In this document: one piece after another, positions 1-49,583 of the stretch
Layout of the letters: every line of letters starts with the position of its first letter
Position numbering within the stretch: the stretch's first letter is position 1
Assembly: GCA_018669975.1 (NCBI GenBank)
Contig: JABHSK010000009.1
Coordinates: 115,127-164,709, forward strand
Reading direction: 5' to 3'
Source of the DNA: Candidatus Parcubacteria bacterium
GTDB lineage: Bacteria; Patescibacteriota; Patescibacteriia; UBA1558; GWA2-36-10
DNA: 49,583 nucleotides
Notes under the pieces: model-generated
What the model saw: only the letters and a program-made list of their open reading frames with translations
Database searches by the model: none
What the model was told of the DNA's origin: nothing
Position numbers and translations under genes: made by a program

Positions 1-128
1 ATGTCAAATTTTTACTCACTTTGCTTTGTTTAAGCTAGAAATATACACAAATTTAAGTGTTTACCTACACCTTATCCACAGTTATGAATAAAATATATGT
101 ATTAAGTGCCTTTTTTAGCTAATTTTAG

Positions 129-758
129 CTAAAAATCATCCTGGGTAAAACCTAATTTCCAAATACCTCTTTCAGGAGTACCATCCCAAACAAAACGACC
201 ACAGTTATCTCCATTAGCCCCATCTATCAATCCATCAACCACTGTCAAATAAGTCACACCTTGTATATATAGACTAGCACTATGATATGGATTACCAATC
301 ATGCAACCATTACTATCATAGCTTTGCGCATCTCCATCATTATCATACTCATAACTAAGTTCAAAACTTCCCGCAAAGTTAGAAAAATCGGTATTATTAG
401 CAAACCAATCTATGGTTGGTTCGGCGTTATTACTACAACCACCCACCAAACTACAACTACCGGATCCCCTTGGATATTCACCACCCTCGCAAAACAGAGC
501 ACTCACACCATTACTTGGATCATGAAATTCATCCTGAATCTCACACTCGGACATCCAGTGATTACCATAGTCCCCCATCCAAACACGCAAGGCTAAAGCG
601 AGTTGTTTTATTTCACTACCATTCTTAGCAGCTCGAGCCTTGTCTACACCCCCACGAAGCTGAGCTACAGCTATGGTAGATAAAATACCAATAATAGCAA
701 TTACCACTAATAACTCCATCAAAGTAAACCCTCCTTGTTGTTTGTTTTTTCCAAACAT
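129..758 (-). CDS. Type IV pilin-like prepilin (class III N-methylation signal)
   Basis: N-terminus KQQGGFTLMELLVVIAIIGILSTIAVAQLRG is a canonical prepilin cleavage/methylation motif and hydrophobic helix. Confidence 0.9.
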   Translation of the reverse strand: MFGKNKQQGGFTLMELLVVIAIIGILSTIAVAQLRGGVDKARAAKNGSEIKQLALALRVWMGDYGNHWMSECEIQDEFHDPSNGVSALFCEGGEYPRGSGSCSLVGGCSNNAEPTIDWFANNTDFSNFAGSFELSYEYDNDGDAQSYDSNGCMIGNPYHSASLYIQGVTYLTVVDGLIDGANGDNCGRFVWDGTPERGIWKLGFTQDDF

Positions 759-767
759 TCTGTCTGG

Positions 768-2063
768 TTATTTATTTTGTAAATATTTTCTAACTACTTG
801 CCTATCATCATGTGGAATCATCTCACCTGCCTGGCTGCATATAAATTGCTCTGCTCCTTTTCCAGTAATCAACACCAAATCATTTGCCTGAGCTAATTCT
901 ATAGCCTTTTTAATTCCATCTTGTCTGTCTAATATCTCAAATAAATTTTTGTTCTTTTGTTTTCCAGCTTCTACTGCACCTTTGGTTACATAATTTATTA
1001 TTTCCATCGGATCATCATCGTAGGGATCTTCATTGGTGACAATGACAATGTCTGCCTCCTGCCCAGCTAGTTTGCCCATGATTGGCTGTCGAGCCTTATC
1101 CCTACCACCACCACAAGAACCTAGTACATGAATCAATTTCTTTTTAGAAATCTGACCTAAGGCTTGATATAGATTCTTCAGGCTCTCTGGCTCTGGTGCA
1201 TAATCAACCATCACTTTAAAATTTTGCCCCTCTTCTATCCACTCCTGTCTACCTGGCACACCCCTCAATAAGCATTGTGAGGCTTTACTCAAATCAAAAC
1301 CAAGTGCATCAACCGTGCTGATAGCTGCCAAAACATTATAAACATTAAAACGACCTAAAAAATTTGTCTTAATAGCTTGATCATTAACTACAAAGTATAA
1401 ATCACCACCATCCATATCAATGGAACGTGCTTGCCAGTCAGCTTCTTGGTCTATGCCATAAGTAAAAAATTTATCTACTTCAGTTTCTCGCAGGCGAGCG
1501 GTTTCCTTGTCATCAGCATTGCTAATGATGGTCTTGTTTATTTTTTTTCCTTTTATATTTTTACAACTACTCTTAGACAAATGCTTAAAAAGCCTCTCCT
1601 TACAATCTCGATATTTTTCAAAGCTGCCGTGTGCCTCTATATGCTCTGGTGTTAGATTAGTAAAAACCACCAGATCATAATTAATGCCACTGTGTCTGTG
1701 TTGCTCTATCCCTTGGGAAGAGGTCTCCACAACAGCGTAGGTACAACCAGATTCTACCATTTGCCGTAATAATTTTTGAGTTTGAAAACGACCCAACATC
1801 GTCATTTTTTTGTTGTTGAGCCACTCTTTGTCATCCACCTTGAAATTAACCGTTGACGCAATACCTGTTTTCTCACCTAGACATTCTAGATATTGAGAGA
1901 TTAAATTAACAGTGGTGGTCTTACCATTGGTACCAGTGACACCAATAACTATCAACTCTTCGCTAGGACTAAAATAATACCAGGTTGCCAACTTGGCTAA
2001 AAACCAATGGTAAAAAAGCAGTAATGGTCTAGGTGTAAATTTTTTAATAATTTTTCTAAGCAT
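768..2063 (-). CDS. Mur ligase family protein (MurE-like UDP-N-acetylmuramyl-peptide ligase)
   Basis: GVTGTNGKTTTVNLI P-loop, ETSSQGIEQHR, FTNLTPEHIEAHGSFEKYRDCKERLF, VDYAPEPESL motifs typical of MurE. Confidence 0.85.
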   Translation of the reverse strand: MLRKIIKKFTPRPLLLFYHWFLAKLATWYYFSPSEELIVIGVTGTNGKTTTVNLISQYLECLGEKTGIASTVNFKVDDKEWLNNKKMTMLGRFQTQKLLRQMVESGCTYAVVETSSQGIEQHRHSGINYDLVVFTNLTPEHIEAHGSFEKYRDCKERLFKHLSKSSCKNIKGKKINKTIISNADDKETARLRETEVDKFFTYGIDQEADWQARSIDMDGGDLYFVVNDQAIKTNFLGRFNVYNVLAAISTVDALGFDLSKASQCLLRGVPGRQEWIEEGQNFKVMVDYAPEPESLKNLYQALGQISKKKLIHVLGSCGGGRDKARQPIMGKLAGQEADIVIVTNEDPYDDDPMEIINYVTKGAVEAGKQKNKNLFEILDRQDGIKKAIELAQANDLVLITGKGAEQFICSQAGEMIPHDDRQVVRKYLQNK

Positions 2064-2778
2064 TATTATTTAAATAATTTTCAACCTTCTCAATATCCTC
2101 TGGTTTACCAAAATCAAGCCAATCACCTTTTAAATCCTTAACCTTAACTTTCCCTTGTTTGGCTAATAAATTTATAACATCTGTTAGTTCGTATTCACCA
2201 CGTGGTGATATATCTATCTTGTCTAAATAATCAAAAACTTCAGTTGTAAATTTATATAAGCCTGTATTAATTAGGTTACCAATATGTTTCTCTGGTTTTT
2301 CAACAATCTTCTCTAGTAAACCCTTATCGTTAACCCGCAAAACTCCATAATTTTGTGGTTGTTGATGTGGTAAGCCAGCTACATAACTATACTCATCATC
2401 TATATTAAAACTCTTAAGATCTTCAACTGAATACAGGTTGTCTCCATAAACTGATAAAAAGCTTTGCCCTTGTAATAAATCACGTACACACTCTAAGGGA
2501 CAAGCTGTACCATATCTATCCTCTCCTAAAATATCAAATTGATTAACCAAACTTATATTAAACTCCCCTTTATATTTAGCTAAAAACTGATCCATAAAAT
2601 CTTTCTTGTAACCCACAACCATTATTACCTCCTCAAAACCTGCCTGCTTAAGATTGTTAAGTAGATAGTATAGAAAGGGTTTGCCATTGGTCTCAATTAA
2701 GTGTTTGGGCTTATCTTTGGAAAGGTGCAGCATACGGGAACCACGCCCCGCTGCTGAAATCAATACTTTTTTTATCAT
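2056..2778 (-). CDS. Sugar nucleotidyltransferase (glucose-1-phosphate thymidylyl/uridylyltransferase-like)
   Basis: MIKKVLISAAGRGSRMLHLSKDKPKHLIETNGKPFLYYLL, VYGDNLY; internal Met at 2778 preferred over the ORF-track start at 2826 because it overlaps the upstream stop by only 4 nt. Confidence 0.85.
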   Translation of the reverse strand: MIKKVLISAAGRGSRMLHLSKDKPKHLIETNGKPFLYYLLNNLKQAGFEEVIMVVGYKKDFMDQFLAKYKGEFNISLVNQFDILGEDRYGTACPLECVRDLLQGQSFLSVYGDNLYSVEDLKSFNIDDEYSYVAGLPHQQPQNYGVLRVNDKGLLEKIVEKPEKHIGNLINTGLYKFTTEVFDYLDKIDISPRGEYELTDVINLLAKQGKVKVKDLKGDWLDFGKPEDIEKVENYLNNNA

Positions 2779-3785
2779 TGCGGTAATCTTCTTAGTTTTC
2801 TCATTAACGAATAAACACCATACCAACTTTTATCATATATAAAGTTGTGTGCTCCTGGTGATTTAATAACCCTACCACCAAAACCTTTTTTAAATCTAGT
2901 GAAACCTGCCCAACCTACCTTGGATCCATCTTCAGGAGCAATGCCCCAAAAATCATAAATCTTATAACCCTGCTCCTTCGCCTGCTTAATAATTTCCCAC
3001 TGTAATAGGTGCGGCGCCATATATTTTCTAGAATTATAATCAGAGGCGCCATGCAGGTAGGTAACCGCTGATCCAAATTTAACCACAATATTAACAGCCA
3101 CTACTTGCTCTGCAACTTTAGCTATACAAAGTTGTCCGACTTTATGTTTGAGTAAAATTTTCCATAGCAAACGATAGTGTGCGGCTGAGTGTGAATTGAT
3201 TTGATTACGTTTGGCTGTTTGTCCAACTAAATCCAAGAAGTGTTTTATATCCTCCTCTTTGGTACTAAAACTAATTTCTACACCCTTGCGCTTGGCTAGG
3301 GAAATATTATATCTAGTCTTAGCATGCATCTCGGCTAATAAATTTTTCAATTCTAACTCAAGATCTAGGATTAAAGTATCACGTGGTTGCAAATCATGAC
3401 TCTTAATAAACTCTGGCAACAAGTACATTTGATTACTTGGTTCTAGTTTATAAAAAATCTCCTGTCTTTTTTTAGTATCAATAGTAACATCTCTAAGTTT
3501 AGATAATATCAATTGTAGCGCTTCCTGCCTCTGTCTGTCATCCAAGTCTGCAGAAAAAATTGGTCCTCTAGGAGAATATAAATAACTCTTACCCAGTGGT
3601 AGTTGCATCTCATAGGCCAAACAAGTAGCTATGGTTATTTGTTTATCGACTATTGCTAACTGCCAATTTCTAAGCTCCCGCTGTTCCAAAAAATCCTGCC
3701 AAACACTAGACTGCAAAAAATTACCAGAAATGAATCTGGCTTTTAAAAAATCATCGTAATTATTTTTCTCTGCTATTAATTGCAT
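2775..3785 (-). CDS. FemAB/FemX-family peptidoglycan interpeptide-bridge aminoacyltransferase
   Basis: FLQSSVWQDFLEQ, GKSYLYSPRGPIF, MHAKTRYNISLAKRKGVEI, YMAPHLLQWEIIKQAKEQGYKIYDFWGI. Confidence 0.85.
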   Translation of the reverse strand: MQLIAEKNNYDDFLKARFISGNFLQSSVWQDFLEQRELRNWQLAIVDKQITIATCLAYEMQLPLGKSYLYSPRGPIFSADLDDRQRQEALQLILSKLRDVTIDTKKRQEIFYKLEPSNQMYLLPEFIKSHDLQPRDTLILDLELELKNLLAEMHAKTRYNISLAKRKGVEISFSTKEEDIKHFLDLVGQTAKRNQINSHSAAHYRLLWKILLKHKVGQLCIAKVAEQVVAVNIVVKFGSAVTYLHGASDYNSRKYMAPHLLQWEIIKQAKEQGYKIYDFWGIAPEDGSKVGWAGFTRFKKGFGGRVIKSPGAHNFIYDKSWYGVYSLMRKLRRLPQ

Positions 3786-4355
3786 TTATTTATTTACTAA
3801 TTGTAGCGCCTGCTTAATACGTGTGGCTAAATCCGTTTCATCTTTTGGTAGATCCTTGATAATCTGCTGCGCTTCATTTTGTTTGTACCCCAAAGACACC
3901 AATGCGTTTACTACCTGTCTATCACTACTGGTCACCACAGATGCTTCAGATAAATCAACAATGAATTTCTCCTTAAGCTCTACCACCAGGCGTTCAGCGG
4001 TTTTTTTACCAATTCCAGACACCTGCTGCAACACATCATAATCACCACTAGTGATGGCTCGCTTAAGCTCCTCAACCTCTGCCAACGCCAAAACATTAAG
4101 AGCGCTTTTTGGTCCCACTCCAGATACAGAAATAAGCTTCTTGAAAAAATCCAACTCCTCAAAATCGGCAAAGCCATAGAGATCAAAGGCATCTTCTTTT
4201 ATATATGAGTGTATAAAGTACTCTTGTTCTTTATCAATTTGAGCCTTTTCCAAATTTTTAGCACTCAAAAACACCTCATAACCAACCCCACTATTTAACA
4301 AAACAATGGATCGATTGGTTTTATTAATTGTCTGTCCTTTTATAAAAGCTATCAT
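3786..4355 (-). CDS. ruvA: Holliday junction branch migration protein RuvA
   Basis: GVGPKSALNVLA and GIGKKTAERLVVELKEK HhH motifs, MIAFIKGQ N-terminus, C-terminal ALVSLGYKQNEAQ. Confidence 0.95.
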   Translation of the reverse strand: MIAFIKGQTINKTNRSIVLLNSGVGYEVFLSAKNLEKAQIDKEQEYFIHSYIKEDAFDLYGFADFEELDFFKKLISVSGVGPKSALNVLALAEVEELKRAITSGDYDVLQQVSGIGKKTAERLVVELKEKFIVDLSEASVVTSSDRQVVNALVSLGYKQNEAQQIIKDLPKDETDLATRIKQALQLVNK

Positions 4356-4404
4356 GGGCTTATTTTATCAGAATTTTCAGACAAATTCAATCACAAGCAA
4401 GTTA

Positions 4405-4433
4405 TTGACATTAGCGCTCCAATGTACTATATT
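4405..4433 (+). promoter_or_regulatory. Sigma70-type promoter TTGACA-N17-TATATT upstream of the 4500 gene
   Basis: Read directly; spacing 17 nt. Confidence 0.7.
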
Positions 4434-4499
4434 GGGTCATTGTGCGAGGTAAATTCCCTTATATCGCTATGAACCTTCAAAACCCGAAAGGAGACTCAC

Positions 4500-5642
4500 G
4501 TGTTTGAAACAGCCGATTCCAAGCAAGCTTTTTGGAGGTGGCCCCTTGTGGCTACCGGACTATTCCTACTCATTTCTCTGTTTCGTATCTTCACCGGTCT
4601 AACCCCCGACGTCAACAGTCTTGTTTTTCCCTTTGAATTCCCGAACTGGCTAGGTTGGATCCCAGCCGCTGTCAACGCCGGACTATTTGTGATGGTCTTC
4701 CTGTTGCTGACTAGCAACAAGAAATCGCGAAGCATGCTGAAAAGTCTAGATAACAAAGACGATCATATCGTAGCTGTTATCGCCGCTTTGGTGATGAGTC
4801 TAGTTTTCAGCAATATCTATAGTATGACTGGCATTATCGCCGGTAGCCTACTGATAGGCATACTCATTTTCTTCTTCCTGGACCACGAGTTTGATCTGTT
4901 AGCTGTTCTGTCCTACATGGTAGTAATTGGTTGGTCACACAACCTCCTAGTACAGACCACAGATCACTATTGGACCTACAGCCTATTCGTTAGTCCTTTT
5001 GAAGCTGTGTTTACAGCCATCATTAGCGTGGTTGCTATGCTTTTAACTGCTGTTGTTATCTACGCTCTTTCTTCCTTGTCGGTCTACGCCTTCCGGTTTG
5101 CCTTCCCCGAGGAAGATGAAAAAAAATACGTTCCCGAAAAATTGGAACCCCGTACTCCGAATACCGAAGAGCAAGCGGCTCTCCGAATCCTGAAAAATGC
5201 TCGTGAATCAGAGGACACAACTCCCACCAAAGATAGCGAGCCTAATCCGGATGCCGAATATACCGAAGCTGGTATTGCCGACAAGGCCGCTCTAGACACC
5301 TTAGTCGATGCTCCAATCAAGACTGGAGATCCCCTTGGTGACGTTGTCCCGGATGAGATGCCAGACCTCTTGGATGGTGACACCGATGGTCCTGAAAAGA
5401 CCGAAGCCGAAGCCGAGTGGGCACCTGATCCGATACATATCGACGATGAAGAGTCTGCACCCGCAGACACCGAAACCGAAATTACTTCGGCAACCAAAGA
5501 CGAAGAGATAACTCCTGTCGAAACTCCAGTAGAGGTTACCCCGCCGGTCGAAACCGGCGAGGATACTCCTGCTGAGGAGACTGCTGATAAGCCGGTCGAG
5601 AATCCGACCGACGAAACCGAACCGGACAAGAAGCCGGCCTAG
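4500..5642 (+). CDS. Hypothetical polytopic membrane protein with long acidic Pro/Glu/Thr-rich C-terminal tail
   Basis: GTG start after AAAGGAG; several hydrophobic segments then ~160 aa acidic low-complexity tail (ETPVEVTPPVETGEDTPAEETADKP). Confidence 0.75.
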   Translation: MFETADSKQAFWRWPLVATGLFLLISLFRIFTGLTPDVNSLVFPFEFPNWLGWIPAAVNAGLFVMVFLLLTSNKKSRSMLKSLDNKDDHIVAVIAALVMSLVFSNIYSMTGIIAGSLLIGILIFFFLDHEFDLLAVLSYMVVIGWSHNLLVQTTDHYWTYSLFVSPFEAVFTAIISVVAMLLTAVVIYALSSLSVYAFRFAFPEEDEKKYVPEKLEPRTPNTEEQAALRILKNARESEDTTPTKDSEPNPDAEYTEAGIADKAALDTLVDAPIKTGDPLGDVVPDEMPDLLDGDTDGPEKTEAEAEWAPDPIHIDDEESAPADTETEITSATKDEEITPVETPVEVTPPVETGEDTPAEETADKPVENPTDETEPDKKPA

Positions 5643-5651
5643 CAATCTCCG

Positions 5652-5682
5652 ACCCGTCAAGTTCTGCTTGACGGGTTTTTTA
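5652..5682 (+). terminator. Intrinsic terminator
   Basis: ACCCGTCAAG ttctg CTTGACGGGT followed by T run. Confidence 0.85.
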
Positions 5683-5736
5683 TTTTAAGATAATATGAGC
5701 AATCCGCTAGAAAAAGTACCTTTAATCAAGGAGAGG

Positions 5737-6208
5737 ATGATGCTCGAAAAAATCCTGCCTCTACTTCGGCAAATAAAAAAAACTCCAAGCACAACCAGTT
5801 TGTGACCACGGTCAGGTCTCATCTCTATGGCTACAAGTTACTGAGCTAATACCAGATGAACCTCTAGAAGAGATTGACATTATGACCGAGTTAATTAACG
5901 ATCTACTGGCCAACTGCTCGGATGTTTCATATGCTGCCTGGTGTGTTTCTATACCCGGTCTACTACAGCGAGCCACTATCGGTGAATTCAACTATGTAAT
6001 GGACTCACTACCTGGTGCTATCTACAACCGACCAATCGAAGAGTTGGACTTGGGCGCTGAGAAAAATCTATTACTCAAGCAAAACAATATTCACACCATC
6101 GGCCAACTAATCAAACAAGCTCGACAGAGTGGTCTATTACCTGAAGTCTCCCCCGGTCTCATTAGTGAGGCTATGAGCAAAATTAGTTTTAGTGATAACA
6201 TCCACTGA
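5737..6208 (+). CDS. Hypothetical protein with RNA polymerase alpha-CTD-like HhH C-terminus, split by a +1 frame change at an A8 run (ORF-track CDS 5882..6208 is the 3' part)
   Basis: AAGGAGAGG SD before ATG 5737; reads MMLEKILPLLRQIKK... to A8 at 5775-5782; removing one A joins it in frame with the 5882..6208 ORF; PIEELDLGAEKNLLLKQNNIHTIGQLIKQA resembles alpha-CTD. Confidence 0.55.
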
Positions 6209-6283
6209 ACCGTGGCCCTGCTTACTAAGTGGGGCTCTTTATTTATAGACAAAAATATTTTTTTATAGTTTAATTTACTTATT

Positions 6284-7543
6284 ATGCCAAACAAAAAACA
6301 TCAAGTAGAATTACTAGCTCCAGCTGGTTCATATGAAGCACTGCGGGCTGCTATCCAAAACGGTGCCGATGCAGTTTATTTTGGTGTGGGTCATATCAAT
6401 ATGCGCTCAGTATCAGCAGCCAATTTTGATTTGGATGATTTGGCTAAAATTAGTCAGATTTGTCAGGATAATAAAATAAAAACATACTTAACCGTCAACA
6501 CCGTACTCTATGATCATGATTTAGAAATGATGCGAAAGCTAATCGATGCTGCTAAGGAAAATAAAATTACCGCTGTAATTGTTTCAGATATGGCAGCCAT
6601 CCAATATGCCCATAGCATCGATATGCCTATAAATATTTCCACCCAATTGTCTGTTTCCAATATAGAGGCTATCAAATTCTATTCTCAATTTGCCGAACAA
6701 ATTGTATTGGCTAGAGAACTAACCTTGCCAATGATCAAAAATCTAGCCGAAGAAATTACTAAACAAAAAATTAACACCCCTAGTGGTGGCTTGTTAAAAA
6801 TTGAGGCTTTTGCCCACGGTGCCCTGTGCATCGGAATATCTGGTCGTTGTTACATGAGCCTTTATAATAGTAACGCTTCAGCTAATTGTGGTGCCTGCCG
6901 ACAGATGTGCCGTCGACAATATGAAGTAAAAGATAAAGACACTGGGCAAAAAATGGTGCTCGACAATGAATTTGTAATGAGCCCCAAAGATATTTGCACT
7001 ATTGGTTTTTTACCCGACCTATTAGATGCTGGTGTCTCTAGTCTTAAAATTGAAGGTCGTGGACGCTCTCCTGAATATGTAGCCATTGTTATCAAAAGCT
7101 ACCGCGAAGCTCTAGACAGCATCAATGATGGTACTTATACTTTAGCCAAAGTAAAAACCTGGGAAGAAAAATTAAAGACAGTCTATAATAGAAAATTAAG
7201 TGATGGTTATTATCTGGGTAAACCAATCCATGAATGGTCTGCCTCTGGTAATAGTCAAGCTACCGAACAAAAGTTTTTTGCCGGAGTAGTAACTCATTAT
7301 TTCTCTAAAGCCAAGGTAGCCGAAATTCAACTTCAGGCTCACAAACTAAAAGTTGGGGATAGGTTTTCTATCACTGGCCCAAGCACTGGTGTGTTGTTTG
7401 GGAAAATAGATTCACTTAGACTAGAAGATGAATCCGAGGCCAAACAGGCTAACAAAGATGCTTTGATTACAATCCCCATCAAAGAGCCTGTCAAAAAAAA
7501 TGATAAATTATATCTTATTAAATCAAGAAAAATATACGATTAA
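6284..7543 (+). CDS. Peptidase U32 family protein (TrhP/YegQ-like)
   Basis: ELLAPAGSYEALRAAIQNGADAVYFG, NISTQLSVSN, FAHGALCIGISGRCYMS, CGACRQMCRRQY, SPKDICTIGFLPDLLDAGVSSLKIEGRGRSPEYVA. Confidence 0.93.
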   Translation: MPNKKHQVELLAPAGSYEALRAAIQNGADAVYFGVGHINMRSVSAANFDLDDLAKISQICQDNKIKTYLTVNTVLYDHDLEMMRKLIDAAKENKITAVIVSDMAAIQYAHSIDMPINISTQLSVSNIEAIKFYSQFAEQIVLARELTLPMIKNLAEEITKQKINTPSGGLLKIEAFAHGALCIGISGRCYMSLYNSNASANCGACRQMCRRQYEVKDKDTGQKMVLDNEFVMSPKDICTIGFLPDLLDAGVSSLKIEGRGRSPEYVAIVIKSYREALDSINDGTYTLAKVKTWEEKLKTVYNRKLSDGYYLGKPIHEWSASGNSQATEQKFFAGVVTHYFSKAKVAEIQLQAHKLKVGDRFSITGPSTGVLFGKIDSLRLEDESEAKQANKDALITIPIKEPVKKNDKLYLIKSRKIYD

Positions 7544-7549
7544 AATATT

Positions 7550-7783
7550 ATGAAAAAATATAAAGTAACAGTTGATAGAAATAAATGTATTAGTTGCGCC
7601 GTTTGCGTCAGCTTGTGTCCAGAAATTTTTAGCATTAGCGCTGATAATAAAATCCAAAGTAAGAGCTTTGAACAAAAAGGGGATTTATTAGTTGGTGAGG
7701 TGGACGAGTCTCAACTACTAGCAGTCCAACAAGCTTCTCAAGCTTGTGTTGAAAATGTCATCAAAATAGAAAAAATAAAATAA
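7550..7783 (+). CDS. Small 4Fe-4S ferredoxin
   Basis: VDRNKCISCAVCVSLCPEIF cluster motif plus distal AQACVE-like Cys (ASQACVENVI). Confidence 0.88.
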   Translation: MKKYKVTVDRNKCISCAVCVSLCPEIFSISADNKIQSKSFEQKGDLLVGEVDESQLLAVQQASQACVENVIKIEKIK

Positions 7784-7827
7784 CCATACAAACACCGATT
7801 AGAGGTCGATTTCTTCGGCCTCTTTTT

Positions 7828-7959
7828 TTATTTTTTAAACAACCAAAAAACACCCCAATCGCGCAAGAGTGCTTTCCGGTCTGTCCTATTGTCTTGGACA
7901 AAATAAATTTTGCCTATCTCAAAAACCTTTTTAACAAAGGCGTATTGAGATAATGGCAT
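7828..7959 (-). CDS. Possible 43-aa small protein MPLSQYAFVKKVFEIGKIYFVQDNRTDRKALLRDWGVFWLFKK
   Basis: ORF read by hand on minus strand, protein-like composition, but no clear SD. Confidence 0.3.
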   Translation of the reverse strand: MPLSQYAFVKKVFEIGKIYFVQDNRTDRKALLRDWGVFWLFKK

Positions 7960-7979
7960 TATACCAAACTTTCAAAAAC

Positions 7980-8008
7980 TTGACAAACGTTATCCACAGC
8001 CTTAATAT
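7980..8008 (+). promoter_or_regulatory. Consensus promoter TTGACA-N17-TAATAT with an exact DnaA box (TTATCCACA, 7990-7998) in the spacer
   Basis: Read directly. Confidence 0.75.
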
Positions 8009-8014
8009 AGGTAA

Positions 8015-8222
8015 TATTACATATAGAACCTTACATATAGATGGACTGTCAGGGGTTAGTCCTTGGAAAACCTGAAAGGCCCTCATTGGCCAGCAAGCAC
8101 CCATCGTCGGGTAATAAGATTTGCGCCCAATGTAGGCCGCTATGGATTTCAGCTTTCCGAGTGTCTCGGTACCCTTGGCAGTCCACCATTTTATTCGACT
8201 CTACTTCGGTAGAGTCTTTTTT
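8015..8222 (+). ncRNA. Putative rod-shaped structured ncRNA (6S-like topology, identity unknown)
   Basis: Strong promoter; 15-bp closing stem 8042-8056 / 8171-8185 (UGGACUGUCAGGGGU/ACCCUUGGCAGUCCA); inner stems UUGGAAA/UUUCCGA, CUGAAA/UUUCAG, GGCC..CAUUGG/CCAAUG..GGCC; terminator GACTCTACTTCGGTAGAGTC-T8. Confidence 0.75.
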
Positions 8223-8224
8223 TT
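8197..8224 (+). terminator. Intrinsic terminator, same sequence as at 34381
   Basis: GACTCTA CTTCGG TAGAGTC TTTTTTTT. Confidence 0.9.
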
Positions 8225-8292
8225 GATCAAAATAAAAAACCCCGCCGAGTGGCGAGGTTTTTTACTGGTAAATTTTATTCTGGTTTTATAAA

Positions 8293-9393
8293 TTACTGCC
8301 TAATGGGCATTATTAAATAAACATACTTATCATCACCAGTTGATTGTACTAGCCCTGGTGAAGCGTTGTTGTTAATCTTTACAATTATATCATCGCCATC
8401 GATATTACTCAGACCATCTAGTAGGTAGCGGTGGTTAAAAACTATGTCGTTGTCGCCGCCTTTAATCTCAGCTGGGACCTTGGCCACACTAGTACCCGTA
8501 TTGGACGCTGTGGTGGCTACTACGATCTCCTGAGCCTTACTGTCAAAGGTTAGTTTAATGTCATTGATGCCCTGCTTACAAAATAGAGCAACCGATTTTA
8601 TAGCTGGCGCTAATTTACTAGCCACACACTTGATGGTGGTGGTAAAATCGTCTGGAATAATTTGGGTGTAGTCTGGGTATTTACCATCAATTACTCTGGA
8701 AATTAATTCCACTCCATCGAAGACAAACATGATTTGATTTTCATTGAAGTATATTTTTAGTTTTTGATCATTTTGTTCACCCAAAATACGCAATAATTCC
8801 TGTAGGGTTTTCAGAGGAACAATCAAATCTTTTTCTTTGTCATTTTGGATATCAACTTTCTTTTCTGCCAAACGATAACTATCAGTAGCTGCTAGAATTA
8901 GTTTGTTTTTAGTAAAATTAAAGTTAACCGCGTTAATCTCTACTCGTGAGTTGTCCAATGAAGCAGCAAAGATGGCCTGGCTAAGGCTTTTTCTAAATTC
9001 AGCCACCGGCAACTCCACTTCGTTTTCTTTTTCAATCTCTGGAATTAGTGGAAAGTCCTCTGCCTCCATACCACTAATAACTGTTTCTTGATTTTTGGTT
9101 TTAACCTCTAGGTTTTCTTCTTGCAACTTCATTTCAATATTCTCCCTGGGTAACAGGGATACAAAACTATTAAGAAGTTTGGCGTCAACGGTATATTCAC
9201 CGATATCTTCTATTTTACTCCTAACAAAAACCTTAATGCCAATTTCTAAATCAGTAGTTATTAAATTAAGCCCCTCCTTGTCTGCTTTTAACAATACGTT
9301 GTTTAGGATAGGTAGGTTACTATTCTTATTGGCAATATGAGATACTAATCCCAAACCTTTATTTAAATTTTCTTGTGTGCAAATTATCCTCAT
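8293..9393 (-). CDS. dnaN: DNA polymerase III subunit beta (sliding clamp)
   Basis: MRIICTQENLNKGLGLVSHIANKNSNLPILNNVLL, DSYRLAEKK, C-terminal YVYLIMPIRQ; adjacent to dnaA. Confidence 0.97.
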   Translation of the reverse strand: MRIICTQENLNKGLGLVSHIANKNSNLPILNNVLLKADKEGLNLITTDLEIGIKVFVRSKIEDIGEYTVDAKLLNSFVSLLPRENIEMKLQEENLEVKTKNQETVISGMEAEDFPLIPEIEKENEVELPVAEFRKSLSQAIFAASLDNSRVEINAVNFNFTKNKLILAATDSYRLAEKKVDIQNDKEKDLIVPLKTLQELLRILGEQNDQKLKIYFNENQIMFVFDGVELISRVIDGKYPDYTQIIPDDFTTTIKCVASKLAPAIKSVALFCKQGINDIKLTFDSKAQEIVVATTASNTGTSVAKVPAEIKGGDNDIVFNHRYLLDGLSNIDGDDIIVKINNNASPGLVQSTGDDKYVYLIMPIRQ

Positions 9394-9664
9394 ATTATTA
9401 GTTATTATTTTTTTATATATATAATAGGTAGTAGTAGTAGGGACTGTTGATATGTTAATAAGTCTGGAAAAATCTTTAGTTTTGTTTTACTTTTTGAAGA
9501 TTTTTGGGGAAAAGTGCCAGTGGATAATATTGTGTTTAACTGTTGATGTCTGCCCGAGTAGTCAACAGGCCTAGGTTGCTCGTTTTTACTTGGTTGATAA
9601 CTTCTTGTTTATCAACAGGGTTTTCAAGAGGTGTAAATAGACTTAGTAATAAGTTATAAACAAT
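9394..9664. other. dnaA-dnaN intergenic region, candidate oriC area
   Basis: AT-rich, one near-consensus DnaA box on minus strand (TTATCCACT, 9519-9527) and TTTATCAACAG-like sites. Confidence 0.45.
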
Positions 9665-11038
9665 TTATTCGTAGATTTTTTGTCTCAATACAGCCACGTC
9701 ATTTTTTATTTTATCGTCAACATCTATTAATCTAGAAATTTTAATACAGGCATGCATGGCGGTGGTGTGATCTCGACCACCAACATCTCGTCCTATATTA
9801 GGATAGGAAGCTTTGAGCTCTTCTCTCATTAAAAACATGGAGATTTGACGGGGTACAACCAATTCTCTTTTACGACTAGCCCCCAACAGATCCACCATTT
9901 CAATATCAAAAAATATTGTGACAGCATTAAGTAGTCGCTTGCTGGTTAATCCAGCCTTTTTAGGATTAGTAGAAATACCACCAAGAATAGCTTTGACGCT
10001 TTCTAGGGTTGGTGTGTTGTTGTTGAGTTGGTGGAAAGCAACAATTCTATTTAAAGCACCCTCTAACTCACGAATGTTCTCCTGGATATTCTCAGCTACA
10101 AAATTAATAATATCTTTATCAAGTTTATATCCTTTTTCTTGGCACTTGATTTGTAAAATAGCTACTCTAGTTTCTAAATCAGGAAAAGAGATATCAGCTA
10201 TCATCCCCCACTCAAATCTGGATATCAAACGACTTTCTATAGAAGGGATAGCCTTGGGTGGTCGATCAGATGAGAGTACTATTTGTTTGTTATTTTGATG
10301 TAGAGCATTAAAGGTGTGAAAAAACTCTTCTTGAGTTTGTTCTTTACCAGCAATAAACTGTATATCATCAATTAATAACACATCAACACTACGGTATTTT
10401 TCTTTAAATTGGTCAGTTTTACCATTTTTGATAGCGTATATAAAGTCATTGGTAAATTTCTCACTATTAATGTAGAGAACTTTTTTATTTGGGTGCTTAG
10501 CCAAAATAGCATTGCCAATGGCTTGAATAAGATGTGTTTTGCCCAAACCAACACCACCATAGATAAATAAAGGGTTATATAGAGCACCTGGCTTTTGGGC
10601 GGCTGCGTGAGAGGCAGCTTGAGCTAACTCGTTGCCAGGGCCAACCACAAAACTATTGAAAACATAGTCAGGATTAAGGCCAAAACGGGCCACAACCCTA
10701 TCTGAATTATTGTCTGAGTTATGCACAACCGCAGTTTCTACATCAACTGGCCTCGCTTGTTTTTCGCTAGCCTTAGCTAAAGTATCCTTGTTTCCTACCC
10801 TGTAGATAACTTGTAGATTGTTTTTTGATAAAACATGTTCCAAGGCTGTGGTAATTTTGTCATGGTACTTCTTTTCTAGCCAAACCTTAGTAAAAGCATT
10901 GGGTACACCAACCACCGCCTGATCATTGTCAGTAGAAATAATAAAGGTATTTTTGAACCAGGTTGTGAAGTTAGCCTTACTAATTGATAATTCTAGTTCA
11001 GCCAAGACATTTTCCCAAGTTTTATCGTGGTCATGCAT
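9665..11038 (-). CDS. dnaA: Chromosomal replication initiator DnaA
   Basis: NPLFIYGGVGLGKTHLIQAIGN, LLIDDIQFIAGKEQTQEEFFHTFNAL, GGRDHTTAMHACIKI signature. Confidence 0.98.
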   Translation of the reverse strand: MHDHDKTWENVLAELELSISKANFTTWFKNTFIISTDNDQAVVGVPNAFTKVWLEKKYHDKITTALEHVLSKNNLQVIYRVGNKDTLAKASEKQARPVDVETAVVHNSDNNSDRVVARFGLNPDYVFNSFVVGPGNELAQAASHAAAQKPGALYNPLFIYGGVGLGKTHLIQAIGNAILAKHPNKKVLYINSEKFTNDFIYAIKNGKTDQFKEKYRSVDVLLIDDIQFIAGKEQTQEEFFHTFNALHQNNKQIVLSSDRPPKAIPSIESRLISRFEWGMIADISFPDLETRVAILQIKCQEKGYKLDKDIINFVAENIQENIRELEGALNRIVAFHQLNNNTPTLESVKAILGGISTNPKKAGLTSKRLLNAVTIFFDIEMVDLLGASRKRELVVPRQISMFLMREELKASYPNIGRDVGGRDHTTAMHACIKISRLIDVDDKIKNDVAVLRQKIYE

Positions 11039-11231
11039 ATATTTTTTTGGGTCTAAAAATTCAATCTGTTATTATAGTATCATAAAATAAAGTTTACCAA
11101 AATACAAGAAAAGTTAATAAAATGTTGATAAAATGCGGACAAAGTGGACAAGTCTCAGAGACTTGCCAAAAGACTATGATTATGCTATCTTTAGTGCGTT
11201 AAATTAACAATTCTGTAATAAGCTGTATTAT

Positions 11232-11372
11232 ATGTCAACTAAGAGAACTTATCAACCAAAGAAAAGAAAAAGAGCGAAAACTCACGGTTTTAGAGCCAGG
11301 ATGTCTACAAAGGGTGGGAAAAGAGTGGTTAAAAGACGCAGAGCTAAAGGTAGAGCTAAGCTAGCGGCTTAG
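11232..11372 (+). CDS. rpmH: 50S ribosomal protein L34
   Basis: Hand-translated [46 protein letters not shown] (not in ORF track). Confidence 0.95.
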
Positions 11373-11399
11373 TTTTGGTTTAAATATTAAGGCAAAAAA

Positions 11400-11747
11400 A
11401 TGCTGCCTAAAGCTAACCGATTACATCAAGACAAAGAAATCAAAAGGTTGGCCCAAACGGGTAAAACCTTTTTTTTGCCTCAATTAATCATAAAACACTC
11501 TGATAATAAGGAAGATGCCGTTAAAATTGGTTTTGTGATATCTACCAAGGTAGATAAAAGGGCTGTGGTTCGCAACAAGTTAGCTAGACGACTACGAGAA
11601 GCTGTAAAAAAGCTTTTGCCAAGGATAAAAACAGGCACTTCTGTGCTAATTATAGCTAAAAAACAAGCCCTAGAGCTAGATTTTGCCCAACTAGAAAAAC
11701 AGTTAGATTTTGCTTTTTCCAAGATAAGAATTTATAATAAAGATTAA
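11400..11747 (+). CDS. rnpA: Ribonuclease P protein component
   Basis: MLPKANRLHQDKEIKRL, KIGFVISTKVDKRAVVRNKLARRLREAVKKLLP; position after rpmH. Confidence 0.93.
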   Translation: MLPKANRLHQDKEIKRLAQTGKTFFLPQLIIKHSDNKEDAVKIGFVISTKVDKRAVVRNKLARRLREAVKKLLPRIKTGTSVLIIAKKQALELDFAQLEKQLDFAFSKIRIYNKD

Positions 11748-11753
11748 TTTTAT

Positions 11754-12017
11754 ATGTATATCTTTGATTATTTGAATAAAATAATCACCAAGATATTGCT
11801 AGTCAGTATTCGTGTGTATCAAAAGACCTTGTCACCGGACACAGGTTGGTTTAAAGAGCGTTATCCATTTGGATATTGTCGGTATCATCCAACTTGTTCA
11901 GAATATAGTTATAGAGCGATTAAAAAACATGGGCCACTTAAAGGAAGCCTTAAAGGTATTTGGCGGATTATACGTTGTAATCCATTTTCCAAAGGTGGTC
12001 ACGATCCCCTTTTATAA
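11754..12017 (+). CDS. yidD: Membrane protein insertion efficiency factor YidD
   Basis: [45 protein letters not shown]. Confidence 0.95.
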
Positions 12018-12042
12018 AAATTATTAAAATAAAAAAATTAAT

Positions 12043-12774
12043 ATGAATCCATTTACTATTATTTTCTACGAACCGATTTTTAACTTGTTGGTTTATTTAT
12101 ATAATATTGTACCAGGAAATGATTTGGGTGTAGCTATTATTTTGCTGACCCTGATTGTTCGTTTGGCATTATATCTTCCTTCAAAAAAATCTATTACCGC
12201 TCAGAAAGATTTGGCTACCTTGCAACCAGAGATAGACAAGCTCAAAGAGAGGTATAAAGACGACAAGGAAAAAATGGGACCAGAGTTGATGGCTTTATAT
12301 AAGAAGAGAAAAATAAATCCACTTTCTTCTTGTCTGCCAACTTTGATTCAACTTCCTTTTCTGTTTGCCATCTACAGGGTTTTCTGGAATGGTCTATCAG
12401 ATGAGAATGCTATGGATGCCCTCTATACTTTTGTAGCCAATCCGGGCGCACTAAACACCATGGCTTTTGGATTCTTTGATTTATCAGAGAAAAGTATTAT
12501 CGTAGCTCTATTGGCTGGTGCAGCTCAGTTCTGGCAATCAAAAATGATGGTGGCCAAGAAGTCCGCTGGTGGCGGTGCAGCCGCAGCCATGGGTCAACAG
12601 ATGGTTTATATAATGCCAGTCATTACTGTTGTGATTGGTTCTCAGTTCAAAGCTGGTCTAACATTTTATTGGTTGCTAACCACTTTATTTTCCGTAGGTC
12701 AACAATACTTAGTTCTAGGCTCTAAAAAGAAAAAAGACGCAAAAGAGGCCGTAGAAGTAATTGATAAAAAGTAA
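12043..12774 (+). CDS. yidC: YidC/Oxa1-family membrane protein insertase
   Basis: GNDLGVAIILLTLIVRLALYLPSKKSITAQKDLATLQPEIDKLKERYKDDKEKMGPELMALYKKRKINPLSSCLPTLIQLPFLFAIYRVF. Confidence 0.95.
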   Translation: MNPFTIIFYEPIFNLLVYLYNIVPGNDLGVAIILLTLIVRLALYLPSKKSITAQKDLATLQPEIDKLKERYKDDKEKMGPELMALYKKRKINPLSSCLPTLIQLPFLFAIYRVFWNGLSDENAMDALYTFVANPGALNTMAFGFFDLSEKSIIVALLAGAAQFWQSKMMVAKKSAGGGAAAAMGQQMVYIMPVITVVIGSQFKAGLTFYWLLTTLFSVGQQYLVLGSKKKKDAKEAVEVIDKK

Positions 12775-12797
12775 ACTTAAAACAATCAAAAATAAAA

Positions 12798-12823
12798 AAC
12801 CCTTTATTTAAAGGGTTTTTTAT
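12798..12823 (+). terminator. Intrinsic terminator after yidC
   Basis: AAACCCTTTA TT TAAAGGGTTTTTT. Confidence 0.8.
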
Positions 12824-12843
12824 ATGGGCTCTGTATACATTTT

Positions 12844-13590
12844 TTATTCAAAGCGTCTTTCAGAGCCAACGATTATTTTTAGCTTTTCAGGCACCACTGT
12901 AATCTCCGCTGGTGTCTTAGTGATGATCTGGTGATCAGTTAAAATAGACACTTGTTCTTCGGCATTGCTGTCAATTTTTATTTTAGTAAACGGTAATATA
13001 GTCCCCTCTATTTTCTTTTTACCTAGTAGTGTTGATTTTATTGGTGTGATGACTGCCTCTAAAACTCCATCGACTGGATTTGAATTTTCAGATATTCCGT
13101 CAGCGGCAAAGTTGTATAGTGCGATGCGATTTTTTGTTGTCTCTGGTTTAACTTTAAAGTCGTTGTACTCTATCACCACGTCAGCATTTTCTATTTCAGC
13201 AGTGTTTACAAAATAGTAATTATTTATTTTTCCCAAGTCTATTTTTTTGATGATGCGAGAAGCCAAGATATCACAAGCCATAACTTTTGGTGGGATGCCT
13301 AGAATTTTGGCAATCTGATTATCATTGTCGACTGGGATTAGACCTAGAGTAACATCAAGATCAGCCACGATATTTATTACCTTGGCAAAAGTTTTGCTAT
13401 CACCGATAGCGACAACAGTCTCTACCCCATCTTTCACACCGTCAGTGATTAGCTCTTTCATATTTTTTAGAACTGACAGACGAGCAATTTTTCCTTTAAT
13501 GCCCAAGTCAGTCACCCGCTTCTCAATCTTAATCAATAAGTCAGTATACTTTTTGTCATTGAGAAAGGAATCGTAGATATAAAGATACAT
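12844..13590 (-). CDS. Divergent diacylglycerol/lipid kinase catalytic-fold protein (likely degenerate active site)
   Basis: VVAIGDSKTFAKVINIVADLDVTLGLIPVDNDNQIAKILGIP aligns by eye with DAGK GGDGTxNE...LGxxPxGTGNDFAxxLGIP. Confidence 0.6.
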   Translation of the reverse strand: MYLYIYDSFLNDKKYTDLLIKIEKRVTDLGIKGKIARLSVLKNMKELITDGVKDGVETVVAIGDSKTFAKVINIVADLDVTLGLIPVDNDNQIAKILGIPPKVMACDILASRIIKKIDLGKINNYYFVNTAEIENADVVIEYNDFKVKPETTKNRIALYNFAADGISENSNPVDGVLEAVITPIKSTLLGKKKIEGTILPFTKIKIDSNAEEQVSILTDHQIITKTPAEITVVPEKLKIIVGSERRFE

Positions 13591-13613
13591 CTTCTCTTTA
13601 GAAATTTATTTTT

Positions 13614-14042
13614 TTATTTATCACTATCCTCTTTGGTGTCAACTGGTTCCAACTCTCGTTTTTCTAGGGTTGGATTTTCCATGATACTACCAACGGGCAT
13701 GTTCAGATTACCTTGAAGTAGCGCCCCACTTTCAATAGAAATGATTTGAGCTTTGATGTCGCCCAAAATTACAGCTGTTCCAGTGATTTCTACTTTACCT
13801 TTGGCAATGATGTTTCCTTTGATCTTTCCAGAGATAAAGGCATTGTTAGCTTTGATATTGGCCTCAACCATAGCGTTTTGACCAATTTTAAGGTTATTCT
13901 TAGTTTGTAGGGTACCAACCAAGATACCTTCTATTACCAGGTCACCCTCACCCTTAAAATCACCTTCAACCCTGACAGAGGGTCCAATAATGGTTTCAAT
14001 GGTTTTGCTGTTGTGGGTTACTGATTGATCTTTTTTAAACAT
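13614..14042 (-). CDS. Bactofilin (polymer-forming cytoskeletal protein)
   Basis: TIIGPSVRVEGDFKGEGDLVIEGILVGTLQTKNNLKIGQNAMVEANIKANNAFISGKIKGNI beta-helix repeats. Confidence 0.92.
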   Translation of the reverse strand: MFKKDQSVTHNSKTIETIIGPSVRVEGDFKGEGDLVIEGILVGTLQTKNNLKIGQNAMVEANIKANNAFISGKIKGNIIAKGKVEITGTAVILGDIKAQIISIESGALLQGNLNMPVGSIMENPTLEKRELEPVDTKEDSDK

Positions 14043-14214
14043 AGACTTATTATATTTGCTTAAATTTATTTATTACTTTTATCTGTACTTAAGTTTAGAG
14101 TAAATAAACATTAATGTAAATAGCTCGAAAAGTCAAAGAAGGAATTAACCAGGATAGACTTTTGGGGTTAATTATATTAAAATATTAGTATTGAGAATTA
14201 ATAAAAAACTTAGT

Positions 14215-14346
14215 ATGCAGGAAACAAAAGTTTTAAAACACGACATTAGGAAATCCTTGCTATTATTAGTGATTGTGTTAGCATTGTTTGGCCTTCTACG
14301 TTATTTTGAAGCAACCCAGGGGGTATTGACCAGGATGTTTGTCTAA
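14215..14346 (+). CDS. Small single-TM protein (43 aa)
   Basis: Hand-translated MQETKVLKHDIRKSLLLLVIVLALFGLLRYFEATQGVLTRMFV. Confidence 0.5.
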   Translation: MQETKVLKHDIRKSLLLLVIVLALFGLLRYFEATQGVLTRMFV

Positions 14347-14412
14347 AAAATATATTACGACACAAGATACATTCTAAAACTAGCTAAAAGAATAGTTTTA
14401 TTTTATTTTTTA

Positions 14413-14487
14413 GACCCTATAGTTTAATGGATAGAACAAGAACCTCCTAAGTTCTAGATCCAGGTTCGATTCCTGGTGGGGTCACCA
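14413..14487 (+). tRNA. tRNA-Arg (CCU)
   Basis: GACCCTA acceptor, AGAAC-CTCCTAA-GTTCT anticodon arm, GGTTCGATTCC T-loop, encoded CCA. Confidence 0.95.
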
Positions 14488-14613
14488 GCTTTTATTTTTA
14501 TTGATAGTTTGATAAAATATAAATATGAATAGTTTGGACGAACCAAGTCCCAATAAAATTAACAAGTTAAGTTTAAAGAAAGCCTTTTTTGGGCTGTTTT
14601 TTAATATAAAAAT

Positions 14614-15579
14614 ATGATTTATTTATCTCTTTTAATTCTTATCATCTTATCTTCATGGTTTTCCGGCATGGAGATAGCCATGTTTTCTTTATCTTCAGCC
14701 AAGGTAAAAGAGCTGGTCTTAGCTAAAAAACATAATGCCGAGTTATTACAAAAGCTTTTGCATGAAAAACACAAGCTACTGGTGGTAATTCTTTTAGGTA
14801 ATAATTTAGTTAACATTGGTGCAGCTAGCTTGGCTACCGTAGCCGCTATAAGTGTTTTTGGTACAGCCGGTGTTGGTGTTGCTACAGGCGTAATGACTTT
14901 GATTATTTTGATATTTGGTGAAATGTACCCCAAGGCCTATTTTCAGATAAATGCTGTCAAAATAGCCTTATTATTCGCACCAGTTGTATATGTTTTGCAA
15001 CTTATACTATGGCCAATAGTCTATATTTTGGAGAAATTATTAGCTATTTTAACTAGAGGTAAAACTGGCGAAAAGATATCAGAAACCGAATTTAAAGCCC
15101 TGAGTAGATTAGCTGTAGAAAAGGGTGTTTTGGATTTTGAAGAACATGAAATGATTATGAATGTCTTGGAATTTAACGATCAAGAAGTAAAAGAGATAAT
15201 GACGCCAAGGTATAAAATAGAAGTTTTAAATGATGATGCCGATGTAGATCAGGTGGCTTATTTTATAGCCCAGGCTGGCTTCAGTCGTTATCCGGTCTAT
15301 CACAATCAAAAGGACAATATCATTGGTTATGTGCACGCAGCTGATATTCTAAAAGTTCTTAATAGTGATGAAAGAGATAAGGAAATAGAGAGTGTGGTTC
15401 AGCCGATTATAAGGTTATCTGAGAACATAAAGATAAATATAGCTTTTAATAAAATGAGGCGTAAAAAAAGCCACATGGCTATAATTGTCAGGGGCGATGA
15501 TTTATTGGGATTAGTGACTATGGAAGATATTTTGGAAGAGTTGGTAGGGGAGATTTTAGATGAAAATGATGAAGAATAA
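14614..15579 (+). CDS. CNNM/CorC-type transporter (DUF21 + CBS pair, hemolysin-like)
   Basis: SWFSGMEIAMFSLSSAKVKEL, EVKEIMTPRYKIEVL, VTMEDILEELVGEILDE. Confidence 0.9.
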   Translation: MIYLSLLILIILSSWFSGMEIAMFSLSSAKVKELVLAKKHNAELLQKLLHEKHKLLVVILLGNNLVNIGAASLATVAAISVFGTAGVGVATGVMTLIILIFGEMYPKAYFQINAVKIALLFAPVVYVLQLILWPIVYILEKLLAILTRGKTGEKISETEFKALSRLAVEKGVLDFEEHEMIMNVLEFNDQEVKEIMTPRYKIEVLNDDADVDQVAYFIAQAGFSRYPVYHNQKDNIIGYVHAADILKVLNSDERDKEIESVVQPIIRLSENIKINIAFNKMRRKKSHMAIIVRGDDLLGLVTMEDILEELVGEILDENDEE

Positions 15580-15642
15580 TTGATTAGCAAGGGCCTAATT
15601 CTACTGAGAATAAAAAATTTGTACTAAAATTAGCTAAAATAA

Positions 15643-15672
15643 AAAGGCTCCTGAGCCGGGGCTCAGGAGCGC
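15643..15672 (-). terminator. Intrinsic terminator for the 15701 gene
   Basis: GCTCCTGAGCCCCGGCTCAGGAGCCTTTTTATTTT on minus strand. Confidence 0.8.
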
Positions 15673-15700
15673 TTCACGGTCGCGACGACCGTATTGTAAG

Positions 15701-16060
15701 TCAGACGACCATGCCGTAAGTCATTGGATGGATGAAGAGCAGGAAGATAATGCCAGTTATTACTAGGTATACCCAGGTTACAGTCCAGAAAATTTTGGGA
15801 TTAATGCGGCGTTTGCGACCACCGCTTACTATAGCGTGCGTTATGGCGCGTGTTATAGCAATTATGATGAGGTAGGGCATTGTTGCTGCTATCATAAAAA
15901 TGACGTTGAGCAGGGCTGCCATGAAGGTGTGGCCGTTAAAGCCGAGATGGAAGATGGGGTGAATGACTAGGTAGGTACCTACCAAGAGAATGACAATGTC
16001 GCGGAGCCAGTTAAGGGTTCCGCCAGAGAAACGGTGTACACCATTCATGAGCTCGTTCAT
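15701..16060 (-). CDS. Hypothetical small polytopic membrane protein
   Basis: Three hydrophobic segments; promoter TTGACAAAAACTAAAAAATATGATATACT upstream. Confidence 0.7.
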   Translation of the reverse strand: MNELMNGVHRFSGGTLNWLRDIVILLVGTYLVIHPIFHLGFNGHTFMAALLNVIFMIAATMPYLIIIAITRAITHAIVSGGRKRRINPKIFWTVTWVYLVITGIIFLLFIHPMTYGMVV

Positions 16061-16201
16061 GACTAGCCTCCTTGGCTAATATTTGGGGAAAGTTCGTTGA
16101 TTTATGATATATTAGTATATCATATTTTTTAGTTTTTGTCAATACTATTTGATATAAAGTTAAATAAAAAAGCCGCTGAAATAAGTTCAGCGGCACGAGT
16201 G

Positions 16202-16419
16202 CTAGTCCTTCCAGATGAAATAGAGGAAGATGCAGAGAACGATGAAAAGGATGAATTGGAGGCCACCCCCAAGATACACGAAGAGTCCACCTAGGACGAT
16301 TGTTTGCCAGAATCCTTCAGGATTGGTCATGCCCTTGGCGGCTAAAATAGCCAGGTAGGAATACCGGCAACGCCGATGCAGACCAAGGAGGCGATGATTT
16401 TAAACAGAAAATCTTTCAC
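16202..16419 (-). pseudogene. Small membrane protein ORF interrupted by a frameshift
   Basis: GTG start after AGGAG; VKDFLFKIIASLVCIGVAGIP... then stop; continues one frame over as YLAILAAKGMTNPEGFWQTIVLGGLFVYLGGGLQFILFIVLCIFLYFIWKD. Confidence 0.5.
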
Positions 16420-16444
16420 GACAAGCTCCTTTTTTAGGGTTTAT

Positions 16445-16894
16445 CTATTCGACAATTTTAGGGTATTCGATGACTGGTGTTTGATGAGTTATTTGCCCTT
16501 GGCGGTCATAAATGAAGAAGCAAAAGCCATCACCACCGCGGTATAAACCTAAGCTGGATCGAAGTAGGTTGGCGTTGATCCCTGCGTTGGGGTCTACCTG
16601 GCCATTATGATCTACATCAATAATAGCAATGTCTTCAGGGCGCCTGTAATATGCGTAGGGATCGCGGAATTTTTGCCAAAGATGCCGGATATCGAGCTCG
16701 CGTAGTAGCTCAGAAGCATTATTGAAAGTAAACTTATAACTATATACCAAGGAAGTAATTCGAGAGGCGTAATCTCGCATGATGTTGATTTTACGGGCTT
16801 GTTCTTGCTTTGTGCCTTGTTTAGCCAAAAACAGGGATAAAAGAACAACTAAAACCATCACAACCAAACAGATTATTGGTCCCAGGGAATTCAT
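16445..16894 (-). CDS. Hypothetical single-TM protein with C-terminal FIYDRQGQ motif
   Basis: N-terminal TM IICLVVMVLVVLLSLFLA; FCFFIYDRQGQITHQTPVIEY; EF-hand-like DVDHNGQVD. Confidence 0.7.
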   Translation of the reverse strand: MNSLGPIICLVVMVLVVLLSLFLAKQGTKQEQARKINIMRDYASRITSLVYSYKFTFNNASELLRELDIRHLWQKFRDPYAYYRRPEDIAIIDVDHNGQVDPNAGINANLLRSSLGLYRGGDGFCFFIYDRQGQITHQTPVIEYPKIVE

Positions 16895-16973
16895 GTGTAC
16901 TCCTTTTCATTGGTTGAAATGTACTAAGCGAATAAATTATGTTGTCATAAAAGAACTCAAATGTCAATAAGTA

Positions 16974-17002
16974 TTGACAATAACCATGTTTTGAGGTTAA
17001 AT
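16974..17002 (+). promoter_or_regulatory. Promoter TTGACA-N17-TTAAAT upstream of the 17049 gene
   Basis: Read directly. Confidence 0.55.
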
Positions 17003-17048
17003 AGTTTGATTGTTCGTTACAACCCATAACTTAACCAAGGAGGAAGAA

Positions 17049-17981
17049 ATGATCCAGTTGGACCCTACTATCAACACTGCTTTAATCGTAGGTACGGTTG
17101 GTGAAAAACCGGAAGATTTGCTGGCTGATTATGCTGGTATTTCTATTCGTCTATTAGGCGTTATTTTTACACCCTATGTGGTTGGTTGCAAGGCCACTCG
17201 TATTCCAGTGAATATTTATTTAGCTGAGGGCAGTGGTTTGAAATTTTATGTTATTGAGAGGCATCATTCAACTACTTATCCGCTTTATCCGCACGAGCTA
17301 CACAAAGAGATTTGTGCTTATATGTACGCACTGATTAAACTATTAGGCGTTAAGTTCATCATTTCTACCTCGGCTGTTGGCGGCCTTAATGGTAATAATT
17401 TCCGAGCAACCTTCACTAAGTTGAGTCGGGGCACCTTGGCGGTGCCAGGTAGTTTTGTTGATTTGGCTGGAGTGCCCATAACCTTTGCTACCGATGACTG
17501 GAATCGTAATGCTGAATTCAAGCTACACGAAGGTCATCAGTCTGTTAATGATGCTGTTTGTCCAGCGCTACTTAATATGTTGGAGCATAGCCCAGTCTTG
17601 ACCAGTCGGCGGAGCATCGTTGCTACCACTATTGGGCCTCACTTTGAGAGCAAAGCAGAGGTAGACTTCTATTATAGAGTAGTTCACGCGGATTTTTTGG
17701 GTATGCACACCTTGATTAAAGAGTGGAAATTGGTAGTCCAGGTTCCCAATGTGCATTTCTTGCCTATTGTCCATGTCACCAATATGCCCCTGGAAGACAA
17801 AGACGAGGAGACGACTGGTGATCATGTTGAAAAAGCTGCTAGCAATAGCAACGGCATGATGCTTGATCAAGTTTTTCGAGTGATGCGCGGCATCAACGAA
17901 ACCCCGCAGCTTGGCTGTATTTGTAGAGGCAGGGGAGACATCTTTGATCATTTGGAACCTAAGCATCCAGTGACTAGTTAA
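17049..17981 (+). CDS. Nucleoside phosphorylase family protein (MTAP/PNP-like)
   Basis: LLGVKFIISTSAVGGLNGNN, GTLAVPGSFVDLAG, TTIGPHFESKAEVDFYYRVVHADFLGMHT; Met at 17049 preceded by AAGGAGGAAGAA. Confidence 0.75.
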   Translation: MIQLDPTINTALIVGTVGEKPEDLLADYAGISIRLLGVIFTPYVVGCKATRIPVNIYLAEGSGLKFYVIERHHSTTYPLYPHELHKEICAYMYALIKLLGVKFIISTSAVGGLNGNNFRATFTKLSRGTLAVPGSFVDLAGVPITFATDDWNRNAEFKLHEGHQSVNDAVCPALLNMLEHSPVLTSRRSIVATTIGPHFESKAEVDFYYRVVHADFLGMHTLIKEWKLVVQVPNVHFLPIVHVTNMPLEDKDEETTGDHVEKAASNSNGMMLDQVFRVMRGINETPQLGCICRGRGDIFDHLEPKHPVTS

Positions 17982-17996
17982 GTTATAAATTTATCG

Positions 17997-18025
17997 ACCC
18001 TACACTATTTCGTGTAGGGTTTTTT
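17997..18025 (+). terminator. Intrinsic terminator, near-identical to 28102
   Basis: ACCCTACACTATTTCGTGTAGGGTTTTTT. Confidence 0.9.
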
Positions 18026-18027
18026 GT

Positions 18028-18073
18028 TTGACAAATAAAGGGGTACATGATATTATATACCCATATAGGGTAT
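18028..18073 (+). promoter_or_regulatory. Promoter TTGACA-N17-TATTAT plus inverted-repeat operator ATACCC-N5-GGGTAT (18057-18073)
   Basis: Operator overlaps transcription start and start codon of a CsoR-family gene; consistent with autoregulation. Confidence 0.7.
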
Positions 18074-18338
18074 GGGTATGAAAAAAAATTGTGATCCAAA
18101 AAAAATAACTGTACAATTGCGCCGCATAGAGGGGCAGGTTCGAGCTGTAGAGAGAATGTATAATGAAAAGCGGGACATAGAAGAGATTGTAAGAGTGGTT
18201 AAGGCAGCTCGTTCTTCTTTAGATTCTGTCACCAAGTTATTGGTAGATGATAAAGTGTCCGGTTGCTATGATGGTAAAAAAGTGGTAAAAAAACAAGAGT
18301 TAAGTCAATTAATCAAGGTATTATTTGATATTACATAA
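18072..18338 (+). CDS. CsoR/RcnR/FrmR-family (DUF156) transcriptional repressor
   Basis: LRRIEGQVRAVERMYNEKRDIEEIVRVVKAARSSLDSVTKLLVDDKVSGC. Confidence 0.88.
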   Translation: MGMKKNCDPKKITVQLRRIEGQVRAVERMYNEKRDIEEIVRVVKAARSSLDSVTKLLVDDKVSGCYDGKKVVKKQELSQLIKVLFDIT

Positions 18339-18369
18339 TTAATTAAATGAATAATTAATCAACAAGCAT

Positions 18370-18693
18370 ATGGCAGTAGAATTAACAGACAAAAATTTTA
18401 ACGAGGAGATTAAAGAATTTAAGGGCGTAGCCCTAGTAGATTTTTGGGCTCCTTGGTGTGGACCATGTAAAATGCAAGGACCAATCATTGAAGAGGTCTC
18501 CGAAGAATTTAAAGGTAAGGATAACATCAAGATTTCCAAGCTCAATGTAGATGAAAATCAGCAGACAGCTAGTGAATTTCAAGTTATGAGTATTCCTACT
18601 TTAAAGATTTTTAAAGATGGTAAAGCGATCGAGGATATGGTCGGCTTACAAAGCAAAGAATCTTTAATAGAAAAAATTAATAAGAACTTATAA
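18370..18693 (+). CDS. trxA: Thioredoxin
   Basis: VDFWAPWCGPCKMQGPIIEE, VMSIPTLKIFKDGK. Confidence 0.96.
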   Translation: MAVELTDKNFNEEIKEFKGVALVDFWAPWCGPCKMQGPIIEEVSEEFKGKDNIKISKLNVDENQQTASEFQVMSIPTLKIFKDGKAIEDMVGLQSKESLIEKINKNL

Positions 18694-18702
18694 AATAATT
18701 AT

Positions 18703-19656
18703 ATGGAAGACAAAGTTTATGATGTGGTCATTATAGGTGGTGGCCCATCTGGTTTGACGGCAGCCATTTATACTACACGCCGTTCATTAAAGACTTTGGT
18801 AATTTCCAAAGACATTGGTGGTCAGCTTTCTTTAACGGATGATGTAGAAAATTATCCTGGCTTTGAATCTATTGAAGGGCTAACTTTATCGCAGAAATTT
18901 CAACAGCAAGCAGCTAAGACTGGTGCGGAGTTTTTGTTTGAGGAAGTAGTCAATATAGAAAAAGCAAACGGCAATGGTTTTCTAGTAAAGACTGTTAGTG
19001 GTAAAGAAATTAAAGCTAAAAGTTTGATATTAGGTTTTGGTTTGACCCCGCGCAATCTAGAAGTGCCGGGTGAGAAAGAATTAACCGGCAAAGGTGTTAG
19101 TTATTGTGCTACCTGTGATGGACCACTTTATCGTGGTAAGACCACAATAGTGGTTGGTGGTGGAAATGCAGCTTTAGATGCAGCTGAGTACTTAAGTAAG
19201 GTTGCTAAGCAGGTTTATTTAATCCATCGTCGTGATGAATTTAGAGGCGAGAAGGTGTTGGTTGATCAGGTTAAGGCAGCTGAGAATGTAAAAATTATTT
19301 ATAATTCCAATACTGTTGAAATTAAAGGCACAGACAGGGTGGAGGGTCTGGTTTATAAAACCAACGATGGTCAGGAGCATGAATTACAAGCAGAGGGTGT
19401 ATTTGTTGAGATTGGTCATATAGCTAAAACAGCTTGGTTAGAAGGCTTGATTGATATTAATGAGCGTAAAGAAATAATGATTTCTGCCGATTGTGAAACA
19501 AGTCAGCCGGGTATTTTTGCTGCTGGTGATGTCACTCAGATTACCTATAAGCAAGCCGTGATATCTGCTGGTGAAGGTGCTAAAGCAGGCCTGCAGGCTT
19601 ATAAGTATTTACAAGGAGATAAACCATTAACGCCAGACTGGACACCAAAGAAATAA
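18703..19656 (+). CDS. trxB: Thioredoxin-disulfide reductase
   Basis: VIIGGGPSGLTAAIYTTRR, GVSYCATCDGPLYRGK, GIFAAGDVTQITYKQAVISAGEGAKAG. Confidence 0.96.
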   Translation: MEDKVYDVVIIGGGPSGLTAAIYTTRRSLKTLVISKDIGGQLSLTDDVENYPGFESIEGLTLSQKFQQQAAKTGAEFLFEEVVNIEKANGNGFLVKTVSGKEIKAKSLILGFGLTPRNLEVPGEKELTGKGVSYCATCDGPLYRGKTTIVVGGGNAALDAAEYLSKVAKQVYLIHRRDEFRGEKVLVDQVKAAENVKIIYNSNTVEIKGTDRVEGLVYKTNDGQEHELQAEGVFVEIGHIAKTAWLEGLIDINERKEIMISADCETSQPGIFAAGDVTQITYKQAVISAGEGAKAGLQAYKYLQGDKPLTPDWTPKK

Positions 19657-19668
19657 TACAATAAATAT

Positions 19669-20898
19669 ATGAATGCATACGACAATGCTTTGCGGCAACT
19701 AGAAAAGGCTGCCAAGCTTATAAAATTAGATAAGGAAGTAGTAGCTAGATTGAGTGCTCCAGAAAAAGTAGCCATGGCTAGCCTGCCAGTAAAAATGGAT
19801 GATGGTAGTCTACAAATATTTCAGGGATACCGAGTGCAATATAATAGTGCTCGCGGTCCATATAAAGGTGGAATTCGCTTTCATCCCCAGGTTGATTTAG
19901 ACGAAGTTAAAGCACTAGCATTTTGGATGGCTATTAAATGTGCAGTTGTCGATATTCCTATGGGCGGTGGCAAAGGTGGAGTAGTAGTAAATCCCAAGTC
20001 GCTTAGTCAAAGTGAGCTGGAGAAGCTGGCTCGTACTTGGATTAGATCTTTTCGAGATATAGTTGGACCAGAAAAAGATATTCCAGCTCCAGATGTTTAT
20101 ACTAATCCGCAGATTATGGCCTGGATGGCTGATGAATATTCCCAGTTAGTTGGTAAACCATCACTAGGGGTTGTGACCGGCAAGCCACTAGAATTTGGTG
20201 GATCTAAAGGTAGAGAATCTGCCACAGCCATGGGTGGATTTTATATTTTGCAGGAAGCTGTAAAAGAGCAGAATTTAGAACCAAAAAAATTAAAGGTTGC
20301 TATTCAAGGTTTTGGTAATGCTGGCAGTATTATGGCTAAGTTGCTTTATGATGCTGGTTATAAAGTAGTTGCTTTGGCTGACTCCAAGGGCATGATTTAT
20401 AATTCACGTGGATTTAATATTGATAAAGTAATTGAACATAAGCGCACTAAGAAAAGTATTAGAACTTTTCCTGGTGCTAAGAAAATTACCACTGAAGAAT
20501 TCTTTGCACTTAAGATTGATGTATTGGTGCCAGCTGCTTTGGAAAATCAAATTACTAAAGATAACGCCGAGGATATACAAGCTGGGATTATAGTAGAGCT
20601 TGCCAATGGACCAACCACGCCAGAAGCAGATGATATTTTGTACGAGAATAAAGTTGTGGTAATTCCAGATGTGCTAGCTAATGCCGGCGGGGTGACAGTA
20701 TCCTATTTTGAATGGCTACAAAATACCAGTCATAACTATTGGAGTGAAGAAGAAGTTGACAAGGAGCTTAGAGAGAGAATGATCCCGGCTTGGCAGGCTA
20801 TTTCCCAGGCAGCCGAGGAGTATAAAATAGATTTACGTACAGCAGCATTTATTGTGGCTCTAGATAGATTAGCCAAGGCTATTAAAATAAAAAATTAA
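19669..20898 (+). CDS. Glu/Leu/Phe/Val dehydrogenase family (glutamate dehydrogenase-like)
   Basis: GGIRFHPQVDLDEVKALAFWMAIKCAVVDIPMGGGKGGV, PAPDVYTNPQIMAWMADEYS, VQGFGNAGS-like IQGFGNAGSIMAKLL. Confidence 0.95.
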   Translation: MNAYDNALRQLEKAAKLIKLDKEVVARLSAPEKVAMASLPVKMDDGSLQIFQGYRVQYNSARGPYKGGIRFHPQVDLDEVKALAFWMAIKCAVVDIPMGGGKGGVVVNPKSLSQSELEKLARTWIRSFRDIVGPEKDIPAPDVYTNPQIMAWMADEYSQLVGKPSLGVVTGKPLEFGGSKGRESATAMGGFYILQEAVKEQNLEPKKLKVAIQGFGNAGSIMAKLLYDAGYKVVALADSKGMIYNSRGFNIDKVIEHKRTKKSIRTFPGAKKITTEEFFALKIDVLVPAALENQITKDNAEDIQAGIIVELANGPTTPEADDILYENKVVVIPDVLANAGGVTVSYFEWLQNTSHNYWSEEEVDKELRERMIPAWQAISQAAEEYKIDLRTAAFIVALDRLAKAIKIKN

Positions 20899-20912
20899 AG
20901 TAAATAAAAGCA

Positions 20913-20936
20913 ACCCCGCTATACGCGGGGTTTTTT
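20913..20936 (+). terminator. Intrinsic terminator
   Basis: ACCCCGCTATACGCGGGGTTTTTT. Confidence 0.85.
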
Positions 20937-20941
20937 GATTG

Positions 20942-20974
20942 AAAAAAAACGGGCTAACGACGTTGCGTTAGCCC
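20942..20974 (-). terminator. Intrinsic terminator for the AAA ATPase operon
   Basis: Minus strand GGGCTAACGCAACGTCGTTAGCCCGTTTTTTTT. Confidence 0.85.
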
Positions 20975-21022
20975 ATATTCACTCAAGTTGAGCGATGATA
21001 AAAAGAACAATTTTTCTGATAT

Positions 21023-22732
21023 TTATTTGTGGAGCGCCCATTTGAGCTCCTCGATTCTCTGCCGAATAGCGCCCGACTCCATGTCCCGATACTTGGTGGG
21101 TAGGAGTTGAGGGTAGGAGCAGTGAAGGGCGGCGACCAGAGCTTGGAACTCTCGTTGCTGCACAATTGACTTGCTCGCTTGCCAGTTCTGCAGAACCTCG
21201 GCAATAGTTATGTCTTGATGAGCCTTACGAGAGGCCAACATTTCTTTGATCAGATCGCGGTAATCGCGAGCCGAGTAATGCTTAGTCTGCTCGAGTACGT
21301 CAGCAACTTCATCATCTCCGAGAGTGAGCTTCTTGCGAGCAAACATCTCAGCGACGAAATCACGACGCTCATCACCTTCCAGATCAAATATCGGAATCTG
21401 GATGGGGGAACGACTTTTGATGTCCGGATCGAGTTCGTCCGGACGGGAAGTCATCATGCCCCATAGGACTTTGCCAAAGTAGCGAGGATCACCCATCATC
21501 TTGATGATGTTGCCGGCCAGCCGTTTTTCAGTGGCATGCGCGTCAGCGTCATGCACACTACCAAAGGCTGTGTGGGCTTCATCGACCAGGATGAGGACCT
21601 TACCTAGAACCGCGATGTTGGAGCGTAGTAGCTCAAACAGCTTATCGGTTCCACCAAAGTCCGAGCTACGGATATTGGCCAACTCGATTACCACCCGGCC
21701 AGAGGCACAGGCATAGGCTTCGAGTTGGAAGCTTTTGCCACCACCGTTTGGTCCGGAGACCAGAATGGCGGAAATAGCTGTTTCCGGATCTTCACAGCGT
21801 TCGAAAACGCTTCTGAATATTTCGCCGGTTCCTTTATGGCCGACGACATCGGTTGGTGTGTGATGCGGATACTTGATGTTGATGGCAGTACTCATCTTGG
21901 CTTCCAGAATCGTATTGACCTCAGCTACGACTTGGCTACGGGTGACAGGGTCACCAGTAGCTTCAGAAGAAAGCATCAGATCACGGATACTGGAGAGTGT
22001 TAGGCCGGCAGTATCTTCGACGAAGCGCGATAGGCCAGACTCAAGTTGAATACTGGAATGACCAGCAATTGTTTTGTCGGCACACAGCTGGCGTTGAGCA
22101 CTTTCCGGAAGTTCTACTTCGATGTGTTCCGTAGCCGGTAAGGCTAGGATTTTCGAATTGACTTCCGAACGAGTGTCACTAATCAGGATGATTAGAGCTG
22201 AGCTGTCAGCAAACAAAGGATCACCAATCCAGTTGAGGAAAAAGACCAGGCGTTGCCTATCGATTTCCGACAGGCGATCGAAATCGCCACGAGGGAAAAG
22301 CGAACCAGAATATTGCACGATGAGGCACAGAGGTTTGACCTCTTTATCTATCCGTCGGAAGCGGACAGTACTGTCGGACATTCCCTTGATCGCAGTTAGA
22401 GCTGCTAGGGGACTGTTGACGGTTTGTCCAAGCATTCTTTGGAAAGATCTTTTGCGAGCATCAGTGACGTTGCCGTCATCTTTGGATTCGCAAAGCATCA
22501 TCATATTTTCCTGGTCAACTTTGTCATAGAAGCTGACACCAGTCGCCGTATCCAGGCGGACCAGATTGAAGTTGGCAGCTAACTCTTGGTACAGCTTTTG
22601 CTCCAAGCGGAGAAAGCGACCAGAGGGCTCGTGCCAGAACATGTCCAACACATTGCCAGTCAACAGGGTCACATTTTTACGACGATTATTATAAGCGCGA
22701 CGCAGGCTAGTGAGGAAAGGAAGTTCGCTCAT
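21023..22732 (-). CDS. AAA-family ATPase (large, GC-rich, function unknown)
   Basis: ILVSGPNGGGKSFQLEA Walker A, VLILVDEAHTAFG Walker B, TSRPDELDPDIKSRSPIQIPIFDLEGDERRDFV; start at MSELPF coupled (TAATG) to upstream gene. Confidence 0.8.
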   Translation of the reverse strand: MSELPFLTSLRRAYNNRRKNVTLLTGNVLDMFWHEPSGRFLRLEQKLYQELAANFNLVRLDTATGVSFYDKVDQENMMMLCESKDDGNVTDARKRSFQRMLGQTVNSPLAALTAIKGMSDSTVRFRRIDKEVKPLCLIVQYSGSLFPRGDFDRLSEIDRQRLVFFLNWIGDPLFADSSALIILISDTRSEVNSKILALPATEHIEVELPESAQRQLCADKTIAGHSSIQLESGLSRFVEDTAGLTLSSIRDLMLSSEATGDPVTRSQVVAEVNTILEAKMSTAINIKYPHHTPTDVVGHKGTGEIFRSVFERCEDPETAISAILVSGPNGGGKSFQLEAYACASGRVVIELANIRSSDFGGTDKLFELLRSNIAVLGKVLILVDEAHTAFGSVHDADAHATEKRLAGNIIKMMGDPRYFGKVLWGMMTSRPDELDPDIKSRSPIQIPIFDLEGDERRDFVAEMFARKKLTLGDDEVADVLEQTKHYSARDYRDLIKEMLASRKAHQDITIAEVLQNWQASKSIVQQREFQALVAALHCSYPQLLPTKYRDMESGAIRQRIEELKWALHK

Positions 22733-23787
22733 TAGGTCGTACCTCCATTTCTCCAATCATGCACCGGGTGGACAGAGTCCGGGTGGTCCATGGCAAAGTC
22801 TGCTAGGTTTTGCAAGTGCTTCTTGTCAAAGCCTTCACGCTTAACTTCTACGTGATTTTCGACGAACCAGGGAGATTTCTGGAAACCAGTATCTCGTGGA
22901 TAGTCGAAGGGCACTTCCAGATCCTTAACGATCTTGGCGCCCCTGGCTTTTTGGCCAGCTTCGTCGGTATAGAATTGCGACAGGACGATCACTCGCCGAC
23001 CTAGGGTAAATCCCTCTTCCAAGTCATGGGTGACGAAGAAGATAGTCATACCGGTTTCCTGCCAGATTTTCTGAGCCAACTCGCCTGTTTGCTGCCGGGT
23101 GGCAGGATCCAGGGCGCTGAATGGCTCATCCATCAGCAGGATGCGGGGGTTCATGATTAGGGCCTGAGCAATAGCTACACGCTGTTGCATGCCACCAGAA
23201 AGCTCATCGGGCTTCTTGTGTGCGTCGTCGGGAGCCAACTCCACGCGGTCGATGTACTCCAAGGCCATCTTTTCATACTGCTCTTTCTTGAGCCAGTACT
23301 TAGGGACGAACCAGCGGAGGAAATACTGCCACATGTTGAAGTCTTCCCACTCTAGGCCGATATAGATATTCTGCGATACAGTCAGATGATTGAACAGAGA
23401 ATACTTCTGCCAGACAATGCCTCTCTGGCGGTCAGCGCCAAAGGAAGGATTGCCGGCAATGTCTACCGTGCCGTTAGTGGGTTTTTCCATGCCCAGGATT
23501 AGGCGCAGCAAGGTGCTCTTGCCACAGCCGGACGGACCAACCACAGTAACGAAGTCACCCTCGCGAACATTCAGGTGAAGGTTGTTGAGGACTCGTTTTC
23601 TTGACGGGACTTGTGCCTGAAAAACAGGAAGAGAGCGAGGATTACGACCAGACCGCCGATGATTTTGAAGATAAGCGGGATCAGATTGATACCCAGTCCC
23701 AGGGCAAGGCCGACCCCAAAGGGTATCAAGGTGCGCTTTTTCATTTTCTGGCTCCTTTTTGTTGGTGGTTGATGATATGAAGAACAA
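22732..23787 (-). CDS. ABC transporter ATP-binding protein (NitT/TauT type); true start unresolved, track start at 23787 is a TTG without SD
   Basis: VVGPSGCGKSTLLRLILGMEKPTNG, LSGGMQQRVAIAQALIMNPRILLMDEPFSALDPATR, FFVTHDLEE. Confidence 0.85.
   Translation of the reverse strand: MFFISSTTNKKEPENEKAHLDTLWGRPCPGTGYQSDPAYLQNHRRSGRNPRSLPVFQAQVPSRKRVLNNLHLNVREGDFVTVVGPSGCGKSTLLRLILGMEKPTNGTVDIAGNPSFGADRQRGIVWQKYSLFNHLTVSQNIYIGLEWEDFNMWQYFLRWFVPKYWLKKEQYEKMALEYIDRVELAPDDAHKKPDELSGGMQQRVAIAQALIMNPRILLMDEPFSALDPATRQQTGELAQKIWQETGMTIFFVTHDLEEGFTLGRRVIVLSQFYTDEAGQKARGAKIVKDLEVPFDYPRDTGFQKSPWFVENHVEVKREGFDKKHLQNLADFAMDHPDSVHPVHDWRNGGTT
23571..23744 (-). CDS. Small TM protein (57 aa) overlapping the 5' part of the ABC ATPase frame
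   Basis: AAGGAG SD; MKKRTLIPFGVGLALGLGINLIPLIFKIIGGLVVILALFLFFRHKSRQENESSTTFT. Confidence 0.55.
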   Translation of the reverse strand: MKKRTLIPFGVGLALGLGINLIPLIFKIIGGLVVILALFLFFRHKSRQENESSTTFT

Positions 23788-23893
23788 TTTATAACGGATT
23801 TAACAAGGTATTATAGGGTATATTTGCTAGTTTGTCAATGATGTAATTGCTCTTTGTTTTGCTTGTTCGTTAAAAAAAGGTTAAAATATAAGC

Positions 23894-24475
23894 ATGAAAG
23901 GATATACTATTGGCATAGACGAAGCAGGTAGAGGTCCATTAGCTGGACCAATTGTAGCAGCCGCAGTACTTTTTCGTGGTTTAGACAAAGAACGACGGGT
24001 ATTAGATAAAGTATGTGACTCTAAGCTTTTGAGTGAAAAACAAAGGAGTGATTTATTTATTCCAATTATTAAGAATATGGCTTGGTCGGTATCGGTATTG
24101 GATAATGATTTTATAGATAAATACGGTATTCAATCAGCAAATGTACTAGTTTTTCAAGAGGTTTTGGATGATTTAAAAGGTATGGTTGATGAGCCAGTTA
24201 AAGTTTATGCTGATTATGTAGGTGGTGCAGAGCACTATATGCGGCACATTAGTTTTCATAAACATGGAGAAAGTAAGTATAAAGAAATAGCCGCAGCCTC
24301 TATTATAGCTAAGGTTTTTAGAGATCGTTTAATGGTGGAGTATGACCACACTTTTCCTCACTATGATTTTTGGTTGCATAAAGGTTATGGTACCAAGGGG
24401 CATTTTAATTCTTTGACTAAGTTTGGACCAAGTCCAATTCATAGGCGTAGCTTTTTAAAGAGTGCTAATATCTAG
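23894..24475 (+). CDS. rnhB: Ribonuclease HII
   Basis: IGIDEAGRGPLAGPIVAAAV, DSKLLSEKQR, KYKEIAAASIIAKVFRDRLM, KGYGTKGH. Confidence 0.96.
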   Translation: MKGYTIGIDEAGRGPLAGPIVAAAVLFRGLDKERRVLDKVCDSKLLSEKQRSDLFIPIIKNMAWSVSVLDNDFIDKYGIQSANVLVFQEVLDDLKGMVDEPVKVYADYVGGAEHYMRHISFHKHGESKYKEIAAASIIAKVFRDRLMVEYDHTFPHYDFWLHKGYGTKGHFNSLTKFGPSPIHRRSFLKSANI

Positions 24476-24504
24476 AATATTCTATAATTTTTTCAAATAA
24501 AATA

Positions 24505-24530
24505 GGCCCGAACAGCTGTTCGGGCCTTTA
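24505..24530. terminator. Intrinsic terminator
   Basis: GGCCCGAACAGCTGTTCGGGCCTTTATA. Confidence 0.7.
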
Positions 24531-24556
24531 TAATTAGGGTAATCGAAGCCCTGTTT

Positions 24557-24874
24557 TTAACGGAGTTTTTTGCTGGTGAGAGCATTAGAAAGCTGGCTAG
24601 TAGCCATGCCCCAAGCACCGTCTGTCTTAGCAATAACCTCTTCCGTAGCTGGAATAAGATCGCCAGCCTGCAAGGTGTTTAGATCATCGGCAGTAATAGC
24701 CATCTTTTTTCTTTGGAAGAATTTCAGCAGGATACCGACAGCTGTAGCCTTGTCAATTTCTAGACTCACATGAGTCAAACAAAAAGTGTCGTCTCCATCG
24801 TCAAAGTTTGATAAAAAGCTTCGTAGAGCCGTTTGTCCATCAAATTTACAGACTAGCCTGTCTTCGTTTGCCAT
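24557..24874 (-). CDS. Hypothetical protein (105 aa)
   Basis: ACGGAGGTGCCGCA SD before ATG; distinct GC-richer composition. Confidence 0.65.
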   Translation of the reverse strand: MANEDRLVCKFDGQTALRSFLSNFDDGDDTFCLTHVSLEIDKATAVGILLKFFQRKKMAITADDLNTLQAGDLIPATEEVIAKTDGAWGMATSQLSNALTSKKLR

Positions 24875-24946
24875 TGCGGCACCTCCGTAGTTAAAAGATC
24901 TAAAACCACCTTAACAATTGAGAGTGTATTTGGCAATACAGTAATA

Positions 24947-24980
24947 TTATAGCCGTCTATTTTAAAATAGACGGCTATAA
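24947..24980. repeat. 34-nt perfect palindrome TTATAGCCGTCTATTTTAAAATAGACGGCTATAA
   Basis: Read directly, checked base by base. Confidence 0.9.
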
Positions 24981-25050
24981 AAAAGCAAAAGCCTCCGTGA
25001 GGAGACTCTTGCGAAGAAAAGCGATTTCGAGAGCTAACTAGGTTAGCCTC
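24980..25050 (-). ncRNA. Possible short ncRNA (~70 nt)
   Basis: Minus-strand TTGACA-N17-TACCAT at 25085-25057, hairpin GGCUAACCUAGUUAGCU, terminator GUCUCCUCACGGAGGC-UUUUGCUUUUUU. Confidence 0.4.
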
Positions 25051-25158
25051 AGGCCTATGGTACGATAAAATAGATGTTTTGTCAATCTATAATCTGGATA
25101 TTTGTTCCCTTTGGGCGTCCCACATGGGACGTATGCAGAACTTTGAATTAGGGGAGAT

Positions 25159-25202
25159 TTGACAAATAATATTTTATGTACTATCATACTATTACGATAG
25201 TA
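25159..25202 (+). promoter_or_regulatory. Promoter TTGACA-N17-TATCAT with inverted repeat TACTATC-N10-GATAGTA
   Basis: Read directly; precedes a TrpR-like repressor gene. Confidence 0.65.
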
Positions 25203-25206
25203 AATT

Positions 25207-25455
25207 ATGAATAAATATTTTAAAAATCTGGCTCAATATTTAGCCAAAAAGAAAAAACCACAGGATATGGAAAGGTTTCTGCAGGCCATATTAACACCGC
25301 AGGAGCTAGATGCTATACCTAAACGATTAGAAATAATTAGTTTACTTAAGCGTGGAGTCACACAAAGAGAGATTGCCGAGAAGCTAGGCTTAGGCATTGC
25401 TACAGTCACTCGTGGTTCTAGAGAATTAAAGAAAGGAAATTTTAAAGATGTGTAA
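25207..25455 (+). CDS. TrpR/YerC-family transcriptional repressor
   Basis: FLQAILTPQELDAIPKRLEIISLLKRGVTQREIAEKLGLGIATVTRGSRELKKG. Confidence 0.93.
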   Translation: MNKYFKNLAQYLAKKKKPQDMERFLQAILTPQELDAIPKRLEIISLLKRGVTQREIAEKLGLGIATVTRGSRELKKGNFKDV

Positions 25456-25586
25456 AGTATGTAAAAATTCAACTTGGCTTTGGACCGTCTGAACCTGGCG
25501 GTAAAGTTTTTTGTATTTTATAAACATGACTTACCGCCAATTTCGGGCGGTTTTTGTTTTGGTTCAAACTAAGTTAGGAGAAGAAA

Positions 25587-26168
25587 ATGTTCATTCACAA
25601 GTCGATTCCCTCGACAGTCGAGGCAACCCGGGTGGCAGCAGCAGCTTTTGTGCGCACTTATTCGCAAGCGCTGTATGAAGATGTTGCTCAGCACTTGGCT
25701 GAAGGCAACGTATATACCATCTTTGATGGTGTAAACTTGGCCGGTTTTGCCATTTTTAATATGGTAGATCATGAAACCCTGTATTTGGCTGGCATTATTT
25801 TATTGCCAGACATTCAAGGACAAGGCATAGCTGCTGATGTTGTTCGTATGGCTCAGGAAGAAACTGGAGCCAAAAAGTTGATGCTGCGTACACAATCCCT
25901 TCGGATGTGGTCTGTTGGCAACAAACTTTGTCACACCTGGTTTCCCCAGCACAATAGTCAAGAGGGCTATTATGATCACGGTTGCTTTCCTTGGTCAGGC
26001 CCGTTTTATACGCCGAGCGAGGATAAGTCGGAAATTATTAGAGCTTTCTATGACGGCCCGCTCTATGGTCAAAAACCAACCCACCGTAACCGCCCGTTAC
26101 AAAAGTGGTGGGACAGTATTTGTGATTTTGACCGTGGTGACGCGGTAGTTTGCTATGGAGAGTTCTAA
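25587..26168 (+). CDS. GNAT-family acetyltransferase-like protein
   Basis: YLAGIILLPDIQGQGIAADVVRMAQEETGAKKLMLRTQS acetyl-CoA-binding-like motif. Confidence 0.7.
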   Translation: MFIHKSIPSTVEATRVAAAAFVRTYSQALYEDVAQHLAEGNVYTIFDGVNLAGFAIFNMVDHETLYLAGIILLPDIQGQGIAADVVRMAQEETGAKKLMLRTQSLRMWSVGNKLCHTWFPQHNSQEGYYDHGCFPWSGPFYTPSEDKSEIIRAFYDGPLYGQKPTHRNRPLQKWWDSICDFDRGDAVVCYGEF

Positions 26169-26170
26169 AA

Positions 26171-26204
26171 ACCGCCCCGCTGTGATGGAACACAGCGGGG
26201 CGGT
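26171..26204 (+). terminator. Long GC-rich hairpin after GNAT gene (no U tract)
   Basis: ACCGCCCCGCTGTG atggaa CACAGCGGGGCGGT. Confidence 0.6.
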
Positions 26205-26227
26205 AACAAATCTTTAATTAAAGAATT

Positions 26228-26950
26228 ATGACAGTAATAAAAAATTTAAAAAATAATAAAAGTATTGTGACAGTAGTTTGTTGTTTGCACGGAGATGAAA
26301 TTTTTGGTTTGAGAGTTTTTGAATATTTTCAAAAATGTATTCAAGATTTTTCTGGTTTGAAAATTATTTTGGCCAATGAGCCAGCTTTGCGAGCTAAGAA
26401 AAGATTTATTACGCACGATCTAAATCGAGTTTTTCCAGGGCAGTCTCGTGGCAGCTATGAACAGGTGCTAGCTCAACGTATAATGAAAGAAATTGGACAG
26501 ACAAAGTATTTACTGGATATTCATACCACCACTGCTGATATAGAGATGACACCGATAGTGACTAATTTAAACCATAACACAAAGAAAGTTATTAACCTAT
26601 GTAACTCCAAAGAAGTGGCTAAGATGAAAAAAACTTTTGGAACAAAAGCTTTGATTGGGCAATTTAACAGTGGTGTGTCGTTTGAATTTAATGAACAATA
26701 CGCCAAACAGGAGCTTGCCTTGAGAGGTGTTATAAATATGGTTCAGGCTTTATTGTCGGGACGGATCGTCCAAAAAAAGCCTAGAAAGATTTTTTACATA
26801 AATTCTATTATATCTTTAGATGAATCGTTTTCCAGAGCAGCTAGGAATTTTATAAGGTGTAAAAATATTTATCCTTTTTTACTTGGTAATAAATCGTATA
26901 AAGATATTAAGGGGTTTGCTGCTAATAAGTATGTTAGAAAACAAATATAA
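26228..26950 (+). CDS. Succinylglutamate desuccinylase/aspartoacylase family metallopeptidase-fold protein
   Basis: VVCCLHGDEIFGLRV, HDLNRVFPG, LLDIHTTTA zinc-binding motifs. Confidence 0.85.
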   Translation: MTVIKNLKNNKSIVTVVCCLHGDEIFGLRVFEYFQKCIQDFSGLKIILANEPALRAKKRFITHDLNRVFPGQSRGSYEQVLAQRIMKEIGQTKYLLDIHTTTADIEMTPIVTNLNHNTKKVINLCNSKEVAKMKKTFGTKALIGQFNSGVSFEFNEQYAKQELALRGVINMVQALLSGRIVQKKPRKIFYINSIISLDESFSRAARNFIRCKNIYPFLLGNKSYKDIKGFAANKYVRKQI

Positions 26951-27039
26951 TTGACAGCTGTAATATTATATGGTGATATAGAATAAATTTTAATATAGAC
27001 CTTTTCAATTCAAACCAAGTCAAAAAAAGGAGCACAGTC

Positions 27040-27663
27040 ATGTCACAAGGAGAATTGTTTGACGACCAACCATTGTTTGGGAAAAAGAAAAAACGGGTTT
27101 CCTGGAAACGCGTGTCTATTCTGTTGCTGGTAATTGCATCAGTAGCGCTAGCATTTTTTGTTGGCTTAGTTGCTGATGTTAGTGTTAAAAGATTGGCGGT
27201 TCAAGAGCTGGTTAGTGAAGACACTATCAATATTCAGAATTCCTACACCATGCAATTTTATGCTCGGCACATCAGTGGGCTAGTGCGTGCCTACAAACAA
27301 ATGGGTGGAGACCACATGCCAAGTATTCAAGATGTGGTGCATTTGCAAAAAGGTAGCAATGTAATGGTGGATCCTTATAATCCTCGACAAATGGTAAGTA
27401 TTGTAGCTACCGATTATGATGGGCAGACCATCGCTGATATTAGTCGGCATAAATTATTTGATAAGATTGGTTACTATAGTGACCACTCGAATATAGCTAC
27501 TATTTTTGTCTGGGACCGACAAGGCAATGTACTTTATCGACAGGTAGTACTTCGTAATGGTCTTCAAGGTATATTCCCAAATTGGCAGCACAAGGATAAT
27601 AAGGGGCATGTCACACCGGATAAATTGGAACGACAGAGGCAGATGGCCAAAGGAGCGGCCTGA
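27040..27663 (+). CDS. Hypothetical single-TM protein with C-terminal VWDRQGN motif
   Basis: N-terminal cytoplasmic basic segment, TM VSILLLVIASVALAFFVGLV, ATIFVWDRQGNVLYRQVVL. Confidence 0.7.
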   Translation: MSQGELFDDQPLFGKKKKRVSWKRVSILLLVIASVALAFFVGLVADVSVKRLAVQELVSEDTINIQNSYTMQFYARHISGLVRAYKQMGGDHMPSIQDVVHLQKGSNVMVDPYNPRQMVSIVATDYDGQTIADISRHKLFDKIGYYSDHSNIATIFVWDRQGNVLYRQVVLRNGLQGIFPNWQHKDNKGHVTPDKLERQRQMAKGAA

Positions 27664-28088
27664 TGTGGCGTAAAATTTGTACTAAAGAATTTTGGGCAAA
27701 TATTTTTGCCTATGTTCTTTTGCTGGCAGTGGCAAGCGCCATTGTGCACTCGACTTTTCGTTCCTGGGAGAAAGATCAGGAAATGAGGGGTTATCTAGTG
27801 CAAGCAGAAGAGTTGGCGCAGGAATTGTTGGTTAGTGGTTGTGAATTTGGTCTAGAACTGAGGCTTCAGCTAGAACAGGTCTGGTTGGATAGGCCGAGCA
27901 GCCCTTTCGATGAACAGATGCAGATTGGCATTGTTTTATGTCAGGGAAATGATGAGCTCAAACCACCAGAGCCTTTTGATGTTGATCCACGGCACTATAT
28001 CGGACTTGGAAAACAAGAAGGAGAAATTTACCTGGTTCTTTGGGATCGGGATGGCAAAATTAAGCTCAAGCGTAAGTTAAGGAGCTAG
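27663..28088 (+). CDS. Hypothetical single-TM protein with C-terminal LWDRDGK motif
   Basis: TM FAYVLLLAVASAIV; IYLVLWDRDGKIKLKRKL; directly abuts upstream stop. Confidence 0.7.
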   Translation: MWRKICTKEFWANIFAYVLLLAVASAIVHSTFRSWEKDQEMRGYLVQAEELAQELLVSGCEFGLELRLQLEQVWLDRPSSPFDEQMQIGIVLCQGNDELKPPEPFDVDPRHYIGLGKQEGEIYLVLWDRDGKIKLKRKLRS

Positions 28089-28101
28089 GTTCTTGTCTGT
28101 G

Positions 28102-28130
28102 ACCCTACACTATTTTGTGTAGGGTTTTTT
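28102..28130 (+). terminator. Intrinsic terminator, near-identical to 17997
   Basis: ACCCTACACTATTTTGTGTAGGGTTTTTT. Confidence 0.9.
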
Positions 28131-28164
28131 GTAACAAAAAATAGCCTTCAAAAAGACTATTTCA

Positions 28165-28241
28165 TGGTGGCTGTACCTGGATTCGAACCGGGGACCTCTA
28201 CGATGTCAACGTAGCGCTCTAACCAACTGAGCTATACAACC
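28165..28241 (-). tRNA. tRNA-Val (GAC)
   Basis: GGTTGTATAGCTCAGTTGGTTAGAGCGCTACGTTGACATCGTAGAGGTCCCCGGTTCGAATCCAGGTACAGCCACCA. Confidence 0.94.
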
Positions 28242-28745
28242 TTAAATTTGGTAAAGGTAAATTGCCGGTCCCTCGTCTCGCTTGGAAACTTTAATTGGTT
28301 GCCATTCTTTGATGGGCCAGGCATAGGCAACAACTTTTGTGCCAGGTTTTAATTCTTTCTTAAGTTTTTTTGTTAGTTGAGGGTAAATGCGGGGGATGAG
28401 AAAAAAGAAAACCACATCTGCGTCAGATAGGTTTACTAGCCAAAAATCTCTGAATTTTATAGTAACCTTATCTTTACTGAATAGTTGTCGGATTTTAGCG
28501 AGCAGATAGGGAAGGACTGAAATTTCAAGACCTTCAGCCTTGGCGCCTAGACGAGCAGCGGCAAATAATAATTTACCATCACCACAACCTAGGTCATATA
28601 TTTTCTGTCCAGATTTTACTTCTGCTAAGTCTAAAACATTTTTGGTATCTTTAGACCACATAGGAAACCAAGATATAGCTCTGAAGATAGAATAAAAAAA
28701 AGTAATCAGAATCAGAAAAATTAGTATGAGTAAGGCTATATACAT
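28242..28745 (-). CDS. Membrane-anchored class I SAM-dependent methyltransferase (FAM173-like)
   Basis: N-terminal TM; KIYDLGCGDGKLLFAAARLGAKAEGLEIS. Confidence 0.85.
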   Translation of the reverse strand: MYIALLILIFLILITFFYSIFRAISWFPMWSKDTKNVLDLAEVKSGQKIYDLGCGDGKLLFAAARLGAKAEGLEISVLPYLLAKIRQLFSKDKVTIKFRDFWLVNLSDADVVFFFLIPRIYPQLTKKLKKELKPGTKVVAYAWPIKEWQPIKVSKRDEGPAIYLYQI

Positions 28746-28758
28746 AGTTTTTTATTTT

Positions 28759-28843
28759 TGGTACCGGAGAGAGGACTTGAACCTCCACGCCCGAAGGCAC
28801 CTGGTCCTAAACCAGGCGTGTCTACCAATTTCACCACTCCGGC
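28759..28843 (-). tRNA. tRNA-Leu (UAG)
   Basis: GCCGGAGTGGTGAAATTGGTAGACACGCCTGGTTTAGGACCAGGTGCCTTCGGGCGTGGAGGTTCAAGTCCTCTCTCCGGTACCA; long variable arm. Confidence 0.95.
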
Positions 28844-28969
28844 ACAAATAACGTCTGTATTTATACCTAAATTTTTAGCAAAAGTCAATACTTAAAGAAA
28901 AGAGTCATATTTTGTTTGTGTCTGATTCTGGTTTTTTGTTGGGCTGCGCTTGGCGGTTTTTATTTTTAA

Positions 28970-29133
28970 ATAAAAACTCCTCCACCCGTAGGTAGAGGAG
29001 TTGTTCCCTGCAACTCACTCCTTCATTTTTTGGTTGAGTATTACTTCACTAGCTAGGCACTAAAAATCACCCCACGTTATTTCTAGCACCCTATTGACCG
29101 CAGTATTGCGGTTCAATTCCTGGAAAGGTCTAT
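28970..29133 (-). ncRNA. Putative structured ncRNA
   Basis: Extended -10 TGCTATATT (29140-29148 complement); stem-loops AUUGAACCGC/GCGGUCAAU and AGG(G)UGCUAGAAAU/AUUUUUAGUGCCU; terminator AACUCCUCUACC-UACG-GGUGGAGGAGUU-UUUA; alternative pairing GAGUUG/CAACUC overlaps terminator stem. Confidence 0.6.
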
Positions 29134-29179
29134 ATTTTTAATATAGCAGAGTTAACTGACTTATGGAAATTTATCAAAA

Positions 29180-29474
29180 AAAAGACCCCTTGCCATAAGA
29201 CAAGGGGGTACCGTCGTCGTTATAATAGGTGCAAACCAGAGTCAGTCAGGTCTACCTGACAATCACTCATTCCCCTAAGGTCATAGGGTAGTCAACCTCT
29301 TTCAATCAAAGCTTGCATAATGTGTGCCCACATAGATACTGAGAAGTGCCCTTCTCACTTTGACTTACTCGCTAACATGACTATTGGATTGTCCTACCGG
29401 ACAGTTGCCGCAGGCAACTTTTCCTCCGATTCTCCGGAGCCCTTTTTCACGACGACAATTTGATGAACTCTTAT
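29180..29474 (-). ncRNA. Putative large multi-branched structured ncRNA (~295 nt), identity unknown
   Basis: Minus-strand TTGACA (29509-29504) with TAAGGT; 8-bp closing helix 29213-29220/29449-29456; at least seven short-loop hairpins inside; terminator CCCCCUUGUCUUAUGGCAAGGGG-UCUUUUUUUU. Confidence 0.75.
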
Positions 29475-29585
29475 CAAAAATACCTTAACATATTTAAAAA
29501 TTATGTCAAGAAATTTATTACCTTTACAAACGACTAATTAAATCTTATAATATAGGTAGCTTTTATAAGCGATTTTTATAAAAAT

Positions 29586-30014
29586 ATGACTAAAAAGAAA
29601 AACAAAAAAGAAAAAGAGGAAGAAAAGGATATTTACGACAACATTGAGGAAGAAGAATTAGAAGAAGATGAAGAATTAGAAGAAGAGGGGCAGTTGTCAG
29701 TCGATGTTTATCAGGATAAGAATAGTATAATCATAAAATCTACTATTGCTGGTGTAGAACCTGAGGATGTTGACATCACCTTTGATAATGACATGATCAC
29801 TATCCGAGGCAAACGTCATCGTGATAAGAGCATTAAAGATGAATTTTATTTTTATCAAGAATGTTATTGGGGTGGTTTTTCCAGATCTATTATTCTACCG
29901 GTAGAAGTACAGACTGATAAAATTCAAGCCACCATCAAGAATGGTATTTTGACAATTACATTACCCAAGGCCAAAAAGAAAGATGTTAACATAAAAGTTA
30001 AAGACGAGAATTAA
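29586..30014 (+). CDS. Hsp20/alpha-crystallin family small heat shock protein with acidic N-terminus
   Basis: LSVDVYQDKNSIIIKSTIAGVEPEDVDITFDNDMITIRGKRH...GILTITLPK. Confidence 0.93.
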   Translation: MTKKKNKKEKEEEKDIYDNIEEEELEEDEELEEEGQLSVDVYQDKNSIIIKSTIAGVEPEDVDITFDNDMITIRGKRHRDKSIKDEFYFYQECYWGGFSRSIILPVEVQTDKIQATIKNGILTITLPKAKKKDVNIKVKDEN

Positions 30015-30015
30015 T

Positions 30016-30240
30016 ATGTTGATAAAAAGTTTACAGTTATCTTTTGATCGTCGGGAAGGTGAGGTGCTTATTTTTAAAACAGAGACAGGTGCCGAGGTGT
30101 CCATAACAGATTATCTTTTAGAGAATTATAAAGAGAAAGATAAAAAAATATATTTATGTGCTGGCTATCAACCACATTCGCAGGTAGACGACAGCCATAA
30201 AACAGTATTGAATGAATTATTAGACGGAAATAAAGACTAA
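30016..30240 (+). CDS. Hypothetical protein (74 aa)
   Basis: Tightly spaced after hsp20. Confidence 0.6.
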   Translation: MLIKSLQLSFDRREGEVLIFKTETGAEVSITDYLLENYKEKDKKIYLCAGYQPHSQVDDSHKTVLNELLDGNKD

Positions 30241-30245
30241 TTAAG

Positions 30246-32099
30246 ATGCCAAATATCTTAGTAGGTACAAAATTTATGAAATTAACAAAATGGTCGTTAT
30301 TAATAATGACTGTTTTTGTTATTGCCCTAGTTTTAATTTTTGGTGGCAACGCTTACATCAATAAAAAATACTCAGGTGTTTTCCTCAAAGGTGTAAAAGC
30401 TGCCGGTATTGATATTGGGGGACTAAGCCTTGATCAAGCTCGGGAAAAGATTCAAAGGCAGATTGATTTTGTGAATAGTCGTGGCTTTGTTTATACCAAC
30501 AGTGTTAAGCCAGTGGTAATTCATCCAAACGTCTCGGCTATGGAGTCAACCGATAGTTCCTATTCAATTGTTTCTTGGGACATAGATAAGAGTTTGGAGC
30601 AGGTCATGGATTTTCAAAATGATCAGCGTCTAAACAATTTATTTAATAAGATAAAAGTTTTGACTAGGGGTGAAGATTTTCCAGTAATTTATTCTTGGGA
30701 TAGAAAGCAGCAGCAGCAAATATTAGAAAGCAGCTTTTCAGAAATATTAGAGGAAACTAAAGAGGCCAGCTTCTTATTCGAGGGTGAGCAGATAAAGATA
30801 GAGGCAGAGCAAATTGGTCAGACCTTTGACTATCAACAGGCTATTGCTGATACAGAAGTACAAATTGAGTCTTTAATGAGTATTGATATTCCATTGAGGA
30901 TAATCTCTGATAAGCCAGGAATGACCAAAAAGATTATTGAACAATATGAAGATGAAATACTAGCTAAAGCAGCTAGGGGTGATTTTTATATGACTTTTGA
31001 AATACGTGATTGGAATGTACCAAATGATGTTTGGCGTCAGTGGTTAATGATTAAGGCTAGTGGTAGTAGTAAATTTAAAGTTGGTTTAAATCAGGATTTG
31101 TTAGACGCTTACTTGGAGGAGTCAGGTATCAGAGAAAATATCGAGACGCCTGTGCGCGATGCTAGGTTTGTGCTAGAAGAGGGTAGGGTGTCAGAGTTTG
31201 TTAATAGTCAAGTTGGTAAATCCATAGACATGCAGAGTTTGATATATAATATGGAAAATGTATTAAATAATCCAGGTGAGCTAGAGGTGGTAATGACAGT
31301 TACAGTAGTTGAGCCTAGAGTGGTTAATCAAGACGTAAATGATTTAGGTATTAAAGAGGTGATTGGTACTGGAGTATCAGATTTTTCTGGCAGTCCAGTC
31401 AACAGAGTGCACAATATCAATGTGGGAGCAGCAGCTTTACATGGTTTGTTGATTGCACCTGGAGAAGAATTTTCTTTAGTAAAAGCTTTAGGGGAAATAG
31501 ATGGTGAGCATGGCTATAGGCAGGAGTTGGTTATCAAAGGCAATGAAACTATTCCAGAGTATGGCGGCGGTTTATGTCAGATTGGTACCACGGTGTTTAG
31601 AGGTGCTCTAAGTTCTGGTTTGGATATCACCGCTCGACGTAATCACTCCTATCGAGTTTCATATTATGAGCCAGCTGGTACAGATGCTACTATTTATAGT
31701 CCTTGGCCAGATTTTAAATTTTTGAATGATACTGCAAATCATATTTTAATTCAGTCTCGTCAAGATGGTACAGAATTATTTTTTGACTTCTGGGGCAGTA
31801 ATGATGGCCGAGCAGCTACCACTACTTATCCTATTATATATAATATAGTGGCGCCGCCTGCAACCAAGATGATTAAAACCATAGAGCTAGCACCAGGAAA
31901 AGTTAAATGTACTGAGAGGGCTCACAATGGTGCGGATGCTAAATTTGATTATACTGTCGTTTATGTAGATGGACGAGAAACAAAAGAAGAGACTTTTAAC
32001 AGTCATTATATACCCTGGCAAGAAGTTTGCCTCCTAGGTGTAACAGAAGAAGAGTTTTTAGCAGAGAATGCTAGCTCAACAGAGGATGGTATAGAATAA
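30246..32099 (+). CDS. VanW-family protein with peptidoglycan-binding-like (YoaR) domains
   Basis: N-terminal TM; DFSGSPVNRVHNINVGAAALHGLLIAPGEEFSLVKALGEIDGEHGYRQELVIKGNETIPEYGGGLCQIGTTVFRGAL. Confidence 0.92.
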   Translation: MPNILVGTKFMKLTKWSLLIMTVFVIALVLIFGGNAYINKKYSGVFLKGVKAAGIDIGGLSLDQAREKIQRQIDFVNSRGFVYTNSVKPVVIHPNVSAMESTDSSYSIVSWDIDKSLEQVMDFQNDQRLNNLFNKIKVLTRGEDFPVIYSWDRKQQQQILESSFSEILEETKEASFLFEGEQIKIEAEQIGQTFDYQQAIADTEVQIESLMSIDIPLRIISDKPGMTKKIIEQYEDEILAKAARGDFYMTFEIRDWNVPNDVWRQWLMIKASGSSKFKVGLNQDLLDAYLEESGIRENIETPVRDARFVLEEGRVSEFVNSQVGKSIDMQSLIYNMENVLNNPGELEVVMTVTVVEPRVVNQDVNDLGIKEVIGTGVSDFSGSPVNRVHNINVGAAALHGLLIAPGEEFSLVKALGEIDGEHGYRQELVIKGNETIPEYGGGLCQIGTTVFRGALSSGLDITARRNHSYRVSYYEPAGTDATIYSPWPDFKFLNDTANHILIQSRQDGTELFFDFWGSNDGRAATTTYPIIYNIVAPPATKMIKTIELAPGKVKCTERAHNGADAKFDYTVVYVDGRETKEETFNSHYIPWQEVCLLGVTEEEFLAENASSTEDGIE

Positions 32100-32109
32100 T
32101 TTATAAAAA

Positions 32110-32305
32110 CAAAAACGGCCCGTTAAGGGCTGTTTTATATTTTGTTTATATTTTAGTTGGAATGTTTCCAAGCAACTGTGCCCAAGAAAATCGTTTTTCG
32201 AAAGAATTCAGCCAGAGCCAAATTTGATCTGAAAAAGGATCCCCATGCTTGTCGTGGACACAGTTGACTAGAAACATTAGCAGAAAGCCATACTGCCTAT
32301 ACTGA
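32110..32305 (-). ncRNA. Putative rod-shaped structured ncRNA
   Basis: Minus-strand TTGACA-N17-TATTAT (32340-32312); ~22-bp stem with one mismatch (32161-32183 with 32256-32278); inner AUCcUUUUUC/GAAAAAcGAU; terminator ACGGGC-type hairpin plus U tract; the 64-aa ORF here is not protein-like. Confidence 0.65.
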
Positions 32306-32455
32306 TTTATGATAATATCATAAAAAATTAATATTGTCAATAGCTCAAAAATATGGTATGATAATAGCAGTTTTTACAGGTTTTTTGTGAGTTTTGTCTT
32401 GACTAGCTAATGTTTTTACGGTATTATCAAAATCACTTAATTTAAAGAAAACTTT

Positions 32456-32626
32456 ATGGGAATTCCTACACAAAAAAGAACAAAATCTTCAGCTAGGAGG
32501 CGTGCCTCTCATTTTGCTTTGAAGAAGACAAGTATAGTGAAATGTTCAAACTGTGATGCTGTTTTATTACCACACAGAGCTTGTAAGAAGTGCGGATATT
32601 TTAAAGGAGAGAAAAAATTAAAATAA
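32456..32626 (+). CDS. rpmF: 50S ribosomal protein L32
   Basis: Hand-translated MGIPTQKRTKSSARRRASHFALKKTSIVKCSNCDAVLLPHRACKKCGYFKGEKKLK. Confidence 0.95.
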   Translation: MGIPTQKRTKSSARRRASHFALKKTSIVKCSNCDAVLLPHRACKKCGYFKGEKKLK

Positions 32627-32635
32627 AAAACTAAA

Positions 32636-33499
32636 ATGGCCAATAGACATCTAGCTCGAACCATAGCTTTGCAGGCGCTTTTTGAATATGATTTTTCTGA
32701 GGGCAAACGCAATGTTGAAGAAATGGTTGAGCACAACAAGAAAGAGTTTGCCCCTGATTTTGATGATCAGGGATTTTGTTTAGACTTGGTAAAAAGCGTT
32801 GTAAAAAATAAAACCAAGATAGATAAGATGATTATTAAGTTTGCCCCCGAATGGCCACTGGATCAAATTACTACCACTGATAGAAATGTTTTACGTTTAG
32901 GTATCTACGAACTAAAATTAGCTGAAGACATACCACCTAAGGTAGCTATTAATGAGGCTATAGAATTAGCCAAGGCTTTTGGCGGAGATGCCAGTGGTAA
33001 GTTTGTTAACGGAGTCATGGGTAGCATATATAAGGAGATGATGAAAAAGGGTGAAAAACAAACCCTAACCAGTCAGGGTATCAAAGAGGTTTCATCTGGT
33101 GGATTAATTTATCGTAAGGAAGAAGATGGTTATTATTTCGCTTTAATTTTAGATGCCTATGATAAGTGGACCTTTCCTAAGGGGCACGTTGAAAAGGGAG
33201 ATACTCTAGAGGAGACAGCTATACGTGAATTATCAGAAGAAACTGGTTTAAAAAATTTAAAGTTAATTGACTATATTGGTGAAACACAGGTTAAGGTACA
33301 TAAGCCTGGCGAAAAGCCTTTTAGAAAATTGATAAAATATTTCTTAGTAGAAACAAAAGATACAGAGCTTATTGTGCCAGATGTTAAAGAGCTTAAGGAT
33401 GTTAAATGGTATCCTCAACAAGAGGCGTTGGAGACACTGGGGTATGATAATGCCAAAGAAATATTTCATAATGGTTTAAAAAGATTAGGATTAGAATAA
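32636..33499 (+). CDS. nusB: NusB transcription antitermination domain fused to NUDIX hydrolase domain
   Basis: NusB: HLARTIALQALFEYDF, DRNVLRLGIYEL, PPKVAINEAIELAKAFGGDASGKFVNGVMGSI; NUDIX: GHVEKGDTLEETAIRELSEETGL. Confidence 0.95.
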   Translation: MANRHLARTIALQALFEYDFSEGKRNVEEMVEHNKKEFAPDFDDQGFCLDLVKSVVKNKTKIDKMIIKFAPEWPLDQITTTDRNVLRLGIYELKLAEDIPPKVAINEAIELAKAFGGDASGKFVNGVMGSIYKEMMKKGEKQTLTSQGIKEVSSGGLIYRKEEDGYYFALILDAYDKWTFPKGHVEKGDTLEETAIRELSEETGLKNLKLIDYIGETQVKVHKPGEKPFRKLIKYFLVETKDTELIVPDVKELKDVKWYPQQEALETLGYDNAKEIFHNGLKRLGLE

Positions 33500-33500
33500 A

Positions 33501-34199
33501 ATGGATAGAAATTTAGAGAATTTAGAAAAAAAATTAGGCATTAAATTTAAAGATAAGGATTTATTAAGGACAGCCTTAGTACATCGCTCATATATAAATG
33601 AACACAAGGATTTTGCCTTGGACCAAAATGAACGTTTGGAGTTTTTGGGAGATGCGGTTTTGGAATTGGTGGTGACCATGCATCTTTTTAATAATTATAA
33701 AGACGATGAAGGTGTGCTGACTAATTGGCGTTCTAGTTTAGTAAATGGAGATCGTTTGTCAGAGCAGAGTGAGCGTTTGGGTGTTTATGACTTTATGTAT
33801 TTGAGTCGTGGCGAAGCAAAGGATAACAACCCCAAAGCTAGGAGTTATATTTTAGCTAATGTTTTTGAATCTATAGTAGGTGCTATTTATTTAGATCAGG
33901 GTTATGACCCATCTAAAAAATTTATTGAAGATAACCTATTGATACACTTACCAAAAATTATAGAAGACAAGGCCTATATTGATTCAAAGAGTATGTTTCA
34001 GGAAAGAGCACAAGAGTTTATTGGTGTTACGCCACGGTATAAAGTGTTAGCTGAATCAGGACCAGATCATAATAAAAAATTTATAGTTGGCGTATACTTA
34101 GAAAAGGAGCTAGTTGCCCAAGGAGAGGGTTATAGCAAGCAAGAAGCTCAGAGTAATGCAGCTGACGAAGGTTTGAAAGTCAAAAAGTGGAGCAAATAG
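33501..34199 (+). CDS. rnc: Ribonuclease III
   Basis: ALVHRSYINEH, NERLEFLGDAVLELVV, NVFESIVGAIYLDQG, C-terminal dsRBD. Confidence 0.96.
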   Translation: MDRNLENLEKKLGIKFKDKDLLRTALVHRSYINEHKDFALDQNERLEFLGDAVLELVVTMHLFNNYKDDEGVLTNWRSSLVNGDRLSEQSERLGVYDFMYLSRGEAKDNNPKARSYILANVFESIVGAIYLDQGYDPSKKFIEDNLLIHLPKIIEDKAYIDSKSMFQERAQEFIGVTPRYKVLAESGPDHNKKFIVGVYLEKELVAQGEGYSKQEAQSNAADEGLKVKKWSK

Positions 34200-34200
34200 T

Positions 34201-34229
34201 TTGACAACAAAATTATCGATTGATATAAT
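34201..34229 (+). promoter_or_regulatory. Consensus promoter TTGACA-N17-TATAAT
   Basis: Perfect -35 and -10 hexamers. Confidence 0.85.
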
Positions 34230-34235
34230 ATAAAT

Positions 34236-34408
34236 AGCTCTTTTTCATGGAGCGTTTTGCACCAGCTTGCCAGTCCAGGTACCCTTTCCCCCGTCCGCCC
34301 GTAATACCCTTTATACCCTTTCCTCCATTCACCGTGCGTCACCTGACGACCCGAGCCCACTGCACTACACCTCCGCCAACGACTCTACTTCGGTAGAGTC
34401 TTTTTTTT
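34236..34408 (+). ncRNA. Putative C/U-rich small RNA
   Basis: Perfect promoter, terminator GACTCTACTTCGGTAGAGTC-T8, no ORF; three CCCUUU and two CCUCC motifs. Confidence 0.7.
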
Positions 34409-34448
34409 ATTTATTGACAGCAGTTTAGTCGAATGATATTCTTAAATC

Positions 34449-34718
34449 AGCTAGAACATTATAGATGGGGCGCGTGCTTTTACCCGACCAATTGGTCAAT
34501 CCCAAGCTTGGATAAATATTGGTAATTGTATCGCCCCACCAACATCTCAGGTCGCTGTACGCACACAGTGTAGGGAATATTTGTCGATGAGTCGCATCAT
34601 CATTTTTCGCCAGTCAAAGTCTTCATTTATATTTACGCAACAGCGCGGACCCTCCATATATACAGCGACCTGAGTCATTATCTCGCCCAAGCCATCTACG
34701 GATGGCTTTTCTTTTTTT
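34449..34718 (+). ncRNA. Putative large structured ncRNA (~270 nt)
   Basis: TTGACA-N17-TATTCT (34414-34442); stem TGGGGCG/CGCCCCA (34466-34472/34532-34538); 13-bp stem TCAGGTCGCTGTA/TACAGCGACCTGA (34547-34559/34661-34673); terminator AAGCCATCTACGGATGGCTT-TTC-T7. Confidence 0.7.
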
Positions 34719-34785
34719 AAAAAGAAAATCCCCCCACTCGCGTGAACAAGTGGGGGGGGCTTGGTGCTTGAAACACCGTTAACGG

Positions 34786-35412
34786 TTAGAATTGAATGAC
34801 GTAGGCGCTCCACAGGGAGCCGGTATCGGTCAAGTCGACCGTGACGGTCAGCTTGTTGGTCGGGAAGGGCCCGACGGCACCGATGTTGTAGGAGGGTCCC
34901 CAGAACAGCTGGAAGTCATCATCGCCACATTTGATATTGTGGCCGAAGAGGCCCCAGTCAGATTCGTGGAGAGTAACTTCCTGCCGCAGCAGGATGAAGT
35001 TGTCGACGCCATTCTGGCCGACCTGGTAAAGGTTGTAGCTCTGCCAGTGGATGGCACCGAAGTCGTAGCCGAAGCCGAGGTCAAAGTTGACGTAGCCCAG
35101 GTCCTGTTGGGATTCGGTCAGAATCTCCTCGATTTCCCCGTTGAGCACGGAGGTTTCGGTGGTGATTTCGACCATGCTGAGGCCGACGCCGAGGTTGAAG
35201 CGGCCGACCTTGGGGCCAACGGTGAAGGAGACCTCGAGTCCCGAGTTGATCCAGGCGTCGATCTTGACGTTGTCAGTGATGTCGGTGCCAGCAGCAGCGA
35301 AGACCGGTGCGTTCGGGTAGAACTCGAGGCAACCGTACTGGGCGGCGGCGGTCAGGGGCAGGGACAGGCTGAGCAGAACGATCAGGGCAAAGGCGGTTTT
35401 GATGCGATTCAT
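34786..35412 (-). CDS. Secreted protein with signal peptide, beta-rich, outer-membrane-beta-barrel-like C-terminus
   Basis: MNRIKTAFALIVLLSLSLPLTAAAQ signal peptide; alternating beta pattern ending ...SAYVIQF; start set at 35412 after AAGGAG. Confidence 0.7.
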   Translation of the reverse strand: MNRIKTAFALIVLLSLSLPLTAAAQYGCLEFYPNAPVFAAAGTDITDNVKIDAWINSGLEVSFTVGPKVGRFNLGVGLSMVEITTETSVLNGEIEEILTESQQDLGYVNFDLGFGYDFGAIHWQSYNLYQVGQNGVDNFILLRQEVTLHESDWGLFGHNIKCGDDDFQLFWGPSYNIGAVGPFPTNKLTVTVDLTDTGSLWSAYVIQF

Positions 35413-35619
35413 GGCTTTTCTCCTTAGAACGGGTTTGGTTGTGGGTTTTAGGGTTTCAAGCGAATTTATAGTGAATTTATAAGGTTCTTCAAGTGAATAT
35501 AGTAGTATAGCATATTTTATAGTTTTTGTCAACGATATATAAATAGGGGTATTATTTATTAAAAGTCTAAATTATGCTAAAATAATATCGTCTTTTAGGC
35601 GTTTTATTTTTTTATTTTT

Positions 35620-38181
35620 ATGTATCTAGAAAAATTAGAAATTCAAGGATTCAAGTCTTTTGCCAACCCAACGGAGTTGGTTTTTAATCGTGATTTAACA
35701 GCTATTGTTGGTCCAAATGGATCTGGTAAATCAAATGTTGCCGATGCTGTTCGCTGGGTATTGGGCGAGCAGAGCTCCAAGACCCTACGTAGCAAGAAGG
35801 CAGAAGACGTTATTTTTAGTGGTTCTGATAAAAAAGGCCGCCTGGGTTTTGCGCAGGTTGATTTATATCTTAACAACAGTGATAAAAGTGCAGATGTAGA
35901 TTATGATCAAATTATTATTACTCGTAAGATAGATCGTAAGGGCGAGAGTGAATATTTAATAAATAACAACAAGGTTCGTTTATTGGATATACAATTGTTA
36001 TTGGCTAAAGCAAACTTTGGTCAAAAAACATACAGCGTAATTGGTCAGGGTATGATTGATTCTATTTTGACTAGTTCAGCTCAAGAAAGAAAGGAATTTT
36101 TTGATGAAGCTACTGGAGTTAAGCAATTTCAAATAAAAAAGAATCAAGCCATTAATAAATTAGATGGCACCAAGAAGAACTTGGATCAGACAGGGCAGAT
36201 ATTAGCCGAGTTAACGCCTAGGTTGCGCAGCTTAACTAGACAGGTTAATAAACTTGATCGTCGAGAAAAGATAGAAACTGAATTAAATGAGCTACAAACT
36301 AATTATTATAGTTTTATTAGTAATAATTTGAATAAAGATCTAAAAGAAAAGCAAATTAATTTTGATAAGTTGCAAGCAGAGGTTTCAGAGTTGAATCAAC
36401 AGCTAGTAGAGTTGCAGACCAAGTTAGAGAAAGAAGAAAAATCTTCTTCTCGTCAGGAAAATTTTGAGTTACTGCAAGGTAAACTTTCACAAACTCAAAG
36501 TGAGCTTAATGCTTTACTTAAAGAAAAAACTATCTTGGATGGACAGGCCGATCTTAAATTAATGTCTAGTGGTAAGGGTGATATAGTTTGGCTCAAGAAG
36601 AGAATAGATGATATTAAAAATACAGTTAGTAAACACACTTTAATTTTGGAAGAAAAGAGAACTCACCTTAAAGCAGCCAAGGAAGAGTTAGATATTTTGG
36701 AAGATAAAAGAAACAAAATCTTGGATGAGTTTAAACAACTAGAAGATAGGTTAATGGGCTCTAATGGTTCAAGTTTGTCTACCGAGGAGTTATCAGACAA
36801 AATAAAAAATATCTTTGAACAGCAGAAAAGCTTTCAAGATAGTTTAAACTCCCTTGCTAATATTGATGATTTGTCTGGTCTTAAACAAGCCAGTCAGGGA
36901 ATTACCGATGCTATCAGTCGTCTGTGGGGTAGGGTTAAAAAACCCAAGGAAGACGACAGGCAGCGTTGGCAAATTGAGTTTAATAAATTATTGACCAGCA
37001 AAGATACATTAGTGTCAGAGATTAGTGAAGCACGCACTAAGTTAGCTTTGTCTGAGAATGATATAAGTAAATTAGAAGAGCAAGTTCAGGAAAATAAAGC
37101 TGAGTTAGAAAAATTAGAGTTAGAAAAACAAGCATCGCTGGACCAATCAGGCAACAGTGATTCTCTAAAAAAACAAATGGAGGCTTTGCAAAATAAAGTT
37201 GAAGTTAAAAATGAGGAGCTGGCCAAAGCTGAAGGGGCCATAAAAAGTTTCAATGAGCAAGAAGAGGGCAAGAAAAAATCTTTAGTAGATACACAGAAAA
37301 ATTTTAGAGAAATCCAAGCTGATTTTAATTATAAAAATAATAAATTAAATGAAGTTAAAGTAGAATTGGCCCGTTTAGAAACCAGGCAAGAAGAGTTAGA
37401 CAAGGAAATCGCCGAAGAATTTCCAGAATTAGAGATAAAAGATATTGAATCAGTGGATTTAGAAAAATCTAGACAGCAAATCAATAATTTAAGAGGGCAG
37501 CTGAGTGTAATTGGTGGCATTGATAAGACGGTGGTAGAGGAATACAAAGAAGTAAGTGAACGACATGAATTTCTATCTGAACAGACTGAGGATTTAGAGC
37601 AGGCCATAACTCATTTAGAAAAAATAATTAAAGATTTAGACGAATCAATTTCTGCCCAGTTTGACAAATCTTTTAGTAATATCAATAAGACTTTCCATGA
37701 ATATTTTAAGAAGTTATTCAGTGGTGGTAAGGCAGAATTAATTTTGGATATTCAAGAAGTTAAGTTATATAAAAACAATACTGCCGACGAAGAGGAGGAT
37801 GACAAAGAGGTGGAGGTTAAGAAACAATATGGTATTGAAATTAAAGCTACGCCCCCTGGTAAAAAATTATCCAGCATTAATATGCTTTCAGGTGGTGAAA
37901 AAGCCATGACTTCCATAGCTTTAATTTGTGCTATTATTGCCAACAATCCATCACCGTTTGTAGTCTTAGATGAGGTGGATGCTGCCTTAGATGAAGCCAA
38001 TTCAATTCGTTTTGTTGATATTATAGACGAGTTATCTAGTAAGACACAATTTATTGCCATTACACATAATAGAGCTACTATGCACAAAGCCAAAATTATT
38101 TATGGCGTGACCATGGGAGATGATAGTGTTTCTAAATTATTATCTTTAAGTTTTGATGAGGCTGATGAAATAGCAGCTTAG
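35620..38181 (+). CDS. smc: SMC-family chromosome segregation ATPase, short, no recognisable hinge domain
   Basis: MYLEKLEIQGFKSFANPTELVFNRDLTAIVGPNGSGKSNVADAVRWVLGEQSSKTLR; MLSGGEKAMTSIALICAII...PSPFVVLDEVDAALDEAN; 853 aa. Confidence 0.93.
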   Translation: MYLEKLEIQGFKSFANPTELVFNRDLTAIVGPNGSGKSNVADAVRWVLGEQSSKTLRSKKAEDVIFSGSDKKGRLGFAQVDLYLNNSDKSADVDYDQIIITRKIDRKGESEYLINNNKVRLLDIQLLLAKANFGQKTYSVIGQGMIDSILTSSAQERKEFFDEATGVKQFQIKKNQAINKLDGTKKNLDQTGQILAELTPRLRSLTRQVNKLDRREKIETELNELQTNYYSFISNNLNKDLKEKQINFDKLQAEVSELNQQLVELQTKLEKEEKSSSRQENFELLQGKLSQTQSELNALLKEKTILDGQADLKLMSSGKGDIVWLKKRIDDIKNTVSKHTLILEEKRTHLKAAKEELDILEDKRNKILDEFKQLEDRLMGSNGSSLSTEELSDKIKNIFEQQKSFQDSLNSLANIDDLSGLKQASQGITDAISRLWGRVKKPKEDDRQRWQIEFNKLLTSKDTLVSEISEARTKLALSENDISKLEEQVQENKAELEKLELEKQASLDQSGNSDSLKKQMEALQNKVEVKNEELAKAEGAIKSFNEQEEGKKKSLVDTQKNFREIQADFNYKNNKLNEVKVELARLETRQEELDKEIAEEFPELEIKDIESVDLEKSRQQINNLRGQLSVIGGIDKTVVEEYKEVSERHEFLSEQTEDLEQAITHLEKIIKDLDESISAQFDKSFSNINKTFHEYFKKLFSGGKAELILDIQEVKLYKNNTADEEEDDKEVEVKKQYGIEIKATPPGKKLSSINMLSGGEKAMTSIALICAIIANNPSPFVVLDEVDAALDEANSIRFVDIIDELSSKTQFIAITHNRATMHKAKIIYGVTMGDDSVSKLLSLSFDEADEIAA

Positions 38182-38337
38182 ATTAATTTAAATGAGTATT
38201 TAAAAAGACCCGTAGTAATTACGGGTTTTATATTTGACAAATGTTTGTGTAATACATAAAGTATGAAGACGTTCTTTATATAGTAGTTGTTCTGGTGTAT
38301 ATGTGAGTTTGAGGATTAACCACGCAGGAGGTAAACA

Positions 38338-38565
38338 TTGACAAACGCAGCGCGAGTCACAGACAAGGTTGAGATCAAGGAAGCTCTGGCTGGCATTAAC
38401 GCCTGGGATCATCCGATCATTACTACCCGTGAGGATTCGGTCATTCGAGTGAGGCGCATTACCAGTTTCAATGAATCCAGCGGTGAATTTCGAGTAGTTC
38501 CTAAAAGCGGTTCAATTATGTCCATTCATTTGGATGAAATTTCTCAGGTTGAACGTCAGACCTAA
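38338..38565 (+). CDS. Hypothetical protein (75 aa), TTG start
   Basis: GCAGGAGG SD; upstream TTGACA-N17-TAAAGT at 38234. Confidence 0.6.
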   Translation: MTNAARVTDKVEIKEALAGINAWDHPIITTREDSVIRVRRITSFNESSGEFRVVPKSGSIMSIHLDEISQVERQT

Positions 38566-38596
38566 GAAAACCCCCTCTCATTTGAGAGGGGTATTT

Positions 38597-39436
38597 TTAT
38601 TTTCCGTAAACTCCTTTAAGGAGATCTAAATTTTTATTGCTATCACGTAGATATTGGACATTGAGGTTACGAATATTTTTTAGAATTTCTGTGTGGTCGT
38701 CCATTTCTATATCTTCAAACATTTCTATTAGAGCTTCAAAATCTTTGATAAAGCAGTGTCCACCTGCCCCTCGACCACCCTGGTGAACAACATCTAGGTG
38801 AGTTGGTCCAATACGTAAATCGTGAGCCATGCCTTGTTTAATGTCTTCAAAGTCTAGATTATGTTTTTGTGTTAAATCATAGAGCATGTTCATGAAAACT
38901 ACTTTAACATAAAACCAACAGTTGCCCCCGTATTTTGCCATCTCAGCGTTTTCTACTTTAGTGATCAAGCTATACGGCGCGCGTGGCAAAACAGACAAGA
39001 CTAATTCTGCTTGGGCATATAATTTTTTATTTTCAGGATCAGTGATACCAATGATATTTCTATCAGGATGCTTAGCATCACGGGCAGCAGTTTTTTCAGT
39101 CAAAAATTCTGGAGAGTGCATAACAGTGATGTCTGGGTACAATGCTTGTAATTTTTTAGTTGTGCCGAGCTTGACGGTAGACTTAATAACAGCAATATTA
39201 CCTTTGCCAACCAAAGCAAGTACTTCTTGGATGATGTCAAAGTTAAAACCATCAGGAGTAGTTGGGGTAGGTACGGCTATTAATACTATGTCGCAATCTT
39301 TTATTTTATCTTTATTAGCTTGGTAAGTATCAACGTCGTAGCGGATTATTTTGTGGTCCCTTTGTTCAAAATCATCAGCATAGTTTTTGCCGATAAATCC
39401 TTGACCGATAAATCCAATAGTTGGGTTTTTGTCCAT
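38597..39436 (-). CDS. UDP-glucose/GDP-mannose dehydrogenase family protein (short)
   Basis: TIGFIGQGFIGKNYADDF, DIVLIAVPTPTTPDG, VIKSTVKLGTT, HSPEFLTEKTAARDAKHPDRNIIG, GGRGAGGHCFIKDFEAL. Confidence 0.85.
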   Translation of the reverse strand: MDKNPTIGFIGQGFIGKNYADDFEQRDHKIIRYDVDTYQANKDKIKDCDIVLIAVPTPTTPDGFNFDIIQEVLALVGKGNIAVIKSTVKLGTTKKLQALYPDITVMHSPEFLTEKTAARDAKHPDRNIIGITDPENKKLYAQAELVLSVLPRAPYSLITKVENAEMAKYGGNCWFYVKVVFMNMLYDLTQKHNLDFEDIKQGMAHDLRIGPTHLDVVHQGGRGAGGHCFIKDFEALIEMFEDIEMDDHTEILKNIRNLNVQYLRDSNKNLDLLKGVYGK

Positions 39437-39601
39437 TTGAGTGTATTTAATTATTTTTACTGATTAATATTATACATCCTTAGGGTGCCTGGCGTCCAGC
39501 CCCAATATCAACTAATTCTGCACGCGGATTGACAAAATAGTATAAATATAGTAATATTGAGCGCGTTATTAAAAGTATTAATTATTAAGACTATTTAGGA
39601 C

Positions 39602-40039
39602 ATGTTAGCTATTAGATTTGCTAGAGTTGGACGAAAGAAGCAACCGCTTTATAGGGTTGTAGTTTCTGAAAAAGCCAAGGATATGTATGGTAATCATTTG
39701 GAGATTTTAGGTACCTATAATCCCAATACTAAAGAAGTAGACCTTAAAGATGATCGTATCAAGCATTGGCTTGATAAGGGTGCCCAGGCTTCATCTAGTG
39801 TATTCAATTTGCTTATTAAAGAAAAGATTGTTGAAGGCAAGGCGCAGAAATCGGTTAGTATTAGTGATAAGAGAAAGGCTAAGAAAGAAAAATCAACCGA
39901 AGAAACTAAAGATGCCGAACCAGAAGGCGAGGCTAAAACTGAAGGTGCTCCAGCTGAAGAGGTGAAATCAGAAGTTAAGGAAGAAAAAGCTGATGAAAAA
40001 CCAACCGAAGAAGTTAAGGAAGAAAAGAAAGAAGAATAA
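39602..40039 (+). CDS. rpsP: 30S ribosomal protein S16 with ~60-aa Lys/Glu-rich C-terminal extension
   Basis: MLAIRFARVGRKKQPLYRVVVSEKAKDMYGNHLEILGTYNP...; tail KEEKADEKPTEEVKEEKKEE. Confidence 0.96.
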   Translation: MLAIRFARVGRKKQPLYRVVVSEKAKDMYGNHLEILGTYNPNTKEVDLKDDRIKHWLDKGAQASSSVFNLLIKEKIVEGKAQKSVSISDKRKAKKEKSTEETKDAEPEGEAKTEGAPAEEVKSEVKEEKADEKPTEEVKEEKKEE

Positions 40040-40133
40040 ATCATTGCTTTTATTTTCAAGCAGTTATATAATAAGTAAAGTTATTCTTGGTTAACAAGAA
40101 TAATGAGTAAGAAAACCATTAACCAATAAAGAA

Positions 40134-40466
40134 ATGCAAGACAAAGAATTTTTAGAGACAATCGTCAAAGAATTAGTCGAAAAACCAGAAGACGTAGTTG
40201 TTGAAAGGGAAATCGACGAAAGAGGTGTACTTTTAACCTTAAAAGTAAACCCAGAAGAAATGGGTAAGATTATCGGTAAGCAAGGTCAAACTGCTAGATC
40301 ACTCCGTACTCTTTTGAGAATTGTAGGCAACAAAAACAATTCTTATGTAAACTTGAAAGTTTATGAACCAGAAAAAGAGGGTGGAGCACCTAGAGAAGCT
40401 AAAGCAGCTGTAGAACCAGTAGCAGAAGCGCCAATCGATAATGATGTTGAAGATTTAAAATTATAA
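40134..40466 (+). CDS. khpA: KH-domain RNA-binding protein KhpA with C-terminal extension
   Basis: EFLETIVKELVEKPEDV, MGKIIGKQGQTARSLRTLLRI. Confidence 0.93.
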   Translation: MQDKEFLETIVKELVEKPEDVVVEREIDERGVLLTLKVNPEEMGKIIGKQGQTARSLRTLLRIVGNKNNSYVNLKVYEPEKEGGAPREAKAAVEPVAEAPIDNDVEDLKL

Positions 40467-40490
40467 CCTGAACATTTATATCAGAAAAAT

Positions 40491-40520
40491 AAAAGACCGC
40501 AATCGCGGTCTTTTATTTTT
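40491..40520 (+). terminator. Intrinsic terminator
   Basis: AAAAGACCGCAATCGCGGTCTTTTATTTTT. Confidence 0.85.
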
Positions 40521-40561
40521 CTCTGTTTTATAGTATCGTAAAAATATAAACATAAAGAATT

Positions 40562-41230
40562 ATGAAATTTGATTTACTAACAATTTTTCCAAACAGTCTA
40601 GACAGTTACTTCAATTGTTCGATTTTGGATAGAGCTCAAAAAAATAAACTGATTGAGATTAACACGCACGATATTCGGGAACAAACCACTGATAAAAGAA
40701 GAACTGTAGACGATACCCCTTATGGTGGTGGACCGGGCATGGTAATCCAGATTGAGCCAGTCTATAAGACTCTAAAAAAAGTTTATCCACGCCAGAATAA
40801 ATCTACTAGGGTAATATTGTTGACACCACGTGGTCAAACTTTAACTCAAAATAAAGTTAAGCAATTATCAAAATATAAAAGATTAATTTTGATTGCCGGG
40901 CACTATGAGGCCATTGATGCTCGCATAGATAAATTTACTGATGAAAAAATTTCTTTAGGTAATTTTATTTTAACTGGTGGTGAATTAGCAGCAGCTTGTG
41001 TGATAGACAGTGTGGCTAGATTAGTGCCAGGGGTAGTAGGTAAAGAAGAATCAGTTAAAGAGGAGTCTTTTGCCGAGTATGATAGTCAGAACAAAGAGTT
41101 TAATATTGAGTATCCACAATATACACGACCGGAGGTTTTTAAAGGATTAAAAGTACCACCTGTTTTATTATCTGGTCATCATGGTGAGATAGCTACTTGG
41201 CGTCAAAAACAAACTAAGTATAGAAAATAG
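40562..41230 (+). CDS. trmD: tRNA (guanine-N1)-methyltransferase
   Basis: MKFDLLTIFPN, VDDTPYGGGPGMVI, LILIAGHYEAIDARI, GNFILTGGELAA, YTRPEVFKGLKVPPVLLSGHHGEI. Confidence 0.96.
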   Translation: MKFDLLTIFPNSLDSYFNCSILDRAQKNKLIEINTHDIREQTTDKRRTVDDTPYGGGPGMVIQIEPVYKTLKKVYPRQNKSTRVILLTPRGQTLTQNKVKQLSKYKRLILIAGHYEAIDARIDKFTDEKISLGNFILTGGELAAACVIDSVARLVPGVVGKEESVKEESFAEYDSQNKEFNIEYPQYTRPEVFKGLKVPPVLLSGHHGEIATWRQKQTKYRK

Positions 41231-41231
41231 T

Positions 41232-41795
41232 ATGGCAGAGAAAAAAAGATGTCAGTGGCCCAGTGATGATAGGTTGATGATTGAATATCACGACAAAGAA
41301 TGGGGGCTACCAGTACACGACGATCAGCTATTATTTGAGTATCTAGTATTAGATGCTTTTCAGGCGGGATTGAGTTGGCGTACTGTTCTATATAAACGGG
41401 AAAATTTTAGAAAGGCTTTTGATAATTTTAATGCTAAAAAGATAGCTAAATATACTCAGCAAGACGAGAATAAATTATTACAAAATGCTGGTATTATTAG
41501 AAATAAGTTAAAAATTAAAGCCACCATTACCAATGCCCAAAAGTTTTTGGAAGTTCAGCGAGAATTTGGCAGCTTTGATAAGTATATTTGGCAATTTACA
41601 AAGCATAAGATTATAAAGAATAAGCATCAAAAACTTGGGGATATACCAGCTACCTCACCAGAGTCTGATGTCATGAGCATAGATTTAAAGAAAAGAGGAT
41701 TTAAGTTTGTGGGTTCTACTATTTGCTATGCCTTTATGCAGGCAGCGGGTATGGTTAATGATCATATAATTGATTGTTTTAGATACAGAAAATAG
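41232..41795 (+). CDS. tag: DNA-3-methyladenine glycosylase I
   Basis: RCQWPSDDRLMIEYHDKEWGLPVHDDQLLFEYLVLDAFQAGLSWRTVLYKRENFRKAF, GFKFVGSTICYAFMQAAGMVNDH. Confidence 0.95.
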   Translation: MAEKKRCQWPSDDRLMIEYHDKEWGLPVHDDQLLFEYLVLDAFQAGLSWRTVLYKRENFRKAFDNFNAKKIAKYTQQDENKLLQNAGIIRNKLKIKATITNAQKFLEVQREFGSFDKYIWQFTKHKIIKNKHQKLGDIPATSPESDVMSIDLKKRGFKFVGSTICYAFMQAAGMVNDHIIDCFRYRK

Positions 41796-41903
41796 TATTT
41801 TTATTTTTTAGCTATTAATCTGTTGTCATTGACAGCTGCTTATTTTATAGATAAAATAAGAGCAATAAAAGATGAATAAAAATTATTTTTTTATTATAAA
41901 CTT

Positions 41904-43067
41904 ATGGAATTTTTTAAGAATAAGAGAGAAGATCCACCTGAAGAAAAATTGACCTTGGATGAATATGCAGAAATTGCAGAAAGCGGAAAATGGGAAGTGC
42001 CCTCTTTTGAAGATTTTGATAACGATGAAGAAGAGGAAAAAATGAAGAGTGTTATGGATTTTTTCAGGCCTAATACACCTGAGGGAATGAAAAAAGCCAA
42101 GCTTTTTATTGGTGTAGCCCTTGCTGCAACTGCCCTTGCTAGTGCGGTAGACACGCTCGATTTTGATGCTGGGGATCTACGGGTTGAAAATACAGGCCTT
42201 GACGAAGATGGAATTGACAACGATGAAGAAGGGGAAGAGCCACCGCCAAAATTTCGAGCAAAGACATTGGCGTATTTGGAATCTATGGAAGTTCAAAGAA
42301 ATGAACAAATGGATGCAGGTGAGATAGTGATCTCTGACGAGGTGTATGAAGCTGAGCAAAAGTATTTGTTGGCCACTGATGCGAACGATGATATTGGTAC
42401 GGATACATATGAAGACGTTGCGCTAGATGAAATGTATACTCTTGCCAAAAACAGTGGTAATGTGCAGGATTTGTTGTTGACTCGTTTTAGGTTGGAGGAC
42501 AAAAATGAGTATGACGCTCTAGATGCTGAGCAACGAAATGCCGAAGGAAAAGATTTTGTAGGAGAGAATAGGGAGAGGTTAGATGTTCTAGATGCTGCTG
42601 ATAGTGAAATGGCTGAGGAGAGAAATAAGAGGATACAAGAATTGACGACTATTATTCAAGAAAAGATAAATATGCCAATCCCAGATGGCAAGCTCAGCGA
42701 TGCTCAAAGAGCTGAGGTGTCTGAAAATTTTAGGGAATTGAAAGTATTGTATTCATACCCAGACGAGCTGGAAAACAATGGGGATGCTATTTATGATAAG
42801 ATGTATGGAGATGCCATGGCAGGTGGCAGAATAGCTAATTTGTTGGACATGCAGGAGATGATGAGTGTTCGTGAGTCAAAAGAACACGATAGTCTTGATA
42901 TGTCACGTTCAGATAAATCTGCAGAGCTTAATGCCTTGGAAAGGAGAGTCTTGGATACAATAACTATGCTACCTGCAGGAAAGGCATTGGAGGAGGTTAA
43001 GAGGTTGTTTTATGAGAAGGACTATGTGGCAGTTGCCAAATTGTGTAATAAAAATGGAATTGCTTAA
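41904..43067 (+). CDS. Hypothetical acidic protein with internal hydrophobic segment; cassette copy 1, large subunit
   Basis: FIGVALAATALASAVDT hydrophobic stretch; INMPIPDGKLSDAQRAEVSE shared with the 43576 gene. Confidence 0.75.
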   Translation: MEFFKNKREDPPEEKLTLDEYAEIAESGKWEVPSFEDFDNDEEEEKMKSVMDFFRPNTPEGMKKAKLFIGVALAATALASAVDTLDFDAGDLRVENTGLDEDGIDNDEEGEEPPPKFRAKTLAYLESMEVQRNEQMDAGEIVISDEVYEAEQKYLLATDANDDIGTDTYEDVALDEMYTLAKNSGNVQDLLLTRFRLEDKNEYDALDAEQRNAEGKDFVGENRERLDVLDAADSEMAEERNKRIQELTTIIQEKINMPIPDGKLSDAQRAEVSENFRELKVLYSYPDELENNGDAIYDKMYGDAMAGGRIANLLDMQEMMSVRESKEHDSLDMSRSDKSAELNALERRVLDTITMLPAGKALEEVKRLFYEKDYVAVAKLCNKNGIA

Positions 43068-43097
43068 ATTAAGGTATATTATATAGAATGTTAAAGT

Positions 43098-43436
43098 ATG
43101 GTTAATAAAGTTATTAAAGAATTATTGACGTTGGTTTATAAATCCGACTTGTCTAAGGTAGACAAAAAAAAGTATTCTAAGGTCATAATGTTGGCTTTTA
43201 GGAGGTTTCAAATGGAAACAGGAGTTTCATTGGAGGATGATCCAGAGTTGATGAAAAAAATGTTGGCAAGCTATGAGAAAAAAAAGGAGATTATGAAGAG
43301 TAGAGATAAGGCTGCTTGGAAAAAACTATTGCAAGAAGAAGAGGGTGAGCTGGAAACTATGATTATTGGAGATTTAAAAGAGGAAGAAAACGCACAATTG
43401 GAAGAAATTCGAGCTAAAATAGTCAAAGGAGTATAA
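43098..43436 (+). CDS. Hypothetical helical charged protein; cassette copy 1, small subunit
   Basis: DDPELMKKMLASYEKKKEIMKSRDKAAWKKLLQEEEGELETMI, paralogous to 44691 gene. Confidence 0.8.
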   Translation: MVNKVIKELLTLVYKSDLSKVDKKKYSKVIMLAFRRFQMETGVSLEDDPELMKKMLASYEKKKEIMKSRDKAAWKKLLQEEEGELETMIIGDLKEEENAQLEEIRAKIVKGV

Positions 43437-43575
43437 TTTTGTTGAGAAAAGTTATTTTTTTGCGAAAGTCCTTATATTTACAGCACTTTTTCATTGATAA
43501 ATAGCAAGTCTCATGTTATTATATATAAACAATTTAGGTTTTTGTTATATTTTATTAAAGTTAAATATAAATCTT

Positions 43576-44661
43576 ATGAAAATGAAATTTGAACAACCGG
43601 ATGTGGATAAGGAGATGAGCACCAAAGAAGAAGATCTTTTGTTTACAGAAGAGAAACGATTTGGGAAAATTTCTAGTAGCTTTGAACTCTCAAAAACAAT
43701 GAGTGGAAAAGCTAGGGAATTCATAAATGCTGTCACACTAGCTACAATGCTATCAACCATGGGAGCGGGCTTGGCCAAGGCAGAGACGTTGGCCCCTGAA
43801 TCAGGAGATGGCAACAACAAGACAGATAAAAACAAAACAGAGGTATTAGCAGACGAAGCTTTGACGGATAGTCAGGGCAGAATATGGACTCCAGAAATGT
43901 TGCAAGGGGAAATAGACAAATTTGAAGAATGGGCAAATCAGAGAAGGGAAAGGGCCGAAGAACAGGGAAAGCCAATGCAATCCGAAGAGATGCACGAATT
44001 AAATAAAAAACATGACGCGCTACGGACTTTGGACCGTGACGATGAAGCGGAGGCTACTTTGGCGGAAATGTTTGAAATGGCTAGGAAGAGTGGGGATATT
44101 ATGGATATAGAGAATCCTCGTTGGGATATGATGAAGCGCATAGAAAAGAGCTATACATATGAGGATGGTCGAGAATATACTTGGTATGATTCTGCGCCAA
44201 TGGAGGAGCAAAGTTCCGAATGGCAAGAATTGAATCAGCTTTTTATGGAAGAAATAAACATGCCAATTCCAGAAGGAGATTTGAGCGCTGAGCAAAAAGA
44301 TGCATTAACAGAGCATGCGATAAAGTTAAATGAGTTAAGATTTAATTTAGGGCAGAGTATTGATATAGAAGCAATAGACGCTATTTACAATAAATTAAGA
44401 GATATAGCTTTGAGGACAGAGAGAGTGGAAGCGCAGATCATGGCTCGTAAGCATATGGATTCATATGAATTGAGCCATGCTAAAGATCATCATGGAGGTG
44501 CACTACCAAATGAAAAACATTCTCCAGAGTGGCAAAAGATAAATGTTGACCTGAGAGAAAAATTAGACAGTGTTGATGGTGCATATCGTATGTGGGCCAA
44601 AGGTTTTACGCATCCTACCCCCGAACTTTTAGAGCTTTTGCATGAAAATGGAGTAGAATAA
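43576..44661 (+). CDS. Hypothetical acidic protein with N-proximal hydrophobic segment; cassette copy 2, large subunit
   Basis: FINAVTLATMLSTMGAGLAKAETLAPE; INMPIPEGDLSAEQKDALTE; Met at 43576 chosen over track start at 43513. Confidence 0.75.
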   Translation: MKMKFEQPDVDKEMSTKEEDLLFTEEKRFGKISSSFELSKTMSGKAREFINAVTLATMLSTMGAGLAKAETLAPESGDGNNKTDKNKTEVLADEALTDSQGRIWTPEMLQGEIDKFEEWANQRRERAEEQGKPMQSEEMHELNKKHDALRTLDRDDEAEATLAEMFEMARKSGDIMDIENPRWDMMKRIEKSYTYEDGREYTWYDSAPMEEQSSEWQELNQLFMEEINMPIPEGDLSAEQKDALTEHAIKLNELRFNLGQSIDIEAIDAIYNKLRDIALRTERVEAQIMARKHMDSYELSHAKDHHGGALPNEKHSPEWQKINVDLREKLDSVDGAYRMWAKGFTHPTPELLELLHENGVE

Positions 44662-44690
44662 AATAAATATTTATCATTAAAATATTAAAT

Positions 44691-44960
44691 ATGAATAATA
44701 AAATTCTAGGAGAAATGCTAGACTTGGTTAATAAGGCTAAGATGTCCGACGAAGATAAAAAGCATTACCGATTACTTATTAGATTTATTGAGGAAAGAAT
44801 GTTAAAAGGATTGAGAAATGATCCAGAAGCAATGAAGAAATTATTAGATAGCTACGAAAAAAAGAAAGAAATTATAAAAAATGAAGACAAAGACGCTTGG
44901 AAAAAATTAATGGAAGAAGAAGAAAAAGAATTGGAAGCATTGGTAAATGAAGAAAAATAA
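44691..44960 (+). CDS. Hypothetical helical charged protein; cassette copy 2, small subunit
   Basis: NDPEAMKKLLDSYEKKKEIIKNEDKDAWKKLMEEEEKELEALV. Confidence 0.8.
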   Translation: MNNKILGEMLDLVNKAKMSDEDKKHYRLLIRFIEERMLKGLRNDPEAMKKLLDSYEKKKEIIKNEDKDAWKKLMEEEEKELEALVNEEK

Positions 44961-44990
44961 AGCTTATTAATCCTCTAGATTAATAAGTAT

Positions 44991-45019
44991 AAAAGCCCTC
45001 AAGTTTTGAGGGCTTTTAA
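44991..45019 (+). terminator. Intrinsic terminator after duplicated cassette (a second hairpin lies at 44963-44987)
   Basis: AAAAGCCCTCAAGTTTTGAGGGCTTTT. Confidence 0.85.
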
Positions 45020-45294
45020 TATTGGCAATTTATAAAGTATAAGACTATAAAGAATAAGTATCAAAGGCTTGGCATAGAAGCGACAGGCTTTTTTATTTTA
45101 TTAAGTTTTAGGGCTTGACAAAAAGCTAAAATTATTCTATATTATGATGCATCTTGAATACATCAAGATGTCTTAGATTATGGATAATTTAAGGCTCTGT
45201 ACTTTCACAATGAAGAACAAGGAGGAAAAACGTTTAAGTCTTGTAAGATTTTTTATAAACTGCTGTTAAACAGCAAAAACCGAAAGGATGCATT

Positions 45295-46494
45295 GTGCGT
45301 TCAAAAATCAGTTTTTTGGTGATAACATTGCTTTTATTTATAAGTGGTCAGGTTTTAGCCGATCATACTGTCGAAGCAGTGGATGACACTCTGATTGTTC
45401 ATCTCCAACCGGGTTATACCGGTATTTCTACCAACCTCGAGGACATCGAGTTCAACGACAATTTTTTGAATTGGATCAATCTGGCCAATGATGGTCAGGC
45501 CTACTTTACGGTATTTGTCTCCAATGACGATACCAAGTGGGCCATGCTTCAGATTATGGAGCGTGATTCTAACTTCGTCGCGGTTGATTTTGATGAGATG
45601 CAACTCAATTTTGACAGTATGGCCAAGGGAGGTCGCCAAACAGCGGCTGACCAGATTTTGACCCAGGCAGGTCTCCAGCCACACGCTATTATCAATTGGC
45701 GTTTTGGTCGGGAGGAAACCTGCTACTTTAAGATCTATGGCGTCTGTCAGGGATATCAGCCCTTGGTAGATTATGGTCAGTTGACCAAGTCACTATCGGT
45801 TGATCTATTGATCACACCCTTGAGTTTACCGGTGCCCTTCGACACTAACGTCAAAGGCACTATCGATGGTGGGCAGAAGCCTTATCAAACTTGGCTGCGC
45901 TATGATGATCAATTGATTTCCACTACTAGTATCGATACTATTTATACTGTCGACTTAGTCGGCGGGCATAAATTCGAGCTAACCGTGGTTGATGCAGTTG
46001 GTGATACAGTGATTGTCGAGCAGAGGTTCAGTGGCCTTAAGGGTAACTGGGCACTGGGTCTCTACGGCGGTTTGAGTAGTACTCGTTATGCTGTGGTTCC
46101 CATGGGAAGCGCAGCTATCTATTACCGAGAACAGGTTATGTTTCGTGGACATGGTGTTCACAGTTTATTTCTGCGTCAGGATCGTGACTATTTTGGTCAG
46201 GATGAACCGACCTTTGAACGAGGTTGGGGAGTAACGGTCGGCTATAAGTGGCCGAATCCGTTCTGGCTTACTCTTGGTTGGCATAGTGAGGAGAATATTC
46301 TCGATGCTGGTGAAGAGGCTGGTAATAATTTGAGTTGGCTTGATGCCGGCGAGATTGGTGTTAGTTATATCACTAAGAACCTGTCCTTGAACTTGGCTGG
46401 TACCTATGGTCACGAGAAGGACTACGATAAAAACTTGACGACCACCTTCGGCATACGATTTGCCGTGATGGTCGGGAATACCTGGGGGTGGTAA
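45295..46494 (+). CDS. Secreted protein, signal peptide, beta-barrel-like C-terminal half
   Basis: GTG start after GAAAGGA; MRSKISFLVITLLLFISGQVLADH; repeated aromatic/alternating beta strands WALGLYGGLSS...GWGVTVGYKWPNPFWLTLGWH...LNLAGTYGHEKDYDKNLTTTFGIRFAVMVGNTWGW. Confidence 0.75.
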   Translation: MRSKISFLVITLLLFISGQVLADHTVEAVDDTLIVHLQPGYTGISTNLEDIEFNDNFLNWINLANDGQAYFTVFVSNDDTKWAMLQIMERDSNFVAVDFDEMQLNFDSMAKGGRQTAADQILTQAGLQPHAIINWRFGREETCYFKIYGVCQGYQPLVDYGQLTKSLSVDLLITPLSLPVPFDTNVKGTIDGGQKPYQTWLRYDDQLISTTSIDTIYTVDLVGGHKFELTVVDAVGDTVIVEQRFSGLKGNWALGLYGGLSSTRYAVVPMGSAAIYYREQVMFRGHGVHSLFLRQDRDYFGQDEPTFERGWGVTVGYKWPNPFWLTLGWHSEENILDAGEEAGNNLSWLDAGEIGVSYITKNLSLNLAGTYGHEKDYDKNLTTTFGIRFAVMVGNTWGW

Positions 46495-46496
46495 GG

Positions 46497-48380
46497 ATGA
46501 AGAACATTTATACACTTTTGGGTGTTTTGCTGATTATGGTATTTATGGTCTGTGGTTGTGGTACCGAACAGGTGTCGGGTCCTGATGTTCCGGAAGATCC
46601 GGACATCTTCACTCTTCACTTCGGCGTGACTAACGATCAGGACTATGTGCCTTTCGCTGCCGCGACCATTCCTATGGTCACTGGTGGTAGCGGGGTGTAT
46701 AGTTATGAACTGTACCAGGATGGTCAATTCCTCGGTCATGATCCGATTCAGATTCTGCGTTTTGGGGAGATCCGAGACTATGAGATTACTCTCAAGGTCA
46801 GGGATGCTGAAACGGATTCTGTTCGGACGGCCACCATCACGGTGGCTGGTTTGCAACCTCCGGAGGGCTTACCTCTGAAGTCTACCCTTTATACGGCAGA
46901 TTTTTCGGGCACTGTGCCTTTTACGGCCTCGCTTCTCGGTATTGCTAGTGGTGGTGTTCCACCCTACAGTTACGAGATGATCGTCGATGACGTGACTCTC
47001 TACGAGGATGATAATGTTCCTGTCTATATCACAGAAGAGGGTGTTCACGATATTGTTTTTCGTGTGACCGACGCCGTGGGTACCGTTGCTCAGTCTGATG
47101 TCGGTGTCTACGGTCACGAGCGTGAAGAGGATCCGTTGATGCGGATCAACTTTATTGCTCTGCCTCAAGTGGTGGAAGTAGGCAAGCAGACTGGCTTGGT
47201 TACCGTGGTTTACGGAGGGCAGGCGCCTTTCGAGTTTGAGATCAAGGTGGACGGCCAGGTGGTTGCTTGGGAGCCTACTTATATGTATCAGATGAATACT
47301 CTGGGTGAGTTGATTGCTATGGTCAAGGTGACCGATGCAACCGGTATGTCTAGCGAGATTGGACTTTCGATCTTTGGAGAGGAACCAGAGGTTTACGTAC
47401 CGTCGACTACGGTTGATGCTACGGTTGATAATCCGGAACCTCAGATCAATGAGAAGAGTTTTTTCCATGCTGATTTGCGTGGGGAATATGATCTCATTGA
47501 GTGGTCATACACTGATCTTAACCATCTGGATCCAGTGCCTTTCGGGACTGGTCAGGAGAACGCCGAATTCGCTTTCGATTTTGGACAACACCTGGCTAAG
47601 GTTGAGGTTTTCTACCAGGGAGCTTCGGTTGCCTGGGACACGGTTGGTGTTTTCGTTCAGCCGCCGGACCCAATTGAGCTGTTGACGCTCGATGCTTTTG
47701 CGGCCACCCCGCAGGCGGTGGCACCATACACAACTACCCTGGATGCAGATCCTCATGGTGGTGTACCGCCCTATATATTCGAGTGGCGACATAACGGTGC
47801 CTTATTGGCAGTCACAACCACAGAAAATATTCCTCATACCGTGGAAACAGTCGGTCCTCAGTTGGTCGAAGTGACGGTTATTGATGATGTTGGTCAGACC
47901 GCCAGTCAGGCAATATCATTAGTGGGTTTACTTGGCCCAGGCGATGCTACTATTTCTTGGATGGTTGAGACCAATCTCGTGGCCGGACCCAACGACAAGC
48001 ATGATTCTGAAACGGTCGATACCGGGCAGGAATCTAGCATGAACCGAATTTGGTTCTATATTCGTATGGATGTCCGCAACGAGGATCGGGAAGTCATGAC
48101 CCTGGAAGTCGTCTACGCAGACGGTAGTCGGCGGTACTGGCAGATTCCTGATGTCTTGGCTGCTCGGCCGGCCCATTTTCTGGTTGACGGTGGCGAAGCT
48201 CTTATCGAGCCGGTCATCGAGGTTAACTGGTATTACCCCGGTGGTACTTCTGTAGTTAAATGTGATGGCTGGAATAGAGTCCTGGAGATCCACGGATCTC
48301 GAGAAGTTCCGGTTAGTCATAAAGCTGCTCAGGTCATCGAGGTAAAGAGTCAGGGCGATCCTCCTTTGTTTCTTCAGTAA
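46497..48380 (+). CDS. Putative lipoprotein with multiple PKD/Ig-like repeats
   Basis: MKNIYTLLGVLLIMVFMVCGCGTEQ; repeats GGSGVYSYEL, GGVPPYSYEM, GGQAPFEFEI, GGVPPYIFEW. Confidence 0.8.
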   Translation: MKNIYTLLGVLLIMVFMVCGCGTEQVSGPDVPEDPDIFTLHFGVTNDQDYVPFAAATIPMVTGGSGVYSYELYQDGQFLGHDPIQILRFGEIRDYEITLKVRDAETDSVRTATITVAGLQPPEGLPLKSTLYTADFSGTVPFTASLLGIASGGVPPYSYEMIVDDVTLYEDDNVPVYITEEGVHDIVFRVTDAVGTVAQSDVGVYGHEREEDPLMRINFIALPQVVEVGKQTGLVTVVYGGQAPFEFEIKVDGQVVAWEPTYMYQMNTLGELIAMVKVTDATGMSSEIGLSIFGEEPEVYVPSTTVDATVDNPEPQINEKSFFHADLRGEYDLIEWSYTDLNHLDPVPFGTGQENAEFAFDFGQHLAKVEVFYQGASVAWDTVGVFVQPPDPIELLTLDAFAATPQAVAPYTTTLDADPHGGVPPYIFEWRHNGALLAVTTTENIPHTVETVGPQLVEVTVIDDVGQTASQAISLVGLLGPGDATISWMVETNLVAGPNDKHDSETVDTGQESSMNRIWFYIRMDVRNEDREVMTLEVVYADGSRRYWQIPDVLAARPAHFLVDGGEALIEPVIEVNWYYPGGTSVVKCDGWNRVLEIHGSREVPVSHKAAQVIEVKSQGDPPLFLQ

Positions 48381-48453
48381 TAGTCAGTAATTCAGCTGAT
48401 TTATATAGGGGCATCTCTTCGGAGGTGCCTTTTTTTATATTCTTATAAAAGGC

Positions 48454-48482
48454 TTGACAAAACATTGTTTTTGCTCTATCAT
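48454..48482 (+). promoter_or_regulatory. Promoter TTGACA-N17-TATCAT upstream of rRNA operon
   Basis: Read directly; further TTGACA hexamers at 48624 and 48653. Confidence 0.6.
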
Positions 48483-48754
48483 AGTGAAGCATTAAATAAC
48501 GTACAAAGCCGCAAGTAGCTGATTGAAAAACTAGAGTTGCATTTTAGGAAAGACAGAAAAATCTGACACCCTCGGATTTTGCTGTTTTTTCTTGAATTTT
48601 GATTCCAGAAAAATCATAGTTTTTTGACAAGAGAATACACATGTTCATAAATTTGACAATTTAGAAGTGATAAGCTTTTAGTCAATTCAATTTTTTTAAT
48701 TTTCAATAGAGCCTTTATTGGCTCAAATTCTAATATAATCGAGTTTACTCGATT

Positions 48755-49583
<829 letters not shown>

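Follow-up and report, generated by a model that had tools for sequence, protein, structure and literature searches.

In Escherichia coli, promoters such as those of dnaA, mioC and nrdAB are regulated by DnaA. A single DnaA box makes a weak DnaA site. Patescibacteria have very reduced genomes, and little is known about the timing of their replication. Our search for papers on DnaA-regulated small RNAs, outside which most subscription journals lay, found none on point. A DnaA box at a fixed spacing from the promoter of a conserved small RNA near the origin would, if true, tie DnaA directly to an RNA regulator in a way that can be tested.

The locus described here lies in a patescibacterial stretch of 49,583 nucleotides (the window) and contains a rod-shaped structured RNA on the plus strand. 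With 6S RNA (SsrS, RF00013) the rod shares its shape, a long closing stem and the arrangement as a free-standing gene with promoter and terminator. Ms1 RNA of Actinobacteria is described as structurally related to 6S RNA (PMC9130861); what our rod has in common with it, a rod-like, abundant-type RNA class of 6S-like shape, is a matter of resemblance only. The locus as a whole appears to be a divergent pair of small-RNA genes adjoining oriC, in which the -35 elements of the two predicted promoters overlap on opposite strands in the common stretch TTGACAA/TTGTCAA (Table 1).

Table 1. Features of the locus and 6S RNA candidates of the same genome (G000). Coordinates refer to the window unless another locus is given.
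Feature	Position	Strand	Remarks
Conserved sRNA	7845..7953	-	about 109 nt; z -4.3; invariant GCGCGA loop in terminator hairpin
sRNA promoter, TTGTCA-17-TATAAT	7958..7986	-	11/12 matches; TG before -10
Rod RNA promoter (predicted), TTGACA-17-TAATAT	7980..8008	+	10/12 consensus matches
Exact DnaA box TTATCCACA	7990..7998	+	inside rod promoter spacer, just upstream of sRNA -35
Rod-shaped structured RNA	8042..8185	+	144 nt; closing stem of 15 pairs, 8042-8056 with 8171-8185
Intrinsic terminator of rod RNA	8197..8222	+	
dnaN, DNA polymerase III beta clamp	8293..9393	-	Pfam DNA_pol3_beta domains
dnaA-dnaN spacer, likely oriC	9394..9664		DnaA-box-like sites and DnaA-trio-like GGTAGTAGTAGTAGGG; GC-skew minimum in region
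6S RNA (R2 match)	G000:C3:107956-108096 (L073 1501-1641)		68.9 bits; near ndk; missed by Rfam
6S RNA (R2 match)	G000:C6:8868-9020 (L094 1501-1653)	-	47.5 bits; near ndk; missed by Rfam

Rod-shaped RNA next to dnaN

The first-pass annotation of this DNA had described an origin-proximal rod-shaped RNA adjoining dnaN-dnaA, with an exact DnaA box in the spacer of its promoter. The location is supported by the GC-skew minimum of the window, which is found at about 9-13 kb, at dnaA/dnaN, and by the sites in the dnaA-dnaN spacer (Table 1). All the motifs of the promoter were likewise found in place, i.e., the -35 element TTGACA (7980-7985), the -10 element TAATAT (8003-8008) and the 17-nt spacer AACGTTATCCACAGCCT with the box in it. 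Between the promoter and the rod there is a tandem repeat, TTACATATAGAACC / TTACATATAGATGG, at 8017-8044.

The closing stem and the rod were confirmed by folding. The minimum free energy (MFE) is -65.1 kcal/mol (z -5.5), which was equalled by none of the 200 shuffled sequences, and the opposite strand folds less well (-56.0, z -3.4). In the ensemble computation both the MFE structure and the centroid are an almost unbroken rod. The GC percentage of the rod is 53%, vs. 39% for the window. A scan for long-closing-stem rods adjoining terminators found no second such combination in the 49.6-kb window, and the same kind of scan in the other fetched dnaN loci gave two further rods, in L046 and L047, the latter apparently lying inside a coding sequence. 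We regard the rod as a structured ncRNA other than 6S, probably lineage-specific and presumably transcribed independently.

That the region is a small protein gene is very improbable. A frame of 61 codons (ATG 8041 to TGA 8228) is indeed open across the whole rod, but it extends into the terminator, no ribosome-binding site was seen by eye, and the very strong fold together with the lack of a Pfam match or of any relative found led us to judge such a gene unlikely.

Relation to 6S RNA and other known families

Scans of the rod against Rfam (release 15) at gathering and relaxed thresholds returned chance or terminator matches only. The check with the 6S/SsrS model that had been proposed in the first-pass annotation came out negative, with no RF00013 match at the locus, and the Rfam scan, used also to look for homology to Ms1, gave no match in that case either. 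When a Patescibacteria 6S model (R2, see below) was applied with the filters off, the rod scored 0.3 bits in its own orientation. Two R2 matches sit elsewhere in the genome (Table 1), which rules out the rod as its 6S locus; because of these two RNAs and the lack of an R2 score we do not consider the rod to be 6S RNA.

The structure leads to the same result. The 6S-like layout had been proposed partly on a possible 3' hairpin, CCGAGUGUCUCGG. The sequence exists at 8157-8169, but the hairpin has a probability of 0.4% (0.004) and costs 3.8 kcal/mol, and a large central bubble of the 6S type is therefore absent from the ensemble. A large bubble open on its 5' strand and carrying a short hairpin on the 3' side being absent, the rod was rejected as 6S by structure also, and it differs from 6S RNA in having neither a sequence or covariance match nor the bubble. 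A 6S-like RNA with its own DnaA-controlled promoter, as originally suggested, and with binding to RNA polymerase, would account for the long closing stem, the rod shape, the terminator and the box within the promoter spacer. We consider it highly improbable given the results above, and in addition the rod and the box are not inherited together across the relatives.

Small bacterial SRP RNA (RF00169) was dropped as a candidate for the rod on two grounds: the core motif, a GGAA apical loop with an AGCAGC internal loop, was absent by eye, and scanning the complete genome with RF00169 produced no hit reaching E 0.001. Given the latter result, the SRP RNA of the genome may be divergent.

An apparent 6S RNA family

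RF00013 is nearly blind in the class: none of the 285 genomes was over the cut-off, and there were two weak matches only, both from the same family (f65). Model R2 was built from five weak loci of that family. In the window's order it matched 27 of the 36 genomes when hits up to E 1 were accepted, the weakest matches being partial, and in the class it matched 43 of 285 at E 0.001. In the R2 alignment, which was fitted to the model itself and from which the covariation figures come, 94.4% of the cells are paired and covariation is strong, with a score of 0.624 that shuffling lowers to 0.222 and sliding to 0.130 or less. An NDK-coding sequence is present in 28 of 32 R2 loci. No paper on point was found in a search for 6S RNA in Patescibacteria/CPR (most subscription journals were outside the search). 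From the weak RF00013 matches, the structure and the covariation we infer that the R2 loci are functional 6S RNAs. The analysis uncovered, in part of the class, an apparent ndk-adjacent 6S family that is missed by Rfam release 15 at the cut-off.

Distribution of the rod among relatives

No homologue of the rod was found by DNA search in the 20 other genomes of the family, and its covariance model (R1) gave no convincing match in the other 35 of the 36 genomes of the order. R1 is, however, a weak, single-sequence model that fast-evolving rod homologues could escape. Neither the search for the closing-stem pattern in genome and viral contigs nor the comparison of the rod DNA with phages gave anything outside its own genome.

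In some relatives, different structured elements occupy the interval from dnaN to the next RNA (the slot). The slot promoters of L032 (TTGACA-17-TATTAT) and L051 (TTGACA-17-TAATAT) are convergent with dnaN and have no box in the spacer, and their RNAs have no detectable homology to the rod. Conservation of the box within the spacer, which had been named as a check of the original proposal, was not observed, the rod having been found in no relative. When run unfiltered on the slot RNAs and the 6S loci, R1 reached 17 bits at best (L051), both strands scoring alike, which is not convincing, and blastn and nhmmer searches of the rod against the same sequences found nothing. Rod-like RNAs with similar closing stems, each accompanied by promoter-like and terminator-like signals, occur downstream of the conserved sRNA in L040 (about 4350-4480; stem GGUCGCUGCGG/CCGCAGCGACC) and L046 (1044-1160; stem GAUUGCUGUGGAG/CUUCACAGCGAUC).

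Conserved sRNA and the DnaA box

Fifteen of the 21 family genomes carry the minus-strand sRNA downstream of dnaN, and the extended -10 region of its promoter is conserved among the relatives. The sRNA has no Rfam match. Outside the family its model (R3) gave weak matches only (E 0.0003 or worse), read here as generic terminators. Of the divergent pair, it is the conserved member and probably the ancestral one.

In 7 of 15 genomes the 110 nt preceding the sRNA -10 element contain a DnaA box having no more than one mismatch, vs. 0.54 in shuffles, none of 400 being as high. At -41 to -34 from the -10 element, a box-like 9-mer (at most one mismatch) begins in six of the 15 genomes, vs. 0.11 expected from the box density in the same loci; as these positions were picked after inspection, the figure of 2e-9 from the Poisson calculation is optimistic, but the excess is still large. 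With the rod, for which no homologue was found, no such conservation of the box is seen. Nine genomes have no box at -41 to -34, and in several of them these positions run into the end of dnaN. The orientation of the box differs even among close relatives, while its spacing is constant. The genomes having it belong to three separate, well-supported lineages in the dnaN tree, the order of lineages being unresolved. In the sister lineage L031 the sRNA is retained, a weaker box (TTGTACACA) lies at -38, and there is no rod. DnaA itself retains the box-reading signature GGRDHTT in its C-terminal domain (PF08299 match). Elsewhere in the genome, three exact DnaA boxes lie within 100 bp upstream of an ECF-type sigma factor-like gene (L095 1239-1339; G000:C3:141538-141638), possibly a site of DnaA titration or control.

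Proposed DnaA control and its alternatives

Because the box goes with the sRNA across the relatives and not with the rod, the sRNA promoter is its likely owner, and the DnaA signal most plausibly belongs to this promoter rather than to that of the rod. The explanation we lean toward, with a confidence just short of one half, is that the promoter of the conserved sRNA is where DnaA acts, and that the rod is a lineage-specific ncRNA with a promoter blocked by bound DnaA. The nine genomes without a box at the favoured spacing count against it, as does the weakness of a single box as a DnaA site. The box would lie at about -50 to -42 from the sRNA start site, just upstream of the -35 element, a position that is activator-like for the sRNA; DnaA bound there could contact RNA polymerase and adjust sRNA expression over the replication cycle. 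In the window's species the rod promoter would stand back to back with the sRNA promoter, so that the box falls in the rod spacer, and the rod promoter would be blocked either by bound DnaA or by polymerase on the sRNA promoter, yielding a reciprocal switch. In this explanation we infer the transcription of both RNAs, the binding of DnaA, the sign of regulation and the targets of either RNA. Of the DnaA-regulated regulatory RNA originally suggested, the link between DnaA and the locus has gained support from the relatives, but the box accompanies the minus-strand sRNA and not the rod. A more ambitious version, in which DnaA in this family directly switches between two back-to-back regulatory RNAs by oriC, tuning the GCGCGA-loop sRNA and blocking the rod, and thereby couples the initiation of replication to an RNA-level programme, is rather unlikely.

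The main competitor treats the rod as a structured ncRNA of unassigned partner and the box as either a chance 9-mer or a titration site of the origin region, without effect on either promoter. With the origin placed in the dnaA-dnaN spacer by the GC skew and the box-like sites, approximately 1.4 kb from the box, a scattered origin-region box is conceivable, and the genome contains 25 exact boxes vs. 15 in the reversed control. Also listed on this side is the frequency of an exact box in the spacer, for promoter-like sites no rarer than roughly 1 in 100 per window (expected number approximately 0.01 at 10 or more of 12 matches and 0.04 at 9 of 12). The excess of boxes that the relatives show at a single, fixed distance to the sRNA promoter speaks against it, and we regard it as unlikely. 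Since the rod promoter has the box in its spacer, DnaA may also control the rod itself. Taken as the whole explanation, in which the box would be no more than a site of repression that lies close to the sRNA promoter by coincidence, this is improbable: at the sRNA promoter, box-like sites persist in relatives lacking the rod, and the spacers of the convergent slot promoters in L032 and L051 contain no box.

Comparison with known DnaA-regulated promoters

The locus shares with the DnaA-regulated promoters of E. coli a DnaA box within or adjoining a sigma-70 type promoter. Unlike in those systems, both products here would be small RNAs, transcribed back to back beside dnaN, and the binding of DnaA is a predicted one.

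Follow-up and report, generated by a model that had tools for sequence, protein, structure and literature searches.

The window, which is the whole stretch of 49,583 nucleotides analysed here from a Candidatus Parcubacteria bacterium, contains on its minus strand a predicted free-standing ncRNA gene divergent from a gene for a small heat-shock protein. The features of the locus, numbered by window position, are:

29178..29475, minus strand: whole predicted transcript of the free-standing ncRNA gene, about 298 nt (promoter and terminator; syntenic copies in genomes G020 and G006)
29482..29509, minus strand: predicted promoter, TTGACA at 29509-29504, 16-nt spacer, -10-like TAAGGT at 29487-29482
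29178..29207, minus strand: predicted intrinsic terminator, 9-bp stem (29207-29186) plus T-rich tail (terminator scan)
29211..29458, minus strand: conserved structured domain, 248 nt (covariance models R1-R3; 148.8 bits to R3)
29586..30014, plus strand: divergent neighbour, gene for the Hsp20 small heat-shock protein (Pfam PF00011, E 5.7e-20)

The preliminary description of this DNA proposed an orphan RNA unit of about 295 nt with its own promoter, a strong terminator and no ORF. All three elements were recovered, the -10 hexamer of the window being weak (3/6 matches) and the longest same-strand ORF in the RNA region having 27 aa. The minimum free energy of the minus-strand region was -108.8 kcal/mol compared with -81.7 +/- 5.0 kcal/mol for shuffled sequences (z -5.4), and 0 of 200 shuffles folded as well. 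The neighbouring hsp20 gene was matched in 21/21 family genomes searched; upstream of it lies a putative promoter, TTTACA-17-TATAAT (window 29523-29551, plus strand), which diverges from the RNA promoter and is apparently kept family-wide. A second putative short transcript was noticed just downstream of the RNA on the same strand (window 28970-29145, minus); its fold has a z of -4.3, and a 12-bp terminator hairpin spans 29002-28975. This unit has ATGAAGGNGTGA (Met-Lys-Glu/Gly-stop) followed by CAGGGA in common with a unit in G016 (L011) and, with CTG in place of ATG, with one in G006 (L009).

The region was compared with known RNAs. No Rfam 15 family reached the gathering cut-off in the window region, a relaxed-threshold search gave nothing better than E about 0.9 there, and five homologous loci yielded chance-level Rfam matches only. 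Searches relaxed to E 10 for the window region and to E 5 for the five homologous loci brought up neither the raiA/ModT model (RF03072) nor any 6S model. Both identities were rejected, that of 6S also because the fold is branched whereas 6S forms a single long hairpin with a central bubble. As the preliminary description had it, RNase P and tmRNA signatures are missing from the locus: neither RF00010 nor RF00023 matched there, ARAGORN found no tmRNA, and the true genes lie elsewhere in the same genome (RNase P RNA at G000:C8:56538-56874, 250.8 bits, the sole match in the genome; tmRNA at G000:C1:11770-12153, 93 bits), so these two identities were rejected as well. A literature search turned up no description of the RNA. 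The RNA is outside every described family that was testable.

Relatives of the RNA were searched by DNA similarity, motif scan and covariance models. A DNA search of 95 related genomes revealed one clear relative (G020, 80% identity), and a second syntenic copy beside hsp20, much more diverged than that of G020, is present in G006. The three family sequences were aligned by structure, with 23/51 pairs changed on both sides, and used to build model R1, which detected two members in other families among 389 class genomes (E 1e-12 and 2e-11). Among 85,488 species genomes, a motif scan gave five loci, namely G020 (Komeilibacteria), two Falkowbacteria and two Wolfebacteria. With model R2, the Falkowbacteria and Komeilibacteria loci were recognised by their identical scores as copies found before, and the Wolfebacterium copy L049 was matched with E 1e-12. 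R3, a model with revised structure, added G189 (E 3e-16) and G009 of the window's family (E 8e-10). The set thus comprises eight full-length members: the window and seven found by covariance models, of which three belong to the window's family, three more to its class (two of them named Falkowbacteria) and one to a Wolfebacterium. Pairwise identity among members is mostly 58-69%. R1, built from the three family sequences only, scores L049, L055 and L054 at 25.1, 24.5 and 17.2 bits. In a control with R3 on 700 kb of viral contigs the best score was 8.4 bits, compared with 42.7-156.8 bits for the members.

No further members were found with R2 in the orders of the two distant carriers G225 and G348, nor with R3 in a phylum sample; phages and plasmids gave no match in a DNA search, and viral contigs none with one specific exact motif. 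A second, looser motif gave at least 120 random matches in viral contigs and served only as negative control. At E <= 0.01, R3 matched 7/389 class genomes under stricter filters, at which weak matches are lost; in the order, 4/37 genomes carry the RNA (nearly all candidates scored, only strong matches counted), and each carrier has one strong copy. Since the distribution is patchy and close relatives are without it, the RNA is not essential across the group. In Wolfebacteria RIFOXYB1, only the 3' part (P6 onward and the terminator) is left downstream of dnaE (L048:6980-7090, minus), where the relative L049 has a full copy; L048 looks like a decayed gene. Several weaker matches were discarded: a 20-nt exact match to the GGTTTGCACCTATTATAA region inside a VirB4-like gene of G018 (L003:1501-1520; E 0.001 per genome, probably chance), matches to the 5' end of the models inside coding sequence (L040, L051 and L057), and other weak order-level matches (E 0.03-0.6), treated as chance.

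The transcription signals recur in the relatives. An exact TTGACA precedes the domain by 51-65 nt in 8/8 members, a TA-starting -10-like hexamer with 3-4/6 matches follows it after 16-17 nt in the eight, and a GC-rich, terminator-like hairpin with T-tract lies downstream in 8/8, the terminator of the window having been scanned by tool and those of the other members judged from downstream sequence. In the G189 leader (L054:1460-1500), a perfect hairpin TTTAATATCAT/ATGATATTAAA stands between promoter and P1; at the same place the window has a shorter TTGAT..ATCAA. On comparative grounds, the minus-strand region is a real conserved structured element and, as predicted from its signals, an independent transcription unit.

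The conserved fold derived from the eight members begins with the closing helix P1, followed by P2 just inside it, the P3 hairpin, P4 and P4.1, the last two separated by an AG / AGGnnn internal loop. The stacked arms end in a three-way junction of P4.1, P5 and P6, from which the P5 arm and the P6 hairpin emerge. The elements in the window, all on the minus strand, are (paired cells and double-sided changes refer to the eight-member alignment):

29449..29458, minus strand: P1 5' strand UUGUCGUCGU, pairs with 29220-29211 (98.7% of cells paired, double-sided changes in 9/10 pairs)
29211..29220, minus strand: P1 3' strand ACGACGACGG
29432..29439, minus strand: J1/2 palindrome CUCCGGAG, proposed homodimer contact (self-complementary in 8/8, five sequences)
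29424..29431, minus strand: P2 5' strand AAUCGGAG, long-range helix with 29241-29234 (100% of cells paired, 8 sequences)
29234..29241, minus strand: P2 3' strand CUCUGGUU
29404..29418, minus strand: P3 hairpin GUUGCC-UGC-GGCAAC (96.6% of aligned cells paired)
29396..29402, minus strand: P4 5' strand GUCCGGU, long-range with 29251-29245 (92.7% paired, double-sided in 6/7 pairs)
29245..29251, minus strand: P4 3' strand ACCUGAC
29387..29393, minus strand: P4.1 5' strand GACAAUC, with 29264-29258 (90.9% paired, double-sided in 6/7 pairs)
29258..29264, minus strand: P4.1 3' strand GAUUGUC
29252..29257, minus strand: internal loop AGGUAG between P4.1 and P4 (AG start in 8/8, AGG in 6/8)
29371..29376, minus strand: P5a 5' strand GUUAGC, with 29296-29291 (85.4% paired, double-sided in 6/6 pairs)
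29291..29296, minus strand: P5a 3' strand GUUGAC
29366..29369, minus strand: AGUA opposite GAA at 29303-29301 (AGUA in 6/8 aligned members)
29297..29303, minus strand: GAAAGAG, 3' side of the P5 internal loop (aligned members)
29358..29365, minus strand: P5b 5' strand AGUCAAAG, with 29311-29304 (93.8% paired, double-sided in 8/8 pairs)
29304..29311, minus strand: P5b 3' strand CUUUGAUU
29341..29356, minus strand: P5c hairpin GAGAAG-GGCA-CUUCUC (loop GGCA in L049; GGCG in L041, L042 and L054)
29320..29333, minus strand: P5d hairpin AUGUG-GGCA-CACAU with the second GGCA loop (tandem GGCA also in L049)
29273..29288, minus strand: P6 hairpin CCCUA-UGACCU-UAGGG (97.4% paired, double-sided in 4/5 pairs)

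In the eight sequences aligned to the covariance model, 94.5% of 456 cells were standard pairs and 53/63 pairs were changed on both sides, whereas sliding the partners by 1-3 columns lowered pairing to 33.6-49.0% and both-sided pairs to 12-23. No shuffle reached the observed covariation, and nine nested helices were supported. These pair counts lean towards the model, since the first alignments were made by hand and the last was fitted to the model; G009 is poorly aligned. Folded in isolation, the conserved structure lies 0.4-30 kcal/mol above the minimum (window 5.7, G009 30 with its weak alignment). As energy alone prefers the minimum-energy fold of the window by 5.7 kcal/mol, the conserved fold rests on comparison and not on energy. 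The AGUA/GAA element in P5 has the sequence pattern of a bulged-G (loop E / sarcin-ricin) motif, a three-dimensional motif that we infer from it. The P5d loop is GGUA in G020, and P5d is absent from L041 and L042. By eye, a possible pseudoknot was seen in which the P5c loop would pair with the UAUGCA/UACGCA that comes after it (window 29341-29312, minus, and homologues); the pairings would be GCA-UGC for the window, GCG-CGC for L042 and L054, and GUA-UAC for G020.

The preliminary description pictured a closing helix around a ring of at least seven compact hairpins. The closing stem is P1. The hairpins AGUUGCC-UGC-GGCAACU, GAGAAG-GGCA-CUUCUC, AUGUG-GGCA-CACAU and CCCUA..UAGGG are all in the sequence, and the two GGCA hairpins are indeed enclosed by an 8-bp stem (P5b), a tandem arrangement that recurs in the Wolfebacterium copy L049. 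The ring itself had to be given up: CUCCG..CGGAG, UGUCC-GGUA-GGACA and GUCAGG-UAGA-CCUGAC occur in this sequence and in its minimum-energy fold but are not conserved in homologues, being alternatives to the long-range helices P2, P4 and P4.1, which replaced them. R1 had used two of these three hairpins; they were dropped because L041 and L042 did not keep them. The suggestion of a new structured RNA class is supported by the lack of Rfam matches, the separate RNase P and tmRNA genes, the eight full members and the strong covariation.

The gene contexts of the RNA differ. The hsp20 site is common to three members (window, G020 and G006), which belong to three genera. Elsewhere its neighbours were, in G348, a Fic gene that adjoins tRNA-Ala; in G225, an XRE-type regulator and secE-nusG; in the Wolfebacterium copy L049, dnaE; in G189, a DEAD RNA helicase, tRNA-Trp and an HD-domain-like ORF; and in G009, RecJ-like, RNase H-like and DNA polymerase III subunit-like ORFs. 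Of these, nusG and the ORFs in L049, L054 and L055 were named by eye. No partner gene was linked to the RNA across these contexts. Because the contexts differ while a promoter and a terminator-like hairpin are present in 8/8 members, the RNA probably acts in trans.

These observations bear on three other explanations. The terminator that follows the RNA would suit a leader, riboswitch or attenuator regulating the next gene in cis, as with many riboswitches; such a role is extremely improbable, as the neighbour changes from one to another of the six genomic contexts and often lies on the opposite strand or behind another transcription unit, and the terminator sequence is neither conserved nor overlapping with P1. 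The RNA might instead be a divergent copy of a housekeeping or widespread RNA such as 6S or raiA/ModT that the Rfam models miss in Patescibacteria, where RNAs can be divergent; in size and in having free-standing genes it resembles raiA (205 nt; PMC12286853). This is very unlikely given the empty raiA and 6S searches, the ordinary matches that the RNase P and tmRNA models obtain in this genome and a patchy presence at odds with a housekeeping RNA; moreover, raiA has 8 paired regions (P1-P8) and 2 pseudoknots (PMC11706538) and was resolved as a monomer (PMC12286853). Derivation from a mobile or defence element, as a guide-like RNA, retron-type RNA or intron remnant, would explain the patchy distribution, with few carriers in the class, different sites and one decayed copy (L048). 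It is nevertheless quite unlikely: none of the inspected ORFs directly beside a full copy was recognised as a transposase, reverse transcriptase or nuclease gene, the DNA search of phages and plasmids and the exact-motif scan of viral contigs gave no match, there is a single strong copy per genome, and the hsp20 site is syntenic in three genera.

The most telling feature of the fold, which the preliminary description does not mention, is the palindrome in J1/2, the 8 nt directly 5' of P2. Four members carry CUCCGGAG there; the remaining four have CUCUAGAG, CUCUGGAG, CUUCGAAG and CUGGCCAG. Over the set its centre changes completely, between CCGG, CUAG, UCGA and GGCC. At this offset 7/8 members are fully self-complementary when G-U pairs are allowed and 6/8 by Watson-Crick pairs alone; the palindrome of G189 lies one base further on (offset -7) when aligned to the model and directly before P2 when aligned by hand. 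At every other offset from -20 to +11, at most one member is self-complementary. The self-duplexes have predicted energies of -8.8 to -14.3 kcal/mol, compared with a median of -1.5 for random 8-mers. The chance that the four derived inner tetramers all stay self-complementary is 0.14 x 0.0625^3, about 3e-5, a rough estimate that ignores relatedness. A paired change at the centre points to pairing of two molecules, since adjacent bases of one chain cannot pair. A covarying palindrome, the kind of signature used to argue for symmetric kissing contacts in OLE and GOLLD, was found in 8/8 members, in five variants. An anti-Shine-Dalgarno role of the CUCC/GGAG letters was considered and dropped, as G009 (CUUCGAAG) and G189 (CUGGCCAG) are without them.

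The RNA could also be real but monomeric. The palindrome would then be either a conserved protein-binding loop or an operator in the DNA, recognised by a homodimeric protein that represses the RNA gene. A position 39-46 nt downstream of the -10 hexamer is plausible for an operator, and symmetric evolution is likewise expected of an operator bound by a dimer, so that a homodimeric DNA-binding protein could keep a palindrome. We regard this reading as unlikely, if the most serious alternative to be weighed, and favour a role at the RNA level: in 8/8 members the palindrome lies right against P2, whereas its spacing from the promoter ranges over 7 nt, a complete change of the centre would be unusual for an operator, and CUCUGGAG is palindromic only through G-U pairs, which are available to RNA but not to DNA.

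Sequence comparison gives the dimer reading good support, and it is probable that the RNA represents a new free-standing, trans-acting structured ncRNA family in Patescibacteria which most likely works as a homodimer. In the proposed arrangement, two RNA copies would kiss symmetrically at their P1/P2 ends, their palindromes forming 8 bp with each other. The distal P5/P6 ends, with the bulged-G-like loop, the GGCA/GGCG-capped hairpins and the conserved AGG loop, would be left as a surface holding a protein or RNA partner, so that the RNA would be a homodimeric scaffold with its partner bound at the P5/P6 end. RNA catalysis is possible.

Among known RNAs, OLE, ROOL and GOLLD are likewise large, free-standing, multi-helix bacterial ncRNAs, whose homomeric contacts were observed (PMC12286853), whereas that of the new RNA is predicted from sequence. 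Palindrome-to-palindrome switching at OLE L9.3 and GOLLD L21a argues for kissing loops, and the contact was seen by cryo-EM (PMC12286853); the same switching at a symmetric kissing site is found in J1/2. The new RNA differs from the three in carrying an 8-nt palindrome in an internal loop, in lacking a linked protein and an Rfam match, and in belonging to Patescibacteria; its domain has about 250 nt compared with about 600 nt in OLE. raiA/ModT (RF03072) is similar in size (about 200-250 nt), own promoter and high degree of structure, and acts in trans in C. difficile (PMC11706538). However, it has two pseudoknots (PMC11706538), is monomeric (PMC12286853) and occurs in more than 2,500 Bacillota/Actinomycetota species (PMC11706538), whereas the new RNA is rare and without Rfam match. 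Bacterial RNase P RNA and tmRNA share with it the layout in which additional long-range helices come after a closing P1. Dimerisation via a short self-complementary loop, as proposed here, is used by the HIV-1 dimer initiation site, which, unlike the new RNA, is part of a viral genomic RNA and has a 6-nt palindrome in a hairpin loop.

To our knowledge, few structured ncRNAs specific to Patescibacteria have been described beyond the universal ones, and none surfaced in the literature search. We give an even chance to the broader view that the RNA is a new class of the Candidate Phyla Radiation, compact (about 250 nt) and free-standing, which would use a palindrome homodimer as scaffold or catalyst in genomes of about 1 Mb. 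It was not expected that such genomes would apparently keep a complex RNA by selection while close relatives do without it. The covarying palindrome predicts that an RNA of about 250 nt forms a homodimer in nature and, if this is true, the RNA would join OLE, ROOL and GOLLD among the few natural homomeric RNAs.
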